Translations under genes and position numbers: made by a program | The notes under the pieces: generated by a model | Told to the model about the DNA's origin: nothing | Databases searched by the model: none | Seen by the model: only the letters and a program-made list of their open reading frames with translations | From: Bacteroidota bacterium | GTDB taxonomy: Bacteria > Bacteroidota > Bacteroidia > B-17B0 > Aurantibacillaceae | Length of the DNA stretch: 64,000 bases | Assembly (NCBI GenBank): GCA_013287545.1 | Contig: JABDDQ010000004.1 | Coordinates: 4,086-68,085, forward strand | Direction of reading: 5' to 3' | Shown here: one piece after another, positions 1 to 64,000 of the stretch | Position numbering within the stretch: position 1 is the stretch's first letter | How the letters are laid out: the number at the start of each line of letters is the position of its first letter

Positions 1-108
1 GTACCGAAACTAAATGAGTAAAAAAATATTAGCTATTTATTATACACAAACCGGGCAGTTAGGCGACATTTAATATGTTGTAAGTTTGCAAAACTAAGCA
101 TTTATAAA

Positions 109-822
109 ATGAACATAGCACTTTTTGGTTATGGTAAAATGGGTAAAGAAATTGAGCAAATTGCTTTACAACGAAACCACACCATAGTTTTAAAAATAGA
201 TAAACATAATATAAATGATATAACACAGCAGCAGTTAAAACAAGCCGATGTTGCTATTGAGTTTAGTACGCCTGATACCGTTATAGAAAACATTTATAAA
301 TGCTTTGATGCTAATTTGCCTATAGTGGTGGGAGCTACAGGTTGGTATAATAAGTTTGATGAAATAAAACAAGCTTGCTTAAAAAACAACCAATCACTTT
401 TTTATGCCACCAATTTTAGTTTGGGGGTAAACTTATTTTTTAAAATGAATGAACAAATAGCTAAAATGATGAATGGTTTTAGTGATTATGAAGTGGCTAT
501 GCAAGAAATTCATCACATTCATAAACTTGATAAGCCAAGCGGCACAGCCATTACAACTGCCGAACGAGTTTTAGCCAACCATGCTCAAAAAAATAAATGG
601 AGTATAGCTACTAATGCCGATAAAAATTTATTTATCGATGTAGTTCGTACCGATGAAGTACCAGGCACTCATACTGTTTCATATACATCTGCTGTTGATG
701 AGATCTCCATCACCCATAAAGCATTTAACCGCAAAGGCTTCGCATTGGGCGCTGTTTTAGCCGCAGAATTTATTCTGCATAAAAAAGGTGTTTATACTAT
801 GAATGATTTATTAAATTTATAA
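109..822 (+). CDS. dapB: 4-hydroxy-tetrahydrodipicolinate reductase
   Basis: ORF; N-terminal GYGKMGKEI nucleotide-binding motif, HHIHKLDKPSGTA catalytic motif typical of DapB. Confidence 0.93.
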   Translation: MNIALFGYGKMGKEIEQIALQRNHTIVLKIDKHNINDITQQQLKQADVAIEFSTPDTVIENIYKCFDANLPIVVGATGWYNKFDEIKQACLKNNQSLFYATNFSLGVNLFFKMNEQIAKMMNGFSDYEVAMQEIHHIHKLDKPSGTAITTAERVLANHAQKNKWSIATNADKNLFIDVVRTDEVPGTHTVSYTSAVDEISITHKAFNRKGFALGAVLAAEFILHKKGVYTMNDLLNL

Positions 823-837
823 CCTAAAGAATTATAT

Positions 838-2115
838 ATGCTTCTAAAAAACGATAAAAAAACAATTCGCGCCTGGACTTTTTACGATTGGGCAAATTCG
901 GTTTATCCATTAGTAATTTCATCGGCTATCTTTCCCATTTTTTATGAAAAAGTAACCAAAAATGATTTAAACGGCCTAATCCCTTTTTGTGGAGGTTCGT
1001 TTATAAATACAGCTTTTTATGGTTATGTAGTAGCTGTATCCTATCTTATTGTCGCCTTTTCATCACCTTTATTATCTGGCATGGCCGATTATTCAGATGG
1101 TAAGAAAAGATTTCTTAAAATGTTCTGTTATTTAGGCTCTCTTAGTTGTATTGCCTTAAGCTTTTTTAGTACCGAACATATTATATTAAGCATGCTGGCA
1201 TTAATGCTTGCCAGCGTAGGTTATTGGGGTAGTTTAGTTTTTTACAATGCTTATTTACCAGAAATTGCAGACCCCGACCAACACGATAAAATTAGTGCCC
1301 GTGGTTTTGCTATGGGTTATGTGGGTAGCTCTTTATTACTAATTGCTATTTTAGTATTGGCTGTTTTTACCAAAACTATTCCTAAAATACAATATACTTT
1401 TGCCTTAGTAGGTTTATGGTGGATAGTTTTTTCACAAGTTACATTCAGACGTTTGCCCGCTTCAGTTAAGCAAGATGGTCAAAAAAAACATTTATTAAGT
1501 AGCGGTTATAAAGAACTTAAAAACGTTTGGATAGACTTAAAACAACGCTTGCAATTACGTCGTTTTTTAACCAGTTATTTTATGTACAACATGGGCGTGC
1601 AAACCGTTATGATAATGGCTGTACCTTTTGCTACTAAGGCCATTAATTGGAAAGATGAAAATCAACAACAACAAAGTTTAATTATATCTATTTTAATTAT
1701 TCAATTTTTGGGTGTAGCGGGAGCATTTATGATGTCTAAACTATCATCTATTATAGGCAACATAAAAACAATAGGTCTTAACATTGTTATTTGGGCAGCT
1801 ATTTGTGTTTATACGTACTTATTGGTTGATAGCCCTATGGAGTTTTATATAGTAGCAGCATGTGTTGGTTTGGTAATGGGTGGCATACAAGCTTTATCGC
1901 GTAGCACCTATTCTAAAATGTTACCCGAAACTAAAGACCATGCCAGTTACTTTAGTTTTTATGATGTGAGCGAAAAAATAGGTTTGGCCATTGGTACTAC
2001 TACTTTTGGCTTAATTGAAGATGTAACAGGAGGAATTAGAAACTCAGTTTTATCACTAATTTTAATCTTTATAGTAGGTTTTGTCCTATTGTTACGCGTT
2101 CCAAAGGAGCAGTAA
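838..2115 (+). CDS. MFS transporter, UMF1/Atg22-like family
   Basis: ORF with about 12 hydrophobic segments; N-terminal RAWTFYDWANSVYPLVI motif typical of the UMF1 family. Confidence 0.85.
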   Translation: MLLKNDKKTIRAWTFYDWANSVYPLVISSAIFPIFYEKVTKNDLNGLIPFCGGSFINTAFYGYVVAVSYLIVAFSSPLLSGMADYSDGKKRFLKMFCYLGSLSCIALSFFSTEHIILSMLALMLASVGYWGSLVFYNAYLPEIADPDQHDKISARGFAMGYVGSSLLLIAILVLAVFTKTIPKIQYTFALVGLWWIVFSQVTFRRLPASVKQDGQKKHLLSSGYKELKNVWIDLKQRLQLRRFLTSYFMYNMGVQTVMIMAVPFATKAINWKDENQQQQSLIISILIIQFLGVAGAFMMSKLSSIIGNIKTIGLNIVIWAAICVYTYLLVDSPMEFYIVAACVGLVMGGIQALSRSTYSKMLPETKDHASYFSFYDVSEKIGLAIGTTTFGLIEDVTGGIRNSVLSLILIFIVGFVLLLRVPKEQ

Positions 2116-2258
2116 ATTAAATTTCAAAGCATTTACGCTCTAATAACTTCTTTATTAATTTGTTAATTAACCTTTAGAATATAACTACTCACCTCTATTT
2201 GTTGCAGTTTAGTTGTTTTTAAACTATATTTGCTTAATTATTAACGATTTAACTATTC

Positions 2259-5200
2259 GTGAAAAAAAGGTTTCTTTTCATGGTACTTTCTTTGTCTGTA
2301 TTTTTACAGGTGCAAAGCCAAGTATATAATAAACCTCATTCATGTATGAGTGAAGCTCCTTCACTCTATAACTGGCAAGATATAGAAGCCAAATTAACCA
2401 AGCGTTTACAAATTACACCTGCCGATTGTAAAAACTTTTTTAGATATGCAGCTAAACTAAAATATTTGAAAATAGAAGAATATCAAACTCTTGTAAAAGA
2501 AGGGGCTATAACCAAAGCAAATGCACAACAATATTGGGTAGATAAATTGCCTTATTTTGAAGATGTCTATAAATTCAAATACTTACTTGCTATTGAAAAA
2601 GAAAAAGCTGATGCAGAGAAAAGAAATTTAGAATTAAAAAGCGGCTTGCTTAATAAAACGGCAAGTACCAGTTGTAATAACTTAGATTTCTCTGCGGGTA
2701 ATTTAAGTAACTGGACGGGAAAATGGAATAATGGGGGATCTTCCAATAATATGACAGACCCTACTACCGGGCAGATTTATGGTTATGGAGGTTTAACGGT
2801 TACAGGTCTTAACTCAAGCCCAACCGGATACAATAGTATGGGCTATGTACATGAAATATGTACAGGTGGCACTGATAGAAACGTGCCAATTAGCACAGTC
2901 CCTCCGGGACATTCTTATTCTCTGCGTTTAGGAGACGATAGTGCTTATATAGAAAATATAAATAGTACAAACAAGTATCCATTTAATCATCAAATCATTT
3001 CTAATACTTTTGCTGTAACAGCTTCATCTAAAACCATCACGTATTGGTATGCAGTAGTTTTAAGTCAAGGTATAGGTGCAATACACCCCCCTGTTGACCA
3101 ACCTTATTTTAGAATACGCATGTATGATGGAACAGGAGCTGAAATAACCTGTGCCAATTACGATGTAAATGTGGCTACAGCAGCTAATGTTGGTGGCTTT
3201 GATAGTTTGGCCGCTCCTGGAAACACTAATGAATTTTATTATAGAAATTGGACACCTGTTTTTATACCTTTAGATAATTACATGGGGCAAAATATTACGA
3301 TAACTTTTGAAAGTTCTGATTGTGATAAAGGAGGACATTTTGGATATGCTTATCTTGCGGTAGATTGTGCTCCTGAAGCGGTTGTTGTAAATCAAACACA
3401 ACCATGCGTAGGAGGAGATGCTACCCTGACAGCACCCGCAGGATTGGCTACATATACTTGGACCGGACCAGGCATAGTAGGTTCAAACACAGTGCAGGTA
3501 GCTAGTGCCAACGTTGGGGGTACATATACAGTTAGCATGACAACTTTTGCTAATGCAGGGCAAACCGGTTGTGTACTTACTTTGTCTGCCAGCGTAGCTA
3601 GCTCTACGTTATCTCCGGTAGCTTCATTTTCGGCTACAACACCTTGTTTAAATAATAGTACTCAGTTTACCGATGAATCTACTTTAGCTGCTAATCAGGG
3701 AACTCTTGATGCATGGAATTGGACCTTTGGAGATGGTGCAACATCTACTTCAAGTAACCCAACACACACCTATGCTACTGCGGGTTCATTTCCTGTAAGT
3801 TATTCTATAACCAGTTCAGAAGGGTGTACAGCAACTTATAGTACAATGGTTACTGTAAACCCTATACCTACAGCTTCTTTTATAGCAGATACTGTTTGTA
3901 AACAACTCGTTACAACATTTACAAACACATCAACCGGCGGAACATCCTACAATTGGAATTTTGGAGATGGTGCAGGTACTTCAGTTGTTAAAAACCCCAC
4001 ATATATCTATACTAATTCAGGTACTTTTGTGGCTACTTTAACGGTAACAAATAGCTTTAATTGTCCGGTAACTACAACCAATAGTGTTGAAGTAACTGCC
4101 AATGCAATTGTAGCTTATTCAACACCAACGGTTTGTGTAGGTTCAAATTCTGTTTTTAATAATACATCTACGCCTACTACAAACGTAGCATATAATTGGA
4201 ATTTTGGTGATGCTACAAATCCGGCAGATACATCAAATTTGCAAAACCCTACCTATCTTTATCCCACTGCTGGTACTTATACGGTTGATTTAACAATAAC
4301 ATCTACAAGTGGTTGTGTTTCATCAAAAATAATTACTGTAAACGTAAACCCAATACCGCAGGTTGCAGTTACATCGCCACCTCCTTATTGTTGGAATGAT
4401 GTTGTGCCTCCTCCTACATATACACCTTCGCCAAATGCAAATGTTGCTTACTCCTGGGTAAACAACAACCCATCTATTGGCTTGGCTCAAACTAATGGAG
4501 TTGGTGTTACACCACAATTTACTGCCGCAGTAAATAATACAGGGACAAATATTTTAGGTGTTATAACAGTTACACCTTCTTTAAATGGATGTACCGGTTC
4601 GCCAGAAAGTTATACTGTTGTCGTAAAACCTACGCCTTCGGTTACTCATGGTAACTTAGAGTATTGTCCTAACGCAGTTGTATCTGCTGATACAATAACT
4701 GCTGTACCTGCAAATGCCACTATTACTTGGAATACAATAAACACTCCTTTTATTGGTTTATCTACTACAAACGGAAGTACACTTATTCCTTCATTTACAT
4801 CAGTAGGTTCTGCTTCCGGACAACAAAGCAACCTTATTGTGGTTACTGATACTTTAAATGGTTGTGCAGGACCACCAATAACGTTTTCTATAACGGTTGA
4901 TCCAAATCCGGTAGCTAAGTTTTATTATGTAGGTGCTTGTGATGGGAATAATACGCAATTTGTAGACGAGTCTACTTCCGCCGGAAGCCCAATCTCTCAA
5001 TGGAATTGGAATTTTGGAACCGGAACATCTACCATAAAAGACCCATCTTTTTTATTGACGCCGGCTAATACAACATTTGCGGTAAGCTTAACGGTTACCA
5101 CACTTGCCGGTTGTAAAAATAATGTTACCGAATCGGTATTTGTTAACCCAAGTGCGAAAGTTGATTTTTTTGCAGATTCAGTAAGTTGCACCCCATTGAA

Positions 5201-5981
5201 AACTATATTTACGGATGTTGTTTCTATACCGGTAAAAACTTGGACGTGGGATTTTGGCAACTCCTCAACGGCTACTTATACCACGCAAACAATAGCGCAA
5301 CAAACATATACTAATGGCTCGCATACTCAAACCAATTATTATTCAGTATCGTTAACTGTAGTAACCGATAGTAATTGTGTTACTACAATTACCAAACCTA
5401 ATTACATAACGGTATATCCAAAACCATTGGCAGGTTTTGCATGGGGGCCTAAAGATGCTGATATTATTGACCCACTTGTCTATTTTCAAAACCAATCAAT
5501 AGGTGCATCAGGTCCACATGCTTATAACTGGAATTTTGGAGACTATTATGAAACCGTTGATTCACTTAATTATTCAACTATAGCAAACCCTCAGCATGCA
5601 TATAGCGAACAAGCACCCGGTGATTATGTAGTAACTCAAATTGTTCAAAATATATATGGTTGCGCAGATACAATTAGAGAAATTGTAATTATTAACGATG
5701 CAGTTACATTTTATATTCCTAATGCTTTTTCGCCTAATGGCGATGGTACAAATGAGGGCTTTAAAGGTGAGGGGATAGGCATTAAGGATAATACATACAA
5801 TATGTGGATTTTTGATCGTTGGGGTTTAATGATTTTTCATGCAACTAATTTAGAAACCAGTTGGGATGGACGTAAAAATGGTGATATTGTACAAGAAGAT
5901 GTTTATGTTTGGAAGGTGAGTTTTTACGACGATTTTAATAAATCGCACGATTATCATGGTACAGTTACCGTGGTTAGATAA
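2259..5981 (+). CDS. Large secreted PKD-domain protein with gliding-motility-type (CHU_C / T9SS type B) C-terminal domain
   Basis: GTG start, signal peptide, repeated WNFGDG PKD motifs, C-terminal IPNAFSPNGDGTNEGF...FDRWGLMIF. Confidence 0.88.
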   Translation: MKKRFLFMVLSLSVFLQVQSQVYNKPHSCMSEAPSLYNWQDIEAKLTKRLQITPADCKNFFRYAAKLKYLKIEEYQTLVKEGAITKANAQQYWVDKLPYFEDVYKFKYLLAIEKEKADAEKRNLELKSGLLNKTASTSCNNLDFSAGNLSNWTGKWNNGGSSNNMTDPTTGQIYGYGGLTVTGLNSSPTGYNSMGYVHEICTGGTDRNVPISTVPPGHSYSLRLGDDSAYIENINSTNKYPFNHQIISNTFAVTASSKTITYWYAVVLSQGIGAIHPPVDQPYFRIRMYDGTGAEITCANYDVNVATAANVGGFDSLAAPGNTNEFYYRNWTPVFIPLDNYMGQNITITFESSDCDKGGHFGYAYLAVDCAPEAVVVNQTQPCVGGDATLTAPAGLATYTWTGPGIVGSNTVQVASANVGGTYTVSMTTFANAGQTGCVLTLSASVASSTLSPVASFSATTPCLNNSTQFTDESTLAANQGTLDAWNWTFGDGATSTSSNPTHTYATAGSFPVSYSITSSEGCTATYSTMVTVNPIPTASFIADTVCKQLVTTFTNTSTGGTSYNWNFGDGAGTSVVKNPTYIYTNSGTFVATLTVTNSFNCPVTTTNSVEVTANAIVAYSTPTVCVGSNSVFNNTSTPTTNVAYNWNFGDATNPADTSNLQNPTYLYPTAGTYTVDLTITSTSGCVSSKIITVNVNPIPQVAVTSPPPYCWNDVVPPPTYTPSPNANVAYSWVNNNPSIGLAQTNGVGVTPQFTAAVNNTGTNILGVITVTPSLNGCTGSPESYTVVVKPTPSVTHGNLEYCPNAVVSADTITAVPANATITWNTINTPFIGLSTTNGSTLIPSFTSVGSASGQQSNLIVVTDTLNGCAGPPITFSITVDPNPVAKFYYVGACDGNNTQFVDESTSAGSPISQWNWNFGTGTSTIKDPSFLLTPANTTFAVSLTVTTLAGCKNNVTESVFVNPSAKVDFFADSVSCTPLKTIFTDVVSIPVKTWTWDFGNSSTATYTTQTIAQQTYTNGSHTQTNYYSVSLTVVTDSNCVTTITKPNYITVYPKPLAGFAWGPKDADIIDPLVYFQNQSIGASGPHAYNWNFGDYYETVDSLNYSTIANPQHAYSEQAPGDYVVTQIVQNIYGCADTIREIVIINDAVTFYIPNAFSPNGDGTNEGFKGEGIGIKDNTYNMWIFDRWGLMIFHATNLETSWDGRKNGDIVQEDVYVWKVSFYDDFNKSHDYHGTVTVVR

Positions 5982-6011
5982 AATAAATTAGTTAATCATT
6001 AAATTATATTG

Positions 6012-6019
6012 TACATTTG
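6012..6019 (+). promoter_or_regulatory. Candidate -7 box (TACATTTG) upstream of cold-shock gene
   Basis: Matches Bacteroidota TAnnTTTG consensus; leaves a 5' UTR of about 160 nt before the csp ATG. Confidence 0.4.
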
Positions 6020-6184
6020 CGTGCTTCTTTAAAGAAGATTGTATCTCAGTCTATTTGTAACAAACATTGCAATCCGATAAATTTTACATTTTCTTAATTA
6101 AGTAACCGAAAGGGTGTATTTAGTATTTACGCGCGCTTTTGATTAAATTTAAACAAATACAAAATAAATAAAACAAAACAAAAA

Positions 6185-6376
6185 ATGAAAAACGGAGTAG
6201 TAAAATTTTTTAATGAAACCAAAGGTTTCGGATTCATTAAAACAGAAGGAACAGGTGAAGAAATCTTTGTTCATGTATCAGGTATCCAAGACGAAATTCG
6301 TGAAAACGATAACGTAACTTTTGATGTACAAGAAGGTAAAAAAGGATTAAATGCTGTTAACGTAAAACTTGCATAA
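6185..6376 (+). CDS. Cold-shock protein (CspA family)
   Basis: 63 aa; NGVVKFFNETKGFGFIKTEGTGEEIFVHVSGI, RNP1/RNP2 motifs. Confidence 0.95.
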   Translation: MKNGVVKFFNETKGFGFIKTEGTGEEIFVHVSGIQDEIRENDNVTFDVQEGKKGLNAVNVKLA

Positions 6377-6395
6377 TTTATATTTCCTATAAAAG

Positions 6396-6429
6396 AAACG
6401 CCGGCTTTTAGTCGGCGTTTTTTGTTTTA
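6396..6429 (+). terminator. Rho-independent terminator after csp
   Basis: AAACGCCG-gcttttagt-CGGCGTTT stem followed by T-rich tail. Confidence 0.85.
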
Positions 6430-6536
6430 TATAAGATCTAATTTCTCTCTAACTATATACATTATTAAAGCCCAAACTGTAACAAAAGTATTTTGGCTAA
6501 AAAAACTTTAAACCACTGATAATTAGTAAAAAAGTG

Positions 6537-6544
6537 TATCTTTG
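6537..6544 (+). promoter_or_regulatory. Candidate -7 box (TATCTTTG) upstream of HU-family gene
   Basis: Exact TAnnTTTG match 26 bp before the ATG. Confidence 0.45.
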
Positions 6545-6569
6545 CCCCCTATTTTTAAAAGCTTAATAA

Positions 6570-6860
6570 ATGACCAAAGCCGACATAGTAAATGAGATAG
6601 CTGAAAAAACAGGGGTAGAACGTACCATTGTATTAAATACAGTTGAATCTTTTATGAAGGTTGTTAAAAACAATATGACCCAAGGTAAAAATATTTACCT
6701 GCGTGGGTTTGGTACTTTTTTATGTAAAAAACGTGCAGCTAAAATTGGCCGTAATATTACCAAAAACCAGGCTGTACACATTCCGGCGCACTTTATACCT
6801 GCTTTTAAACCTGCCAAAACATTTGCAGATAAGATTAAGAAAAACGTTAAAGCAGAATGA
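6570..6860 (+). CDS. HU/IHF family DNA-binding protein
   Basis: MTKADIVNEIAEKTG...GRNITKNQAVHIPAHFIPAFKPAKTF. Confidence 0.93.
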   Translation: MTKADIVNEIAEKTGVERTIVLNTVESFMKVVKNNMTQGKNIYLRGFGTFLCKKRAAKIGRNITKNQAVHIPAHFIPAFKPAKTFADKIKKNVKAE

Positions 6861-7678
6861 AAAATACCCGTACGCTACAGCTAATTGTAGTTACTTGTTC
6901 TGTTATATTATTTGTTCTTTTATTTATTGCCAACAAAAAACCGGTTAAAAAAGCCGAGGATATTGCTGAAAAAACTACAACGCAAGTTGTAGATATTAAA
7001 GTATATGTAGATGCGCTTATATCTGCCATGTCTGATAAAGACAAGAAAGAATATGAAGCACTTGACAAAAAAGCTATCGATACAACAGGCATAAATGCTG
7101 TAGTGGAATTTTTCAATATCAAAAAACTACCTGTAGCATCTTGTTTTTACTATCAAAAGAAAGCTGAAAAAATAAACTCCGCTAAAGTGTGGTGCGATGC
7201 AGGTAACCGCTATTTTTATTCGGTAGGGTTTATAAAAGATAAAAACCAAGCACAAAGCCTTTACCAAAGCGCTATGTTTTGCTACAATAAGTCTTTATCT
7301 ATTCAACCAAATTATAGTCAGGCTAAAATTCAATTAGCATCTTGTTATGTTGAAGGAAGCACCGACCCTATGAAAGGTATAGGAATGCTTAAAGAAGTTG
7401 AACTGGCTGATAGCACAAACATACAAGTGCAAATGGTTTTAGGTGCTTTTGCAGTAAAATCGGGTCAGTTTGATAAAGCAGAAGTTCGCTATCAAAAAGT
7501 ACTTAAAATAAACCCTGAATATTTGGAAGCCTATTTATTTCTGGCTGATATTTATGAGAAAAAAGGAGAGAAAACGAAAACAATTGAGACACTGGAAAAA
7601 TACGTGGCTTTAACGCCCGACAAAGAAATTAGAGAACAAATTAAAAAATATATACAACAATTAAAAAGTAATGTTTAA
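6857..7678 (+). CDS. Tetratricopeptide-repeat protein with N-terminal TM helix
   Basis: ORF overlapping HU stop (ATGA); TPR-like repeats KAEVRYQKVLKINPEYLEAYLFLADIYEKKG. Confidence 0.75.
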   Translation: MKNTRTLQLIVVTCSVILFVLLFIANKKPVKKAEDIAEKTTTQVVDIKVYVDALISAMSDKDKKEYEALDKKAIDTTGINAVVEFFNIKKLPVASCFYYQKKAEKINSAKVWCDAGNRYFYSVGFIKDKNQAQSLYQSAMFCYNKSLSIQPNYSQAKIQLASCYVEGSTDPMKGIGMLKEVELADSTNIQVQMVLGAFAVKSGQFDKAEVRYQKVLKINPEYLEAYLFLADIYEKKGEKTKTIETLEKYVALTPDKEIREQIKKYIQQLKSNV

Positions 7679-7717
7679 CCAGCCGAGGTTATAAACCAAA
7701 GCACAAAAATAAATTCT

Positions 7718-7807
7718 ATGCCAAGCGGAAAGAAAAGAAAACGTCATAAAATGGCCACTCATAAGCGTAAAAAACGTCTTAGAAAGAACCGTCATAAAAA
7801 GAAATAA
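7718..7807 (+). CDS. 29-aa very basic AURKAIP1/COX24 (mS38-like) domain protein
   Basis: Translated by hand: MPSGKKRKRHKMATHKRKKRLRKNRHKKK; 20 of 29 residues K/R/H; matches the small protein annotated AURKAIP1/COX24 in Bacteroidota; absent from the ORF track because of length. Confidence 0.85.
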   Translation: MPSGKKRKRHKMATHKRKKRLRKNRHKKK

Positions 7808-7834
7808 TCTATTTCTTTAAATAATTCGCCTTAG

Positions 7835-7863
7835 GCTGAAAAGAGCATATCTTTTCAGCTTTT
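7835..7863 (+). terminator. Rho-independent terminator after the 29-aa basic protein
   Basis: GCTGAAAAG-agcatat-CTTTTCAGC-TTTT. Confidence 0.7.
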
Positions 7864-7893
7864 GGCGCATATATATATTCAATCATATTTATC

Positions 7894-9450
7894 GTGAATT
7901 ACGAACTGATTATAAACAAAACCTCGGACGAGATTGTCATAGCTTTGCTTAATGACAAGCGTTTGATAGAGTTGCATCGCGAAAAAGGTAATCTAAAGTG
8001 GGCTGTTGGTGATATTTATTTAGGCAAAGTGGGGAAGGTTATGACCGGACTTAATGCTGCTTTTATAGATGTCGGTTACGAAAAAGACGCTTTTTTACAC
8101 TATTTAGATTTAGGCCCGCAGGCAGCTACACTTACCAAATTTGTTGAACAGGTAAAATCGGGCAAACAAACTACATCTAACCTGATGTATTTTAAAGCCG
8201 AAAAAGATATACCTAAAGATGGTAAAATAAATACACTTGTAAAAAGTGGACAAGATATTTTAATACAGGTTGCTAAAGAACCTATTTCTGCAAAAGGGCC
8301 TCGTGTTACTTGCGAAATTTCTTTAGCCGGTCGTTTTTTAGTACTTATTCCTTTTGCAGATAAAGTTTCTATCTCTTCTAAAATAAGAAGTCAGGAAGAA
8401 AAAGTTCGCCTTAAAGAACTGGTGCAAAATATTAAACCAAAAAATTTTGGTGTAATTATTCGTACCGTAGCCGAAGGTAAAACTGTAGCTGAGGTAGAAG
8501 CTGATTTAAACGATTTAGTAGCTAAGTGGGAAGAGTGTTTTAAAACCCTTAAAACGGCTCAACCGCCTGCTCGTGTGCTTGGCGAAGTTGATAGAACCAA
8601 TGCTTTGTTACGTGATATACTGAACGAAAAATTTTCGGCAGTACACATCAACGATAAACAAATACATACGGATATAACTACGTATCTTAAAAATATTGCG
8701 CCCGACCAACTAAGCATTATTAAATCGTACGATAGTAAAATTCCAATTTTTGATAGTTTCGGTATTGAAAAGCAGATAAAATCGCTTTTTGGCAAAACAG
8801 TTCACTTAAAAAGTGGAGCTTATTTAATAGTTGAGCACACCGAAGCCTTACACGTTATTGATGTAAATAGCGGAAACCGTGCAAAATCAACCAATACGCA
8901 AGATGAAAATGCTTTAGAGGTTAACCTGGAAGCTGCCGCTGAAATTGCTCGTCAACTAAGACTGCGTGATATGGGTGGCATTATTGTGGTTGACTTTATT
9001 GATATGCGTAACCCTGAGTATCGTCGTGAACTTTTTGAGAAATTTAAAGAGTTTATGAAAACCGATAGGGCTAAGCATAATGTTTTGCCACCAAGTAAAT
9101 TTGGTTTAATACAGCTTACCCGTCAGCGTGTGCGCCCTGAAATGAATGTTGATGTGCAAGAAGTTTGTCCAAGTTGTAACGGTACAGGTAAAGTACAACC
9201 AAGTGTGTTGTTTGTTGAACAAATTGAAAGCGCCTTAAAATACATTGTAAAAGAACAAAACTTAAAGAAAATAACTCTTTGTGTACATCCTTATATTGAG
9301 GCTTTTATAACAAAAGGTTTCTTTTGGAATAGTCTTCTACATAAATGGAAAAAAGCTACCGGTTGTAAAATAACTGTACGTAGCATGGCTTCTTTTGCCT
9401 TTACACAGTTTAAGTTTTATAACGAGGCCGACGACGAAATAATCATGTAG
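7894..9450 (+). CDS. rng: Ribonuclease E/G family
   Basis: GTG start; S1-like N-terminus (GDIYLGKVGKVMTGLNAAFIDVGYEKDAFL), GGIIVVDFIDM, CPSCNGTG zinc-link. Confidence 0.93.
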   Translation: MNYELIINKTSDEIVIALLNDKRLIELHREKGNLKWAVGDIYLGKVGKVMTGLNAAFIDVGYEKDAFLHYLDLGPQAATLTKFVEQVKSGKQTTSNLMYFKAEKDIPKDGKINTLVKSGQDILIQVAKEPISAKGPRVTCEISLAGRFLVLIPFADKVSISSKIRSQEEKVRLKELVQNIKPKNFGVIIRTVAEGKTVAEVEADLNDLVAKWEECFKTLKTAQPPARVLGEVDRTNALLRDILNEKFSAVHINDKQIHTDITTYLKNIAPDQLSIIKSYDSKIPIFDSFGIEKQIKSLFGKTVHLKSGAYLIVEHTEALHVIDVNSGNRAKSTNTQDENALEVNLEAAAEIARQLRLRDMGGIIVVDFIDMRNPEYRRELFEKFKEFMKTDRAKHNVLPPSKFGLIQLTRQRVRPEMNVDVQEVCPSCNGTGKVQPSVLFVEQIESALKYIVKEQNLKKITLCVHPYIEAFITKGFFWNSLLHKWKKATGCKITVRSMASFAFTQFKFYNEADDEIIM

Positions 9451-9493
9451 TCGATTAATTAAAATATTGTATCAATAATTCAATAAGCACAAT

Positions 9494-10888
9494 ATGGAAC
9501 ACTCACAAATAAAAGAATATATACAAGCTAATAAACAACGTTTCTTAGATGAGTTAATTGAACTTTTAAAAATTCCATCAATCAGTGCTAAGCCCGAACA
9601 CGCACCTGATATGCAACGCATGGCAGAAGCTGTAAAAGCAAAGTTGATTGCTGCGGGGGCAGATAAAGCTGAGGTGTGTGCTACCAAAGGTTACCCGGTT
9701 GTGTATGCCGAAAAAATTATTGATGCTAAACTCCCTACTGTTTTAGTTTACGGACATTATGATGTGCAACCTGCTGATCCATTAAATTTATGGGATTCTC
9801 CACCGTTTGAACCTGTAATTAAAAAAACAGCTGTACACCCTGATGGGGCTATTTTTGCCCGTGGTTCGTGTGATGATAAAGGGCAAGCTTACATGCACAT
9901 TAAGGCATTTGAGTTTATGATGAAAACCAACACCCTGCCTTGCAACGTAAAATTTATGATTGAAGGTGAAGAAGAGGTTGGCTCAGCGAACCTGGGTGCG
10001 TGGGTAGTTGAAAACAAACAACGTTTAAAAGCCGATGTAATTTTAATTTCTGATACATCTATTATTGCAAATGATACGCCTTCTATTGATGTGGGTTTAC
10101 GTGGTTTGGCCTATATGGAAGTTGAGGTTACCGGACCAAACAGAGATTTGCATAGTGGTGTTTATGGTGGCGCGGTAGCCAACCCTATAAATATTTTGTG
10201 CAAAATGATTGCATCTATGCACGATGAAAATAACCATATTACCATTCCCGGTTTTTATGATGAGGTAATGCAACTTTCTGCCGATGAAAGAACAGATTTA
10301 AATAAAGCTCCTTTTAACTTAAACGACTTTAAAAAAGATTTAGACATTGTTGAAGAACGTGGCGAAAAAGGATATACTACAAACGAGCGTACAGGCATTC
10401 GTCCAACGCTTGATGTAAATGGTATTTGGGGTGGTTACACAGGCGATGGCGCTAAAACAGTACTTCCTTCAAAAGCCTTTGCTAAAATATCTATGCGTTT
10501 AGTTCCTAATCAAGGTTCAGATAAAATAAGCAATTTATTTGCAAAACATTTTGAAAGCATTGCGCCTAAATCGGTAAAAGTAAAAGTAACTGCCCATCAT
10601 GGCGGGGAGCCTGTTGTGGTGTCAACTTCTTCAAATGCATATAAAGCAGCTGCAAAAGCCATGGAGCAAACCTATGGCAAAACTCCTATCCCTACTCGTG
10701 GTGGTGGTAGTATACCAATTGTTGCCTTATTTAAAAAAGAATTAGGTTTAGATTCTATACTATTTGGTTTTGGTTTAGATAGCGATGCATTACATTCACC
10801 TAACGAGCATTACGGTGTGTTTAATTACTTAAAGGGCATAGAAACTATTCCGTTATTCTACAAAAACTACACAGCAAGTGCTAAGTAG
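9494..10888 (+). CDS. M20 family dipeptidase/metallopeptidase
   Basis: GHYDVQPADPLNLWDSPPFEP, RGSCDDKGQ, EGEEEVGS. Confidence 0.93.
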   Translation: MEHSQIKEYIQANKQRFLDELIELLKIPSISAKPEHAPDMQRMAEAVKAKLIAAGADKAEVCATKGYPVVYAEKIIDAKLPTVLVYGHYDVQPADPLNLWDSPPFEPVIKKTAVHPDGAIFARGSCDDKGQAYMHIKAFEFMMKTNTLPCNVKFMIEGEEEVGSANLGAWVVENKQRLKADVILISDTSIIANDTPSIDVGLRGLAYMEVEVTGPNRDLHSGVYGGAVANPINILCKMIASMHDENNHITIPGFYDEVMQLSADERTDLNKAPFNLNDFKKDLDIVEERGEKGYTTNERTGIRPTLDVNGIWGGYTGDGAKTVLPSKAFAKISMRLVPNQGSDKISNLFAKHFESIAPKSVKVKVTAHHGGEPVVVSTSSNAYKAAAKAMEQTYGKTPIPTRGGGSIPIVALFKKELGLDSILFGFGLDSDALHSPNEHYGVFNYLKGIETIPLFYKNYTASAK

Positions 10889-10890
10889 TT

Positions 10891-11121
10891 ATGAGCCTAC
10901 CCGATATTATAAATTCGGTTGGGGTATCTTTAGTCTTATTGGCTTTTTTTCTACTTACGCTGAAAAAAATAAACATGCAAAATGTTTATTATAATCTTTT
11001 AAATTTTGTTGGCGCGGGTTTAGCATGTTATGGCTCCTATTTAATTAAAGCTATGCCGTTTGCTGTATTAGAAGGTGTATGGTGCTTGGTTGCTTTTTAT
11101 GGTTTAGTAAAAAAGAAATAA
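10891..11121 (+). CDS. Small membrane protein (CBU_0592-like)
   Basis: 76 aa, two hydrophobic segments; resembles CBU_0592 family. Confidence 0.6.
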   Translation: MSLPDIINSVGVSLVLLAFFLLTLKKINMQNVYYNLLNFVGAGLACYGSYLIKAMPFAVLEGVWCLVAFYGLVKKK

Positions 11122-11202
11122 TAAGTATTTTTTATAAAAACTAAACAACGTATTCTGAAAAAATAGCGTAAATTTAATATAGCAAATCACAGTTGCTCTT
11201 TT

Positions 11203-14181
11203 GTGAAGTTTAACAAAATTCTATACAGTCTTTTTTTTGTAAGCCTTGTGCGATTGTTATCTGCACAGACGTATAATTTTGAAACCATAAGTCTTGAAAA
11301 TGGTTTACCTCAGGCTCAAGTTACTTGTATAAAAGAAGACACACGTGGTTATTTATGGATTGGCACCCAAGGTGGTGGCGTTGCTTGTTTTGATGGTGTG
11401 AAATTTAAAGTATATGATGAGCTTGCAGGCATTGCAGGAAATATTATTACCGCTATAGATGAAGATTTAAACGGGCATATTTGGATTGGAACTACCTATG
11501 GTGGTGTTACTCGTTTTGACGGAAAGAACTTTTTTAATCTTACTAAGGAAAATGGCTTGCTTGAAAATAGTGTTACAGCTATAACTGTAGATAAAAAAAA
11601 CAAAGTTTACATAGCTACTTCCGAAGGTCTTAATACGGTTGACAATAAAATAGTTTCAGCAATAAAGCCGGAGTTGTTTTCTCATACAAAAAATATTGAA
11701 AAAGTTTTAAAAGATAAACAAAGCAAACTTTGGTTTTTAGCAAACAACGAAGTGTTTTTGTACAATAATTATGAATGGATAAACATTAATAATCTATTTA
11801 AAATAAAACCTGCTGTTAATGCATTGGCTCAAGATAAATCGGGTAATTTATGGTTATCAGTTAAAGGAGAAGGCTTGTTTATTTTATCTAAAAAAAATAA
11901 CGATGCATATCAAATTATACCGTATCAAAAAAATGATGAGTTAAAAAAATTAGACATTCAGCATATTATTTTTGATAACCATAATAATATTTGGCTTTGT
12001 ACTAATGGTGCCGGCATAGCTAAATTGGATGGAAAAAAAATGCAATTTTTTAATAGAGCAAACGGGTTTAAAGCAGATGTTGTAACAACGGTTTGCGAAG
12101 ATAGGAGCGGAAACCTTTGGTTTGGTACAAATGGAGAAGGGATTATAAAATATAATCCATCACCATTTGTGTATTACGATAATTTACCCGGTTTTGATGT
12201 CAGTAACATATTTGGTATAATGGCCGATAAAGAAAATAATTTATGGGCATCTCCAAACGGAACGGAAGTAATAAAATACAACGAAAAGAGTACGGTAAAA
12301 TTTAATGCAAAAAATGGCTTACCTATAAAAGGAGCTCGTGTTATTGTGCAGGATAAAAAAGGCATTGTTTGGGTTGGTGGTAGTAATGGTTTGTTTTCTA
12401 TAAATAATACTATTGTAAAAAAATATGCGCTACTGCCTGATAGTACTGCGGTACGTTCTATATTATTTGATAAAAATAATAATATGTGGATTGGAACTTC
12501 GGGGCAAGGTTTATATTGTTTTCAAGGAAATAATATAAATCATTACAGTAAACAAAACGGACTAACACACGATTATATACATGCTCTTTACCAAGATACA
12601 CGAGGCATTATTTGGATAGGTACCGGTTTTGGAGTAAACTATATACAAAACGGAAAAATTAATAATTGCCGCAACGTAAAAGAGTTTTGCAATGATTATA
12701 TAGGTTCTATTACTGAAGACAGGCAAGGCAATATGTACTTTGGAACGGATAGATGTGTGGTACAATATAATCGTACCAAATTTAGAGCGTACTCGCAAGC
12801 TGATGGGTTGGCTTCATCAACCATATACTCCTTAATTACAGATAATTTGGGTAACGTGTGGGTGGGTACAAACAAGGGGATAGATAAATTAAATATATCA
12901 TCTAAAGGAGAAATTGTTCGTATAAAAAACTACTCGTATCAAGAAGGGTTTAAAGGCATAGAGTGTAATACACGCGCTGTTACTAAAGATAGAGCCGGTA
13001 ATTTATTTTTTGCAACTATAAAAGGCATAATAGAATATGTGCCTGCTAATGATGTAAGTATAGAAACCAGACCGACCATGCACATTACGGGCATAGATGC
13101 TTTTTCTAAACCGTTTGATTTTGATAAAAATGGATACACAACAACCGGATGGTTTCATTTACCGGTAGAACCAACATTTAGTTACGATAATAATTACTTA
13201 ACGTTTAAATTTATTGGCATTAACATGTATGCGGCTCCAAGAATTAAATACCAGTACATGTTGGAGGGTTTAAATACACAATGGCTTAAAACAAATGAAA
13301 CGCAGGTTACTTATACAAATCTTAAACCGGGGCATTATGTATTTAAAGTAAAGGCCTATGCCGATTCTCCTTTTAATTATACGCTTACACAATATAGTTT
13401 TAATATAGCTACTCCTTTTTGGAAAACGGCTTGGTTTTATTTTTTAATTATTATTTTGGTTGGCATTGCCTTTTATTGGTTTGTTCAATACAGGATTAAA
13501 TTTACCATACTGAAAAATAAAAAATTAGAACATCATGTTGATATGCGTACTGCGGAGATTTTAAAACAAAAGCAGGAAATAGAATATCTTTTTAAAGAAG
13601 TACACCATCGGGTAAAAAATAATTTACAGGTAATAAATAGCCTTTTAAACCTACAGAAATTTTATATTGATGATAAAAAGATGCTGGATATTTTTCAGGA
13701 TTGCCAGAACCGAATTTATACCATGTCTGTTATCCACGAAAAATTGTATGAGAATAGTGCCTTATCATCTATCAATTTTAACGAGTATATAAAAAACCTT
13801 ATTAAACAGCTTGTAGATACGTATCAGCTTGATTTCCCTATAAGATATCATATAGAAGTTGATGTTGATAAACTGGATTTAGACACTATGATTCCGGTGG
13901 GGTTACTGATAAATGAAATAATTTCAAACTCGCTTAAATATGCTTTTTCTTCTGATAGGGATGCCAATATAATCACATTTAAGATGAAGAAAAATGAGGA
14001 TAAATCGTACACAATGATAATTGGAGATAATGGAGTGGGTAGTAAAATTGGCTTAAATGATGCTCATGGTACATTTGGTTTGGAGCTGATTAAAACACTG
14101 GCAGAACAATTGCATGGTGTTATAAAACAGTTACCCGTTGAAGGAACTATGTACGAAATAACTTTTTCTCCTGTAAAATAA
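11203..14181 (+). CDS. Two-component regulator propeller sensor histidine kinase
   Basis: Repeated GNLWFGTNGEGI propeller blades, Y_Y_Y domain, TM, HisKA_2-type EVHHRVKNNLQVINSLL, HATPase_c. Confidence 0.9.
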   Translation: MKFNKILYSLFFVSLVRLLSAQTYNFETISLENGLPQAQVTCIKEDTRGYLWIGTQGGGVACFDGVKFKVYDELAGIAGNIITAIDEDLNGHIWIGTTYGGVTRFDGKNFFNLTKENGLLENSVTAITVDKKNKVYIATSEGLNTVDNKIVSAIKPELFSHTKNIEKVLKDKQSKLWFLANNEVFLYNNYEWININNLFKIKPAVNALAQDKSGNLWLSVKGEGLFILSKKNNDAYQIIPYQKNDELKKLDIQHIIFDNHNNIWLCTNGAGIAKLDGKKMQFFNRANGFKADVVTTVCEDRSGNLWFGTNGEGIIKYNPSPFVYYDNLPGFDVSNIFGIMADKENNLWASPNGTEVIKYNEKSTVKFNAKNGLPIKGARVIVQDKKGIVWVGGSNGLFSINNTIVKKYALLPDSTAVRSILFDKNNNMWIGTSGQGLYCFQGNNINHYSKQNGLTHDYIHALYQDTRGIIWIGTGFGVNYIQNGKINNCRNVKEFCNDYIGSITEDRQGNMYFGTDRCVVQYNRTKFRAYSQADGLASSTIYSLITDNLGNVWVGTNKGIDKLNISSKGEIVRIKNYSYQEGFKGIECNTRAVTKDRAGNLFFATIKGIIEYVPANDVSIETRPTMHITGIDAFSKPFDFDKNGYTTTGWFHLPVEPTFSYDNNYLTFKFIGINMYAAPRIKYQYMLEGLNTQWLKTNETQVTYTNLKPGHYVFKVKAYADSPFNYTLTQYSFNIATPFWKTAWFYFLIIILVGIAFYWFVQYRIKFTILKNKKLEHHVDMRTAEILKQKQEIEYLFKEVHHRVKNNLQVINSLLNLQKFYIDDKKMLDIFQDCQNRIYTMSVIHEKLYENSALSSINFNEYIKNLIKQLVDTYQLDFPIRYHIEVDVDKLDLDTMIPVGLLINEIISNSLKYAFSSDRDANIITFKMKKNEDKSYTMIIGDNGVGSKIGLNDAHGTFGLELIKTLAEQLHGVIKQLPVEGTMYEITFSPVK

Positions 14182-14184
14182 ACT

Positions 14185-17100
14185 GTGTTTATGCCCGATA
14201 ACTTTGTTGTTTATAAATCATCTGCGGGTTCGGGTAAAACATACACCTTAGTAAAAGAATATTTAAAACTTGCCTTAGCCGACCCTCATCGCCTGCATAT
14301 AGCGTACAAACAAATACTGGCAGTAACCTTTACCAATAAGGCTGCTGCCGAAATGAAAGAACGTATACTAACTGCGTTGCAACAAATTTCTTTATTTGAA
14401 AAAACACATTTAGCAGTTGACTTGCAAAAAGAATTATTTATTTCTGAGGCGGAGTTACAGGCGTGTTGTAAAGAGTTGCATCAAAATTTGCTACACCAGT
14501 ACGCTGATTTTTCAGTTTGTACTATTGATAGTTTTGTATATCGTTTAATAAAACGTTTTTCTATTGACTTACAGTTGCCTGCTAATTTTACTGTAGATAC
14601 AGATGAAGATGCGGCTTTGTGGTGGGCTATAGATGAGCTGCTTATTAATATGAAGCAAAATAAATTGCTTCAAAATCTGTTACTAAGTTATGCATCTGAT
14701 AAAGTAGATGAGCAAAAAAACTGGAAAATAGAAAACGAAATTTTTGAGTTAGCTCGTCCTATTTTAATTGCTAAAAAAGACACGAAAGAAGCCGAATTGC
14801 TGGGTAAAGTAAGCTTAGAAGATTTGCTGGAAATTAAAAAGCAATTACAGGCAAGTGTACACAAAACCGAACATCATTTAATTACTTTGGCTGATAAAGC
14901 TTATTTAACTATTGCAAAAAAAAATATTTCGGTTTCCGATTTTAGCTATGGTGAGAGCGGGTTTTTTGGTTATTTCAAAAAAGTAAAAAACAAAGTTTTT
15001 GGCGATGATGAACTAAAGAGTGCCAGGGTTGATGCTGCTATTAAAGAAGATAAGTGGTATCCCGCTAAAAATGCCAATACCGATATAGATGATGTGAAAG
15101 AAACGTTGCGTTCAATTTATTTTGATGTAGAAAATTATAGAGAAAAAAGTATCTCTGAGTATTTTTTGCATAAACTTTTACTTAAAAACATAACGGCGCT
15201 TTGCGTGTTAAATGAAGTACAAGAATTAGTTTTAAAATATAAAGAGGAAAAAAATATTGTATTTATAAGTGAGTTTAACAAAGCAGTATCGAGTTTTATA
15301 CAGGATGAACCCGTGCCTTTTATTTATGAGCGTTTGGGTGATAGATACAAACACTATTTAATAGATGAGTTTCAGGATACATCGGTTTTGCAGTGGCTTA
15401 ATTTATTGCCGCTTGTACATAACTCATTGGCTGAAGGTAAATTTTGTATGATTGTGGGTGATGGCAAGCAATCTATTTACCGTTGGCGTGGTGCCGATGT
15501 TGACCAGTTTGTAAATCTGCCCAAAATTAAATCTGCGGAGCATAATAGAGTTATTAATGAGCAACAAAAAGCGCTTGAAATTAATTATAAGGAGAAACAA
15601 TTAAACATCAACAGAAGAAGTTGCGCTGAAATAATTGGGTTTAATAATAATTTATTCAACTGGTTATCTGCCACTTATTTAAACGAAGAGCATCAAAAAG
15701 TATATGAAAATAGTAGTCAGCAGGCGTTTTCAAAGCAGGGTGGGAAAATAACCATATCTTTTATTGATAAGGATGCCGAGGAAAAAGATAAACTGGTTCT
15801 TCAAAAAACCTTGGAGTTTATAGAAGAATCGTTAGCCAATAAATATGCGTATAATGACATAGCGGTACTAACCCGTAATAATAGAAATGGAAGTGTGTTA
15901 GCGCAGTTTTTAATGCATAAGGGCATTCCGGTTGTATCGTCTGATTCGTTATTATTAAAAACCTGTGCTGAAGTAAATTTTTTAGTCAATTTTTTTACAT
16001 GGCTTACTAATAACAACGATGGCATTTCTGCCTGTGCTATTTTAGCTTATTTAAAAGAGGAGTTACATTATTCAATAAAGCATACACAGTTTCAGCAAAC
16101 TGCTTCAACACCTTATAAGCTAAATGAAATTTTACGCAGTTTTAATGCAGAATTACATATAACGTATTTAGCATCGCTGCCTTTATTTGAAATTTGTACG
16201 GAGTTAATCAGAGTTTTTAAGATAGAAAATAAGAACCCCTTGTTTGTAAACTTTTTTTTAGATGAAGTAGCTTCTTTTAATGAAAGAGAAAACGCTTCCC
16301 TATTTTTGTTTTTACAATGGTGGTACAAAAAACGAGATAATCTTTCGGTTAAAATTCCGCAAAACACCAATGCAGTAAAAATACTAACGGTACATGCTTC
16401 TAAAGGCTTGGAGTTTCCGGTTGTAATTATTCCGTTTGCCGATTGGCGTTTACAGAGTACAGAGCAAATTTTAATTGATACTAATAATGAAGTGGCTCAA
16501 CTACCTGTTGCGCTTGTAAAAACAGGTAAAGAGTTAGAGAAAACCAACTTTAAAACCAATTCGGAAGAAGAAGACCAAAAACAAACCTTAGATAATTTAA
16601 ATGTATTGTATGTGGCTTGTACACGAGCCGTATCTGCACTGCATATTATTAGTCGTGAAAAAAAGCAGGGTAACTGTATTACTAATTGGTTACAAAACTT
16701 TGTAAACCAAAAGTACAGCGAGCAACGAGATGCTAAATTCTTTGAAACAGGGGTGTATCCTAAAAAAGAACCGAAGAAGGAGCAGGAAATGGAAACTTTG
16801 CAACACATTTCTTACCGAGATTTACACAAAAGCATTGCCATAAAGTTAACCGATTACGATTTTGATACCGAAAGCAAACGCAAGTATGGCATTATTCTGC
16901 ATGATATTTTAGCTAATATAAAAACAGAGAAGGATGTTGATGGCGCATTACAACGAGCTGTTTTACAGGGCAATATTTTAGCTAATCAAACAGAGGAATT
17001 AAAATCTATACTGCTTCAATTAATTCAGCATACAGATTTAAAAGAATATTTTTCGGATAATGTGCAGGTTAAAAACGAAACGGAGTTGTTTTTGGCTGAT

Positions 17101-17295
17101 GGAGAAATTATCCGTCCTGATAGGATAGTAACTACCCCGCAACAACATACGGTTATAGATTTTAAAACCGGCGAAAAGTCTGATAAACATATTAAGCAGC
17201 TTCAGCTATATAAATACACCTTAAGTCAGGTTTCTATCAAAGCAGTAAAGGCTTTTTTAATTTATTTGCCAAACGAGGTTGTAGAAGTAATTTAG
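14185..17295 (+). CDS. UvrD/RecB-type helicase-nuclease (AddA-like)
   Basis: Walker A SSAGSGKTYTLVKEYL; DEFQDTS; C-terminal RPDRIV...VIDFKTGEK PD-(D/E)XK nuclease motif. Confidence 0.88.
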   Translation: MFMPDNFVVYKSSAGSGKTYTLVKEYLKLALADPHRLHIAYKQILAVTFTNKAAAEMKERILTALQQISLFEKTHLAVDLQKELFISEAELQACCKELHQNLLHQYADFSVCTIDSFVYRLIKRFSIDLQLPANFTVDTDEDAALWWAIDELLINMKQNKLLQNLLLSYASDKVDEQKNWKIENEIFELARPILIAKKDTKEAELLGKVSLEDLLEIKKQLQASVHKTEHHLITLADKAYLTIAKKNISVSDFSYGESGFFGYFKKVKNKVFGDDELKSARVDAAIKEDKWYPAKNANTDIDDVKETLRSIYFDVENYREKSISEYFLHKLLLKNITALCVLNEVQELVLKYKEEKNIVFISEFNKAVSSFIQDEPVPFIYERLGDRYKHYLIDEFQDTSVLQWLNLLPLVHNSLAEGKFCMIVGDGKQSIYRWRGADVDQFVNLPKIKSAEHNRVINEQQKALEINYKEKQLNINRRSCAEIIGFNNNLFNWLSATYLNEEHQKVYENSSQQAFSKQGGKITISFIDKDAEEKDKLVLQKTLEFIEESLANKYAYNDIAVLTRNNRNGSVLAQFLMHKGIPVVSSDSLLLKTCAEVNFLVNFFTWLTNNNDGISACAILAYLKEELHYSIKHTQFQQTASTPYKLNEILRSFNAELHITYLASLPLFEICTELIRVFKIENKNPLFVNFFLDEVASFNERENASLFLFLQWWYKKRDNLSVKIPQNTNAVKILTVHASKGLEFPVVIIPFADWRLQSTEQILIDTNNEVAQLPVALVKTGKELEKTNFKTNSEEEDQKQTLDNLNVLYVACTRAVSALHIISREKKQGNCITNWLQNFVNQKYSEQRDAKFFETGVYPKKEPKKEQEMETLQHISYRDLHKSIAIKLTDYDFDTESKRKYGIILHDILANIKTEKDVDGALQRAVLQGNILANQTEELKSILLQLIQHTDLKEYFSDNVQVKNETELFLADGEIIRPDRIVTTPQQHTVIDFKTGEKSDKHIKQLQLYKYTLSQVSIKAVKAFLIYLPNEVVEVI

Positions 17296-17307
17296 CAACT
17301 TGTTTTG

Positions 17308-17315
17308 TATCTTTG
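17308..17315 (+). promoter_or_regulatory. Candidate -7 box (TATCTTTG) upstream of mqnE-like gene
   Basis: Exact TAnnTTTG match 17 bp before ATG 17332. Confidence 0.4.
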
Positions 17316-17331
17316 TGCAAAATTAACGCAC

Positions 17332-18486
17332 ATGAAACCTGCCAGCATACAACACTATTTAACTCACACAAAAATTGATACAGCCTTAAAACAAATTGCC
17401 GAAAAAGTAATGGCAGGCAAGCGCATTAGTTTTGATGATGGGGTGTTGTTATTTGAAAAAGCAGAACTTGGTTTTGTAGGTGCTTTGGCAAATTATGTAA
17501 AGCAACAAAAATCGGGCGATAAGGTTTTCTTTAACCGTAACTTTCATGTTGAGCCTACCAATATTTGTGTTTACACGTGCTCATTTTGTTCGTACTCTCG
17601 TTTAATAAAACAGAAAGAAGAGGGGTGGGAATTATCGGTTGACCAAATTTTAAATACAATTAAAAAATGGGATGATAAACCCGTTACCGAAGTTCATATT
17701 ACAGGTGGTGTTATTCCTAAACAAGATTTTACATTTTATACTGATTTATTTAGAAAAATAAAAGAGCATCGCCCTAATCTGCATATTAAAGCGCTTACTC
17801 CGGTTGAGTATCATTACATTTTTAAAAAAGCAAAGATTAGTTATGAAGAAGGAATGAAACTGATGAAAGAGGCAGGCTTAGATTCTATGCCGGGCGGGGG
17901 AGCAGAGATTTTTCACCCGGAGATACGTGATGAAATTGCAGGTGGTAAATGTAGTGCCGATGAATGGTTGGCTATACATGAAGCATGGCATAAACTTGGT
18001 ATGAAAAGTAATGCTACCATGTTATACGGACACGTTGAAAAATACTGGCACCGCATAGACCATTTAGAAAGACTAAGAATCTTGCAAGATAAAACTGGTG
18101 GATTCAATGCATTTATTCCCTTAAAGTTTAGAAATAAAGATAATCAAATGAGTCATGTACCGGAGGTTAGTGTTATAGAAGACTTACGCAATTATGCCAT
18201 TAGCAGAATATACTTAGATAACTTTGACCATATAAAAGCTTATTGGGCTATGATTGGCAGAAGCACCGCACAACTGGCGCTTAACTTTGGTGCTGACGAT
18301 ATAGATGGTACCATTGATGATACCACCAAAATATATTCGATGGCGGGCTCGGAAGAAGCCACTCCAATACTTACTACGCAACAGTTAGTAGATTTAATTA
18401 AGCAAGTTGATTTACGCCCGGTAGAACGTGATACACTTTATAATGTGGTACACGATTATAGTAAAGAAGCTGTAGGAGTACAGTAG
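17332..18486 (+). CDS. mqnE: Radical SAM aminofutalosine synthase (futalosine menaquinone pathway)
   Basis: CVYTCSFCSYSR CxxxCxxC cluster motif, GLDSMPGGGAEIFHPEIR; MqnE/CofH-like organisation. Confidence 0.85.
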   Translation: MKPASIQHYLTHTKIDTALKQIAEKVMAGKRISFDDGVLLFEKAELGFVGALANYVKQQKSGDKVFFNRNFHVEPTNICVYTCSFCSYSRLIKQKEEGWELSVDQILNTIKKWDDKPVTEVHITGGVIPKQDFTFYTDLFRKIKEHRPNLHIKALTPVEYHYIFKKAKISYEEGMKLMKEAGLDSMPGGGAEIFHPEIRDEIAGGKCSADEWLAIHEAWHKLGMKSNATMLYGHVEKYWHRIDHLERLRILQDKTGGFNAFIPLKFRNKDNQMSHVPEVSVIEDLRNYAISRIYLDNFDHIKAYWAMIGRSTAQLALNFGADDIDGTIDDTTKIYSMAGSEEATPILTTQQLVDLIKQVDLRPVERDTLYNVVHDYSKEAVGVQ

Positions 18487-18490
18487 TTTG

Positions 18491-19387
18491 TTATAAAGCA
18501 ATTTGACTTTTACTGCTACTTGCACCCATATTAAACCAACCAATAGCTTTTTGTGTGCCGGCAGTTTGTTGTATGTTAGTTTTCACGTTTTCGGGTGTAA
18601 CAGCAAACAGCCCGCTTTGTGCATTGGTAAGCTGTGCTTGTAATTGAGTTAAATAGCCAAACGTGTCTTTATCTATAGATAAAATTTCAACCGTACAAAC
18701 ATCATATCTATAAATAGGATTATCGCTTGATGTTAAGCCATAAAATGCAAATTGAAGACCGATTGTATAACCATCTGTATTGGCATAGCCACCATCCTGA
18801 AAAACATCCATTTGCGCAGGTGCATTATAAAAAACACCATTGTTATATACTTTAAGCCAATAATAATCAGCTTCGCCTTTAATGTCTTCGGCTTTTAAAA
18901 TTGGGAAAAACCTACGTGGTGTAGTAGTATCATTAGGATATTTGTTTACAGCGTCAAAACCTGAGCTTCTAAAAGCAATAGTATCTACCGTGGTTGTTCT
19001 ATTTAACGTTGATAAGGCAACATACTTATTGCCATTCCATGATACGTTTAATTGATACTTGTGGTTGATAGTAGCCATGCTATCGTTTACTACTGGGGTA
19101 TAAATGTAATTTCCGTTACCATCGGGTGTAAAGGTATAGCTTATGTTGTTGGTTAAATCGTTTAAGGTAACCGTAGCGCCCAATAAAGGAGGTGTTGGCG
19201 CATTGCTAAAATAATCGGCCGTGGTGGTTAACCTAACGGTTTGTGGTTGGGGTTTATTATTTATAAAGGCATCTACCACCACAAGGGTAGCACCTGTTGG
19301 CACACTAACCTGTATAACGTTTGTGCAAGATGTGATAAGCACTAAACTAAAAATGGCGGTAACTAAATTTAAAAGTATTTTTTTCAT
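18491..19387 (-). CDS. DUF4249-type outer-membrane lipoprotein
   Basis: Lipobox LITSCTN; located directly downstream of a TonB receptor, the usual context. Confidence 0.7.
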   Translation of the reverse strand: MKKILLNLVTAIFSLVLITSCTNVIQVSVPTGATLVVVDAFINNKPQPQTVRLTTTADYFSNAPTPPLLGATVTLNDLTNNISYTFTPDGNGNYIYTPVVNDSMATINHKYQLNVSWNGNKYVALSTLNRTTTVDTIAFRSSGFDAVNKYPNDTTTPRRFFPILKAEDIKGEADYYWLKVYNNGVFYNAPAQMDVFQDGGYANTDGYTIGLQFAFYGLTSSDNPIYRYDVCTVEILSIDKDTFGYLTQLQAQLTNAQSGLFAVTPENVKTNIQQTAGTQKAIGWFNMGASSSKSQIAL

Positions 19388-19392
19388 TTCTA

Positions 19393-21750
19393 TTAAAATT
19401 TAAAGTTATAGGTTATAGCAGGTATAATGGTGCCAACCACGGTGTACTTAACAGCTTGTGTTTGTGTGGCGTTGGTTGGGTCGGCCTGAAAATAAACAGC
19501 GAAAGCATTTTTGCGGGCATAGGCATTATAAACACTTATTACAATACTACTTTGCCAGCGGTGGTTCTCGTTCTTTTTAAAATTATAGGTGGCCGAAAAA
19601 TCTAAACGGTTATACGATGGGTTTCTAAAATTGTTGCGCAAATTGGTGGTGTTATAACCTTGCACGTAACCTTGTATTTCAAACCGTGAATCGGGGAAGG
19701 TGTTTGGTGTGCCGCTTATGTAAACAAAGTTACACGATACGTTCCAGCGTTTATTAAAATCGTAATTTAAAACTACGGCTAAGTTATTTGGTCTATCATA
19801 TTTGCTGGGGTACCAAGTGTTATTACTAAGGCCATCAACCTGACGTAGCGTGCGCGAGTAGGTGTAACTAACCCAACCGTTAAACTTGCCTTTTATTTTT
19901 TTGAAATAAAACTCCGAACCATAAGCCCTACCTTTACCTTGCAGTAAATCACCCTCGTATGTTTTGTTTAAAAGCAGGTTGGCATTATCAACATAATCTA
20001 ACTGGTTTTGCATTTTTTTATAATACACTTCTACCGATGCCTCAAACATGTTTTCTTTTAAGTTTCTGAAATAACCAACGGCTACTTGGTCGGCTAACTG
20101 TGGTTTAATGTTATTGGTAGCGGGTGTCCAAATATCTAAAGGGGTAGCCGCTGCCGTATTTGATACTAATTGTAAATATTGCGCTGTGCGGTTATAGCTT
20201 GCTTTAATGGAGCTGTTATCGGTTACATCTAATTTAAAAGACAGGCGTGGTTCAAAATTTCCATACTGAGCAATGGTTTTAAACATGCCAAAATGCACGG
20301 TATCTTTTAAGCGTTTGGAGTTGTTGGGTACGGTATCATAATAATCAAAGCGGTTGCCACTTCCCATATAATTAAATAAAGAGTAACGTAAACCTGCCTG
20401 AACGCTGATGCGTGAGTTTACTTTATACTCGTCATCTATATACAACGCGTTTTCCCAAGCATATTTATTAGCCAAACTAATGTTGTTTGATACGCCGTTA
20501 GCTGTTACTATAGCCTTGCCTGGCTCAAACTGTAAAAACAAACTTTGTCCGCCAAAATGCATGGTGTTTTTGTTGTTCAAATAATATGTAAAATCAGGTT
20601 TAACGCTATAATTTATAATGTTCGACGTCCAGGTGAAACTTTGGTTGCTACCTGCATTGGTAAAACCTAAGCCATAATTATAGTTGCTGTAAAACGCCGT
20701 AGTGTTTAAAAACAGTTTATCGTTAAATAAGTGGTTCCAACGTAAGCTGCTGGTTGCGTTACCATATTTAAAACTAAAGCCCGCGCCAAACACATCTTGA
20801 CCCATGTAACCGCTTAAAAACAAATTATTTTTTTCGTTTACACGGTAATTTATTTTAGCTGTTAGGTCGTAAAAGTAAAAAGTAAGGTTACCTAAATCGG
20901 GTTGGGTTTTCTTTAAAATGGGTTTCGCTAAAATATCAATATAGCTTCGGCGTGCGGCTATAATAAACGACATTTTATTTTTAATGAGTGGCCCTTCGAT
21001 AGATAGGCGACTAAAAATGGTACCTATACCACCATTTATTTGTAATTTTTTGCTGTTACCCTCTTTCATGCGGATATCTAAAATAGAGGATAAACGTCCG
21101 CCGTACTGTGCCGGTATACCGCCTTTAATAAGCTTTACATCCTTTACCGCATCTGGGTTGAAAATAGAAAAGAAACCAAATAAGTGCGATGCATTATACA
21201 CAGGTGCCTCATCTAACAGAATAAGGTTTTGGTCAATGTTGCCTCCACGCACGTTAATGCCCGATGCCCCTTCGCCCATAGTAGTAACACCTGGTAATAA
21301 TTGCACAGCACGTATAATATCAACCTCACCCAATAATGCCGGTATGCGACCAATTTGTTTAATGTCGAGCTTAGCCATACTCATTTCGGTAGATTTTACG
21401 TTTTGGTCTTCACGTTCTGCCGAAACTACTACTTCATTTAAATCATTTGCGGCATCGCTCAATTCAAAGTTTTTGGTGATGTTTTTAGTGGTTAAATCGG
21501 CTTTTATACTTTGTGTAGCATAACCCGTGTAGGATATAATAACGGTAGGTGTATCAGATTTCAGCACTAAGGAGTAAAAGCCATAGGCATTGGTGCTAAC
21601 ACCATTGGTAGTGCCTTTTTCGTAAACGCTAACACCAATTAAAACTTCACCGTTTTTGGCATCTTTAACGTAGCCGCTAATAGAGTGTGTTTGCGCTTTT
21701 ATACCAACCAATAAGAAACTAAAAATAAAAAGTAAAATTACTTTTTTCAT
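19393..21750 (-). CDS. TonB-dependent receptor with carboxypeptidase-like N-terminal domain
   Basis: Signal peptide MKKVILLFIFSFLLVGIKAQ, SGYVKDAKNGEVLIGVSV, plug domain GASGINVRGGNIDQNLILLDEAPVY; start set at the MKKV methionine. Confidence 0.9.
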   Translation of the reverse strand: MKKVILLFIFSFLLVGIKAQTHSISGYVKDAKNGEVLIGVSVYEKGTTNGVSTNAYGFYSLVLKSDTPTVIISYTGYATQSIKADLTTKNITKNFELSDAANDLNEVVVSAEREDQNVKSTEMSMAKLDIKQIGRIPALLGEVDIIRAVQLLPGVTTMGEGASGINVRGGNIDQNLILLDEAPVYNASHLFGFFSIFNPDAVKDVKLIKGGIPAQYGGRLSSILDIRMKEGNSKKLQINGGIGTIFSRLSIEGPLIKNKMSFIIAARRSYIDILAKPILKKTQPDLGNLTFYFYDLTAKINYRVNEKNNLFLSGYMGQDVFGAGFSFKYGNATSSLRWNHLFNDKLFLNTTAFYSNYNYGLGFTNAGSNQSFTWTSNIINYSVKPDFTYYLNNKNTMHFGGQSLFLQFEPGKAIVTANGVSNNISLANKYAWENALYIDDEYKVNSRISVQAGLRYSLFNYMGSGNRFDYYDTVPNNSKRLKDTVHFGMFKTIAQYGNFEPRLSFKLDVTDNSSIKASYNRTAQYLQLVSNTAAATPLDIWTPATNNIKPQLADQVAVGYFRNLKENMFEASVEVYYKKMQNQLDYVDNANLLLNKTYEGDLLQGKGRAYGSEFYFKKIKGKFNGWVSYTYSRTLRQVDGLSNNTWYPSKYDRPNNLAVVLNYDFNKRWNVSCNFVYISGTPNTFPDSRFEIQGYVQGYNTTNLRNNFRNPSYNRLDFSATYNFKKNENHRWQSSIVISVYNAYARKNAFAVYFQADPTNATQTQAVKYTVVGTIIPAITYNFKF

Positions 21751-21901
21751 AAACATGCTTTGATTTTTGCGGGGCAAAACTACGGAAACTTTTTTTAGTT
21801 TTTGAGTTTCCATACAAATATTTAATAAAAAAGTAACAATAGGGGGTGGGGTAGTGGTATCAAGTTTTAATGTTATTTTCGTGCTCTTAAATTTTAACAC
21901 T

Positions 21902-22771
21902 ATGCAGTTTGCCGAAACAGAACTTATTATAACCGATAAACATAACGTTTACCACTTAGACATTAACGAAGAACACATTGCCGATGATGTGCTTTTGGTG
22001 GGCGACCAGGGCAGGGTAGAGCAGATATCTAAAATGTTCACTAAGGTTGAGTGCAAAATACAGCACCGTGAGTTTGTAACCCATACAGGTTGGTTTAATG
22101 GCAAGCGCATAAGCGTTGTATCTACAGGCATTGGTACCGATAATATTGATATTGTAATAAACGAGCTTGATGCGGCGGTTAACATCGATTTAAAAACACG
22201 CACCCTTAAACCTAAAATGCGTAGTTTAAATTTGGTGCGTTTAGGCACATCGGGTGCATTGCAGGCTGATATACCGGTAAACTCGTTGGTAGTTTCTCAG
22301 TACGGTTTGGGTTTAGATGGCTTGCTTAATTACTATGCCGACTATAAATCGATTAATGAAGATTTTATAAGCGATACGTTTATGAAACACACCGATTGGA
22401 CTCCTAACTTGCCTTACCCATACTGCGTAAAAGCAGACGATACACTATTTAAAAAATTTGCTGTAGGTAACCCAACCGGTATTACGGCTACTGCACCTGG
22501 TTTTTATGGTCCGCAAGGCAGGCAAGTACGCCTTAAAGCGGCTAAGCCCGATTTAAACGAATTGCTTACCGCCTTTAATGCCAACGGACTACGCATTACT
22601 AATTTCGAAATGGAAACATCTGCCCTGTATGGTTTGGGTAAATTATTAAACCACAAATGCCTTACGGTGTGTGTAATTATAGCTAATAGAATATCGAAAC
22701 AGTTTACCAGCGACTATAAAAAGAGTGTAGAGCACCTAATTACCAATAGTTTAGAGAGATTAACAACCTAA
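21902..22771 (+). CDS. Nucleoside phosphorylase (uridine/purine type)
   Basis: GDQGRVEQISKMF, VSTGIGTDNIDIVINELDA, NFEMETSALYGLG. Confidence 0.88.
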   Translation: MQFAETELIITDKHNVYHLDINEEHIADDVLLVGDQGRVEQISKMFTKVECKIQHREFVTHTGWFNGKRISVVSTGIGTDNIDIVINELDAAVNIDLKTRTLKPKMRSLNLVRLGTSGALQADIPVNSLVVSQYGLGLDGLLNYYADYKSINEDFISDTFMKHTDWTPNLPYPYCVKADDTLFKKFAVGNPTGITATAPGFYGPQGRQVRLKAAKPDLNELLTAFNANGLRITNFEMETSALYGLGKLLNHKCLTVCVIIANRISKQFTSDYKKSVEHLITNSLERLTT

Positions 22772-22831
22772 TTGTTAATATGTATTTTTTTAGCATAAAT
22801 TAACCACCCTTTCCCTACGTAATTTTGTGTT

Positions 22832-23725
22832 GTGGGGAAACAGCGTATCAATAAAAAAGAGCTTAATGCACTAATACATTTGTTGGACGATCCGGATGAA
22901 ATTATTTATTCGGAGATAAAAAACAAGTTTGTATCGCTGGGGCCACCTGCCATTCCTCATTTAGAATCTGCCTGGGAAAACACGTATGACATTATCATGC
23001 AGAAACGCATTGAGCAGATTATACATCACATACAATTCAGCAAACTAAAATCGGAACTTGAAAATTGGGGCACTAACGAAAGCGAAGATTTACTGAAAGG
23101 TTTATTTTTAATAGCCCACTACCAGTATCCTGATTTAAACGAAGAGAAACTACGCAAACAGCTAAAGCAAATTACGCAAGATGTTTGGCTCGATTTAAAC
23201 GAAGACCTTACCGCGCTGGAGAAAATAAATGTATTAAACCATATTTTGTTTGAAGTACATAATTTCTCTGGTAGCAGCATAAACAATTACTATTCGCCAC
23301 AAAACTCGTTTTTTAATTGCTTGTTAGAAACCAAGCGTGGCAATCCTGTAATGCTTAGCTGCCTGTACATTATTATAGCGCAAGAACTTAAGATACCCAT
23401 ATACGGCGTTAACCTGCCCGAGCATTTTATTTGTGCTTATTTAGATGAGCACCAAAACCTCATAAACTTATCGGGCACAGATGCCATTAAGGAGCATATT
23501 TTATTTTACATAAACCCGTACCGTAAAGGCATTGTTTTTCAGCATAGCGATATAGATGCCTTTTTAAAACAACTTAAGTTAGAATCTTTGCCCGCTTTTT
23601 ATACACCTTGCAATCACAAAGACATTATAGTGCGTGTACTGCGTAACCTAATATTCTCCTACGAAAAACTGGGTCACGCCGATAAAATTGAAGAGCTTAA
23701 CTCTTTAATTGAGATTTTGAGGTAA
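22832..23725 (+). CDS. SirB1/transglutaminase-like family protein
   Basis: GNPVMLSCLYIIIAQELKIPIYGVNLPEHFICAY motif. Confidence 0.75.
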   Translation: MGKQRINKKELNALIHLLDDPDEIIYSEIKNKFVSLGPPAIPHLESAWENTYDIIMQKRIEQIIHHIQFSKLKSELENWGTNESEDLLKGLFLIAHYQYPDLNEEKLRKQLKQITQDVWLDLNEDLTALEKINVLNHILFEVHNFSGSSINNYYSPQNSFFNCLLETKRGNPVMLSCLYIIIAQELKIPIYGVNLPEHFICAYLDEHQNLINLSGTDAIKEHILFYINPYRKGIVFQHSDIDAFLKQLKLESLPAFYTPCNHKDIIVRVLRNLIFSYEKLGHADKIEELNSLIEILR

Positions 23726-23730
23726 CGTTG

Positions 23731-23764
23731 TTGTCATTTCGACCGCAGGGAGAAATCTGTATTT
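23731..23764. repeat. Half copy of GTCATTTCGAC..GGGAGAAATCT intergenic repeat
   Basis: Near-identical to left arm of the inverted repeat at 31219-31311. Confidence 0.75.
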
Positions 23765-23813
23765 GCGCACAATAACACCAACAACGGTACAAATTGGAGT
23801 AATTTGGCTACAA

Positions 23814-24395
23814 TTAATTTGCAAATGTAATTTGTCCACAAGGGATTATTAAGGGACTGCTCTTTAAATTGCTCTCAAGTTTAAGGCTAAGTGATAGTGT
23901 TGATTCATTCTCTTTTGATATTAGAGTTATATCGGGGACGCTCGATTGCCCCATTTTAGTTAGCGTGCCGAAGGTTATTGCGTAATTTTCTTTTGGAGTT
24001 ATTATTTTATCTAAAAAAACGGGTAAACCGACATCTAAAAAACTTTTCACCGCTTTTGATGCAAGGTTATCAAAACCCAGTTTATTTAAAACTAATTCTC
24101 GTGGCAAAATAAATACTTTTGATTTTAAGCTGTCTTTTGAGTTGAGATAATAATATTGGTTTGCGAGAGAAATTTTGACATGTATTGGAGCTACACTATT
24201 ATTAGTAATATTAGTTGTAAAGTGCCTGCAAAAATATTTATCATTTAAAATGTCTGAATACACAAAACCCTGCCCTTGGCCATTTTCAATAGTAACATCA
24301 AAATGCTTATCAGTTTGTTGTTTTGCTGTATTATTGTTGGTACATGAATAACCTCCCAGCAAAAATAATAACGATATTAAATTTCTATATACCAT
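23814..24395 (-). CDS. Hypothetical lipoprotein
   Basis: LGGYSC lipobox; no recognised domain. Confidence 0.6.
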   Translation of the reverse strand: MVYRNLISLLFLLGGYSCTNNNTAKQQTDKHFDVTIENGQGQGFVYSDILNDKYFCRHFTTNITNNSVAPIHVKISLANQYYYLNSKDSLKSKVFILPRELVLNKLGFDNLASKAVKSFLDVGLPVFLDKIITPKENYAITFGTLTKMGQSSVPDITLISKENESTLSLSLKLESNLKSSPLIIPCGQITFAN

Positions 24396-24466
24396 TAGTT
24401 GTAGCTAATGGTATAAATATACTACTTTTTGTATGCTACTAAATAATCAGAAATTTTTTTATTTTT

Positions 24467-25066
24467 ATGCAAACAACAACAGTAATGGAAAAGCACCCTC
24501 TTTTAAAAGAGTTACAATCTAAGCACGATTTTTCGGAAGCCGATTTTGAGAAATTGTTGCCGCTATATGAAGAACGCAGTTATAAAAAAAACGAAATGGT
24601 TTTTAAAGCAGGCGATGTGGTTAAATATGTGTTTTTTATTCTGCAAGGTTGTTTTAGGCAGTTTTATATTAATGCAAACGGCACCGAGCGCACTATTTAT
24701 ATAATGGAAGAAGGGCGTTGGACGGGAGAATCCTTAAGTTTTTTGAACGAACTACCTACCAATATGAACTTGCAGGCACTCGAAGATTGCACCGTGTTGG
24801 CTATGACCAAATCTAATATGGAATTTGCTCTTCGTAATATTCCCGAATATGCCATGTACCACATGAAAAACCACCATCGGATGATTGCCTGGTTAAAAGA
24901 ACAACTGGGTGCTGCCGTTACCGAAAAACCCGATGAGCTTTACAGGCGTTTAGTAAAAGAAAAACCGCACCTGCTGCAACGCTTACCGCAATACGAAATT
25001 GCTAAGTACCTGGGTGTAACACCCGAAACGTTAAGCAGAATTAGAAAAAGAAATACGAAGCTGTAA
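24467..25066 (+). CDS. Crp/Fnr family transcriptional regulator
   Basis: cNMP-binding fold, C-terminal QYEIAKYLGVTPETLSRIRKRN HTH. Confidence 0.9.
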   Translation: MQTTTVMEKHPLLKELQSKHDFSEADFEKLLPLYEERSYKKNEMVFKAGDVVKYVFFILQGCFRQFYINANGTERTIYIMEEGRWTGESLSFLNELPTNMNLQALEDCTVLAMTKSNMEFALRNIPEYAMYHMKNHHRMIAWLKEQLGAAVTEKPDELYRRLVKEKPHLLQRLPQYEIAKYLGVTPETLSRIRKRNTKL

Positions 25067-25148
25067 ATCATTTCTTGATTTCAATCAAGATTTTTTAAAA
25101 CAACATGCCGTTACTTTGCCTCATATAAACCAATAAAAAACAAAACGT

Positions 25149-25502
25149 ATGAAAAAAGTAATTATTACAGCAGCAGTTTTAGCAGTAACCACGTTAAGTG
25201 TAGCATTTAAAACAGCCGAAACAGGTAAAAACGTAACCATTATTAACACGGTAGAAGTTAAAGATTATGCCGAGTTTAAAAAAGGGTTTGATGCCGGCGC
25301 ACCTATTCGCGAAAAAGGTGGCATTAAAGTAATAAACCTGTACCAAGCGGTTGATAATAAAAACATGGTTACCATTGTTGAAGAAGCTGCGAGTGCTGAA
25401 GCCGCTAAACAATTTTTTAGTAATCCGGAGATGAAAGCCGCTATGGAAAAAACAGGCGTAATATCTAAACCCGATATGAAAATTTTAACCAAAGTTCAAT
25501 AA
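25149..25502 (+). CDS. Secreted small protein, ABM-like fold
   Basis: Signal peptide then IINTVEVKDYAEFKKGFD...KPDMKILTKVQ. Confidence 0.55.
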   Translation: MKKVIITAAVLAVTTLSVAFKTAETGKNVTIINTVEVKDYAEFKKGFDAGAPIREKGGIKVINLYQAVDNKNMVTIVEEAASAEAAKQFFSNPEMKAAMEKTGVISKPDMKILTKVQ

Positions 25503-25516
25503 TAATAATAGCTGTT

Positions 25517-25948
25517 ATGAAAAATCAGGAAATAATAAAGTTTGGCGGTATAGAAGTGCATTACAACCTTGATGCCAGCGATACGCATAATGCCTTAACC
25601 TTGTTTAAGTGCGTTATACACCCAGGTTCAAAAATTGCCGCGCCGCATTACCACGAAAGTTTTGATGAAACTGTTTATAGTTTAAAAGGCACCGCCACTT
25701 ACACGGTGGATGGGAAAACGATTGAACTAAACCCCGGCGAATCTCTTTTTATACCACGTGGTGTTATACATGCTTTTGCAAATAAAAGTAACGAGGTTAT
25801 AGAGTTTCTTTGTTATTGCAGTCCTGGTTTACTGGTACCCGATTATTTTCATGATATAGCCGAAATTATAAATGCAGGCGGACCGCCCGATATGGCAAAA
25901 TTAAAACAAGTAATGTTAGGTTATGGTTTAGTACCGGTGGTTGGATAA
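25517..25948 (+). CDS. Cupin-domain protein
   Basis: HPGSKIAAPHYHESFDETVYSLKGTATYTVDG...ESLFIPRGVIHAF. Confidence 0.88.
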   Translation: MKNQEIIKFGGIEVHYNLDASDTHNALTLFKCVIHPGSKIAAPHYHESFDETVYSLKGTATYTVDGKTIELNPGESLFIPRGVIHAFANKSNEVIEFLCYCSPGLLVPDYFHDIAEIINAGGPPDMAKLKQVMLGYGLVPVVG

Positions 25949-25989
25949 CCACTGGTACTTTAACCGGTTTTGCAAACCACCAATGTAAA

Positions 25990-26643
25990 TTACTTTTTAC
26001 CTTCAGGAACTGGAGGAGACCAAGCCATAAAGGCTTTAACCATATCGCTTAAGGTTTTTGTGCCACCGCAGCTAACAGCATACACATTATCAAGCATGCT
26101 TCTTATTTTATATACTTTACGGTAATGCCCATCTTCATAAATTTTCTCGGTTTCTTCATCAGCTATGTTTTTAGCCATTACTTCGTAGGCTTTGGCGCAA
26201 GTAGGGAAATAAGGTGTAACATATTTTTCAATATCGGCTTCTTGCTTTTTCTTATAAGGAGATAAAGATTTATGCGGTTGCACCAGTTTAAAATCCCAAT
26301 TGTATACCAATATGCTATAATCACCATTTTGATAGAAGCTGGTTAAAATATATTTATCGTTAAAGCAAACAACTTCTTCCAGGCGCATCATTTTACCACC
26401 CATTAACTGTAGCGTAAAAAAAATGCGGTTGTTAATAGTTAAAAACTTTATGTTTTTGTGCTTATAGTCTAACATTTTTCCGTTATTGTCTCTAAAGCTA
26501 ATCCACTCGGTGCTTAATGAGGCATCACCTAGAATGGTAACTTTTTCTCCCTCTTTAGTAATTAAATAATTGCCACCATCTTGCGCTTTTACATTTAAAA
26601 ACGACACTATTAATAGTGCTAATACTATTAGTTGTTTTTTCAT
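25990..26643 (-). CDS. Hypothetical secreted protein
   Basis: Signal peptide; C-terminal NVYAVSCGGTK motif shared with the relic at 26663-26835. Confidence 0.65.
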   Translation of the reverse strand: MKKQLIVLALLIVSFLNVKAQDGGNYLITKEGEKVTILGDASLSTEWISFRDNNGKMLDYKHKNIKFLTINNRIFFTLQLMGGKMMRLEEVVCFNDKYILTSFYQNGDYSILVYNWDFKLVQPHKSLSPYKKKQEADIEKYVTPYFPTCAKAYEVMAKNIADEETEKIYEDGHYRKVYKIRSMLDNVYAVSCGGTKTLSDMVKAFMAWSPPVPEGKK

Positions 26644-26662
26644 ATGGTTTTTATTTAGTCGT

Positions 26663-27047
26663 TTATTTACCTGCCGGAGTAGAAGCTACAACGCTTTTAA
26701 TTAATGTATTTATATCTTTTGTGCCACCGCATTTAACAGCATACACGTTAAGTAAAATGCCTTCGTGCGAGGTTGCGTATTTAGAATCGCCCATGGCAGC
26801 CAGGTTTTTATTCATAATATCTAATGCTTTGTTACACTTTACGGATTAAATGGTTGGTGTTATCGGCAATGTACATATTGCCTTGTGCATCAAAAGCTAC
26901 TCCTGATGCGCCGTTTAATTCTGCTGCTGTTGCCTGCCCACCATCGCCTGTTGAGCCTGCTGTGCCATTACCGGCTACTGTATTTATAATTTGGGCATTT
27001 AAACTTAGGCTAAATGCCGCTGTTAAAATAAATAGTGTTTTTTTCAT
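26663..27047 (-). pseudogene. Chimeric relic: N-terminus of an NHL-repeat secreted protein joined out of frame to the C-terminus of a paralogue of the 25990-26643 protein
   Basis: NHL start MKKTLFILTAAFSLSLNAQIINTVAGNGTAGSTGDGGQATAAELNGASGVAFDAQGNMYIADNTNHLIRKV*; another frame downstream reads CNKALDIMNKNLAAMG...NVYAVKCGGTKDINTLIKSVVASTPAGK*, homologous to CAKAYEVMAKNIAD...NVYAVSCGGTKTLSDMVKAFMAWSPPVPEGKK*. Confidence 0.75.
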
Positions 27048-27117
27048 AATTTTGGATATTTTGTTAAATGTAGTAGTTTTTTTAACATTTAACTTTAACA
27101 AACCATTAAATAAGTGC

Positions 27118-27157
27118 GTTTTTTGAGTGAACCGTATAGTTTTTTGAGTGAACGGTA
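27118..27157 (-). promoter_or_regulatory. Tandem 21-bp-period operator, LytTR-like
   Basis: Minus strand TACCGTTCACTCAAAAAACTATACGGTTCACTCAAAAAAC; two 9-mers (ACCGTTCAC / ACGGTTCAC) spaced by 12 bp. Confidence 0.6.
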
Positions 27158-27169
27158 AACCTTGCTAAC

Positions 27170-28312
27170 CTAAAAAGACTCTCCCGACCCTAAGCTAAGG
27201 GTTTTGGTGTTTTTGCTAAAGCCTAAATCTCCGCCTACGTTTATGCGTTCGTGCTTAATAAACATAACCCGCAGGCCAATGCCGTAGGTGTACTTTATAT
27301 CTTGCCAGTTAAAAGCCTGTAGGGTGTGTTGCACTTCGGCAACGGCAGCAAATAAAACAATGCCAAATATTTTGTAAACCGGTATGCGTAATTCAACCTG
27401 TTGTGCCATCATAAAATTATCACGGTAAATGCCAGGGTAGTAGCCCCGCATCATAACATCGCCACCCATTAAAGCCAGTTGCCTAAAGGGCACATTGCCC
27501 CAGTTGTAATTAATAAGGGTTTGAAAACAAACCACATCGTTTTTATAGAATTTAATAAACTTACGGAAATCAATAATCATATTGGTAAACGGATACTGGC
27601 TGCCAAATGCTTTCTGAAAAAACATGGCCGATACATCTAAATAAGTACCGGTACGTGTATAAATAACGTGGTCACGACTATCATACAAAAACAGCACACC
27701 CGCCCCTGTATTCTGACTACCGCCTTTGCCATAGGCCGATGATTGGTCTAACAAGCCGCCTTTATCGTACGTAAGGTCGAAGGTTTTATTAAACTGGGCC
27801 TGTAAACCTGCGTACATGTGGGGTGTTATTACTCGGGTAAAACGTTGCAGGGTGTTGAAGTAATTAAAATTAATAAGGTCTTTATTATTTACATCTATAT
27901 TATTGCCAATGCCGTAAAAAAACTCATTGAATTTAGACACGTAGGTGTTGCCTCGCCAAAAATATTTCTCTTTATCAAAAAGTACCGTGTTATTAAATGT
28001 AAGGTAAAACTGGTTTTTTTCGGTTACTGTACCATAGGTTTCTATGTTAGATGTTCGCGTATCGGTATCACCTTTTAATTTAAACAGCTGCAAATAATAT
28101 ATGCCTGTATAAAACCCTGTTTGTGGCGACCGTCCCAACTCGGGTGCCAGTAAAAACTTACGCTTTTTGGTGGCTTCTTCAATTACTTTTTTAACAAACG
28201 ATTTTTTTACGTGCGTGGTATCAAGGTGTATCCGTATAGTATCGTTTGGCGGGTTATCTTGCGCCTGTAGCTTAAAACCAGCCACCAAAAGCAACACCAG
28301 CCATGTTTGCAT
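27170..28312 (-). CDS. BamA/TamA (bacterial surface antigen D15) family outer-membrane protein
   Basis: Start at MQTWLVLLLVAGFKLQAQ; C-terminal beta-barrel GGDVMMRGYYPGIYRDN...VELRIPVY. Confidence 0.78.
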   Translation of the reverse strand: MQTWLVLLLVAGFKLQAQDNPPNDTIRIHLDTTHVKKSFVKKVIEEATKKRKFLLAPELGRSPQTGFYTGIYYLQLFKLKGDTDTRTSNIETYGTVTEKNQFYLTFNNTVLFDKEKYFWRGNTYVSKFNEFFYGIGNNIDVNNKDLINFNYFNTLQRFTRVITPHMYAGLQAQFNKTFDLTYDKGGLLDQSSAYGKGGSQNTGAGVLFLYDSRDHVIYTRTGTYLDVSAMFFQKAFGSQYPFTNMIIDFRKFIKFYKNDVVCFQTLINYNWGNVPFRQLALMGGDVMMRGYYPGIYRDNFMMAQQVELRIPVYKIFGIVLFAAVAEVQHTLQAFNWQDIKYTYGIGLRVMFIKHERINVGGDLGFSKNTKTLSLGSGESF

Positions 28313-28454
28313 GGAGATAAGCGTAATTTTCCTTCGGATAATCTGATTCAAAAACAAATAAATAAGGGCTCTTTTGGGCAAAAATAAGAAATACGAAGAG
28401 TAAACCTTGTTTTTTAATTTTTTGTACCTTCGCCACCTTAAAAAATTGTAAAAT

Positions 28455-29522
28455 ATGGCAACCATTACACAATCTAAACTAACTGAACTATTAGGTGCAC
28501 AGGCAGATAGTCTGTTAAACCACACCTGCAAAACTATTACTAAGGAGCACATCCACCTTCCGGGTGCCGATTTTGTTGACCGTGCCTTTGCACCCAGCAA
28601 CCGAAATCCGCAAGTAATGCGCAGTTTGCAACAGTTATATGGTACAGGGCGTTTAGCTAATACGGGTTATATGAGCATCCTTCCGGTTGACCAAGGGATT
28701 GAACATAGCGCGGGTGCCTCATTTGCACCAAACCCAATTTATTTCGATTCAGAAAACATTGTGAAACTTGCCATAGAAGGCGGTTGTAATGCGGTAGCAT
28801 CTACATACGGGGTGTTAGGCAGCGTGGCTCGCAAATACGCGCATAAAATTCCTTTCATAGTTAAAATTAACCACAACGAGTTTTTAAGCTACCCTAACAA
28901 ATTCGACCAAATTATGTTTGGCACCGTAGAAGATGCCTGGAACATGGGGGCCGTTGCCGTAGGTGCAACTATTTACTTCGGCTCGCCAGAATCTGGTCGT
29001 CAAATAATTGAAGTAGCTCATGCTTTTGAACGTGCGCACGAACTTGGCATGGCAACCATCCTTTGGTGCTACACCCGTAACAATGCCTTTAAAAAAGATG
29101 GCGTTGATTATCACACCGCGGTAGATTTATCATCGCAAGCAAACCACTTAGGCGTTACTATTCAAGCCGATATCATCAAACAAAAAATGTCGGATAAAAA
29201 CGGTGGTTACACAGCACTTAACTACGGCAAAACACATCCTAAAGTATATAGCGAATTAACTACCGACCATCCAATAGATTTATGTCGTTACCAAGTGGCT
29301 AATTGCTACATGGGTCGTATTGGTTTAATTAATAGCGGTGGCGAAAGTAAAGGTGCAACCGATTTAGCTGAAGCAGTTACAACAGCGGTGGTTAACAAAC
29401 GTGGTGGTGGACAAGGATTAATATCGGGTCGTAAAGCGTTTCAAAAACCAATGAAAGAAGGTGCGGCTTTGTTAAATGCCATACAAGATGTTTATTTAGA
29501 TAAATCAATTACAGTAGCATAA
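28455..29522 (+). CDS. fbaB: Class I fructose-bisphosphate aldolase
   Basis: [37 protein letters not shown]. Confidence 0.92.
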
Positions 29523-29583
29523 TAGAAATGCTGAATGTTGGATTAATTTAAAGTTCAACATTTAAAATTTAAAATATTTAAAA

Positions 29584-30429
29584 ATGGGTTGGTTTAAGCG
29601 ACTAAAAGAGGGAATAACAACAAGCACGAAAGAGAAGAAGGAAACTCCCGAAGGACTTTGGTATAAATGCACTAAGTGTAAAAAAATTGCTACCATGCAG
29701 GAGCACGCCGCAAATAGTTACGTGTGTGTAAACTGCGGGCATCATGAGCGTATAAGTTCCGAACAATATTTCGATATTATTTTTGATGATGGTGCTTTTA
29801 CCGAATTACAAGAAGGCCTAATTGGTGGCGACCCACTTAACTTTGTAGATACCAAACCGTATAAAGACCGTATTACAGAAAGCCGTAAAAAAACAGGCCT
29901 AAATGATGCTATGCGTGCAGCCTTTGGTAAAGTACACGAGCAAGATTTAGTGGTTTGTTGTATGGATTTTAATTTCATAGGTGGTTCAATGGGTTCGGTA
30001 GTGGGCGAAAAAATTTCTCGTTCTATCGATTTCTGTTTGAAAACAAAAACACCTTTGCTTATCATTTCTAAATCGGGTGGAGCACGTATGATGGAAGCCG
30101 CATTTTCACTAATGCAAATGGCTAAAACATCCGCTAAGCTTAGCTTAATGGCAAAAGAAAAATTGGCTTACATTTCTTTATTAACCGATCCAACAACAGG
30201 TGGTGTTACGGCATCATTTGCTATGCTGGGCGATGTAAACATTGCCGAACCTCAATCGCTAATTGGTTTTGCAGGACCACGTATCGTTAAAGAAACCATT
30301 GGTAAAGATTTGCCAAAAGGCTTTCAAACAGCTGAGTTTGTATTAGAGCATGGCTTTTTAGATAAGATTGTAGTTCGCACTGAATTGAAAACTTTCTTAG
30401 CTAATTTTTTAACGGCTTTAAAAAACTAA
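29584..30429 (+). CDS. accD: Acetyl-CoA carboxylase carboxyltransferase subunit beta
   Basis: Zinc ribbon CTKCKKI...CVNCGHH; GSMGSVVGEKISRSIDF; ISKSGGARMMEA. Confidence 0.96.
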   Translation: MGWFKRLKEGITTSTKEKKETPEGLWYKCTKCKKIATMQEHAANSYVCVNCGHHERISSEQYFDIIFDDGAFTELQEGLIGGDPLNFVDTKPYKDRITESRKKTGLNDAMRAAFGKVHEQDLVVCCMDFNFIGGSMGSVVGEKISRSIDFCLKTKTPLLIISKSGGARMMEAAFSLMQMAKTSAKLSLMAKEKLAYISLLTDPTTGGVTASFAMLGDVNIAEPQSLIGFAGPRIVKETIGKDLPKGFQTAEFVLEHGFLDKIVVRTELKTFLANFLTALKN

Positions 30430-30438
30430 GGCACGTAG

Positions 30439-31188
30439 GTGGAAAAAATTTCCATCATAACGGTTACCTACAATAGCGCCCAAACGCTTGAGCAAACTAT
30501 ACAAACAGTTTTAGCGCAAACGTATCCTAATGTTGAGTACATTATTGTTGATGGCAAATCTATCGACAACACCCTTGCCGTTATTGAAAAATACCGAGAC
30601 AGAATTGCAACCGTTGTATCCGAAAAAGATGATGGGCTATACCACGCCCTTAACAAAGGAATAGCACTTGCCACCGGAGACATTATTGGCATTTTACACG
30701 CCGATGATTTTTATATAGATAACTCGGTACTTACCAAAGTAGCTGAAACTTTTACCTCAAAAAAAGCCGATGCCGTTTATGCTGATTTGTATTATGTAGA
30801 TAAAGACAATACAGATAAGATTGTCCGTACTTGGCGGTCGGGTGAGTATAAAACAGCTAACTTTTTATGGGGCTGGATGCCACCACACCCAACCTTTTTT
30901 GTTAAGAGAGATGTGTATATAAAACACGGTGCGTTTAATCTTACACTTCGCACATCTGCTGATTATGAAATTATGTTGCGCTTATTATACCGCCATAAAA
31001 TTAAAGCAGCTTACCTACAAAAGTTTATTATAAAAATGCGTGTGGGCGGACAAAGCAACGCATCGGTTAAAAACCGTGTAAAAGCAAATAATGAAGATAG
31101 ATTAGCTTGGAAGTTGAACGACCTTACTCCTTATTTCTTCACCCTTACTTTAAAGCCACTACGTAAAATAACGCAGTTTATTAAGTAA
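30439..31188 (+). CDS. Glycosyltransferase family 2
   Basis: ISIITVTYNSAQTLEQTIQTVLAQTYPNVEYIIVDGKSIDNT. Confidence 0.93.
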   Translation: MEKISIITVTYNSAQTLEQTIQTVLAQTYPNVEYIIVDGKSIDNTLAVIEKYRDRIATVVSEKDDGLYHALNKGIALATGDIIGILHADDFYIDNSVLTKVAETFTSKKADAVYADLYYVDKDNTDKIVRTWRSGEYKTANFLWGWMPPHPTFFVKRDVYIKHGAFNLTLRTSADYEIMLRLLYRHKIKAAYLQKFIIKMRVGGQSNASVKNRVKANNEDRLAWKLNDLTPYFFTLTLKPLRKITQFIK

Positions 31189-31218
31189 TATTTTACGTCT
31201 TGTCATTTCGCTTGTGCG

Positions 31219-31311
31219 TTGTCATTTCGACCGTAGGGAGAAATCTTTATTTGGGATTGAATCGATTACAAATAAAGATTTCTCAGTCGTGCCTCCTTCG
31301 AAATGACAAAC
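31219..31311. repeat. Imperfect inverted repeat GTCATTTCGACCGTAGGGAGAAATCTTTATTT ... AAATAAAGATTTCTC..TCGAAATGAC
   Basis: Arms 31219-31253 and 31270-31311 read directly. Confidence 0.85.
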
Positions 31312-31364
31312 CGTGTACGAAAATATTATAAAAAACTTTTTGTGGTTTTTATTCTAAGTAGCAC

Positions 31365-31883
31365 CTACAAATTATAAGCTGCTTTTACCGCAGCATAATT
31401 GTTATGGTTAACACCCGGTATAACCATAGCCGGAGGAATAATAACAATTTCTGCATTAATATTAGAAGTAGGCAGTACACAAGTGCTTGTGCCATTAAAA
31501 TATTCAAAATGAATGTATGGAGTAGGCTGATATAAATCGTTAGCAAAGCTTATCGTATAATTTGCTTTAGAGTTTGTATACGGGGTAGCCTCTAAACCAT
31601 TGGCAGATTGCACATAAACAAGCACAGCGGCATGTTCGCCGGTAGTAACTTCTGGCAGGGCAGTAAAATTATAGTACCATTGGTTGGCAGTAGTATCCCA
31701 CATTAATTGACTTGGTGTTATAGCAACATATTGGTTTATTATATTAACCGCACCCGAAGTACCATTGGTTCCATTGGCTCCAGTTAAACCAGTAGGACCC
31801 GTAGGGCCTTGTTTGTTGCATCCTGTAAAAATAATCAGCGAACTAATTACACCAATATATAAAAATCTCAAAGTCGGTTTCAT
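31365..31883 (-). CDS. Lipoprotein with short collagen-like GxT stretch
   Basis: FTGCNKQ lipobox then GPTGPTGLTGANGTNGTSG. Confidence 0.65.
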   Translation of the reverse strand: MKPTLRFLYIGVISSLIIFTGCNKQGPTGPTGLTGANGTNGTSGAVNIINQYVAITPSQLMWDTTANQWYYNFTALPEVTTGEHAAVLVYVQSANGLEATPYTNSKANYTISFANDLYQPTPYIHFEYFNGTSTCVLPTSNINAEIVIIPPAMVIPGVNHNNYAAVKAAYNL

Positions 31884-32020
31884 TTATTTGTTTTTTTAAT
31901 TTTTTCAAAGATAGATATTTTTAGATGCTGAAATGACAACCTATTTTGTAAAATATTGCTGAAAACTTTTTTGGGTTTTAGCCTGTATCAGTCGTAATTT
32001 TAAACAAATTATACAGAAGC

Positions 32021-34423
32021 GTGAGCCAGCATTATTTAGACGAGTTAAACCCCATACAGCGCGAAGCTGCCGAACATACAGAAGGACCTTTAATGATTAT
32101 TGCCGGAGCAGGCTCGGGTAAAACACGCGTACTAACCTATCGCATTGCGCATATTATAGAAAAAGGAAATAGTGCGTTTAATATACTGGCACTAACCTTT
32201 ACCAACAAAGCTGCGCGTGAGATGAAAGAGCGTATTGGGAAACTGATTGGTAACTCTGATGCCAAGGCTTTATGGATGGGGACATTCCATAGTGTGTTTG
32301 CAAAAATACTTCGCTTCGAGGCAGAGAAACTTGGCTACCCAAAAAACTTTACCATTTACGATACCGATGATAGTAAAAGTTTAATTAAAGAAATTTTAAA
32401 AACCTATAACCTCGATGATAAAGTTTACAAACCATCGTTGGTGCTAAACCGCATATCATCGGCAAAAAATAGTTTAATTACACCTAAACAATATTTAGCT
32501 AACCCTACAGCTATGGCAGATGATAGGGCTTCGCAAAAGCCCCAGTTGGGCGAAATATACGAACAGTATCAAAAACGCTTGTTCCGTGCCGGTGCTATGG
32601 ATTTTGACGATTTGCTTTTTAACACCAATGTATTGTTACGTGATTTCCCTGATGTATTAGTAAAATACCAAAACAAATTTAAATACATTTTGGTAGATGA
32701 GTATCAGGATACCAACTTTTCACAATATGTAATTGTAAAGCAACTGGCTGCCCGCTACGAAAACCTTTGTGTGGTGGGCGATGATGCACAAAGTATCTAT
32801 TCGTTCCGTGGGGCAAACATTCAAAATATTTTAAATTTTGAAAAAGATTACCCGGATGTAAAAAAACTGTTCTTAGAGCAGAATTACCGTTCTACTCAAA
32901 ACATTGTAAACGCGGCAAACTCCATCATTAAAAAAAATACCGAGCAGTTTGATAAAAACGTTTGGACAGGAAATCCTGAAGGAGAAAAAATACAAGTACT
33001 TTGTTCTGCTACTGATATGGAAGAAGGTTATAAAGTAGCCAACTCTATTTTCAATACAAAAATGAACAAGCAATTGCCTAATACGGCTTTTGCTATATTA
33101 TACCGTACCAATGCGCAATCGCGTGCGTTTGAGGAGGGTTTTCGTAAACGGAATTTGCCCTATAGAATTTATGGAGGTGTATCGTTCTACCAACGTAAAG
33201 AGATTAAGGATGTGCTGTCGTATTTTCGCTTAGCTATCAATCCAAATGATAATGAGGCCATGCGGAGGGTTATTAATTATCCCGCACGTGGCATTGGGCA
33301 AACTACGATTGATAAAATATCGGTTTTAGCAGCCGATAACGATGCCAGCATTTTTACCGTGATAGATAACCTGCAAGATTTTAACCCCGATATAAATGCA
33401 GGCACAGCAACTAAGCTGAAATATTTTGCAGCCATGATAAAAAGTTTCGGGCATATTGCCTTGCAGCAAGATGCGTACGAAACCGCTAATCAAATTATAA
33501 ACAGCACAGGCATTTTACGCGATTTAAATAAGGATAAAACCCCCGAAGAAATTAGTAGAGTAGAAAACGTAGAGGAGCTTTTAAGTGCTGTTAAAGGTTT
33601 TATTGAAACAGCACGTACACCGCAAGAAGAAGAATTAAAACAAGACATTGTTGAGCATGAAGCTCTTGATGCCGAAGATTTATTTGCACAAAAACCCGAT
33701 GCTACTTTAAAAACCATTGATGAGTTTATGCAGGATATTGCATTACTTACCGATGCCGATAAAAATAAAGACGACGATAATGCCGATAAAATAACGTTAA
33801 TGACTATCCATGCGTCTAAAGGCTTGGAGTTTCCGTATGTGTATATAGTTGGTTTGGAGGAAAATTTGTTTCCATCGCAAATGACTTTGATGGATAAATC
33901 GGATTTAGAAGAAGAGCGCCGTTTGTTTTACGTAGCCATTACCCGTGCAGAAAAACAAGCTACCTTAAGTTATGCCGAAAGACGTTTTAGATATGGTAAC
34001 CATGTTATGTGCGAGCCAAGTCGTTTTATTGATGAAATAGATGATAAGTACATTGAATATATAGATGCACCCGAAAAAAAAGAACCCAAAGTATTTGATT
34101 ATAATGGGGGAGGAGAAAGGTCGTTTCAAAAAAATACTACGAGAACCAGCAATGTTGATTTGATAAAACCAAAGCAAGCATCGCCACTATTAAAACGCAA
34201 TTTAGTCTCAACCAATAATGTAAACACCCAAGCAGCTCCCATTGATGCTGCCGAAATAAGAAGCATTAAAGAAGGCACCCAAGTTCAGCACGAAAAATTT
34301 GGTAAAGGCAATGTATTGGCTGTTGAAGGGGAGTCTCCTAACATAAAGGCAACCATTCAATTTGATTTAGGCGGACAAAAACAATTGTTGCTTAAATATG
34401 CCAAACTAAAAGTTATTACATAG
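32021..34423 (+). CDS. UvrD/PcrA-type ATP-dependent DNA helicase
   Basis: GTG start; IIAGAGSGKTRVLTYRI, DEYQDTN, VVGDDAQSIYSFRGA, LMTIHASKGLEF. Confidence 0.94.
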   Translation: MSQHYLDELNPIQREAAEHTEGPLMIIAGAGSGKTRVLTYRIAHIIEKGNSAFNILALTFTNKAAREMKERIGKLIGNSDAKALWMGTFHSVFAKILRFEAEKLGYPKNFTIYDTDDSKSLIKEILKTYNLDDKVYKPSLVLNRISSAKNSLITPKQYLANPTAMADDRASQKPQLGEIYEQYQKRLFRAGAMDFDDLLFNTNVLLRDFPDVLVKYQNKFKYILVDEYQDTNFSQYVIVKQLAARYENLCVVGDDAQSIYSFRGANIQNILNFEKDYPDVKKLFLEQNYRSTQNIVNAANSIIKKNTEQFDKNVWTGNPEGEKIQVLCSATDMEEGYKVANSIFNTKMNKQLPNTAFAILYRTNAQSRAFEEGFRKRNLPYRIYGGVSFYQRKEIKDVLSYFRLAINPNDNEAMRRVINYPARGIGQTTIDKISVLAADNDASIFTVIDNLQDFNPDINAGTATKLKYFAAMIKSFGHIALQQDAYETANQIINSTGILRDLNKDKTPEEISRVENVEELLSAVKGFIETARTPQEEELKQDIVEHEALDAEDLFAQKPDATLKTIDEFMQDIALLTDADKNKDDDNADKITLMTIHASKGLEFPYVYIVGLEENLFPSQMTLMDKSDLEEERRLFYVAITRAEKQATLSYAERRFRYGNHVMCEPSRFIDEIDDKYIEYIDAPEKKEPKVFDYNGGGERSFQKNTTRTSNVDLIKPKQASPLLKRNLVSTNNVNTQAAPIDAAEIRSIKEGTQVQHEKFGKGNVLAVEGESPNIKATIQFDLGGQKQLLLKYAKLKVIT

Positions 34424-34485
34424 CTAACATTATCTTAATAAACATTCTTGCCTATATGGCGGTTTTTTAGTAAGTTTGGTTTAGC

Positions 34486-37400
34486 ATGATAACATTTTTA
34501 CGTATTAAATTTCTTGCTTTTAACAAGATGCATGGCAGTATGCTGTTAAAAAAGTTCAGTTTTTGCAGTATATTACTAATTGGTTTTTTATTTTCTTTTA
34601 CTACCCAAGCACAAGTACATGCTGATTTTTCAGGGACACCGCTTAGTGGTTGCGCGCCTCTTAGTGTAACGTTTAGCGACCAATCTACCGGAGGTCCCAC
34701 TTCATGGAATTGGAATTTTGGCAACGGAAACACATCTACTATTCAAAACCCCGGTGCTACGTATTCTAACCCTGGTACATATACGGTTACGCTTACAGTT
34801 TCTAATGGGAGTTCAAACGATACAAAAACTAAAACAAATTATATTACCGTATACGCCAAGCCGGGTACAAACTTTAACTTAAGTACTGATACCGCTTGCA
34901 TAGGGCAAACCATAAACTTTACCGATGCAACTACCATAGCAAGCGGTGGGGCACCCATAAGCACTTGGTCGTGGGATTTTGGTGACGGAACATCACCTGT
35001 AACTACAGCAAATGCATCTCATAGTTACAATGCCGCAGGTAATTACCCGGTTAGTTTAATTGTAACTGATGGACATGGTTGTTCAAAATCACAAACAATC
35101 CACGTGGTAGTTTCACCTATGCCTGTGCCATCGTTTACGGCAAGTCCTAATTTTAAATGTACAGCACCCCTTGCAGTATCTTTTACCAACACATCTACTT
35201 CCGAGGGCAGCACTACTTATTTATGGCATTTTGGTGATGGTAGCACTTCTACACAAGCAAACCCTACGCATACATACACAACTGCGGGCAATTACAATAT
35301 TACTTTAGTTTTAAACCAGCATGGTTGTATCGATTCTATCGTAAAACCTAATTCTATTTCCGTTCAAAATATTGCAGCCGGTTTTGCGGCTACACCAAGT
35401 GTTGTTTGCTCGGGGCAGGCAATTACGTTTACAAACACATCTGCACCCGTAGCTACAATTGCCAATTGGGTTTTTGGTGATGGAGGTACATCAACTACTA
35501 TTAGTCCGGCACACACATACACAACTGCTGGAACCTATACCGTAACCCTTGCTGCTACTGATGCAAGCGGATGTTCAGGTAACGCTACTACAATAGTAAC
35601 TGTAAATCAAACTCCGGTGGCTGCCTTTACAGCAGATACGATGGTGTCATGTTCGGTGCCTTTTGCAGTTACTTTTTCAAACAGTTCTACAGGTGCATCT
35701 TCGTATCATTGGAATTTTGGTGATGGAACAGCTTCTGTACAACAAAACCCTACACATAGTTATACTACACCCGGCATTTACACCGTAACTCTTAGTGCAA
35801 AAAATAATAATGGCACCTGTGCCGATTCGTTGGTGAAAAACAGTTTTATTATTATTTCTCGCCCTGTTGTAAACTTTATTACCGTGCCCGATAGTGGTTG
35901 CGTTCCGCTTTCGGTAAGCTATACCAGCACCAGCACCAGCAGCATAGACCCAATAGCAACTTACTCGTGGAATTATGGCGATGGAAATTCAAACACAACA
36001 AATGTTGTAACTACAAACAACACGTATACTGCAGCCGGCATATATTCTCCAAGTCTTATTGTGAAAACCGTACGAGGTTGTTTAGATACTTTTGTATGTG
36101 CAGGCTGTATAAAATTAGGTACACCGCCTGTGGCAAGTTTTACCTTTACACCCGATTCGGTTTGTTATGGTATGCCGGTAACTTTTATAAATACATCAAC
36201 AGGGGCAACCGGTTGGAAGTGGTTTTTTGGCGATGGAGGAAACAGCACAATACAAAACCCGCTACATATTTATGCAGATACGGGCAAGTTTAAAATAAAA
36301 GTAGTTGCCTATAACAAAGGCTGTACCGATACTTCGGCAATCGATTCGGTTGTTGTATTAGCACCTAAAGCACAATTTAATTATACGCTTAGCTGCACAA
36401 ATTATTATCAGGTTCAGTTTGTCAGCACGGCAGAAGGAGCCGATTCTGTAGTATGGGAGTTTGGAGATGGTACAAAGGATACATTAAATCATGTAAGTCC
36501 GGTTCACACCTACACAAATAGAGGAGCCGTAACCGTAACACTTACCGCCTATAATTATAAATCGCGTTGCTCCGATTCTGCTACGGGGTCGTTTACTATT
36601 GCTCAACCAATAGCCTCTTTTACAGTAAACGCAAATAAAGGCTGTTATCCTTTTACGGCTGCATTTACAAGTACTTCGCAAGATGCCAGTACGTATTTTT
36701 GGAATTTCGGAAACTTATCTACACTTGGCGATACAGCTAAAGTAGCTGATACATCTTACACGTATATTCATCCCGGACGAGATATTGTAAGTCTACTCAT
36801 TACCGATGTTAATGGCTGCAAAAACATTTTTAAGGATACTTTGAAAACACTTGGGCCTTTACCAAACTTTAAAGCAGATACACTTACAGGTTGTCGTCCG
36901 TTTAAAGTTGTGTTTACTGATATTAGTACCAGCGATTCTGCACTTGTAAACTGGACATGGAATTTTGGCGATGGTACACCCATTGCAGCAACCCTCAGTA
37001 GTTCTTTTTCACATATTTATACAACACCAGGGTCATATAATGTTACTATGGCTGTAACCGATAAAAATGGATGTAAAGATTCAGTTACTAAATTAAATTA
37101 TATAAAACCGACCTATCCGTATCCGGCATTTTCGGTAAATCATTTTTCTTGTAAAGGAAATATGCTAACCTTTAATGCAGGTGCAACCAATGCCGTTGGA
37201 CCAACCTACAGTTGGAATTTTGGCGATGGAACTACAGCTACTTCACATAACGCTATAGTAACACATACATATACAAGCGATAGTTTATATCATATTACGC
37301 TAACCGTAAAAGATACCAATGGTTGCGATAGCACGATAAAAGATACCGTTCGTATTTTAAAGCCCACGGCTCATTTTACCTGGTCTGCTCCAAACCCTCA

Positions 37401-38391
37401 GTGTGGCAGTATGGTTGTTTATTTTCAGGATGCATCAACCGGTTTTGTTAATGGATGGAATTGGAATTTTGGTAATGGAGCAAGTTCAAACGCGCAAAAC
37501 CCCAGCAACACATACACGCAACCGGGATCTTATAACATATCTTTAATTGTAACAAACCCTGGTGGTTGTACAGATACATTTAGGTTAGATAGCATTATTG
37601 TGGTACCTGGTCCTATTGGTACTTTTACCTTTTCGCCTGCATCGGGTTGCAACCCACTTAAAGTTACTTTTATGGCTCATAGCTCAAATTCACTGTATTA
37701 CCAATGGGATTTTGGTGATGGAACCCTTGTGCAAGGTGGAGATAGTATTACACATACGTATACGCAATCGGGCTTGTTTACACCCATACTTACACTTGGT
37801 AATATAGTATCTACAGGTACTTGCTCGTTACCGGCTACTAATTTAACGGGTACAGTTACTACTATTAATTCGGTTAACGTGTCTTTAGCTCCTCCCATAG
37901 TAACACTTCCGCAAGATAGTAGTGAGCATATAACTACTACGGTACATGGAGGCACAGCACCATACAACTATAGTTGGTCGCCTAACAGCAATATAAACTG
38001 TGCTACATGTGCAAGTATACTTGTTACCGGTTCTGGACAAGATACATTGGTGTACTCGCTTACAACGCACGACCATAACGGATGCGTGGCTGTTACCAAT
38101 TTGTTGGTTATATCTAAACCTTGTATAGATAATACACTTATACCAAATATTTTTACACCAAACGGAGATGGTAAAAATGATGTGTTTTTTATACCGGGTG
38201 TTTGCCCTGATGATAATTATTCGTTGCAAATATTCGACAGATGGGGTAACACGTTATTTTCTACCCAACAACGCAATAATGTTTGGGATGGTAAACTGGC
38301 AAATGGCGACAACGCGACGGATGGTGTTTATTTCTTTATTGTAAATTTATCTAAAACAAGTTACAAAGGTTTTGTTAACTTAGTAAGATAA
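34486..38391 (+). CDS. Large multi-PKD-domain secreted protein with gliding-motility (CHU_C) C-terminus
   Basis: Many WNFGDGT PKD repeats; C-terminal IPNIFTPNGDGKNDVFFIPG...IFDRWGNTLF. Confidence 0.9.
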   Translation: MITFLRIKFLAFNKMHGSMLLKKFSFCSILLIGFLFSFTTQAQVHADFSGTPLSGCAPLSVTFSDQSTGGPTSWNWNFGNGNTSTIQNPGATYSNPGTYTVTLTVSNGSSNDTKTKTNYITVYAKPGTNFNLSTDTACIGQTINFTDATTIASGGAPISTWSWDFGDGTSPVTTANASHSYNAAGNYPVSLIVTDGHGCSKSQTIHVVVSPMPVPSFTASPNFKCTAPLAVSFTNTSTSEGSTTYLWHFGDGSTSTQANPTHTYTTAGNYNITLVLNQHGCIDSIVKPNSISVQNIAAGFAATPSVVCSGQAITFTNTSAPVATIANWVFGDGGTSTTISPAHTYTTAGTYTVTLAATDASGCSGNATTIVTVNQTPVAAFTADTMVSCSVPFAVTFSNSSTGASSYHWNFGDGTASVQQNPTHSYTTPGIYTVTLSAKNNNGTCADSLVKNSFIIISRPVVNFITVPDSGCVPLSVSYTSTSTSSIDPIATYSWNYGDGNSNTTNVVTTNNTYTAAGIYSPSLIVKTVRGCLDTFVCAGCIKLGTPPVASFTFTPDSVCYGMPVTFINTSTGATGWKWFFGDGGNSTIQNPLHIYADTGKFKIKVVAYNKGCTDTSAIDSVVVLAPKAQFNYTLSCTNYYQVQFVSTAEGADSVVWEFGDGTKDTLNHVSPVHTYTNRGAVTVTLTAYNYKSRCSDSATGSFTIAQPIASFTVNANKGCYPFTAAFTSTSQDASTYFWNFGNLSTLGDTAKVADTSYTYIHPGRDIVSLLITDVNGCKNIFKDTLKTLGPLPNFKADTLTGCRPFKVVFTDISTSDSALVNWTWNFGDGTPIAATLSSSFSHIYTTPGSYNVTMAVTDKNGCKDSVTKLNYIKPTYPYPAFSVNHFSCKGNMLTFNAGATNAVGPTYSWNFGDGTTATSHNAIVTHTYTSDSLYHITLTVKDTNGCDSTIKDTVRILKPTAHFTWSAPNPQCGSMVVYFQDASTGFVNGWNWNFGNGASSNAQNPSNTYTQPGSYNISLIVTNPGGCTDTFRLDSIIVVPGPIGTFTFSPASGCNPLKVTFMAHSSNSLYYQWDFGDGTLVQGGDSITHTYTQSGLFTPILTLGNIVSTGTCSLPATNLTGTVTTINSVNVSLAPPIVTLPQDSSEHITTTVHGGTAPYNYSWSPNSNINCATCASILVTGSGQDTLVYSLTTHDHNGCVAVTNLLVISKPCIDNTLIPNIFTPNGDGKNDVFFIPGVCPDDNYSLQIFDRWGNTLFSTQQRNNVWDGKLANGDNATDGVYFFIVNLSKTSYKGFVNLVR

Positions 38392-38394
38392 ATC

Positions 38395-39798
38395 ATGTCG
38401 CAAAACTATATACTACATAACGATACCATCGTTGCTTTGGCAACCCCGCATGGTTCAGGTGCTATTGCTGTTATTCGCCTTTCAGGAGAAAAAAGTATAG
38501 CTATTACCGAAAAAATATTCTTCAATAAAAAACACAAACCAATCTCTTTAGCTGATAAAAAATCGCACACCTTGCATTTCGGTTTAATTTGCGCCGGAGA
38601 AACCATTATAGATGAAGTGTTGGTTTCGGTATTTAAAAATCCAAACTCATTTACCGGAGAAGATAGCGTTGAAATTTCTTGTCACGGTAGTCAGTTTATA
38701 CAGCAACAAATTTTACAACTGCTAACTAAACATGGCGCACGTATGGCTGAACCCGGAGAGTTTACCCTGCGTGGCTTTCTACGTGGTAAATTCGATTTAA
38801 GTCAGGCAGAAGCCGTGGCAGATTTGGTAAGTTCAAATTCAGCCGTATCGCATCAGGTTGCTATGCAGCAAATGCGTGGTGGTTTTTCGTCTAAAATAAA
38901 AATACTGCGTAACAAACTAATCGACTTTGCATCTTTAATAGAATTAGAATTAGATTTTAGTGAAGAAGATGTAGAGTTTGCTAACCGTACCGAATTAAAA
39001 AATCTAATCACCTCCATTCAACATATTTTAGAAAAATTGATTGATTCATTTGAACTGGGTAATGTTATTAAAAATGGTATTCCGGTTGCTATTGTAGGTA
39101 AACCAAATGCGGGCAAATCAACCTTGCTAAATATTTTATTGCAAGAAGAACGTGCCATTGTATCCGAAATACCGGGCACTACACGAGATACGATTGAAGA
39201 TGAAATAACCATTGAAGGAGTTCTTTTTCGTTTTATAGATACAGCCGGCATACGCGATACTACCGATGTAATAGAACAAATAGGAGTAAACAAAGCCTTG
39301 CAGGCCATGCAAAAATCGGCTATTGTAATTTATTTATTTGATGCGCATGAGCTTAGCAAGCAAGATTTAATTTTAGAAACACAAAAAATACAGGAGCATA
39401 TTGGCAACTCGCAACTACTAATTGTTTGTAATAAAATTGATACTGAAGATTTAAATGAGTTGCAACAAGAGTATGATGAAATAGAAAATATTTTATACAT
39501 ATCAGCCAAAACACATTTGTATATAGATGATTTAAAAACTAAGCTGGTAGCCTTGTTTGATAACCGTACGGTAAACATTACCGAAACCGTTGTTACCAAT
39601 GCCCGTCATGCCGAAGCATTACACAAAGCCAATACTAATTTACACCGAGTTATAGAAGGTTTAAGCAATAACCTGCAAACCGATTTATTAGCGCAAGATA
39701 TACGCTATGCTTTAGAAGCCCTTGGGCAAATTACAGGCGAGGTTACAAATGAAGATTTACTTGCAAACATCTTTGGTAAGTTTTGTATCGGAAAGTAA
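38395..39798 (+). CDS. mnmE: tRNA modification GTPase MnmE (TrmE/ThdF)
   Basis: DTIVALATPHGSGAIAVIRLSG; GKPNAGKSTLLN; C-terminal FGKFCIGK*. Confidence 0.97.
   Translation: MSQNYILHNDTIVALATPHGSGAIAVIRLSGEKSIAITEKIFFNKKHKPISLADKKSHTLHFGLICAGETIIDEVLVSVFKNPNSFTGEDSVEISCHGSQFIQQQILQLLTKHGARMAEPGEFTLRGFLRGKFDLSQAEAVADLVSSNSAVSHQVAMQQMRGGFSSKIKILRNKLIDFASLIELELDFSEEDVEFANRTELKNLITSIQHILEKLIDSFELGNVIKNGIPVAIVGKPNAGKSTLLNILLQEERAIVSEIPGTTRDTIEDEITIEGVLFRFIDTAGIRDTTDVIEQIGVNKALQAMQKSAIVIYLFDAHELSKQDLILETQKIQEHIGNSQLLIVCNKIDTEDLNELQQEYDEIENILYISAKTHLYIDDLKTKLVALFDNRTVNITETVVTNARHAEALHKANTNLHRVIEGLSNNLQTDLLAQDIRYALEALGQITGEVTNEDLLANIFGKFCIGK
39781..39798 (+). other. Candidate integration core (attL side), TTTTGTATCGGAAAGTAA
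   Basis: Last 18 bp of mnmE; same FCIGK* segment used as attB by SGI1-family islands; a phage-like element begins immediately downstream. Confidence 0.5.
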
Positions 39799-39864
39799 TT
39801 ACCCTTCCCTTGCTTGTCAAGCCCTTGTCTTTGTTGGATTTTAGCTAAATCAATTTTCTTTTAT

Positions 39865-39945
39865 TTGTTGCCCAAACCTACTTTTTAAGCTAATTTTGTT
39901 GCCCAGTTGTTGCCCAAGCGTTCGGGCAACAAATTTGGGCAACAA
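39865..39945. repeat. TTGTTGCCCA cluster forming a palindrome
   Basis: Direct copies at 39865-39874, 39896-39905, 39907-39916; inverted copies GGGCAACAA 39924-39932 and TGGGCAACAA 39936-39945. Confidence 0.9.
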
Positions 39946-39986
39946 AAATGAAGCAAAAAACAGCACTTGGAGAAATAATGCTACTT

Positions 39987-40026
39987 CCAGCTACAACTAG
40001 CTACAAACAGCTACAACCAGCTACAA
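39987..40026 (+). repeat. Four tandem 10-bp repeats nnAGCTACAA
   Basis: ccagctacaa ctagctacaa acagctacaa ccagctacaa. Confidence 0.95.
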
Positions 40027-40030
40027 AGGG

Positions 40031-40378
40031 ATGAGCAGCAACATTCGCATAGAAAAGACCTGCGAATATTGTCATAACTCCTTCCGTGCTCAAAAAGTCA
40101 CCACCCGCTATTGCTCCGAGCTCTGCAATAAAAGAGGATATAAAAAACGTATCCGTGATGAGAAGCTAAACAAAGCCATTGAAGAAGAAAACACAAAGCG
40201 ACCTTTCAATCCGGTTGTAAAGGAAAAGGAGTTTTTAAGTATTAAAGAAGTGTGTATGCTGATAGGAGCAAGCAGGTGGACGGTATATAGAATGATTGAT
40301 AACGGACTCGTAAAAGCAGCTAAAATTGGCAGGAAAACTATAATTGAACGAAATGAAATAAATAACTTATTTTTATAA
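40031..40378 (+). CDS. Zinc-finger + excisionase-family HTH protein
   Basis: N-terminal CEYCHNSF...YCSELCNKR; C-terminal LSIKEVCMLIGASRWTVYRMIDNGLVKAAKIGRKTIIERNEI. Confidence 0.82.
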   Translation: MSSNIRIEKTCEYCHNSFRAQKVTTRYCSELCNKRGYKKRIRDEKLNKAIEEENTKRPFNPVVKEKEFLSIKEVCMLIGASRWTVYRMIDNGLVKAAKIGRKTIIERNEINNLFL

Positions 40379-40385
40379 TAGCAAC

Positions 40386-41495
40386 ATGACAGTAACCTTA
40401 AGACAGCGCAAAAAAGGAGATAAGATTAGCTTATACCTCGAGTACTATAATAATGGAAGTAAAGAATACGAGTACTTAAAACTCTATTTGAAAGTAGAAT
40501 CCCCTGAGTGCAAACTCACCCGTAAAGAAAAGGATGATAACCGGATGAACCTTGATTTAGCAGAGTCCATTCGAAGCAAGCGGCATTTTGAATTAAAGAA
40601 CGGTGTATTTGGTTTTCAGGATCTAGGGAGAATGAAAGGTAGCTTCATAAAGTATTTTGAAACCCTAACAGAAAAAAGAAAAGAACAGCCCGGCAATTAT
40701 GGAAACTGGGATAGTGCCCTAAAACACTTAAAAAAATTTGCGGCAAAAGATGTGACCTTTGATGAGATAAACAAACAATGGTTGGAGAACTTCAAAACCT
40801 ATTTACAGAATGCTCAAAAATCTAGTATGGAGAATAAAAAGCTTTCTCAAAATTCCCAACATTCCTACTTTAATAAAATTCGAGCTGCTTTAAGAGAAGC
40901 TCATAAAGATGGTAATCTATTACGTAACCCCATTGATGAAGTAGATGGCATCAAAGCAGGGGAGCCCGAAAGAGAGTTTCTTACCTATGATGAACTAATT
41001 GCCATGTCAAAAACAGATTGTGATATCCCCGTTTTAAAACGAGCTTTTTTATTTAGTGCATTAACCGGTTTGCGATGGTCAGACATAAATAAACTAAGCT
41101 GGGCCGAAGTTCAGCATTCGAAAGAAATTGGCAACTATATCCGTTTTACCCAAAAGAAAACCAAAGGAGCGGAGACTTTACCAATAAACGAAGATGCGGT
41201 AAAACTATTAGGCGAAAGAACAAAACAAGAAGAGCGAGTTTTTATAGGATTAAAATACAGTGCTTGGCATAATTTCAGGTTATTACAATGGGCCATGAAA
41301 GCAGGGATAACCAAAACGATAACCTTCCATTGTGCCCGCCACACATATGCTACGCTGCAACTTACGCTTGGTACGGATATCTATACGGTTTCAAAATTAT
41401 TAGGACATAAAGATTTAAAAACTACACAGATTTATGCCAAGATAATAGATGAACGTAAAACCTTAGCGGCAACTAAAATAAAACTAGACATATAA
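40386..41495 (+). CDS. Tyrosine recombinase/integrase
   Basis: SALTGLRWSDI; HCARHTYATLQLTLGTDIYTVSKLLGHKDLKTTQIYAKI (R..HxxR..H..Y). Confidence 0.95.
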   Translation: MTVTLRQRKKGDKISLYLEYYNNGSKEYEYLKLYLKVESPECKLTRKEKDDNRMNLDLAESIRSKRHFELKNGVFGFQDLGRMKGSFIKYFETLTEKRKEQPGNYGNWDSALKHLKKFAAKDVTFDEINKQWLENFKTYLQNAQKSSMENKKLSQNSQHSYFNKIRAALREAHKDGNLLRNPIDEVDGIKAGEPEREFLTYDELIAMSKTDCDIPVLKRAFLFSALTGLRWSDINKLSWAEVQHSKEIGNYIRFTQKKTKGAETLPINEDAVKLLGERTKQEERVFIGLKYSAWHNFRLLQWAMKAGITKTITFHCARHTYATLQLTLGTDIYTVSKLLGHKDLKTTQIYAKIIDERKTLAATKIKLDI

Positions 41496-41508
41496 CACAA
41501 TTAACAAC

Positions 41509-43089
41509 ATGCTTCAATCAAACAGAAAAACTCCAGGTGTCTATATAAATGAATTAAATGCCTTTCCAAATTCAGTAGTACCGGTTGCTACTGCCGTCCC
41601 AGCATTTATAGGCTACACACCGCAAGCTTTTTATCAAGGTAAATCATATACTAACATTCCAACGAAGGTCTCTTCATTTACTGAGTTTAAAGCAATTTAT
41701 TGTATACCTGATCCAGCAGCTCCAGCTGACCCATCCAAACAATATAACCCTCAATATTATCTTGTAGCACAAAAAGCACTACCCGCTAAAGGAGATTATT
41801 TGAATATTAATGGCACCTATTATTCAATAGTACCCGACCCAAATACTATTTATTATCTCTATAACAGCATTCGTTTATTTTACCAAAATGGAGGAGGAGA
41901 TGCCTATATAGTTTCAGTGGGACCTTATGGATCCCCATCAAAAAATCCAATGAACCCGGCTGATCAAATTGTAAACCTCAATGTTCAATTATCCGATTTG
42001 CTAAATGGATTGGCTTTATTGAAAAATGAGCAGGAACCAACCATGTATATTTGTCCTGAAGCGACTTTATTATCGGTTAAAGATAATGGGACGTTGATGC
42101 AAGAGATGTTAGTACAGTGTACTGATATGCAAACAGCAATTAGTATTTTTGATCTTATTGGCGGTAAAAATCCTGATCCCATTTTATATACAAACGATAT
42201 TACAACCTTTAGAAATAACACGGGGTCACTGGGGTTGAAATATGGTGCAGCTTACTATCCGTTTATTGGCACAACCATCATGCAAAACCAAGAGATTGAT
42301 TACACAAACTTATTTGGTGGCGACCTTAAACAGCTTAAGACTATATTAAGCCCGCCAAGTAACCTCAATCCAACCGTTGATAAAATTATTGCCAATATTC
42401 AAGAACCTACAGGTGATCCCTTAACCGTTAGTCAATATAATAATGCTTTACTAAATGCCAGCCAGACGTATAACGAGATCATTCAACATGTTTTATCAGA
42501 TGCTAACATACTTCCACCCAGTGGTGCCATGGCAGGAGTAATGACTACAATAGATAATCAAGAAGGAGTTTGGTCGGCACCTGCAAACACTTCTATAGTT
42601 GGCGCAGCTTCGTTACCTATTAGATTATCAGATAGCCAACAGGAAAATTTGAACGAGGATGCTGTAACCGGTAAATCCATCAATGCAATTCGTTTTTTTA
42701 ATGGTTTAGGTATTTTGGTATGGGGTGCCAGAACACTTGATGGAAATAGTGCAGATTGGAAATATGTCCCGATTAGAAGAACGGCGATTTTTCTTGAACA
42801 ATCCTGTAAATTAGCTGCACAGGCTTATGTGTTTCAACCAAATGTAAAAAATACATGGGAAGCTGTAAAAGCTATGATAAGCAGTTTCTTAACTAGTATA
42901 TGGAAAGAAGGAGGTTTGCAGGGTGCATCTGCGTCGGATGCTTTTTCTGTAGATTGTGGTTTAGGAACAACCATGACATCTGAAGATATACTAAACGGGT
43001 TTATGAATGTTACTGTTAAAGTAGCTATTGTACATCCGGCAGAGTTCATCGTGTTAACCTTCCAACAACAAATGGCAACATCAAGTTAA
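41509..43089 (+). CDS. Contractile phage-tail/eCIS sheath protein
   Basis: N-terminal KTPGVYINE; C-terminal RRTAIFLEQSCKLAAQAYVFQPN...FVV-like tail domain VTVKVAIVHPAEFIVLTFQQQM. Confidence 0.9.
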   Translation: MLQSNRKTPGVYINELNAFPNSVVPVATAVPAFIGYTPQAFYQGKSYTNIPTKVSSFTEFKAIYCIPDPAAPADPSKQYNPQYYLVAQKALPAKGDYLNINGTYYSIVPDPNTIYYLYNSIRLFYQNGGGDAYIVSVGPYGSPSKNPMNPADQIVNLNVQLSDLLNGLALLKNEQEPTMYICPEATLLSVKDNGTLMQEMLVQCTDMQTAISIFDLIGGKNPDPILYTNDITTFRNNTGSLGLKYGAAYYPFIGTTIMQNQEIDYTNLFGGDLKQLKTILSPPSNLNPTVDKIIANIQEPTGDPLTVSQYNNALLNASQTYNEIIQHVLSDANILPPSGAMAGVMTTIDNQEGVWSAPANTSIVGAASLPIRLSDSQQENLNEDAVTGKSINAIRFFNGLGILVWGARTLDGNSADWKYVPIRRTAIFLEQSCKLAAQAYVFQPNVKNTWEAVKAMISSFLTSIWKEGGLQGASASDAFSVDCGLGTTMTSEDILNGFMNVTVKVAIVHPAEFIVLTFQQQMATSS

Positions 43090-43111
43090 TTTTTTAAATA
43101 GAATAATATAA

Positions 43112-44518
43112 ATGAATTTTACCCCTGAACAACTGAGAAAGCTTAAACCAAAGTTCGATAAGTTAACTTATACTGAAAAACTGTTGTTTTGGGATAAACA
43201 CTTTTGGAATAAGGAAAAAGACTTCTTTTTTGGCTTTCACTGGAGTTATTTTTTTAATGAAGTAGATACGGAGGAAGAACATTCGAAACCTGAAAATTCG
43301 ATAACAATTTATCCTTCTAATGGAAAGGAAAATGAGATGTGTAATATTTGGTTATTCAACCATATACAAAGTGAGCCGCACTATAATTTTGAAAAACAAA
43401 AGGAAAAATATTTTGAAAAAATTAAGAATAACCCACGGCCAATTGAATTTATAGAAAGTGAAATTGCGCTTATAATTATACAAAGGGATAAAGAAAAGAA
43501 GTTAATGGAAGGTAAATCAGATATTTTCGTATGGGGATATTATTATGGTTATCAAAGTGTAGTTCAGAATGTAAAAAGACCTCCAGTTATGGAGGCAAAT
43601 AAATTTAATAGAATAATTTTATCATATACTAAAGGTGTTTGTGATGCTTACTACTTAGGGTTTTTAGAACAACAACTTGAAGCCATAAGGCAGGGTAATA
43701 AAGCATTGTTACTTAAAAATGATAAACCCAAAGGTGAAGATATAACGATAGAGCAGGTTTATGAAATTTTCAATTCTATTGATTTAAATAAAGAGCTATT
43801 ACGTGAAAAAATGCTTAGGGGTCCTTATATATCTATGAATAAGGATACTTTTAACAGTGATGTTAGAATTTTGTTAACTCAAATATTGGAACAATATAAG
43901 GCTCAGACATCAAGACTGAATAATGAAAACAAATTAGCGCATCTTCAAGAAAGATTAAAACCGCTTCCGAAAACCACAAAAGTTGTTACCTCAAAGTTTG
44001 AAGGTGAAATGGAACAAGTTCATAGTACAATTGATGCTCTTTTAAATAAATTTTACACTGCAGAATTTAACTTAATAGCTCCTGATAATAATCCGGTTCA
44101 ATTACCGACCAACCAACCCGATATCCCTAAAGAAAGGATACTGCCTAATAAAACTGCATTTAAATACAAAAAGAAAGGAGCTAGTGACCAAACAAAAATT
44201 GCCAACTTAAGAAGCAATTTGATCGATAAGTGTTTAATAGCTGAAGCTACTCCCTTAATGGATTTTAAGAAGATATTTCGCAATGAGTTACCTACTGAAC
44301 CTATAAAATGGACTGGAACTCTATCTGAGTTATATTATTTTATCAAACAAATGCATTTGGAATTAAAACTGATAGAAGATTTAGGTAATGAGATATGGAA
44401 AATTACAGCTAATTGTTTCGTTTCTAAAGATGGTAATAAATACGATTATGCTAAGTTTAGGTTACAAAAAGCACCGGCAAATACGAGTCAATTAGACAAA
44501 ATCCTATCAAATTTATAG
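43112..44518 (+). CDS. Hypothetical protein; C-terminus weakly resembles RteC-type domain
   Basis: 468-aa ORF; C-terminal PIKWTGTLSELYYFIKQMHLE... Confidence 0.5.
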   Translation: MNFTPEQLRKLKPKFDKLTYTEKLLFWDKHFWNKEKDFFFGFHWSYFFNEVDTEEEHSKPENSITIYPSNGKENEMCNIWLFNHIQSEPHYNFEKQKEKYFEKIKNNPRPIEFIESEIALIIIQRDKEKKLMEGKSDIFVWGYYYGYQSVVQNVKRPPVMEANKFNRIILSYTKGVCDAYYLGFLEQQLEAIRQGNKALLLKNDKPKGEDITIEQVYEIFNSIDLNKELLREKMLRGPYISMNKDTFNSDVRILLTQILEQYKAQTSRLNNENKLAHLQERLKPLPKTTKVVTSKFEGEMEQVHSTIDALLNKFYTAEFNLIAPDNNPVQLPTNQPDIPKERILPNKTAFKYKKKGASDQTKIANLRSNLIDKCLIAEATPLMDFKKIFRNELPTEPIKWTGTLSELYYFIKQMHLELKLIEDLGNEIWKITANCFVSKDGNKYDYAKFRLQKAPANTSQLDKILSNL

Positions 44519-44525
44519 ACTCTGT

Positions 44526-44633
44526 ACTCTACACCCCTCATTTTTTTCTAAAAAAAAATCTAACGCAAATTAGTGTGAATTGCAACAATAAAAGGCAATT
44601 TGGGAACTCTACACTCTGCACTGCACTCTACAC
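44526..44633 (+). repeat. Three copies of ACTCTACAC upstream of HTH genes
   Basis: 44526-44534, 44606-44614, 44625-44633. Confidence 0.7.
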
Positions 44634-44734
44634 TAAAATTTAGTAGGTCATAACGGGCCTTTCTCAAATTAATTTTACATCCGAGACGTCAATATATGGC
44701 CTTGCTAGCCTAGTATTTATCTAAAAAATGTAAA

Positions 44735-45037
44735 ATGAATAACGAAGAACAAATAATCCAAAAACTAAATAGTATAGAAACTATGCTTTTAGAACAGACC
44801 CTTTTAAAAAAGGAAGTCTTAAATTTTAGTGAGGCTTGCCACTATCTTGCAGTAAGCCAAAGCCATTTGTATAAACTAACCAGTTCGAAGCAGGTACCCC
44901 ATTTTTGTCCACAAGGTAAAAAGCTCTACTTCAACCGGCAAGAGTTAGACGAATGGTTACAGCGGAATAAAAATGTAACCACCGATTTTATTGAAAAAGC
45001 AGCTACAGATTATATACTTAAAAACAAACACAAATAA
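44735..45037 (+). CDS. HTH (excisionase-type) DNA-binding protein
   Basis: LNFSEACHYLAVSQSHLYKLTSSKQVPHFCPQGKKLYFNRQELDEWL. Confidence 0.85.
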   Translation: MNNEEQIIQKLNSIETMLLEQTLLKKEVLNFSEACHYLAVSQSHLYKLTSSKQVPHFCPQGKKLYFNRQELDEWLQRNKNVTTDFIEKAATDYILKNKHK

Positions 45038-45039
45038 AT

Positions 45040-45315
45040 ATGAAAACATTAACTGATACGGAGTTTCAAGAGCTAAACAAAAGACTTGCAAATATTGAAG
45101 CCTTGCTTTTAGAAAAGCAAAAACACCCAACAGAAATCATTTATGATAACAGCGACTTTATTCGATTAATGAATATTAGTAAACGAACTGCCCAGGATTG
45201 GCGTGATGAAGGATTAATTACTTTTTCCCAGATTGGGAATAAGATTTACTACAGGCAAGAGTATGTGAAAGAATTTATGGATAAGCACTTAAAACCGAGT
45301 AGTAAAAAAAAATAG
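45040..45315 (+). CDS. HTH (MerR/excisionase-type) DNA-binding protein, ends in A9 run
   Basis: DFIRLMNISKRTAQDWRDEGLITFSQIGNKIYYRQEYVKEFM; last codons AGT AAA AAA AAA TAG. Confidence 0.8.
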   Translation: MKTLTDTEFQELNKRLANIEALLLEKQKHPTEIIYDNSDFIRLMNISKRTAQDWRDEGLITFSQIGNKIYYRQEYVKEFMDKHLKPSSKKK

Positions 45316-46061
45316 TTGACTATACGGTTGTTCCAATAAACCTCTGTGTTTATGTAGCCCAAAATAACATAGAGAAAACGTTTAGGTTATATCTATGGCT
45401 GAAATTAAACTATGTAAGTGGTAAATTCCGGTCGACAACAAGTGAGTTAAACAATATAGCTTCACACTTGGGGTACAAAGATATACGTGCTGTTAACTAT
45501 CAAGTAAAGGCTCTTAAACGCTTAAACTGGTTAAAATATAACGAGGTTACCGGATATTATTTAATTTGCTCTTTTAATAAACTAAATATTGAATTTGAAA
45601 AGCAATCTCGTGCCGGGATTATTTGCTATAAAGAAGATGTATTAAACATATATGCTTTTGTTGGGGCTGCGATATTCTCTTACTTATGTAAGAGTTATTG
45701 GAGGAAGAAAAAACGAGAGAAGGTCGTGCTAATAAAGGGAGGCACCTGTAACTCCTTCTCTCAATCCTCCAACTTTAAATTAAAATACGCTCCGGTTGCA
45801 ACAACAGGGATAAAGGCTTTGTTTGGTATATCATCATCAAAAGCATCCTTTCTAAAGCTTCAAGCCTTTAAAATGGGCTATATAGAGGTTAAAAAGAACT
45901 TTATAGTTGAGAACATTTCTATTACAGAGTTCAACCAGGCAAGAAAATATGCCGAAGGTGGAAACAAACTCCTAATTAAGAATGGAAAAGTATGTAGGCA
46001 ATCAATTGATACCATTTTGCCTCGAATTACACTTCGTAAACGACAAAAACCAGTAACATAA
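45306..46061 (+). CDS. Hypothetical protein without a conventional start; frame open back to the A9 run
   Basis: Open frame reads ...IVDYTVVPINLCVYVAQNNIEKTFRLYLWLKLNYVSGKFRSTTSELNNIASHLGYKDIRAVNYQ...; no in-frame ATG until late in the protein. Confidence 0.6.
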   Translation, partial: KKIVDYTVVPINLCVYVAQNNIEKTFRLYLWLKLNYVSGKFRSTTSELNNIASHLGYKDIRAVNYQVKALKRLNWLKYNEVTGYYLICSFNKLNIEFEKQSRAGIICYKEDVLNIYAFVGAAIFSYLCKSYWRKKKREKVVLIKGGTCNSFSQSSNFKLKYAPVATTGIKALFGISSSKASFLKLQAFKMGYIEVKKNFIVENISITEFNQARKYAEGGNKLLIKNGKVCRQSIDTILPRITLRKRQKPVT

Positions 46062-46235
46062 AGAAGGGATTATTAAGGGAAGTTATCTAAGTATAGTGAT
46101 ATAACTTAAATAAGGTAAAGAAGGTGGGCGGTTTTTTACCATTAAATAATAATTAGATGCGCAAAATTTTTTAGGATAATGTTGATGTATTAATAAAACT
46201 CAAATAATTGTGTTTTCTTTGTGTTACTTTTAAGT

Positions 46236-47105
46236 ATGCTTGACCAATTTAATACTACAATTTTCCATAGAATATCAAAAACTTGGGGCAGTGGCCCACT
46301 GTTCTGTACTTTATCAAATCGCCATCAGTATTATTGTAAAAAAAACAATAAAATAATCATCCCCTTTACTGATCTTATTAACGAAGTTTTGGTAAATAGA
46401 TTACTTAGTGGTTGGGGGATTAAAACTCCAGAAATTTGTTTGGTTAATTTTGAATTTAATGTTTTTCAAAATGAATTAGAAGCAGCTTTTAATGAAATTG
46501 CTGAAGAAGCTAAAGCCAGAAACGCTATTTTGAAAAATCATTATGTAGCAAATAGATTTGTTCATCCGTTGTTTGGAAGTAAATATATTATAAACCATTC
46601 TGGATTATCTGGTAATGCTGCTAAAGATAGTTTTGATTTAGATAAATTTTCTAATCCCACTCATATTCTGTTAATTGGTTTTTTTGATTTATGGATTAGT
46701 AATAAAGATAGAAAACCATCAAATTCAAATTTGATTAAAAGCTTGAATGAAGATGAAAAGTTTGATATCGTTGCTATTGATAATTGCCAAGCATTTTATA
46801 ATAATAACAGTTATGTTAATTTATTGGATTCAGTACCATTTCTTACTCCGGAAGAATCCATTTTAACATGTGGGTTGGCACAACAATTGATTGATACTCT
46901 AAGCAAGGAACAGATTAGTGATTTGTCGAATTTAGCATTATCATTCATTGAAAATTCTTTACCTTTGCTGGACGAAACCTTTGATGAGATTCCAAATAGT
47001 TGGGGACTATCCGAAAATAATAGAGTTGAGATAAGAAATTTTTTATCTAATAAAAAGAGAATAGAAGATATTCGTCAAAAATTTATATCTTTCGTTGAAT
47101 TATGA
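46236..47105 (+). CDS. HipA-like kinase-domain protein
   Basis: NHSGLSGNAA...ILLIGFFDLWISNKDRKPSNSNL..FDIVAIDNCQAF kinase-like motifs; partner gene DUF3037-like. Confidence 0.65.
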   Translation: MLDQFNTTIFHRISKTWGSGPLFCTLSNRHQYYCKKNNKIIIPFTDLINEVLVNRLLSGWGIKTPEICLVNFEFNVFQNELEAAFNEIAEEAKARNAILKNHYVANRFVHPLFGSKYIINHSGLSGNAAKDSFDLDKFSNPTHILLIGFFDLWISNKDRKPSNSNLIKSLNEDEKFDIVAIDNCQAFYNNNSYVNLLDSVPFLTPEESILTCGLAQQLIDTLSKEQISDLSNLALSFIENSLPLLDETFDEIPNSWGLSENNRVEIRNFLSNKKRIEDIRQKFISFVEL

Positions 47106-47968
47106 AAAATTACTTTAGTATAGTTTCATTTTTGAATAACCAAATTAGCGGAGAAAAAATTGCTATTGGTTTGATATTTCTAAAAGATGAAACCCCTTTT
47201 GTTAGATTTTCAAAAGCAAAAATAAATCTTGCGAAAAAGATTAATCCACTTTCATTTTCCCTTCTTACTAGTAATATTAAAAATTTTGAACCTAAATTTT
47301 TAAACAATATTAATAAGTTGAAAAATGAATCTAATTTTAGCCTTGATAATTTATATAGGCTGAATGGATACGAACAAGGGATTATTAATATATCAACACC
47401 TAAATTATTTAATGCCGAGATTAATACTGAAACTGTAGAATATTATTTTAATGAATGGATAGAAAATAAATCTCATTTAGAGAAAGAAGAAATTATCAAA
47501 CCTAAAAAGGAGTCGACTATAAAACAAACTGTAAAAACAAATTTAGCTATTTACAAAGAGAGAATTGATATTAATTATCGAGTGGAAAAAGAAAATATTC
47601 CTGATTTATTTTTTGATTATAGATTAGATGTTATTGCTGCTAATGGATCATTAATTACTGCAAAATCCGTTGATTTAGAGAATCAAAAAAGTGGATCAAT
47701 TGAAAACTCTATAGCTAAATATGAACTTCTTTTAGATTGTTTAATTCCTTTTTCTGAAAAAAAACTCCACCTTAAATCTTCTGGTCATGAAAATCTATTG
47801 TTGATTAACAAGCCCTTAAAAGGTTCTGAAAATGAAGAGTTATATCATAAACTTAAAAACCAAAGGCAATTTAAATTTAAAGTTGCTGAACTGGATCAAT
47901 TGTCAAAATTAAAATCCGTTATTGCAAAGCACGGTGTAAGTAAGTTTTCAGAGCGTTTATTAGCTTAA
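47102..47968 (+). CDS. DUF3037-like protein
   Basis: Overlaps previous stop (ATGA); N-terminal YFSIVSFLNNQISGEKIAIGLIFL resembles DUF3037. Confidence 0.55.
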   Translation: MKNYFSIVSFLNNQISGEKIAIGLIFLKDETPFVRFSKAKINLAKKINPLSFSLLTSNIKNFEPKFLNNINKLKNESNFSLDNLYRLNGYEQGIINISTPKLFNAEINTETVEYYFNEWIENKSHLEKEEIIKPKKESTIKQTVKTNLAIYKERIDINYRVEKENIPDLFFDYRLDVIAANGSLITAKSVDLENQKSGSIENSIAKYELLLDCLIPFSEKKLHLKSSGHENLLLINKPLKGSENEELYHKLKNQRQFKFKVAELDQLSKLKSVIAKHGVSKFSERLLA

Positions 47969-47993
47969 GTAGAAAATTCTCTATCTAAACTAC

Positions 47994-48029
47994 CGCAAAC
48001 CAACCCCAATTAACGCAAACGAACCCCAA
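47994..48029. repeat. Two 16-bp direct repeats CGCAAAC(C/G)AACCCCAA, 20-bp period
   Basis: 47994-48009 and 48014-48029. Confidence 0.9.
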
Positions 48030-48081
48030 CCCTTTCATTCATTAATTCTCGGTCGTAACTTAGTAAAGTTATTGCCAATAC

Positions 48082-48627
48082 ATGAGTACAAAAAGTGCGG
48101 AGCCCACCTATAAAACAACCCTGATAAAATTATCGGAGATAAAACCCAACCCCGATAATCCCAGAATAATAAGAGATGAAAAATTCAACCAACTGGTAAA
48201 GTCGATCAAAGACTTTCCAAAGATGCTTTATTTAAGACCGGTGGTAGTCAATGATGAACTCATGGTCCTTGGGGGCAATATGCGATTAAGAGCAGCCGAG
48301 AAAGCAGGCTTAAAAGAAATCCCGGTCATCAAAGCATCCGAACTAAGTGCCGAAGAACAAAAAGAATTTATTATAAAAGACAATGTAGGTTTTGGCGAAT
48401 GGAACTGGGATACATTAGCCAACGAATGGAACACAGAACAACTTATCGATTGGGGCATGGAGATTCCAAACTTCAAATCAGAAGTAGAAGGAAACTTTAA
48501 CGATCAAGGTATCACAAGCAAAAACCAATTCGGGGTAATTGTTATCTGTGAAGATGAAACAATCCAAGAACAAACCTTTAAAGATTTAGCCGAACTGGGA
48601 TACACCTGTAAAGTAGTTGTAACATGA
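48082..48627 (+). CDS. ParB-like nuclease-domain protein (phage type)
   Basis: IKLSEIKPNPDNPRIIRDEKFNQLVKSIKDFP...VLGGNMRLRAAEKAGLKEIPVI. Confidence 0.9.
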   Translation: MSTKSAEPTYKTTLIKLSEIKPNPDNPRIIRDEKFNQLVKSIKDFPKMLYLRPVVVNDELMVLGGNMRLRAAEKAGLKEIPVIKASELSAEEQKEFIIKDNVGFGEWNWDTLANEWNTEQLIDWGMEIPNFKSEVEGNFNDQGITSKNQFGVIVICEDETIQEQTFKDLAELGYTCKVVVT

Positions 48628-49319
48628 TCATACAAGTAAGAAACAAAACCAAAGACTATAACAACTACCGTTCCGCGCGAGTAAAGAGTTTGTTCAATGC
48701 CGAGAAAGGAAACGAATTTAATTTAGATGCCAACCTCCCAATAGAAAATATGGATTGGCAAATAGGATTAATAGTTGGACCCAGCGGAAGCGGTAAAACC
48801 TCCATTGGTAAAAAGCTATTCGGAACGGATAAGATAATAGACTTATATAAAGACTGGGACATAGACTTACCCATCGTAGAAGCCATATCTCCACAAGGTG
48901 ATTTTAATGCCGTAACCGCTGCCTTAGCCAATGTAGGATTAGGAGATGTTCCGGCATGGTTAAAACCCTTCCATGCACTTAGTAACGGACAACAATTCAG
49001 GGCCGGGTTAGCCCGGGTAATTACCAATGCACCCGATGAAGTAATCATTGATGAGTTTACCAGTGTTATAGATAGACAAATTGCTAAAATAGGAGCTATG
49101 GCCTTTGCCAAGGGCTGGAGAAAAAACAAACAAAAAAAATGTGTACTCCTTGCTTGCCATTACGATATTATTGAATGGTTACAACCCGATTGGGTTTTCG
49201 ATACAGGAACCGGAGAGTTTAAAAAAAAAGTTCCATCGGAAACAGACCCAGCTTCAATCTGGAAATTAGGAAGGTCGACTCCTCTTACTGGAAACATTTT
49301 AAACCGCATTACTATTTAG
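48624..49319 (+). CDS. ABC-type ATPase (N-terminal half of a COG2401-like ATPase-acetyltransferase)
   Basis: Walker A VGPSGSGKTS, signature LSNGQQFRAGLARV, Walker B EVIIDEFTS; frame leaves homology after A9 at 49221-49229. Confidence 0.85.
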   Translation: MIIQVRNKTKDYNNYRSARVKSLFNAEKGNEFNLDANLPIENMDWQIGLIVGPSGSGKTSIGKKLFGTDKIIDLYKDWDIDLPIVEAISPQGDFNAVTAALANVGLGDVPAWLKPFHALSNGQQFRAGLARVITNAPDEVIIDEFTSVIDRQIAKIGAMAFAKGWRKNKQKKCVLLACHYDIIEWLQPDWVFDTGTGEFKKKVPSETDPASIWKLGRSTPLTGNILNRITI

Positions 49320-49327
49320 ATCTACCC

Positions 49328-49780
49328 ATGCCACCCGCCGCAGAATATTTTATCGGAACTGTAGAAGGCGAACTTGTTTGTCATGTAGCTGTTTGCCCTT
49401 TCTTTACAGCAAAAGCATATAGAGCCACCCGATTAGTAGTGATGCCTGAGTGGCAAGGGGCAGGGGTAGGGACTAAGTTTTTAAAATGGATATGCGAGTA
49501 TCACAAACAAGGCAACGGAAGATGTAATAAGAAACTACCTACGCTATTTCATACCTCGCATCCTCAACTAATCGCTTATCTGAAAAACAGCCCCGATTGG
49601 GTTTTAAAAAGCCAGCAGATGTATGGAGGCAATAAAGTAAAATCTCAAAGAAGCATCGCCAAAGCAAATATCCTAAAAGATGAAAGCATCGGAAAAAATG
49701 CAACAGGTTACGGAGGACATTTTAGAGCAGTGCAAGGATTTAAATATATAGGCCATAACGAAACTATTAAAATGATCTAA
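49328..49780 (+). CDS. GNAT-type acetyltransferase domain (C-terminal half of the same protein)
   Basis: In the same frame upstream of this start, RPSFNLEIRKVDSSYWKHFKPHYYLDLPMPPAAEYFIG; RLVVMPEWQGAGVGTKFLKWI acetyl-CoA motif. Confidence 0.78.
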   Translation: MPPAAEYFIGTVEGELVCHVAVCPFFTAKAYRATRLVVMPEWQGAGVGTKFLKWICEYHKQGNGRCNKKLPTLFHTSHPQLIAYLKNSPDWVLKSQQMYGGNKVKSQRSIAKANILKDESIGKNATGYGGHFRAVQGFKYIGHNETIKMI

Positions 49781-49815
49781 TAATATAATGCAAGAAAAAT
49801 AATTAAGTAGGTAAG

Positions 49816-50460
49816 ATGATTAACGTATTTATATCCGGACAAGGCTACTTTGCAGAACAAGTACTTCGAGCTTATTTAAACAATGGTATAAACGTAATAG
49901 GAGTGTGCTGTCCGATAGGGGATAAGTACATTGGAAAATTAGCCAACACATTTGATATACCCATCATACATAACTTAAATGTAAATTCACTAAACACTCT
50001 AAATAAAACAATAGACTTAGGTGTATGCGCACATTCATTTGATTATATAGGAAAGCTAACAAGGTATAAATCAAAACACGGCTGGATAGGATATCACCCA
50101 TCCCTTTTACCCAGACACAGAGGTCGCTCATCTATCGAATGGGCTTTACGCATGAAAGATATTATTACCGGTGGAACGGTGTTTTGGTTAAATGCCGGAA
50201 TCGACAGAGGAGATATAGCCTATCAGGATTGGTTTTTTATAGAGCCTAAATTATTTAACCTAAATCCTAAAGAAGCAGCCAGGATATTGTGGCAAGACAA
50301 ACTACAAGAAATAGGAGTAAGGCTGCTTTTAAAAGCGGTTAAAGATATTGAAGCAGGTGTTTATATCCGAATCCCACAAGACAACAGATTCAGCACATGG
50401 GAGCCATCAACAGAAGTGAAAGATATTTATAGGCCCGATGCCTTGATGATAGGAAACTAA
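49816..50460 (+). CDS. Formyltransferase-family protein
   Basis: GWIGYHPSLLPRHRGRSSIEWAL...ITGGTVFWLNAGIDRGDIAYQ. Confidence 0.88.
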   Translation: MINVFISGQGYFAEQVLRAYLNNGINVIGVCCPIGDKYIGKLANTFDIPIIHNLNVNSLNTLNKTIDLGVCAHSFDYIGKLTRYKSKHGWIGYHPSLLPRHRGRSSIEWALRMKDIITGGTVFWLNAGIDRGDIAYQDWFFIEPKLFNLNPKEAARILWQDKLQEIGVRLLLKAVKDIEAGVYIRIPQDNRFSTWEPSTEVKDIYRPDALMIGN

Positions 50461-50497
50461 TTAGTCAGTTCTGTTTAAAATACAGTGAAAATACAAC

Positions 50498-50854
50498 GTG
50501 GCAAATCCTCAAAACATAGAGAAGCATAAGTTTAAAAAAGGGCAGTCCGGCAACCCAAACGGCAGGCCACTGGGTGTACCAAATTCTAAAACGCGTTTAC
50601 TAAGATTACTCGGTTTAATTCAGCAAAAAAAGAACCCTGTAACCGGTGAGAAGGAGGATTTTAGTGTGGCAGAGCAAATGGATATGGCTATTATAGCAAA
50701 AGCCCTACAAGGAGATGTAAGAGCCTATAAGGAAATAATGGATAGGTTAGAGGGGTATGTTACTGCTACTCAAGAAAAAAACAGCCTTGAACCGGTAACT
50801 ATACAAATTATGAGAATGGGAAAAGATTTAGCAGATGAAACTTATGTGGATTAA
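50498..50854 (+). CDS. DUF5681-type protein, terminase-adjacent family
   Basis: GTG start; [24 protein letters not shown]. Confidence 0.8.
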
Positions 50855-50930
50855 ATATTTTCAGTACACAAACAGTTTGATATACCTTATCGAACTTTTA
50901 GCTATAATTGCTATACTAGCGATTAACTAA
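50835..50930 (+). CDS. Candidate 31-aa membrane peptide overlapping the previous gene
   Basis: [31 protein letters not shown]; one hydrophobic helix. Confidence 0.35.
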
Positions 50931-50944
50931 AAAAATCAAAATTC

Positions 50945-51003
50945 TTTTGTCGCCCGTTTGTTGCTCAAAGACCGTGAGGGTACAACGTTAGGGTAAAAGT
51001 ACA
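50945..51003. repeat. About 59-bp direct repeat, copy A
   Basis: TTTGTCGCCCGTTTGTT...; partner at 53135-53193, no gaps. Confidence 0.8.
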
Positions 51004-51061
51004 TTCCATGCGAGAAAGTACTTTTTAAATAATCGTTTTAATTTTCTTACTTTTAACTCCA

Positions 51062-53116
51062 ATGTTTCATATTGCTTTTAAAAAATATTTTCTTTTATTC
51101 CTTTTGTTTCTAAATATAAATTTATCAAAAGCCCAGCTTCCCGGTAAAGAAGCCTGGCATTGGCAGTTTGGAGATAGTTGTGCTTTAGATTTTAGTTCGG
51201 GCATACCGGTAGCGTCAAGAAGCTCTATTAATACTACCGAAGGCTGCGCCTCTATAAGCGATGCAACTACAGGGCAGTTATTGTTTTATACCGATGGAAC
51301 TTACGCTTGGGATAAAAACAACAACCAAATGCCTAATGGTTTTGGTATGATAGGAGGATTTGGAACATCTACACAAGCAGCTTTAATTGTACCTAAACCC
51401 AGTAGCTCAACCATTTATTATTTAATAAGCGCTGACCAAGGTGGTTACCAATCGGCAAATACAGGCGTACATTATTCCATTGTTGATATGAGTTTAAATG
51501 GCGGCTTAGGTGATGTTACAACAAAAAACATATTACTTACACCTCCACCTACTACTGAAAAACAAACTGCTATTAAGCATTGTAATGGCACTGATTATTG
51601 GATAATAACTCATCCTTTTAATTCAAACGCGTTTAATGTTTATCTTTTAAATGCAGCGGGAATAAACCCAACCCCTGTTGTTTCAAATGTAGGAAGTAAT
51701 CAATCTGGGTCTTCTTATACTACTATTGGGTATTTAAAACCTTCTTCTGACGGAAAAAAACTTGCTATCTGTACGTACGACTCCATCTGCATTATAGAAA
51801 TATATGATTTCAATGCAACTAATGGATTAATAACAAACCCTATCACCTTAACGTATCCTGGGTACTCCGGGTTCTATGGTATTGAGTTTTCTCCCGATAA
51901 CCTTAAACTATATGTTAGTTCTTATGGATCTGAATTATATCAATACGATTTAAGTGTTTATACTCAATCGGCAATTTTGGCTTCACAATTTTCAATACTA
52001 ACTATACCAAATTTTATTGGGGCATTACAATTAGGACCAGATGGTAAAATTTATTTAGCTGTTCCGGGTACTAATTTTTTAGGAATCATTGAATCTCCCA
52101 ATAACCTGGGACAAAATTGTAATTTCATACTACGTGGCATTATTGTAAGCCCAAATTCAGGAGTTGGAGTTTTGGATGGGCTCCCTAATTTTGTACGTTC
52201 TTATCGTTATGGTCCGCATACTGAACACCAAACAAAACTGTGTTCTTTTACTTCTTATACAATTTCGGCTAGCGGAAATAGTAATAATTATAATTGGAGC
52301 AATGGTGATACAACAAAAAGTAGTGTTGTACACAATTATGGTACATACTGGGTAAATTTAATTGACTCGGTTGGTTGTAGTGAAGAGATGGATACGTTTT
52401 ATATAACACAGGCAAACGCTCAGGTTGTTTCTATTTTAAAAGATACTGCGCAATGCGCTAATGCCGTTTCTGCCCTTGCAATAAATGCTACTGATACAGG
52501 AGTGGTAAATTATACATGGAGTGATGGGACCACTAATCCTATTAAAACATTAAACGATACTGGCATTTATTGGGTTGATTATACATTTACTAACTTTTGT
52601 GTAAGCAGAGATAGTTTTATGTACACAACAAACCCAATTCCAATAATTAACTTAGGAGATGACACCACATTTTGTTCGGGGCATTTACAATTTTACGCTT
52701 TTAATATTAATAGTACTTATATATGGGATGATGGGGAAACAACACCTAGTATTACAGCTACTAAACCAGGCACATATTGGGTAAAAGTCACTAATCAATA
52801 TAGCTGCATAAATTCCGATACCTTAGTTGTTCATCCAAAATTAAATACCTTTAATTTTGTTCTCCCTAATATTGTGACTCCAAATAATGATGGAATAAAT
52901 GATTTTATAGACTTTGGTAAATATCAATTTTCATCATTGCAGTTAGAAATATATAACCGTTGGGGTACAAAGGTTTTTGAAAGTGAAGACCAAAGTTGCA
53001 TTTGGAAACCAACTTGTGAAGATGGTACTTATTTTTACACAACGCAATATAAACTTGATTGTGGAACTGCAACAGAAACTATCTCGACTAAGGGATTTAT
53101 TACTGTGATAAGATAG
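51062..53116 (+). CDS. Secreted protein with gliding-motility (CHU_C / T9SS type B) C-terminal domain
   Basis: Signal peptide; WD-like central region; C-terminal LPNIVTPNNDGINDFIDFG...IYNRWGTKVF. Confidence 0.88.
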   Translation: MFHIAFKKYFLLFLLFLNINLSKAQLPGKEAWHWQFGDSCALDFSSGIPVASRSSINTTEGCASISDATTGQLLFYTDGTYAWDKNNNQMPNGFGMIGGFGTSTQAALIVPKPSSSTIYYLISADQGGYQSANTGVHYSIVDMSLNGGLGDVTTKNILLTPPPTTEKQTAIKHCNGTDYWIITHPFNSNAFNVYLLNAAGINPTPVVSNVGSNQSGSSYTTIGYLKPSSDGKKLAICTYDSICIIEIYDFNATNGLITNPITLTYPGYSGFYGIEFSPDNLKLYVSSYGSELYQYDLSVYTQSAILASQFSILTIPNFIGALQLGPDGKIYLAVPGTNFLGIIESPNNLGQNCNFILRGIIVSPNSGVGVLDGLPNFVRSYRYGPHTEHQTKLCSFTSYTISASGNSNNYNWSNGDTTKSSVVHNYGTYWVNLIDSVGCSEEMDTFYITQANAQVVSILKDTAQCANAVSALAINATDTGVVNYTWSDGTTNPIKTLNDTGIYWVDYTFTNFCVSRDSFMYTTNPIPIINLGDDTTFCSGHLQFYAFNINSTYIWDDGETTPSITATKPGTYWVKVTNQYSCINSDTLVVHPKLNTFNFVLPNIVTPNNDGINDFIDFGKYQFSSLQLEIYNRWGTKVFESEDQSCIWKPTCEDGTYFYTTQYKLDCGTATETISTKGFITVIR

Positions 53117-53134
53117 AAACGCACTTTTTATTTC

Positions 53135-53193
53135 ATTTGTCGCCCGTTTGTTACCCGAAGGGCGTGAGAGTATATTGTTAGTGTTAAAGTATA
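53135..53193. repeat. About 59-bp direct repeat, copy B, with hairpin CGCCCG..CGAAGGGCG
   Basis: TTTGTCGCCCGTTTGTTACCCGAAGGGCGTGAGAG... Confidence 0.8.
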
Positions 53194-53450
53194 CTTTGTA
53201 ATGGTTACAGGTTGTATTATATCATGATACTTTGGGGCAAACCGATAACATTTACTTTTTTCACCAACTATGTAAGGTTTAGGAGCTTTTCGAATATATT
53301 CTTCAGCTCTAAGTCCAACAAATGCTCTTATTTTTTAAAAGGGTGTAATTTTGTTTCTATCTATTTGGTTTTATAAGATAAATTTAGATAATCGGTAAGC
53401 ACAAAAGACACCCTTTTTAAACGGTCGCTTTTAACAGTTAAATAGCTACT

Positions 53451-54680
53451 TTAATTATTGATAACTATTTTCTGCATTTGTATTATCCCTGATGAATTTA
53501 CAACTTGTATAAAATAAACACCATTATTTAATTGAGTACTTAATTTAATTGAACCCTGATTAACCTGATACGTGTTTTGTAAAACAAGCCTACCTGTAAC
53601 ATCGGTTATTTCTACATTCCATTGTTTATCGGTTAAATCACTTCCTCTAATAAATATATCGCCCGAAGATGGATTTGGATAAACCATTAGTTGGCTATTG
53701 CTTGCAGCTAATTTATTAATCCCTAAAGGGCTTACTGTAACTACTACGGTATCATAAGTTATCGTACCACAAATATTTTGCTCAACGGCATAACTTGTAG
53801 TTGCATTTGGTTTTATCCATAAGCCTGCCATAGTATCTATTGCGTTGCTATTGCCTAACACATACCAAATGCAATCATCATCTAAACCAATTTCATGTGT
53901 TCTACCTATATAAACGCTATCATTTTGTGTTATGCTTGTATCGCGCCCAGCATACGCAGGTAAATCCATAGGCAATAAACTTACATCATCTATTAAATAA
54001 TATGGGGCAGTAAATCCATTACTATTAAATAGCTGGAATTGTATGGTTGCACTATCTACAAAATTTCCCAACGTAATCGTGTTTTCATTTCCAATAGCTG
54101 TAAACCTACTTTGTATTTTAACCCAATTCATTGTATCTGTCATAAAAACAGCAGGATTATTTTCTGCTTGTGGAGTTACAGGCATATCCTTACAACAATC
54201 ATACGTGGCGACCGTACCATTATCTACATAAGCTCCAAAACGATTAGTAGCGTATGTTATGGTGTTAGCTGTGTTATAATAAAAGGTTAAACAATAATTT
54301 TTACCTACTTGTAATATATTACTTAATTGCCCTTTTAAATAATCACGTTTATTTGAATTAACCGTAGGTGGAGATGCGTAAATAGTTTCTAATGCAATGT
54401 ATGTGTTGCCTGTTCTTGGTTTTTGATACCCACCTCTATTATAAGGAATTCCGCAGTTTGATACACTTGGGTTTACACAACAGGTAGTGTATAATTCACC
54501 TTTACAGGCATTGTTTGAAGGAATTGATGAATTTACCCAATCCCAGTATTTGGCACTATCTGCATCATTTAATCCATTAGGGCAACTTTTTAATTGCTCA
54601 AAACTTGGATTTAACACAAGGTTTACCTGTGCCTCGATAGAAAAAGCAAATAAAAATAATATGGCTACTGTTTTTACCAT
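53451..54680 (-). CDS. Secreted protein with T9SS type A sorting domain
   Basis: MVKTVAILFLFAFSIEAQ; NLVLNPSFEQLKSCP; C-terminal VYPNPSSGDIFIRGSDLTDKQWNVEITDVTGRLV. Confidence 0.88.
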   Translation of the reverse strand: MVKTVAILFLFAFSIEAQVNLVLNPSFEQLKSCPNGLNDADSAKYWDWVNSSIPSNNACKGELYTTCCVNPSVSNCGIPYNRGGYQKPRTGNTYIALETIYASPPTVNSNKRDYLKGQLSNILQVGKNYCLTFYYNTANTITYATNRFGAYVDNGTVATYDCCKDMPVTPQAENNPAVFMTDTMNWVKIQSRFTAIGNENTITLGNFVDSATIQFQLFNSNGFTAPYYLIDDVSLLPMDLPAYAGRDTSITQNDSVYIGRTHEIGLDDDCIWYVLGNSNAIDTMAGLWIKPNATTSYAVEQNICGTITYDTVVVTVSPLGINKLAASNSQLMVYPNPSSGDIFIRGSDLTDKQWNVEITDVTGRLVLQNTYQVNQGSIKLSTQLNNGVYFIQVVNSSGIIQMQKIVINN

Positions 54681-54736
54681 TAAAAAAATATCCCTGCAAG
54701 ATACCATCTTACAGGGATATTAAAGATACAAAATTA

Positions 54737-57700
54737 TTACTTGCTTATAATTACTTTTTGTTGCTGTACTTGCCCGTTGGCTGTAATTACTTTTACCAAA
54801 TAAACACCATTGTTTAATTGTGTGTTTAGTTTAATTAAACCTTGGTTTACCTGATAAGTGTTTTGTAAAACAAGTCTGCCTGTAACATCGGTTATTTCCA
54901 CATTCCACTGTTTATCTGTTAAATCGCTCCCGCTAATATATATATCGCCCGATGAAGGATTAGGATAAACAAGAATTGTTTTAGTAACTGCAACAGTTGA
55001 AATGCCAGCTGTTTGATTTGCTCTCCTTACACTTGCAGCGGGAGTTTGAGACAGAGAATCATAAGGGCAGTTACTTTCAAAATAAATATTGGTTTGATTA
55101 ACCGTATTGTATAATGCCCTTGCTGCATAAACTACATCGCCATTAATGGCAGGGCAAGAATTAGCTAAGGTGTAAACCACCGTACTATCTAATAAACTAT
55201 CCGGTTGTAAAGCATAATTTATGGCTGCATTATAAAAGTTTTTATAATTGCTTTCTATAGTGGTAGTTGGCAAAAGTGCATTATTCATCGCCTGTGCCGT
55301 ACTCAAATTACCTTGTGCCAAATTACTTTCTATATCTGCGATTTTACCCAAGTTTGTGTTTTGGTTAGCAACATAGAAATTTTGCAAAACTACCGACGAA
55401 TCTGCTAAACTATCATTTGCTAATAACATATGATAGTATTTCAGTTGACCTCTATATGTACTTTGTATTGGTAATATAATGAACGGAATGCTGTCCTGTA
55501 CCAGTCTTTCTGCTAAACGTAAACCATTTACCGGACATTTAGTACAAGGTGCTTGCGGTGATGTAGCACAAACATTTCCACTTGGCGTTGCATTAAAAAA
55601 TAAGGCAGTACCGGCTAATGAAATATAATCCGTAACACCTGGATTTGCAGATGAACTGTTTTGTGGATAATAAGTAGAAGAAGTGGCAGAACTGTTTGCC
55701 TGTACATAAATCGGCGAAAGTGTAGCATCGCTGCTTCCATCTACGTATGTCCCAAAATTATTTCCCGTCCAAACCCCCGTCCATTGGTTATCGCTTGCTA
55801 AAGTTGCACTGCCTTGTTGCCCTAATATACAAGCATTGGTAAGTGCAAAACCTTGTGCATTGGTGTTCATTGTGTTGTTTTGCCATGTAGTAAAATCATT
55901 ACCGCCAAAGCCGCTGCTTATGCCTTCAAATTCAAAACCTTTAGTAATGTTTACGGTGTTATTGCAATACACTTTGCTTGCCGTATTATCTACCGAATAG
56001 ATACCACGTACGTTAAAGTTGGTAATTCCAAAACCATGTATGTTGTTATTGCTTATTGAATGCGTATTACAATTATTAGCATTAATGCCATATTGTGTAG
56101 CCGTAGGTGTTATTGAATTTTGTACTGTTGAAACGTAATTGTTGTCAGCAAAAATTTTCATAGTAGTGCCTCTTTTTGCTTTAGGAGAAAACCAATCACT
56201 CATTTCTATACCGCTATATACATTTTGTATATTATTAAAATTAGCAGTTACACTAAAGGTTAGGTTTGTAGGGCAACTGGTAGTAAAGCAGTTAATCATA
56301 TTATCTAATGTAATGGCTCTTCCAACATACTCTGTTGTAGGGTTGCTGTTAAAATAAGCTGTAACATTGTTGTTATCAGCATTAACACCACCAAAACCTA
56401 AATTAGTAACTCCTGTTGCCACACCAGTTCCATGAAACACAATGCCATTATTAATATTGGTTACTAAATTATAACGTAAATAATTATACTTATAAGTTGA
56501 ACTTGTAACAATGATACCATAAGTACCGGGTGAAGGTGCATTATTAAATGGTACTATTGTTTTATTTTGCTTGCTGCGTATGTTAGTGCCCGCTACATGC
56601 ACCTCTTGGTAATTATTTAAATTAACCCCAGTTACTACATCATAAAACTGGTTGTTAAAAGTTGGTGTAAAATAATTTGTGTTATTGGTATTTGGGTTGG
56701 TTGCCGGGTTGTAATTTGGATAAATAACCTGTGCTCTGTTATATTGTTTGCTTGCTAAAAGTGTATTTACACCATAAATAGCCGTACCTGAATTTGGATA
56801 TGGATTTACCGGTGGCGGAAAGCATTTAAAACAAATTGGGTTAAACGGATAAGCGTTTATTAATTCAAAGGCATTATTCATGCAAGTAAAATTACTGTTC
56901 AAGCCATAAACACCATAGTAAATGCCATCAAATAAATTTAAGTTTAGGTTGTTTACCGTACTAACTGTATTACCAATAGTAACATCATTATACGTTAGTG
57001 GTAATATAGCAACTCCATTTGTATTACTTGTACCTACGTTATTGAGGTAAATGCCATAATTAGCATATACTGTATTTAGCGGGGCTTTCATGGTAGCAGG
57101 AACCCATGTAGGCGTGTTACCTAATTTATAAGGTGTTTGCAGTACTGCAACAGCAACAATTGATTTTGCGTGCTGCGGGGTTGCCGATGTTGTCCAACCA
57201 TGGTTATTGCCGGTTAGCGTTGTAACTGTAGTAGGTAATGTTCTGCTTGTAAACACAGCATCCTTAATAGTAGCCGGAAAATTACTTGCAAAAGTATAGT
57301 TGCTCATTACAATACCAGTTTTATTTCTATTAAACACGCAACCATCAACCGTTAAAGTGTTGCTTGTAGCAGGTTGTAACCAACTATCGCAATTAATAGC
57401 AACAAAAGCATCTTCAATCATACTGCTATCTTGTACAATTAATTTTCCGCCCGGCTGAACTACTATGCCTTGCCACATATCAGTACAAGCAAGTAAATGG
57501 CAATGGGTTAACGTAAGTGATGCGTTGTTGGCTACAACCAGTGTACAATTGGGTGCAAAATAAAATACTTCATCGTGGAAAGTAACATTGCCGCTAATTG
57601 TAGTTATAGGGTTATTAAATGAATGCTCTACTACGGTATTTAATAAAGCGGCATTTGACTGGGTTATGGTTACCCCTCTGTATTGGTTTTTTGTACAGCG

Positions 57701-59992
57701 GCAGTCTTCTACAAAAACAGTTACCGTATCTTGTGCGGTGCACCCGGTAGTTGGGTCAGTAGTAGTAACTGTATAAATAGTTGTGCTTGCGGGTGTAGCA
57801 ATAGGGTCTGAAACTCCTGCATTATTTAAGCCCGTAGCAGGCAACCAACTGTAATTAGGCATAGTTGATGTTGCATTTAAAGTAACTGATGCACCTGCAT
57901 TTTGTGTACATATAAGAGCCGGGCTTGGATTGTGAGTTATACTTATTGAAGGAGAAGCACTAACAGTAAATGTTGAAGTACACGTACAACATGTAAGCCC
58001 GTTAGTATTTTTTTTGTTTGTAATAATGCCACAAGTAATAAAACTTGCTGTTACAGAATAAACTGTACCTGCCACAGGGTTTGTAATAACAACCTGCGAA
58101 CCATTTGTGTTTGCAACAGGTGTTACACCAGTTGCCGGAAGCCATGTATAATTAACATTGGGTTGAGCATTGCTAACAGTAATTGTATTTGTTTGATTGC
58201 TACAAATTGAACTGCCAATAGTAGGACAGATAGGTGCTGGGTCAACAGTTGCTGTTACCGCTGTTGAAAAAGTGCAACTTGGTAAACTTGGAATAGAAGC
58301 GGTAACCGTATAACCCACTGTTGTACTTGCTGTTGGAATAGTAGTTGGATCTATCGTTATCTGACTTCCGGTTTGCCCTGTACTCCAAGTATAATCAATT
58401 GTAGAACCTCCGCAAGAACTTGTCGGAGTTGAAAATCCACCGGTAGCCGTTAAAACTTCAGGAACGCTCGAACAAAGTGCTGTTGCTGGCATGCCTGTTA
58501 TAGCTAAAGGAGAGGTCATTGGTTGAAGCGACACATCATCTATAATATAGTAAGCTCCATCTATTGCCGTTGCTCCTGATGGATGACTGCTATTTGCCTG
58601 TATAGTAGAACTGGTTGGGTTAAAATTGCCGATATATAAATATGTTTCACCACCTTTTGCTACATACGTAAAGGTTAATTTTTGCCAACTTCCTGTAGTG
58701 TTAATAACTGATGTTGAATAAACTGCAAAACTATTTACATTATCAGGAACCATATAAGTTGATTGATATTGCAAACTATTAACTGTTACAGGAAAAGCAT
58801 AATGCTGAGATGCTAAGGTTTTAGATAGCATTACTCCCATTCCATTACAAACCGAAAAGTAATTACTTGCCGATTGTATCCAATACGAAACCTGATAAGT
58901 AACACCGCAAACAAGGGGTTGTCTTAAAGTTGTTCCAATATATTCTGAATAGTATGCGTTTGCCGGAGGAGGAACAGCTTGATTAGGATTGTTTGCAACG
59001 GTAACATCTTCACCATACAAACCTGCATAGCCGTAAGATCCAATATGAGTACTAGCGTTATTTGGATTTGAGTTAGATGTAATTGTTGGATCGTGCCCCC
59101 AACTAAATGTATTTGCATTACTAGGAACATCTGTATCAAATTCGCAATTTGCACCATTTTCTGATGTTTCTATTTGTCCACCCCCGGTACTCGTTGGAGT
59201 ATAATCGGGATAAAAATAATCCGGAGTGGCACCCCATGCAGGACCAGGGTTAGAAGCTGACAAGCCTTGAGCTGGATTAAACCAACCGTTGGCATTATAA
59301 ATGTAGCACAAGCCTCCGGGTTGAGAAAATCCACTTCCAAAAGTTGAGTGTTGTTCAAAACCGCCATTGTTTACTAACTCACACCCTGTCGCACTAACAA
59401 CACTATGTTGTATAGGAGCACCATATGAGCAACTGGTTAAAACACTATTAATTGATAGAGCATAATTTTTGGCTCCTGCATTTCCTGAAACTTCAATTAA
59501 ATAAGTACGGCCAATAATAAGCCTTGAAACAGTAACTTGTATAGAATCGTTAAAGCCTGATGGGCTGACACTTGCTGTATTAACTATACTGCCACTCCCT
59601 ATTAAAGTGGGATTATTACAAGTTCCGGAATAAACCTTAATACTGGTTGCTAATGGAGAAGTAACTTTGTTTACAAGTTTTATAATTTTAGTGGTTTCAT
59701 TAGCTTTAAAATTATACCAATAATTTGTGTTAGATGTTTGTGTTTGCACGCTTGGATTATGACTAGAGGCAGGATTAGCAACAGGACTGGAATTATTTCC
59801 TATAATAATTGCCTGAGCATTAGCGCAACTACTCCCTATTTGTGCACTGGCACTAAAAGAAAATATAATTGCTAAACAGGTTAACAATAATTTTTGCTTT
59901 AATGCAAATCGAGAATGTTTTGTTTGTGTTGCTCTTACACAAATTGCTTTAGTGCTTGGCACTTTTGGTGTTGAGGATTGTGGGTTTTTCAT
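54737..59992 (-). CDS. Giant (1751 aa) secreted protein with T9SS type A sorting domain and beta-helix-like middle
   Basis: C-terminal VYPNPSSGDIYISGSDLTDKQWNVEITDVTGRLVLQN; central repeats like NTVVEHSFNNPITTISGNVTFHDEVFYF. Confidence 0.88.
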   Translation of the reverse strand: MKNPQSSTPKVPSTKAICVRATQTKHSRFALKQKLLLTCLAIIFSFSASAQIGSSCANAQAIIIGNNSSPVANPASSHNPSVQTQTSNTNYWYNFKANETTKIIKLVNKVTSPLATSIKVYSGTCNNPTLIGSGSIVNTASVSPSGFNDSIQVTVSRLIIGRTYLIEVSGNAGAKNYALSINSVLTSCSYGAPIQHSVVSATGCELVNNGGFEQHSTFGSGFSQPGGLCYIYNANGWFNPAQGLSASNPGPAWGATPDYFYPDYTPTSTGGGQIETSENGANCEFDTDVPSNANTFSWGHDPTITSNSNPNNASTHIGSYGYAGLYGEDVTVANNPNQAVPPPANAYYSEYIGTTLRQPLVCGVTYQVSYWIQSASNYFSVCNGMGVMLSKTLASQHYAFPVTVNSLQYQSTYMVPDNVNSFAVYSTSVINTTGSWQKLTFTYVAKGGETYLYIGNFNPTSSTIQANSSHPSGATAIDGAYYIIDDVSLQPMTSPLAITGMPATALCSSVPEVLTATGGFSTPTSSCGGSTIDYTWSTGQTGSQITIDPTTIPTASTTVGYTVTASIPSLPSCTFSTAVTATVDPAPICPTIGSSICSNQTNTITVSNAQPNVNYTWLPATGVTPVANTNGSQVVITNPVAGTVYSVTASFITCGIITNKKNTNGLTCCTCTSTFTVSASPSISITHNPSPALICTQNAGASVTLNATSTMPNYSWLPATGLNNAGVSDPIATPASTTIYTVTTTDPTTGCTAQDTVTVFVEDCRCTKNQYRGVTITQSNAALLNTVVEHSFNNPITTISGNVTFHDEVFYFAPNCTLVVANNASLTLTHCHLLACTDMWQGIVVQPGGKLIVQDSSMIEDAFVAINCDSWLQPATSNTLTVDGCVFNRNKTGIVMSNYTFASNFPATIKDAVFTSRTLPTTVTTLTGNNHGWTTSATPQHAKSIVAVAVLQTPYKLGNTPTWVPATMKAPLNTVYANYGIYLNNVGTSNTNGVAILPLTYNDVTIGNTVSTVNNLNLNLFDGIYYGVYGLNSNFTCMNNAFELINAYPFNPICFKCFPPPVNPYPNSGTAIYGVNTLLASKQYNRAQVIYPNYNPATNPNTNNTNYFTPTFNNQFYDVVTGVNLNNYQEVHVAGTNIRSKQNKTIVPFNNAPSPGTYGIIVTSSTYKYNYLRYNLVTNINNGIVFHGTGVATGVTNLGFGGVNADNNNVTAYFNSNPTTEYVGRAITLDNMINCFTTSCPTNLTFSVTANFNNIQNVYSGIEMSDWFSPKAKRGTTMKIFADNNYVSTVQNSITPTATQYGINANNCNTHSISNNNIHGFGITNFNVRGIYSVDNTASKVYCNNTVNITKGFEFEGISSGFGGNDFTTWQNNTMNTNAQGFALTNACILGQQGSATLASDNQWTGVWTGNNFGTYVDGSSDATLSPIYVQANSSATSSTYYPQNSSSANPGVTDYISLAGTALFFNATPSGNVCATSPQAPCTKCPVNGLRLAERLVQDSIPFIILPIQSTYRGQLKYYHMLLANDSLADSSVVLQNFYVANQNTNLGKIADIESNLAQGNLSTAQAMNNALLPTTTIESNYKNFYNAAINYALQPDSLLDSTVVYTLANSCPAINGDVVYAARALYNTVNQTNIYFESNCPYDSLSQTPAASVRRANQTAGISTVAVTKTILVYPNPSSGDIYISGSDLTDKQWNVEITDVTGRLVLQNTYQVNQGLIKLNTQLNNGVYLVKVITANGQVQQQKVIISK

Positions 59993-60167
59993 AGGTGTTT
60001 TTTTAATTGGTTAAAAGTAGATCTGCTTTACTTCTTACTTGTTATCTAATATTTACTAAATAGTTTTGTTATGTAAAGAATAAGGTTTATGTGTAGTCAT
60101 AATTTTATCTTATAACAAACCTAAAGCAAATTTTACCTTGCTAAACCAGCATTTTTTTAAAGGTGCA

Positions 60168-60207
60168 GTTTTTTGAGTGAACGGTATGGTTTTTTGATTA
60201 AACGGTT
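60168..60207 (-). promoter_or_regulatory. Tandem 21-bp-period operator, LytTR-like (second copy)
   Basis: Minus strand AACCGTTTAATCAAAAAACCATACCGTTCACTCAAAAAAC; 9-mers ACCGTTTAA / ACCGTTCAC spaced by 12 bp. Confidence 0.6.
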
Positions 60208-60366
60208 ATTTTAAATTCCATTTAATTCTTTAAAAGTTTAAAAATGCTTTATTATTAAGTGTTAAAACTATATTGAAAGTATGGGTAAAAAATAGGCATA
60301 AAAAAACCACTCGGTTGAGTGGTTAAAAAAATCGTTCATTATACGTTAAAGTAGAATATATCCCGG

Positions 60367-60813
60367 TTAGAACATGAAGGCTTTAATTTTGTTCATCAGC
60401 TCACCCGTTAATATAATTCTGGAAAGCATTTCCGTAAGCTGATTTAAAGAATTTGGTTTAATCATATAATCGTCGGCTCCAAGCTTAATTGTTTCTCTTC
60501 TATCTTTTTCGGTAGAAGAAGTTGAGTATACACAAATAGGGACATCTTTTAGCCGTTCTATTTTACGTATTTCAACTAAACATTCTTTACCGTTAACACG
60601 GGGCATATTGAGGTCTAAAAAAATAAAGTCAGGAACAAAGCTTTCGTTTGTTTTCAGATATTCTAATGCTTCTTCTCCATTTTTTGCAATTGTACATGAG
60701 CTATCACCGCTGGTTTTTTCTAAAGCTAATAAGAAAAAATCCCTATCGTCTGCATCATCATCCACGAGGAAAAATGTTTTTTCTGAATTTTTATTTCTTA
60801 TCGTATTTTCCAT
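60367..60813 (-). CDS. CheY-like response regulator receiver protein
   Basis: FLVDDDADDRDFFLLAL...PDFIFLDLNMPRVNGKECL...PICVYSTSSTEKD. Confidence 0.93.
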   Translation of the reverse strand: MENTIRNKNSEKTFFLVDDDADDRDFFLLALEKTSGDSSCTIAKNGEEALEYLKTNESFVPDFIFLDLNMPRVNGKECLVEIRKIERLKDVPICVYSTSSTEKDRRETIKLGADDYMIKPNSLNQLTEMLSRIILTGELMNKIKAFMF

Positions 60814-60882
60814 TTTTGTTTAAAGAGCAAAGTTAGGTTTTATACGCTAAGAAAAATTACAAAAAAACGCAAAAATCTTACA

Positions 60883-61156
60883 TCAAAATACGTGGCAGTT
60901 ATTTAACCTATGATTAATCGCCCAAGAATCTAAATAGTATTCTTTTTGTTTTACTTTAATAGTTGCAATTCCTTTAACATCATATAAAACGTCCTCTACT
61001 TTACCATTAAACTCGTAAGCACTTAGAGCCATTGGGCCATCAAAATAATTAGTTTGACAAAAATTTGATTCTCCGGGCCCACATTTTAAGCCCTAAAGGT
61101 TGCGCATTAGCTGTTAAATAAAAAACAGTAGCTAAAAAAAATAAAATATTTTTCAT
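60883..61156 (-). pseudogene. Frameshifted small secreted protein
   Basis: MKNILFFLATVFYLTANAQPLGLK then a +1 shift gives CGPGESNFCQTNYFDGPMALSAYEFNGKVEDVLYDVKGIATIKVKQKEYYLDSWAINHRLNNCHVF*. Confidence 0.7.
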
Positions 61157-61164
61157 GTTAAGAT

Positions 61165-64000
61165 TTATTTAACCAAAACCAAATGTGTGTTTACAATGCC
61201 TGCGTTACCTGTTACGTTTACATTATAAACACCTGCGTTGAGGTTGCTTACATCAATAGTTGTTTTGCCGTTTATGGTTTGTTGTAAAATAAGCTTGCCG
61301 TTTACATCGTACACTTCAACGATTTGTTTTTCGTTTGTGTTTGGCTCAATGGTAAAATTGTTTTGCGCGGGGTTAGGATATATTTGAACGCTTGCATGGT
61401 TGTTTAACGTTGAAATATTTGTTGTGCCATTAACGATGGTTATGGTGCCTGTTGCCGCACTTGCATCAATAGGAATGGTGCTTTGGTTGTAAGCAATAAA
61501 GTTTACATTGCTAATAGTAAAGGCCGTGTTAGGGTTGCTTGTTATACCTGCTAAGGTTTTAAATGTTATTTCGCCAATTTTACCGTTACCGCTTACGTTG
61601 TTGTGGTCGGTTTTGGTAATGGCGCATTCTGCCTGCGTTGCGCCTTTTAAAGCAATGGCCATAAGGTTTGTGTTTATGCTGCCCATCCAACTGCCGTTAC
61701 CATTTATACCGATAGAAGTTGCATCTATATACGAGTTATTGAACTGAACAGTAAATGCAATGCCGTAGCCGTTATTTACAGGTGTTGTGCTGTTACCCAA
61801 CATAATATCAAACACGCCGGCGTTTCCGCTTAGCACATTGTTTTGTTGTGGTATTAATGTTAAGGGTACTCCGCTTGTGCTTATTTGATTGTTGTTTGAT
61901 AGTCTACCTGCAGGATGCGTTAACGAATAATTTTGAATAACGGCAAGCGTATCGTTTAAATTGATGGTTCCGTTTCCATCACAATCTATATGTTTAAAGT
62001 TAACCGATGTGATAAGTGTATCTATCCAATTGATGGCAGGTTGCCCCGTCCAGTTTATGGTAGCGTTGTTACGTGTGGTACCGCTGGTGTTGTTGCCAAT
62101 GCCTATGGCAAGTATATCGTTGTTATCGGCTACTAAATCGTTGTTAGCATCGCCGGGCCAAACAAGGTTACACGAATCGGACACGATGATACTTGCACTA
62201 TCTTTACATGTATGTGCATCGCTAACATAAGCGGTGTAAGTTCCACTTGTTAAGTTGCCAAAAATGTTTACCGAACTAAACGCGCCATGATTTAAATTGT
62301 ATTTATACGGAGAAGAGCCTGCTGATGCCGAAGCTGTAATAATGCCTTTATCGGTAGCGCAGGTTTTGCTTAAACTTAGTGTTGGATGTGAAAACGCATT
62401 AACTATTTGTTTTATAGAATCGGTACCGCACACGTTACTTGCTTTTAAGGTTACGGTGTAAGCACCTGCTGTAGTATAGGTGTGTGTAGGGTTTTTTAAG
62501 GTGTGCGAAGTTGTATCGGTATCGCCAAAATTCCATAACCAAGTTGTTGGCGTATTTGTACTTTGGTTAGTAAACGTAGCAGCAGCACCCATACAAGCCT
62601 GATTAATTGAATAAGAAGCAACCGGTTTTAAACCACCGCCCCACAGATATACGGCTGTGCTATATTGTGTGCCAAAATTATTAGTTAAGGTTACCGGAAA
62701 ATAAGTTCCGCCGTTTACAACAAGGGTGTTGGTGTTAGTTACACCTGTAACTCCGGCATTAGTCCAGTTATAAGAGGCATAACCGGGTGTTGCAGTTAGT
62801 GTATCATAAGGGCAATAGTATTGCGATGTTTCGGTTATTTGAACCGGTGTAGGGCACTCGATATCAATATACGCGTAACCAAAATGTTCGCCGTAGGCAC
62901 AATCGGCAGTTTCGAACGTAACGTGCATAGGTGTGTTTACATAGCTACTTAAATTAACTGCATACTGTTTCCATTCTAAATAACCAACGGGATCGGGAGG
63001 AGCAGCTACCGTGGTTGCTGTAGTCATAGCAAAGCCCGATGTGGTGGTGCCACCAATGTAATTGCGTGTGTACTGAATTTCGTTGTTATTAGGGTCATAA
63101 AATTTTGCCTGAAAAAATGGCTCGACCGATGTAGGGTGTACACCATTGCCTACACCATTACACACAAAGGCTACCCAATAGGTAAAATAGGTGCTGGTAG
63201 CAGTTGGGGTAAAATAGCGGGTTATTGTTTGGTGACCTTGGCTTGGCGCGCCGTTATACGTTACATCGTTACCTAAGCGTAATGATAGTGAATGACCTGG
63301 CGCCAGGCGTTTTAAATTAGGCACGTAAGGATCAAAACCGGCATCGCAAATTTCTTGCACGTGGGTTAACGAATCTCTACCGCTATTATCTATAGTTGAA
63401 AATGAAAGTACGCCGTAACCTGTGGTAGCATCTTGTGTATTGGTTACGTTGCGTTGACCCTGCCATAAACCTGAGAAAGTTCCATTATCGAAATCGTAAT
63501 CGCTGCAAGTAGTTGGTGAGTTACAGGTGTAAACCGTAACCGTTAGTGATTGAGTAGATGCGCAATTAAAACCATCTTTACCTGTAACGGTATAATTAGT
63601 TGATGCGGTAGGGTTTATGGCTATGGTTGGTGTGTGAATGTTACCGGGCATCCACGTGTATGTAGTAGTACCGTTAGCTGTTAAGGTTGTAGTAGTACCC
63701 GAACACATAGATGTAGAATAAGCATATACGGTTGCAATATCAACATCAACTGTGGCTGTGTTGGTATACGTACAACCACTGGCATCGGCACCGGTAACAG
63801 TATAAGTGGTTGAACCGGTTGGGGCGGGTGTAAAAACCGAACCTGTTGCGTTTGTGTTCCATGTATAGGTGCTGGCGCCGCTTGCTGTTAGGGTTGCGTT
63901 AGCGCCTATGCAAATAGTTTGGTTAAGCGGACTTATGACTACATTGGGACCCGCTTTTATAACGGTATCAATTGTAAAGCCGCAACCTGTAACAGGTTCG
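61165..64000 (-). CDS. Large secreted T9SS type A protein with PKD, dockerin-like and cohesin-like segments; 5' end beyond window
   Basis: Frame stays open upstream of the tracked M at 63708 (...YTNTATVDVDIATVYAYSTSMCSG); C-terminal VQIYPNPAQNNFTI...NGKLILQQTINGKTTIDVSNLNAGVYNVNV. Confidence 0.82.
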   Translation of the reverse strand, partial: EPVTGCGFTIDTVIKAGPNVVISPLNQTICIGANATLTASGASTYTWNTNATGSVFTPAPTGSTTYTVTGADASGCTYTNTATVDVDIATVYAYSTSMCSGTTTTLTANGTTTYTWMPGNIHTPTIAINPTASTNYTVTGKDGFNCASTQSLTVTVYTCNSPTTCSDYDFDNGTFSGLWQGQRNVTNTQDATTGYGVLSFSTIDNSGRDSLTHVQEICDAGFDPYVPNLKRLAPGHSLSLRLGNDVTYNGAPSQGHQTITRYFTPTATSTYFTYWVAFVCNGVGNGVHPTSVEPFFQAKFYDPNNNEIQYTRNYIGGTTTSGFAMTTATTVAAPPDPVGYLEWKQYAVNLSSYVNTPMHVTFETADCAYGEHFGYAYIDIECPTPVQITETSQYYCPYDTLTATPGYASYNWTNAGVTGVTNTNTLVVNGGTYFPVTLTNNFGTQYSTAVYLWGGGLKPVASYSINQACMGAAATFTNQSTNTPTTWLWNFGDTDTTSHTLKNPTHTYTTAGAYTVTLKASNVCGTDSIKQIVNAFSHPTLSLSKTCATDKGIITASASAGSSPYKYNLNHGAFSSVNIFGNLTSGTYTAYVSDAHTCKDSASIIVSDSCNLVWPGDANNDLVADNNDILAIGIGNNTSGTTRNNATINWTGQPAINWIDTLITSVNFKHIDCDGNGTINLNDTLAVIQNYSLTHPAGRLSNNNQISTSGVPLTLIPQQNNVLSGNAGVFDIMLGNSTTPVNNGYGIAFTVQFNNSYIDATSIGINGNGSWMGSINTNLMAIALKGATQAECAITKTDHNNVSGNGKIGEITFKTLAGITSNPNTAFTISNVNFIAYNQSTIPIDASAATGTITIVNGTTNISTLNNHASVQIYPNPAQNNFTIEPNTNEKQIVEVYDVNGKLILQQTINGKTTIDVSNLNAGVYNVNVTGNAGIVNTHLVLVK

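Follow-up and report, generated by a model that had tools for sequence, protein, structure and literature searches.

Programmed frameshifts of opposite direction predicted at the domain joint of a phage ABC ATPase-GNAT gene family

In a phage gene family encoding an ABC ATPase followed by a GNAT acetyltransferase, the two domains are very probably joined by a programmed frameshift, with both products kept throughout the family and the shift running in opposite directions in different lineages. Judging from comparative sequence analysis, an ABC protein with a short tail and an ABC-GNAT fusion both appear to be made, through opposite frameshift mechanisms; the conserved sites, the tail frame, the tail stop and the stimulators described below all point this way. 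At the locus analysed here, most ribosomes would pass a run of nine A in the 0 frame and terminate about 29 codons further on, yielding ABC plus tail (231 aa), while some would slip back by one base at A_AAA_AAA and continue into the GNAT domain, yielding ABC-GNAT (about 385 aa). In most phyla the arrangement would be reversed: the continuous reading frame encodes ABC-GNAT, and shifting by +1 at an RF2-like SD-spacer-CUU site would produce ABC with an equivalent tail. That the shifts occur, and with what efficiency, is what we infer from these signals.

The split gene and its surroundings

The window, a 64,000-nucleotide stretch of DNA from a Bacteroidota bacterium, contains the gene on the forward strand within a small cassette. 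A ParB N-terminal-domain protein (48082..48627; PF02195, E 1.7e-8) comes first, and its stop overlaps the start codon of the ABC gene by 4 nt (ATGA). The 0-frame product of the latter (48624..49319, supported by the ORF, Pfam and PHROG_11143) consists of the ABC core and a short alternative tail, and carries Walker A (GPSGSGKTS), ABC signature (LSNGQ) and Walker B (VIIDEFTS) motifs. Its frame reads ...FDTGTGEFKKK across the A9 run (49221..49229), in codons TTT AAA AAA AAA GTT, which places the slippery heptamer A_AAA_AAA (49223-49229) in register. The 0-frame tail that follows (49230..49319) comprises 29 codons and a conserved TAG stop (49317-49319) and overlaps sequence that encodes the N-terminal part of the GNAT domain in the -1 frame. 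That frame is open from 49223, where it reads KKSSIGNRPSFNLEIRKVDSSYWKHFKPHYYLDLPMPP..., up to 49780, and gives the GNAT acetyltransferase domain (49223..49780; PF13508, PF00583; PHROG_11143 positions 196-353) with its stop at 49778-49780; GNAT is also listed as an ORF of its own at 49328-49780. The original prediction had placed the ABC frame through A9 and joined GNAT to it in -1 without an intervening stop, and these coordinates were confirmed. The next cassette gene encodes a formyltransferase-domain protein (49816..50460, +; PF00551, E 1.1e-15; PHROG_9240), and the last a DUF5681 protein (50498..50854, +; PF18932, E 2.3e-16), beyond which host-type genes begin.

Pfam matches over the cut-offs comprised ABC_tran in the first part and Acetyltransf domains in the second. 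By its profile and by the order of its domains, ABC ATPase and then GNAT, the gene belongs to the ABC-GNAT family PHROG_11143 (357 positions), with the ABC half matching positions 3-194 (E 8e-86) and the GNAT half 196-353 (E 3e-50). Because the two halves in the window match adjacent halves of this profile, the break falls where the two domains of one known family meet. In unsplit homologues, with which the original prediction had proposed an alignment, ABC and GNAT lie in one ORF with the same joint. AlphaFold2 modelling of a fused relative (pLDDT 78) places this joint in the linker that connects the ABC core with GNAT.

The cassette stands at the end of an apparent integrated element or prophage remnant (40031-50854). 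This putative element includes an HTH_17 protein and, next to mnmE/trmE, a tyrosine integrase (40386-41495), then a single protein resembling a contractile-tail sheath (41509-43089), a further two HTH_17 proteins and a HipA-like kinase (46221-47105), followed by the ParB/ABC-GNAT/formyltransferase/DUF5681 cassette. No clear attachment repeats were found for it.

Conserved -1 sites in split homologues

Relatives were collected by a protein search of viral contigs and 85,462 species genomes, and each locus was frame-tested. GNAT lay in -1 relative to ABC at 81 distinct loci, and the two domains shared one frame at 110. The heptamer A AAA AAA or A AAA AAG was present at the junction in the 0-frame register in all 81 split loci, as opposed to 2 of the 110 fused loci, so that an X_XXY_YYZ heptamer in the register expected of a -1 frameshift gene is conserved in the homologues. 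The run varies from A6 to A11 across the split loci, with A9-A11 in 57 of 73 unique ones. Many of these loci come from metagenomes (metagenomic viruses), and the named genomes include Flavobacterium, Tenacibaculum, Paenimyroides, Chryseobacterium, Capnocytophaga and others; the finished Chryseobacterium chromosome NZ_CP075682 carries two split copies. Pairwise identity among split loci falls as low as 53% with the domains intact. The proposal that recoding is programmed and produces short and fused forms is thus strongly supported by the in-register A AAA AAR at 81 of 81 split loci. A quick tree of 181 sequences, weakly supported and giving no direction, places 4 changes between the split and fused states.

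A few loci deviate. One in Riemerella columbipharyngis (L183) has one A fewer than its relatives and GNAT in the other frame, through decay or sequencing error, and two loci within or near the split group (L031 with A11, L125 with A10) are in frame, as real reversions or homopolymer errors.

The Firmicutes branch is represented here by a few phage records. Phages of Lactococcus, Streptococcus and Oenococcus, together with Enterococcus phage 9184, share the -1 arrangement and stop at the equivalent position within the HYYL motif. The junction reads A_AAA_AAG in phage 9184 and A_AAG_GGC in the Oenococcus phages; six Lactococcus/Streptococcus phage loci (L275, L276, L287-L290) show the split in -1 and share the stop with no standard heptamer, a point against the frameshift reading, and conserve CAG GTT TTT C. 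In phage 9184 (L292, 1845-2675), where the ABC frame carries A_AAA_AAG and GNAT lies in -1, the GNAT half is annotated as 'DNA polymerase'.

A programmed alternative that bypasses the ribosome is transcriptional slippage, in which the polymerase would add an A at A9 and the mixed mRNA would give both proteins. Runs of nine A are within the known range for such slippage, and A6G is too short for it in its ordinary form. The predominance of A9-A11 runs and the weak 3' structure of these members fit the slippage reading, as do the two in-frame relatives L031 and L125, which differ by run length alone. The split is nevertheless kept by three loci with A6G only (L149, L212 and L220, reading CGA AAA AAG, ACA AAA AAG and GCA AAA AAG) and by A7 members with a stem close behind the heptamer. 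A long homopolymer is therefore not a feature of all members, which does not decide the matter for the A9 of the window. In addition, the heptamer is always in the ribosomal register, and slippage does not explain the sister +1 sites described below because no homopolymer run is found there.

Most A6 and A7 loci have a stem-loop starting a few nucleotides 3' of the heptamer. In the A7 group (ten relatives, the majority close to the locus in the window), the helix is 93% paired with compensatory changes at 3 of 10 pairs, and the signal was lost when the partner strand was slid. Shorter runs were accompanied by stronger 3' structure (Spearman 0.73, p 2e-8), a trend confounded with G+C content (rho -0.55) and with phylogeny; the A9-A11 members, including the locus in the window (-5.9 kcal/mol), have only a weak 3' stem. 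Since RNAalifold found no single consensus 3' structure common to all split loci across subgroups, and only subgroup stems exist, we restrict the structure claim to the A6/A7 members. A GACC...GGTC pairing seen by eye was dropped as it was not consistently kept, and no conserved upstream SD was seen by eye in the -1 clade.

The A6G-only members and the 3' stem-loop in short-run members make ribosomal -1 frameshifting a better reading of the split family than transcriptional slippage. Slippage is an unlikely explanation overall; at the A9 locus in the window it is a live minority option, and it is possible at A9-A11 loci generally because the 3' stem is weak there. The original prediction had left the two mechanisms side by side, and it is the ribosomal one that now leads for the family, with slippage still possible at A9.

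Candidate +1 sites and a shared tail in fused relatives

The fused homologues, which come from other phyla, carry a different signal at the same junction: an SD-like element (AGGGGG, GGAGG or GGGAGG), 3 nt, and then CTT (CUU), followed by CGG (45), TGG (31), CAA (9) or other codons including AGG. The junction leucine is encoded by CTT in 63 of 66 representatives, compared with 391 of 2107 (19%) of the other leucine codons in the same genes (Fisher p 1e-40). In genes above 58% G+C, CTT occupies the site in 26 of 30 cases, compared with 11.5% of their other leucine codons. Several of the exceptions to CTT are other +1-prone contexts (CCC C, GTT C and CTT AGG C). The mean anti-SD pairing energy of the 10 nt before CTT is -9.6 kcal/mol for 62 SD-type representatives, over a background mostly of 0 to -4, and the pairing peaks exactly upstream of CTT. 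An adjacent SD-like element about 3 nt 5' of CUU, as in prfB, was found at 65 loci; no in-frame stop directly follows CUU. From its sequence, the site may work like that of prfB without being driven by a stop. The fused loci of Bacteroidia lack the adjacent SD and have instead a small hairpin just 5' of CTT, which covaries, with G-C, C-G, A-U and U-A all found at one position.

The +1 frame from the joint is open for 25 to 36 codons and stops at the TAG column of the split loci in 110 of 111 fused loci, and in the lone exception (L284) the stop lies a few codons later. The tail entered by the predicted +1 shift is the same tail of about 26 residues that the split loci encode in the 0 frame. 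With synonymous codons resampled within each gene as the null, a stop at the shared column was found in 44 of 44 split representatives (5.4 expected) and in 77 of 78 fused representatives (23.8 expected). At the junction 100% have a tail frame that stays open over 25 codons, compared with a median of 20-39% elsewhere. For distant pairs, the alternate-frame peptide similarity reaches z 16-18 at the junction (16.4 for the 0-frame tail of the split gene), whereas elsewhere the means are 2.4-2.6 and the maximum 6.0. Because the stop column and the alternate-frame similarity exceed the resampled null, these comparisons indicate that two reading frames are under selection at the junction in both groups. 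Part of this constraint could act at the level of RNA or DNA and not on the peptide of the tail. The original prediction had dismissed this 0-frame tail as unconvincing; it is in fact conserved in length, in stop position and, beyond expectation, in sequence.

The SD-CTT motif of the fused homologues might instead be a DNA element, such as a packaging or recognition site, with no +1 shift, and the gene does lie near terminase in many phages. We regard this as improbable given that CTT stands in codon register at the domain joint, that some of its substitutes are themselves +1-prone and that the +1 frame ends at a conserved stop.

Very improbable is an arrangement of two genes, in which ABC would end at TAG 49319 and GNAT would restart by coupled re-initiation at ATG 49328. 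The ATG does lie 8 nt past the TAG, and the Streptococcus, Lactococcus and Oenococcus phages are annotated with two genes. However, the conserved GNAT stretch RP..LEI..W..F..HYYL precedes ATG 49328 and overlaps the ABC tail, which disfavours an internal GNAT start; the fused homologues encode this stretch in one ORF, and in the model it makes up the first strand and helices of the GNAT domain. Re-initiation would also leave the invariant heptamer, the 3' stem and the CUU/SD sites unexplained. Genuinely separate genes with a conserved ABC C-terminus were the outcome that the original prediction had set against itself: the tail did prove conserved, because both products seem to be selected, but no start for GNAT precedes its conserved N-terminal stretch.

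Scarcely credible is the loss of one A from an ordinary fused gene by sequencing or assembly error or in a decaying pseudogene: homopolymers are error-prone and single odd cases exist (the Riemerella locus with GNAT in the other frame, and the in-frame loci L031 and L125), but 81 distinct loci, including the two copies in the finished Chryseobacterium chromosome, share the split over identities down to 53% and rule out sequencing error, the intact domains and conserved tail rule out a pseudogene, and the run length varies from A6 to A11 while the frame and the tail stop do not, so that the one-base homopolymer deletion once offered as an option is rejected.

Host distribution, possible function and known systems

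The three types of signal follow host group. Adjacent-SD sites occur in zero named Bacteroidota genomes, hairpin sites in 18 named Bacteroidia and one Clostridia MAG, and A AAA AAR -1 sites, among named species genomes, only in Bacteroidota, mainly Flavobacteriia. In Bacteroidota the anti-SD is sequestered by the ribosome (PMC9976891), and poor efficiency is reported for the RF2 +1 shift of Flavobacterium johnsoniae (PMC12421855), so an SD-driven +1 site would presumably be weak in Bacteroidota; a -1 heptamer, needing no SD, would fit the host pattern. We consider it likely that an obligatory output of ABC-tail and ABC-GNAT is maintained across many phyla by interchangeable recoding, with the host ribosome dictating the signal: an SD-assisted +1 shift on CUU in most bacteria, a hairpin-assisted +1 shift in Bacteroidia, and, in Flavobacteriia and their relatives, where the anti-SD is sequestered, a -1 shift at A_AAA_AAR. 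It is unusual for a programmed frameshift to persist with a different direction and signal in different lineages, and this offers a natural experiment on how ribosome differences affect recoding.

A ParB-like gene also lies 5' of ABC-GNAT in Gordonia, Rhodococcus/Jace, Leptospira, Pasteurella and Streptococcus MismyG phages, a formyltransferase gene lies 3' in Gordonia, Pseudomonas and Porphyromonas phages, and ABC-GNAT is near terminase in several phages. Gene 3 of Gordonia phage BiggityBass (L272, 1823-2473), annotated as a tRNA-methyltransferase, matches Formyl_trans_N like the next gene in the window. Earlier work cited in PMC7824862 predicts acylation of a DNA base by the ABC-GNAT pair. 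Following that prediction for the domain pair, the products may form a multi-subunit machine that acylates phage DNA and needs a fixed ratio of ABC-only to ABC-GNAT subunits, as with gamma and tau of dnaX. If so, a GNAT-less ABC subunit would be part of the predicted DNA-modifying machine. Annotations that now read two genes, or one long gene, would have missed the second product. Beyond the window, a PHROG_11143 profile search of the relatives' genomes gave only generic ABC and GNAT matches, PADLOC only weak generic ones, and the top matches of a PDB fold search were generic ABC transporters only; the top full-length match in a viral-library fold search was a homologue in Leptospira phage LE4.

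No prior report of recoding in the ABC-GNAT family was found in the open-access literature searched, and COG2401, the label given in the original prediction, is not named there. Clusters of ABC transporters, which may include this family, appear in the GeneTack survey with -1 transitions that it classed as translational coupling.

The phage ABC ATPase-GNAT proteins of PHROG_11143, a family with no function assigned, have the same two domains in the same order and the neighbourhood ParB - ABC-GNAT - formyltransferase - terminase. The passage of PMC7824862 on this domain pair describes the coupling of ABC and GNAT and the predicted DNA modification with no mention of recoding, whereas the joint here appears to be recoded. 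Phage tail-assembly chaperones gpG/gpGT likewise use a conserved frameshift to make short and extended proteins, but theirs is a structural assembly gene, whereas here an enzyme is concerned and the mechanism is swapped between lineages. The -1 shift of dnaX (A_AAA_AAG; gamma/tau) shares with the split loci the heptamer class, the short and long forms of an ATPase subunit and, for the short-run members, the 3' stem; it differs in the gene concerned, in its upstream SD stimulator, of which no conserved counterpart was seen in the -1 clade, and in that the run varies here from A6 to A11. The prfB (RF2) motif, AGGGGG-NNN-CTT-TGA-C, has an SD-like element three nucleotides upstream of CTT (PMC12421855), and the fused relatives have the same spacing, as in L271, which reads AGGGGGTATCTTCGGC. 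In prfB, however, an in-frame stop drives the shift, whereas in the fused relatives CTT is followed by CGG, TGG, CAA or AGG, the predicted shift leads from the long frame to the short one, and Bacteroidia use a hairpin just 5' of CTT.
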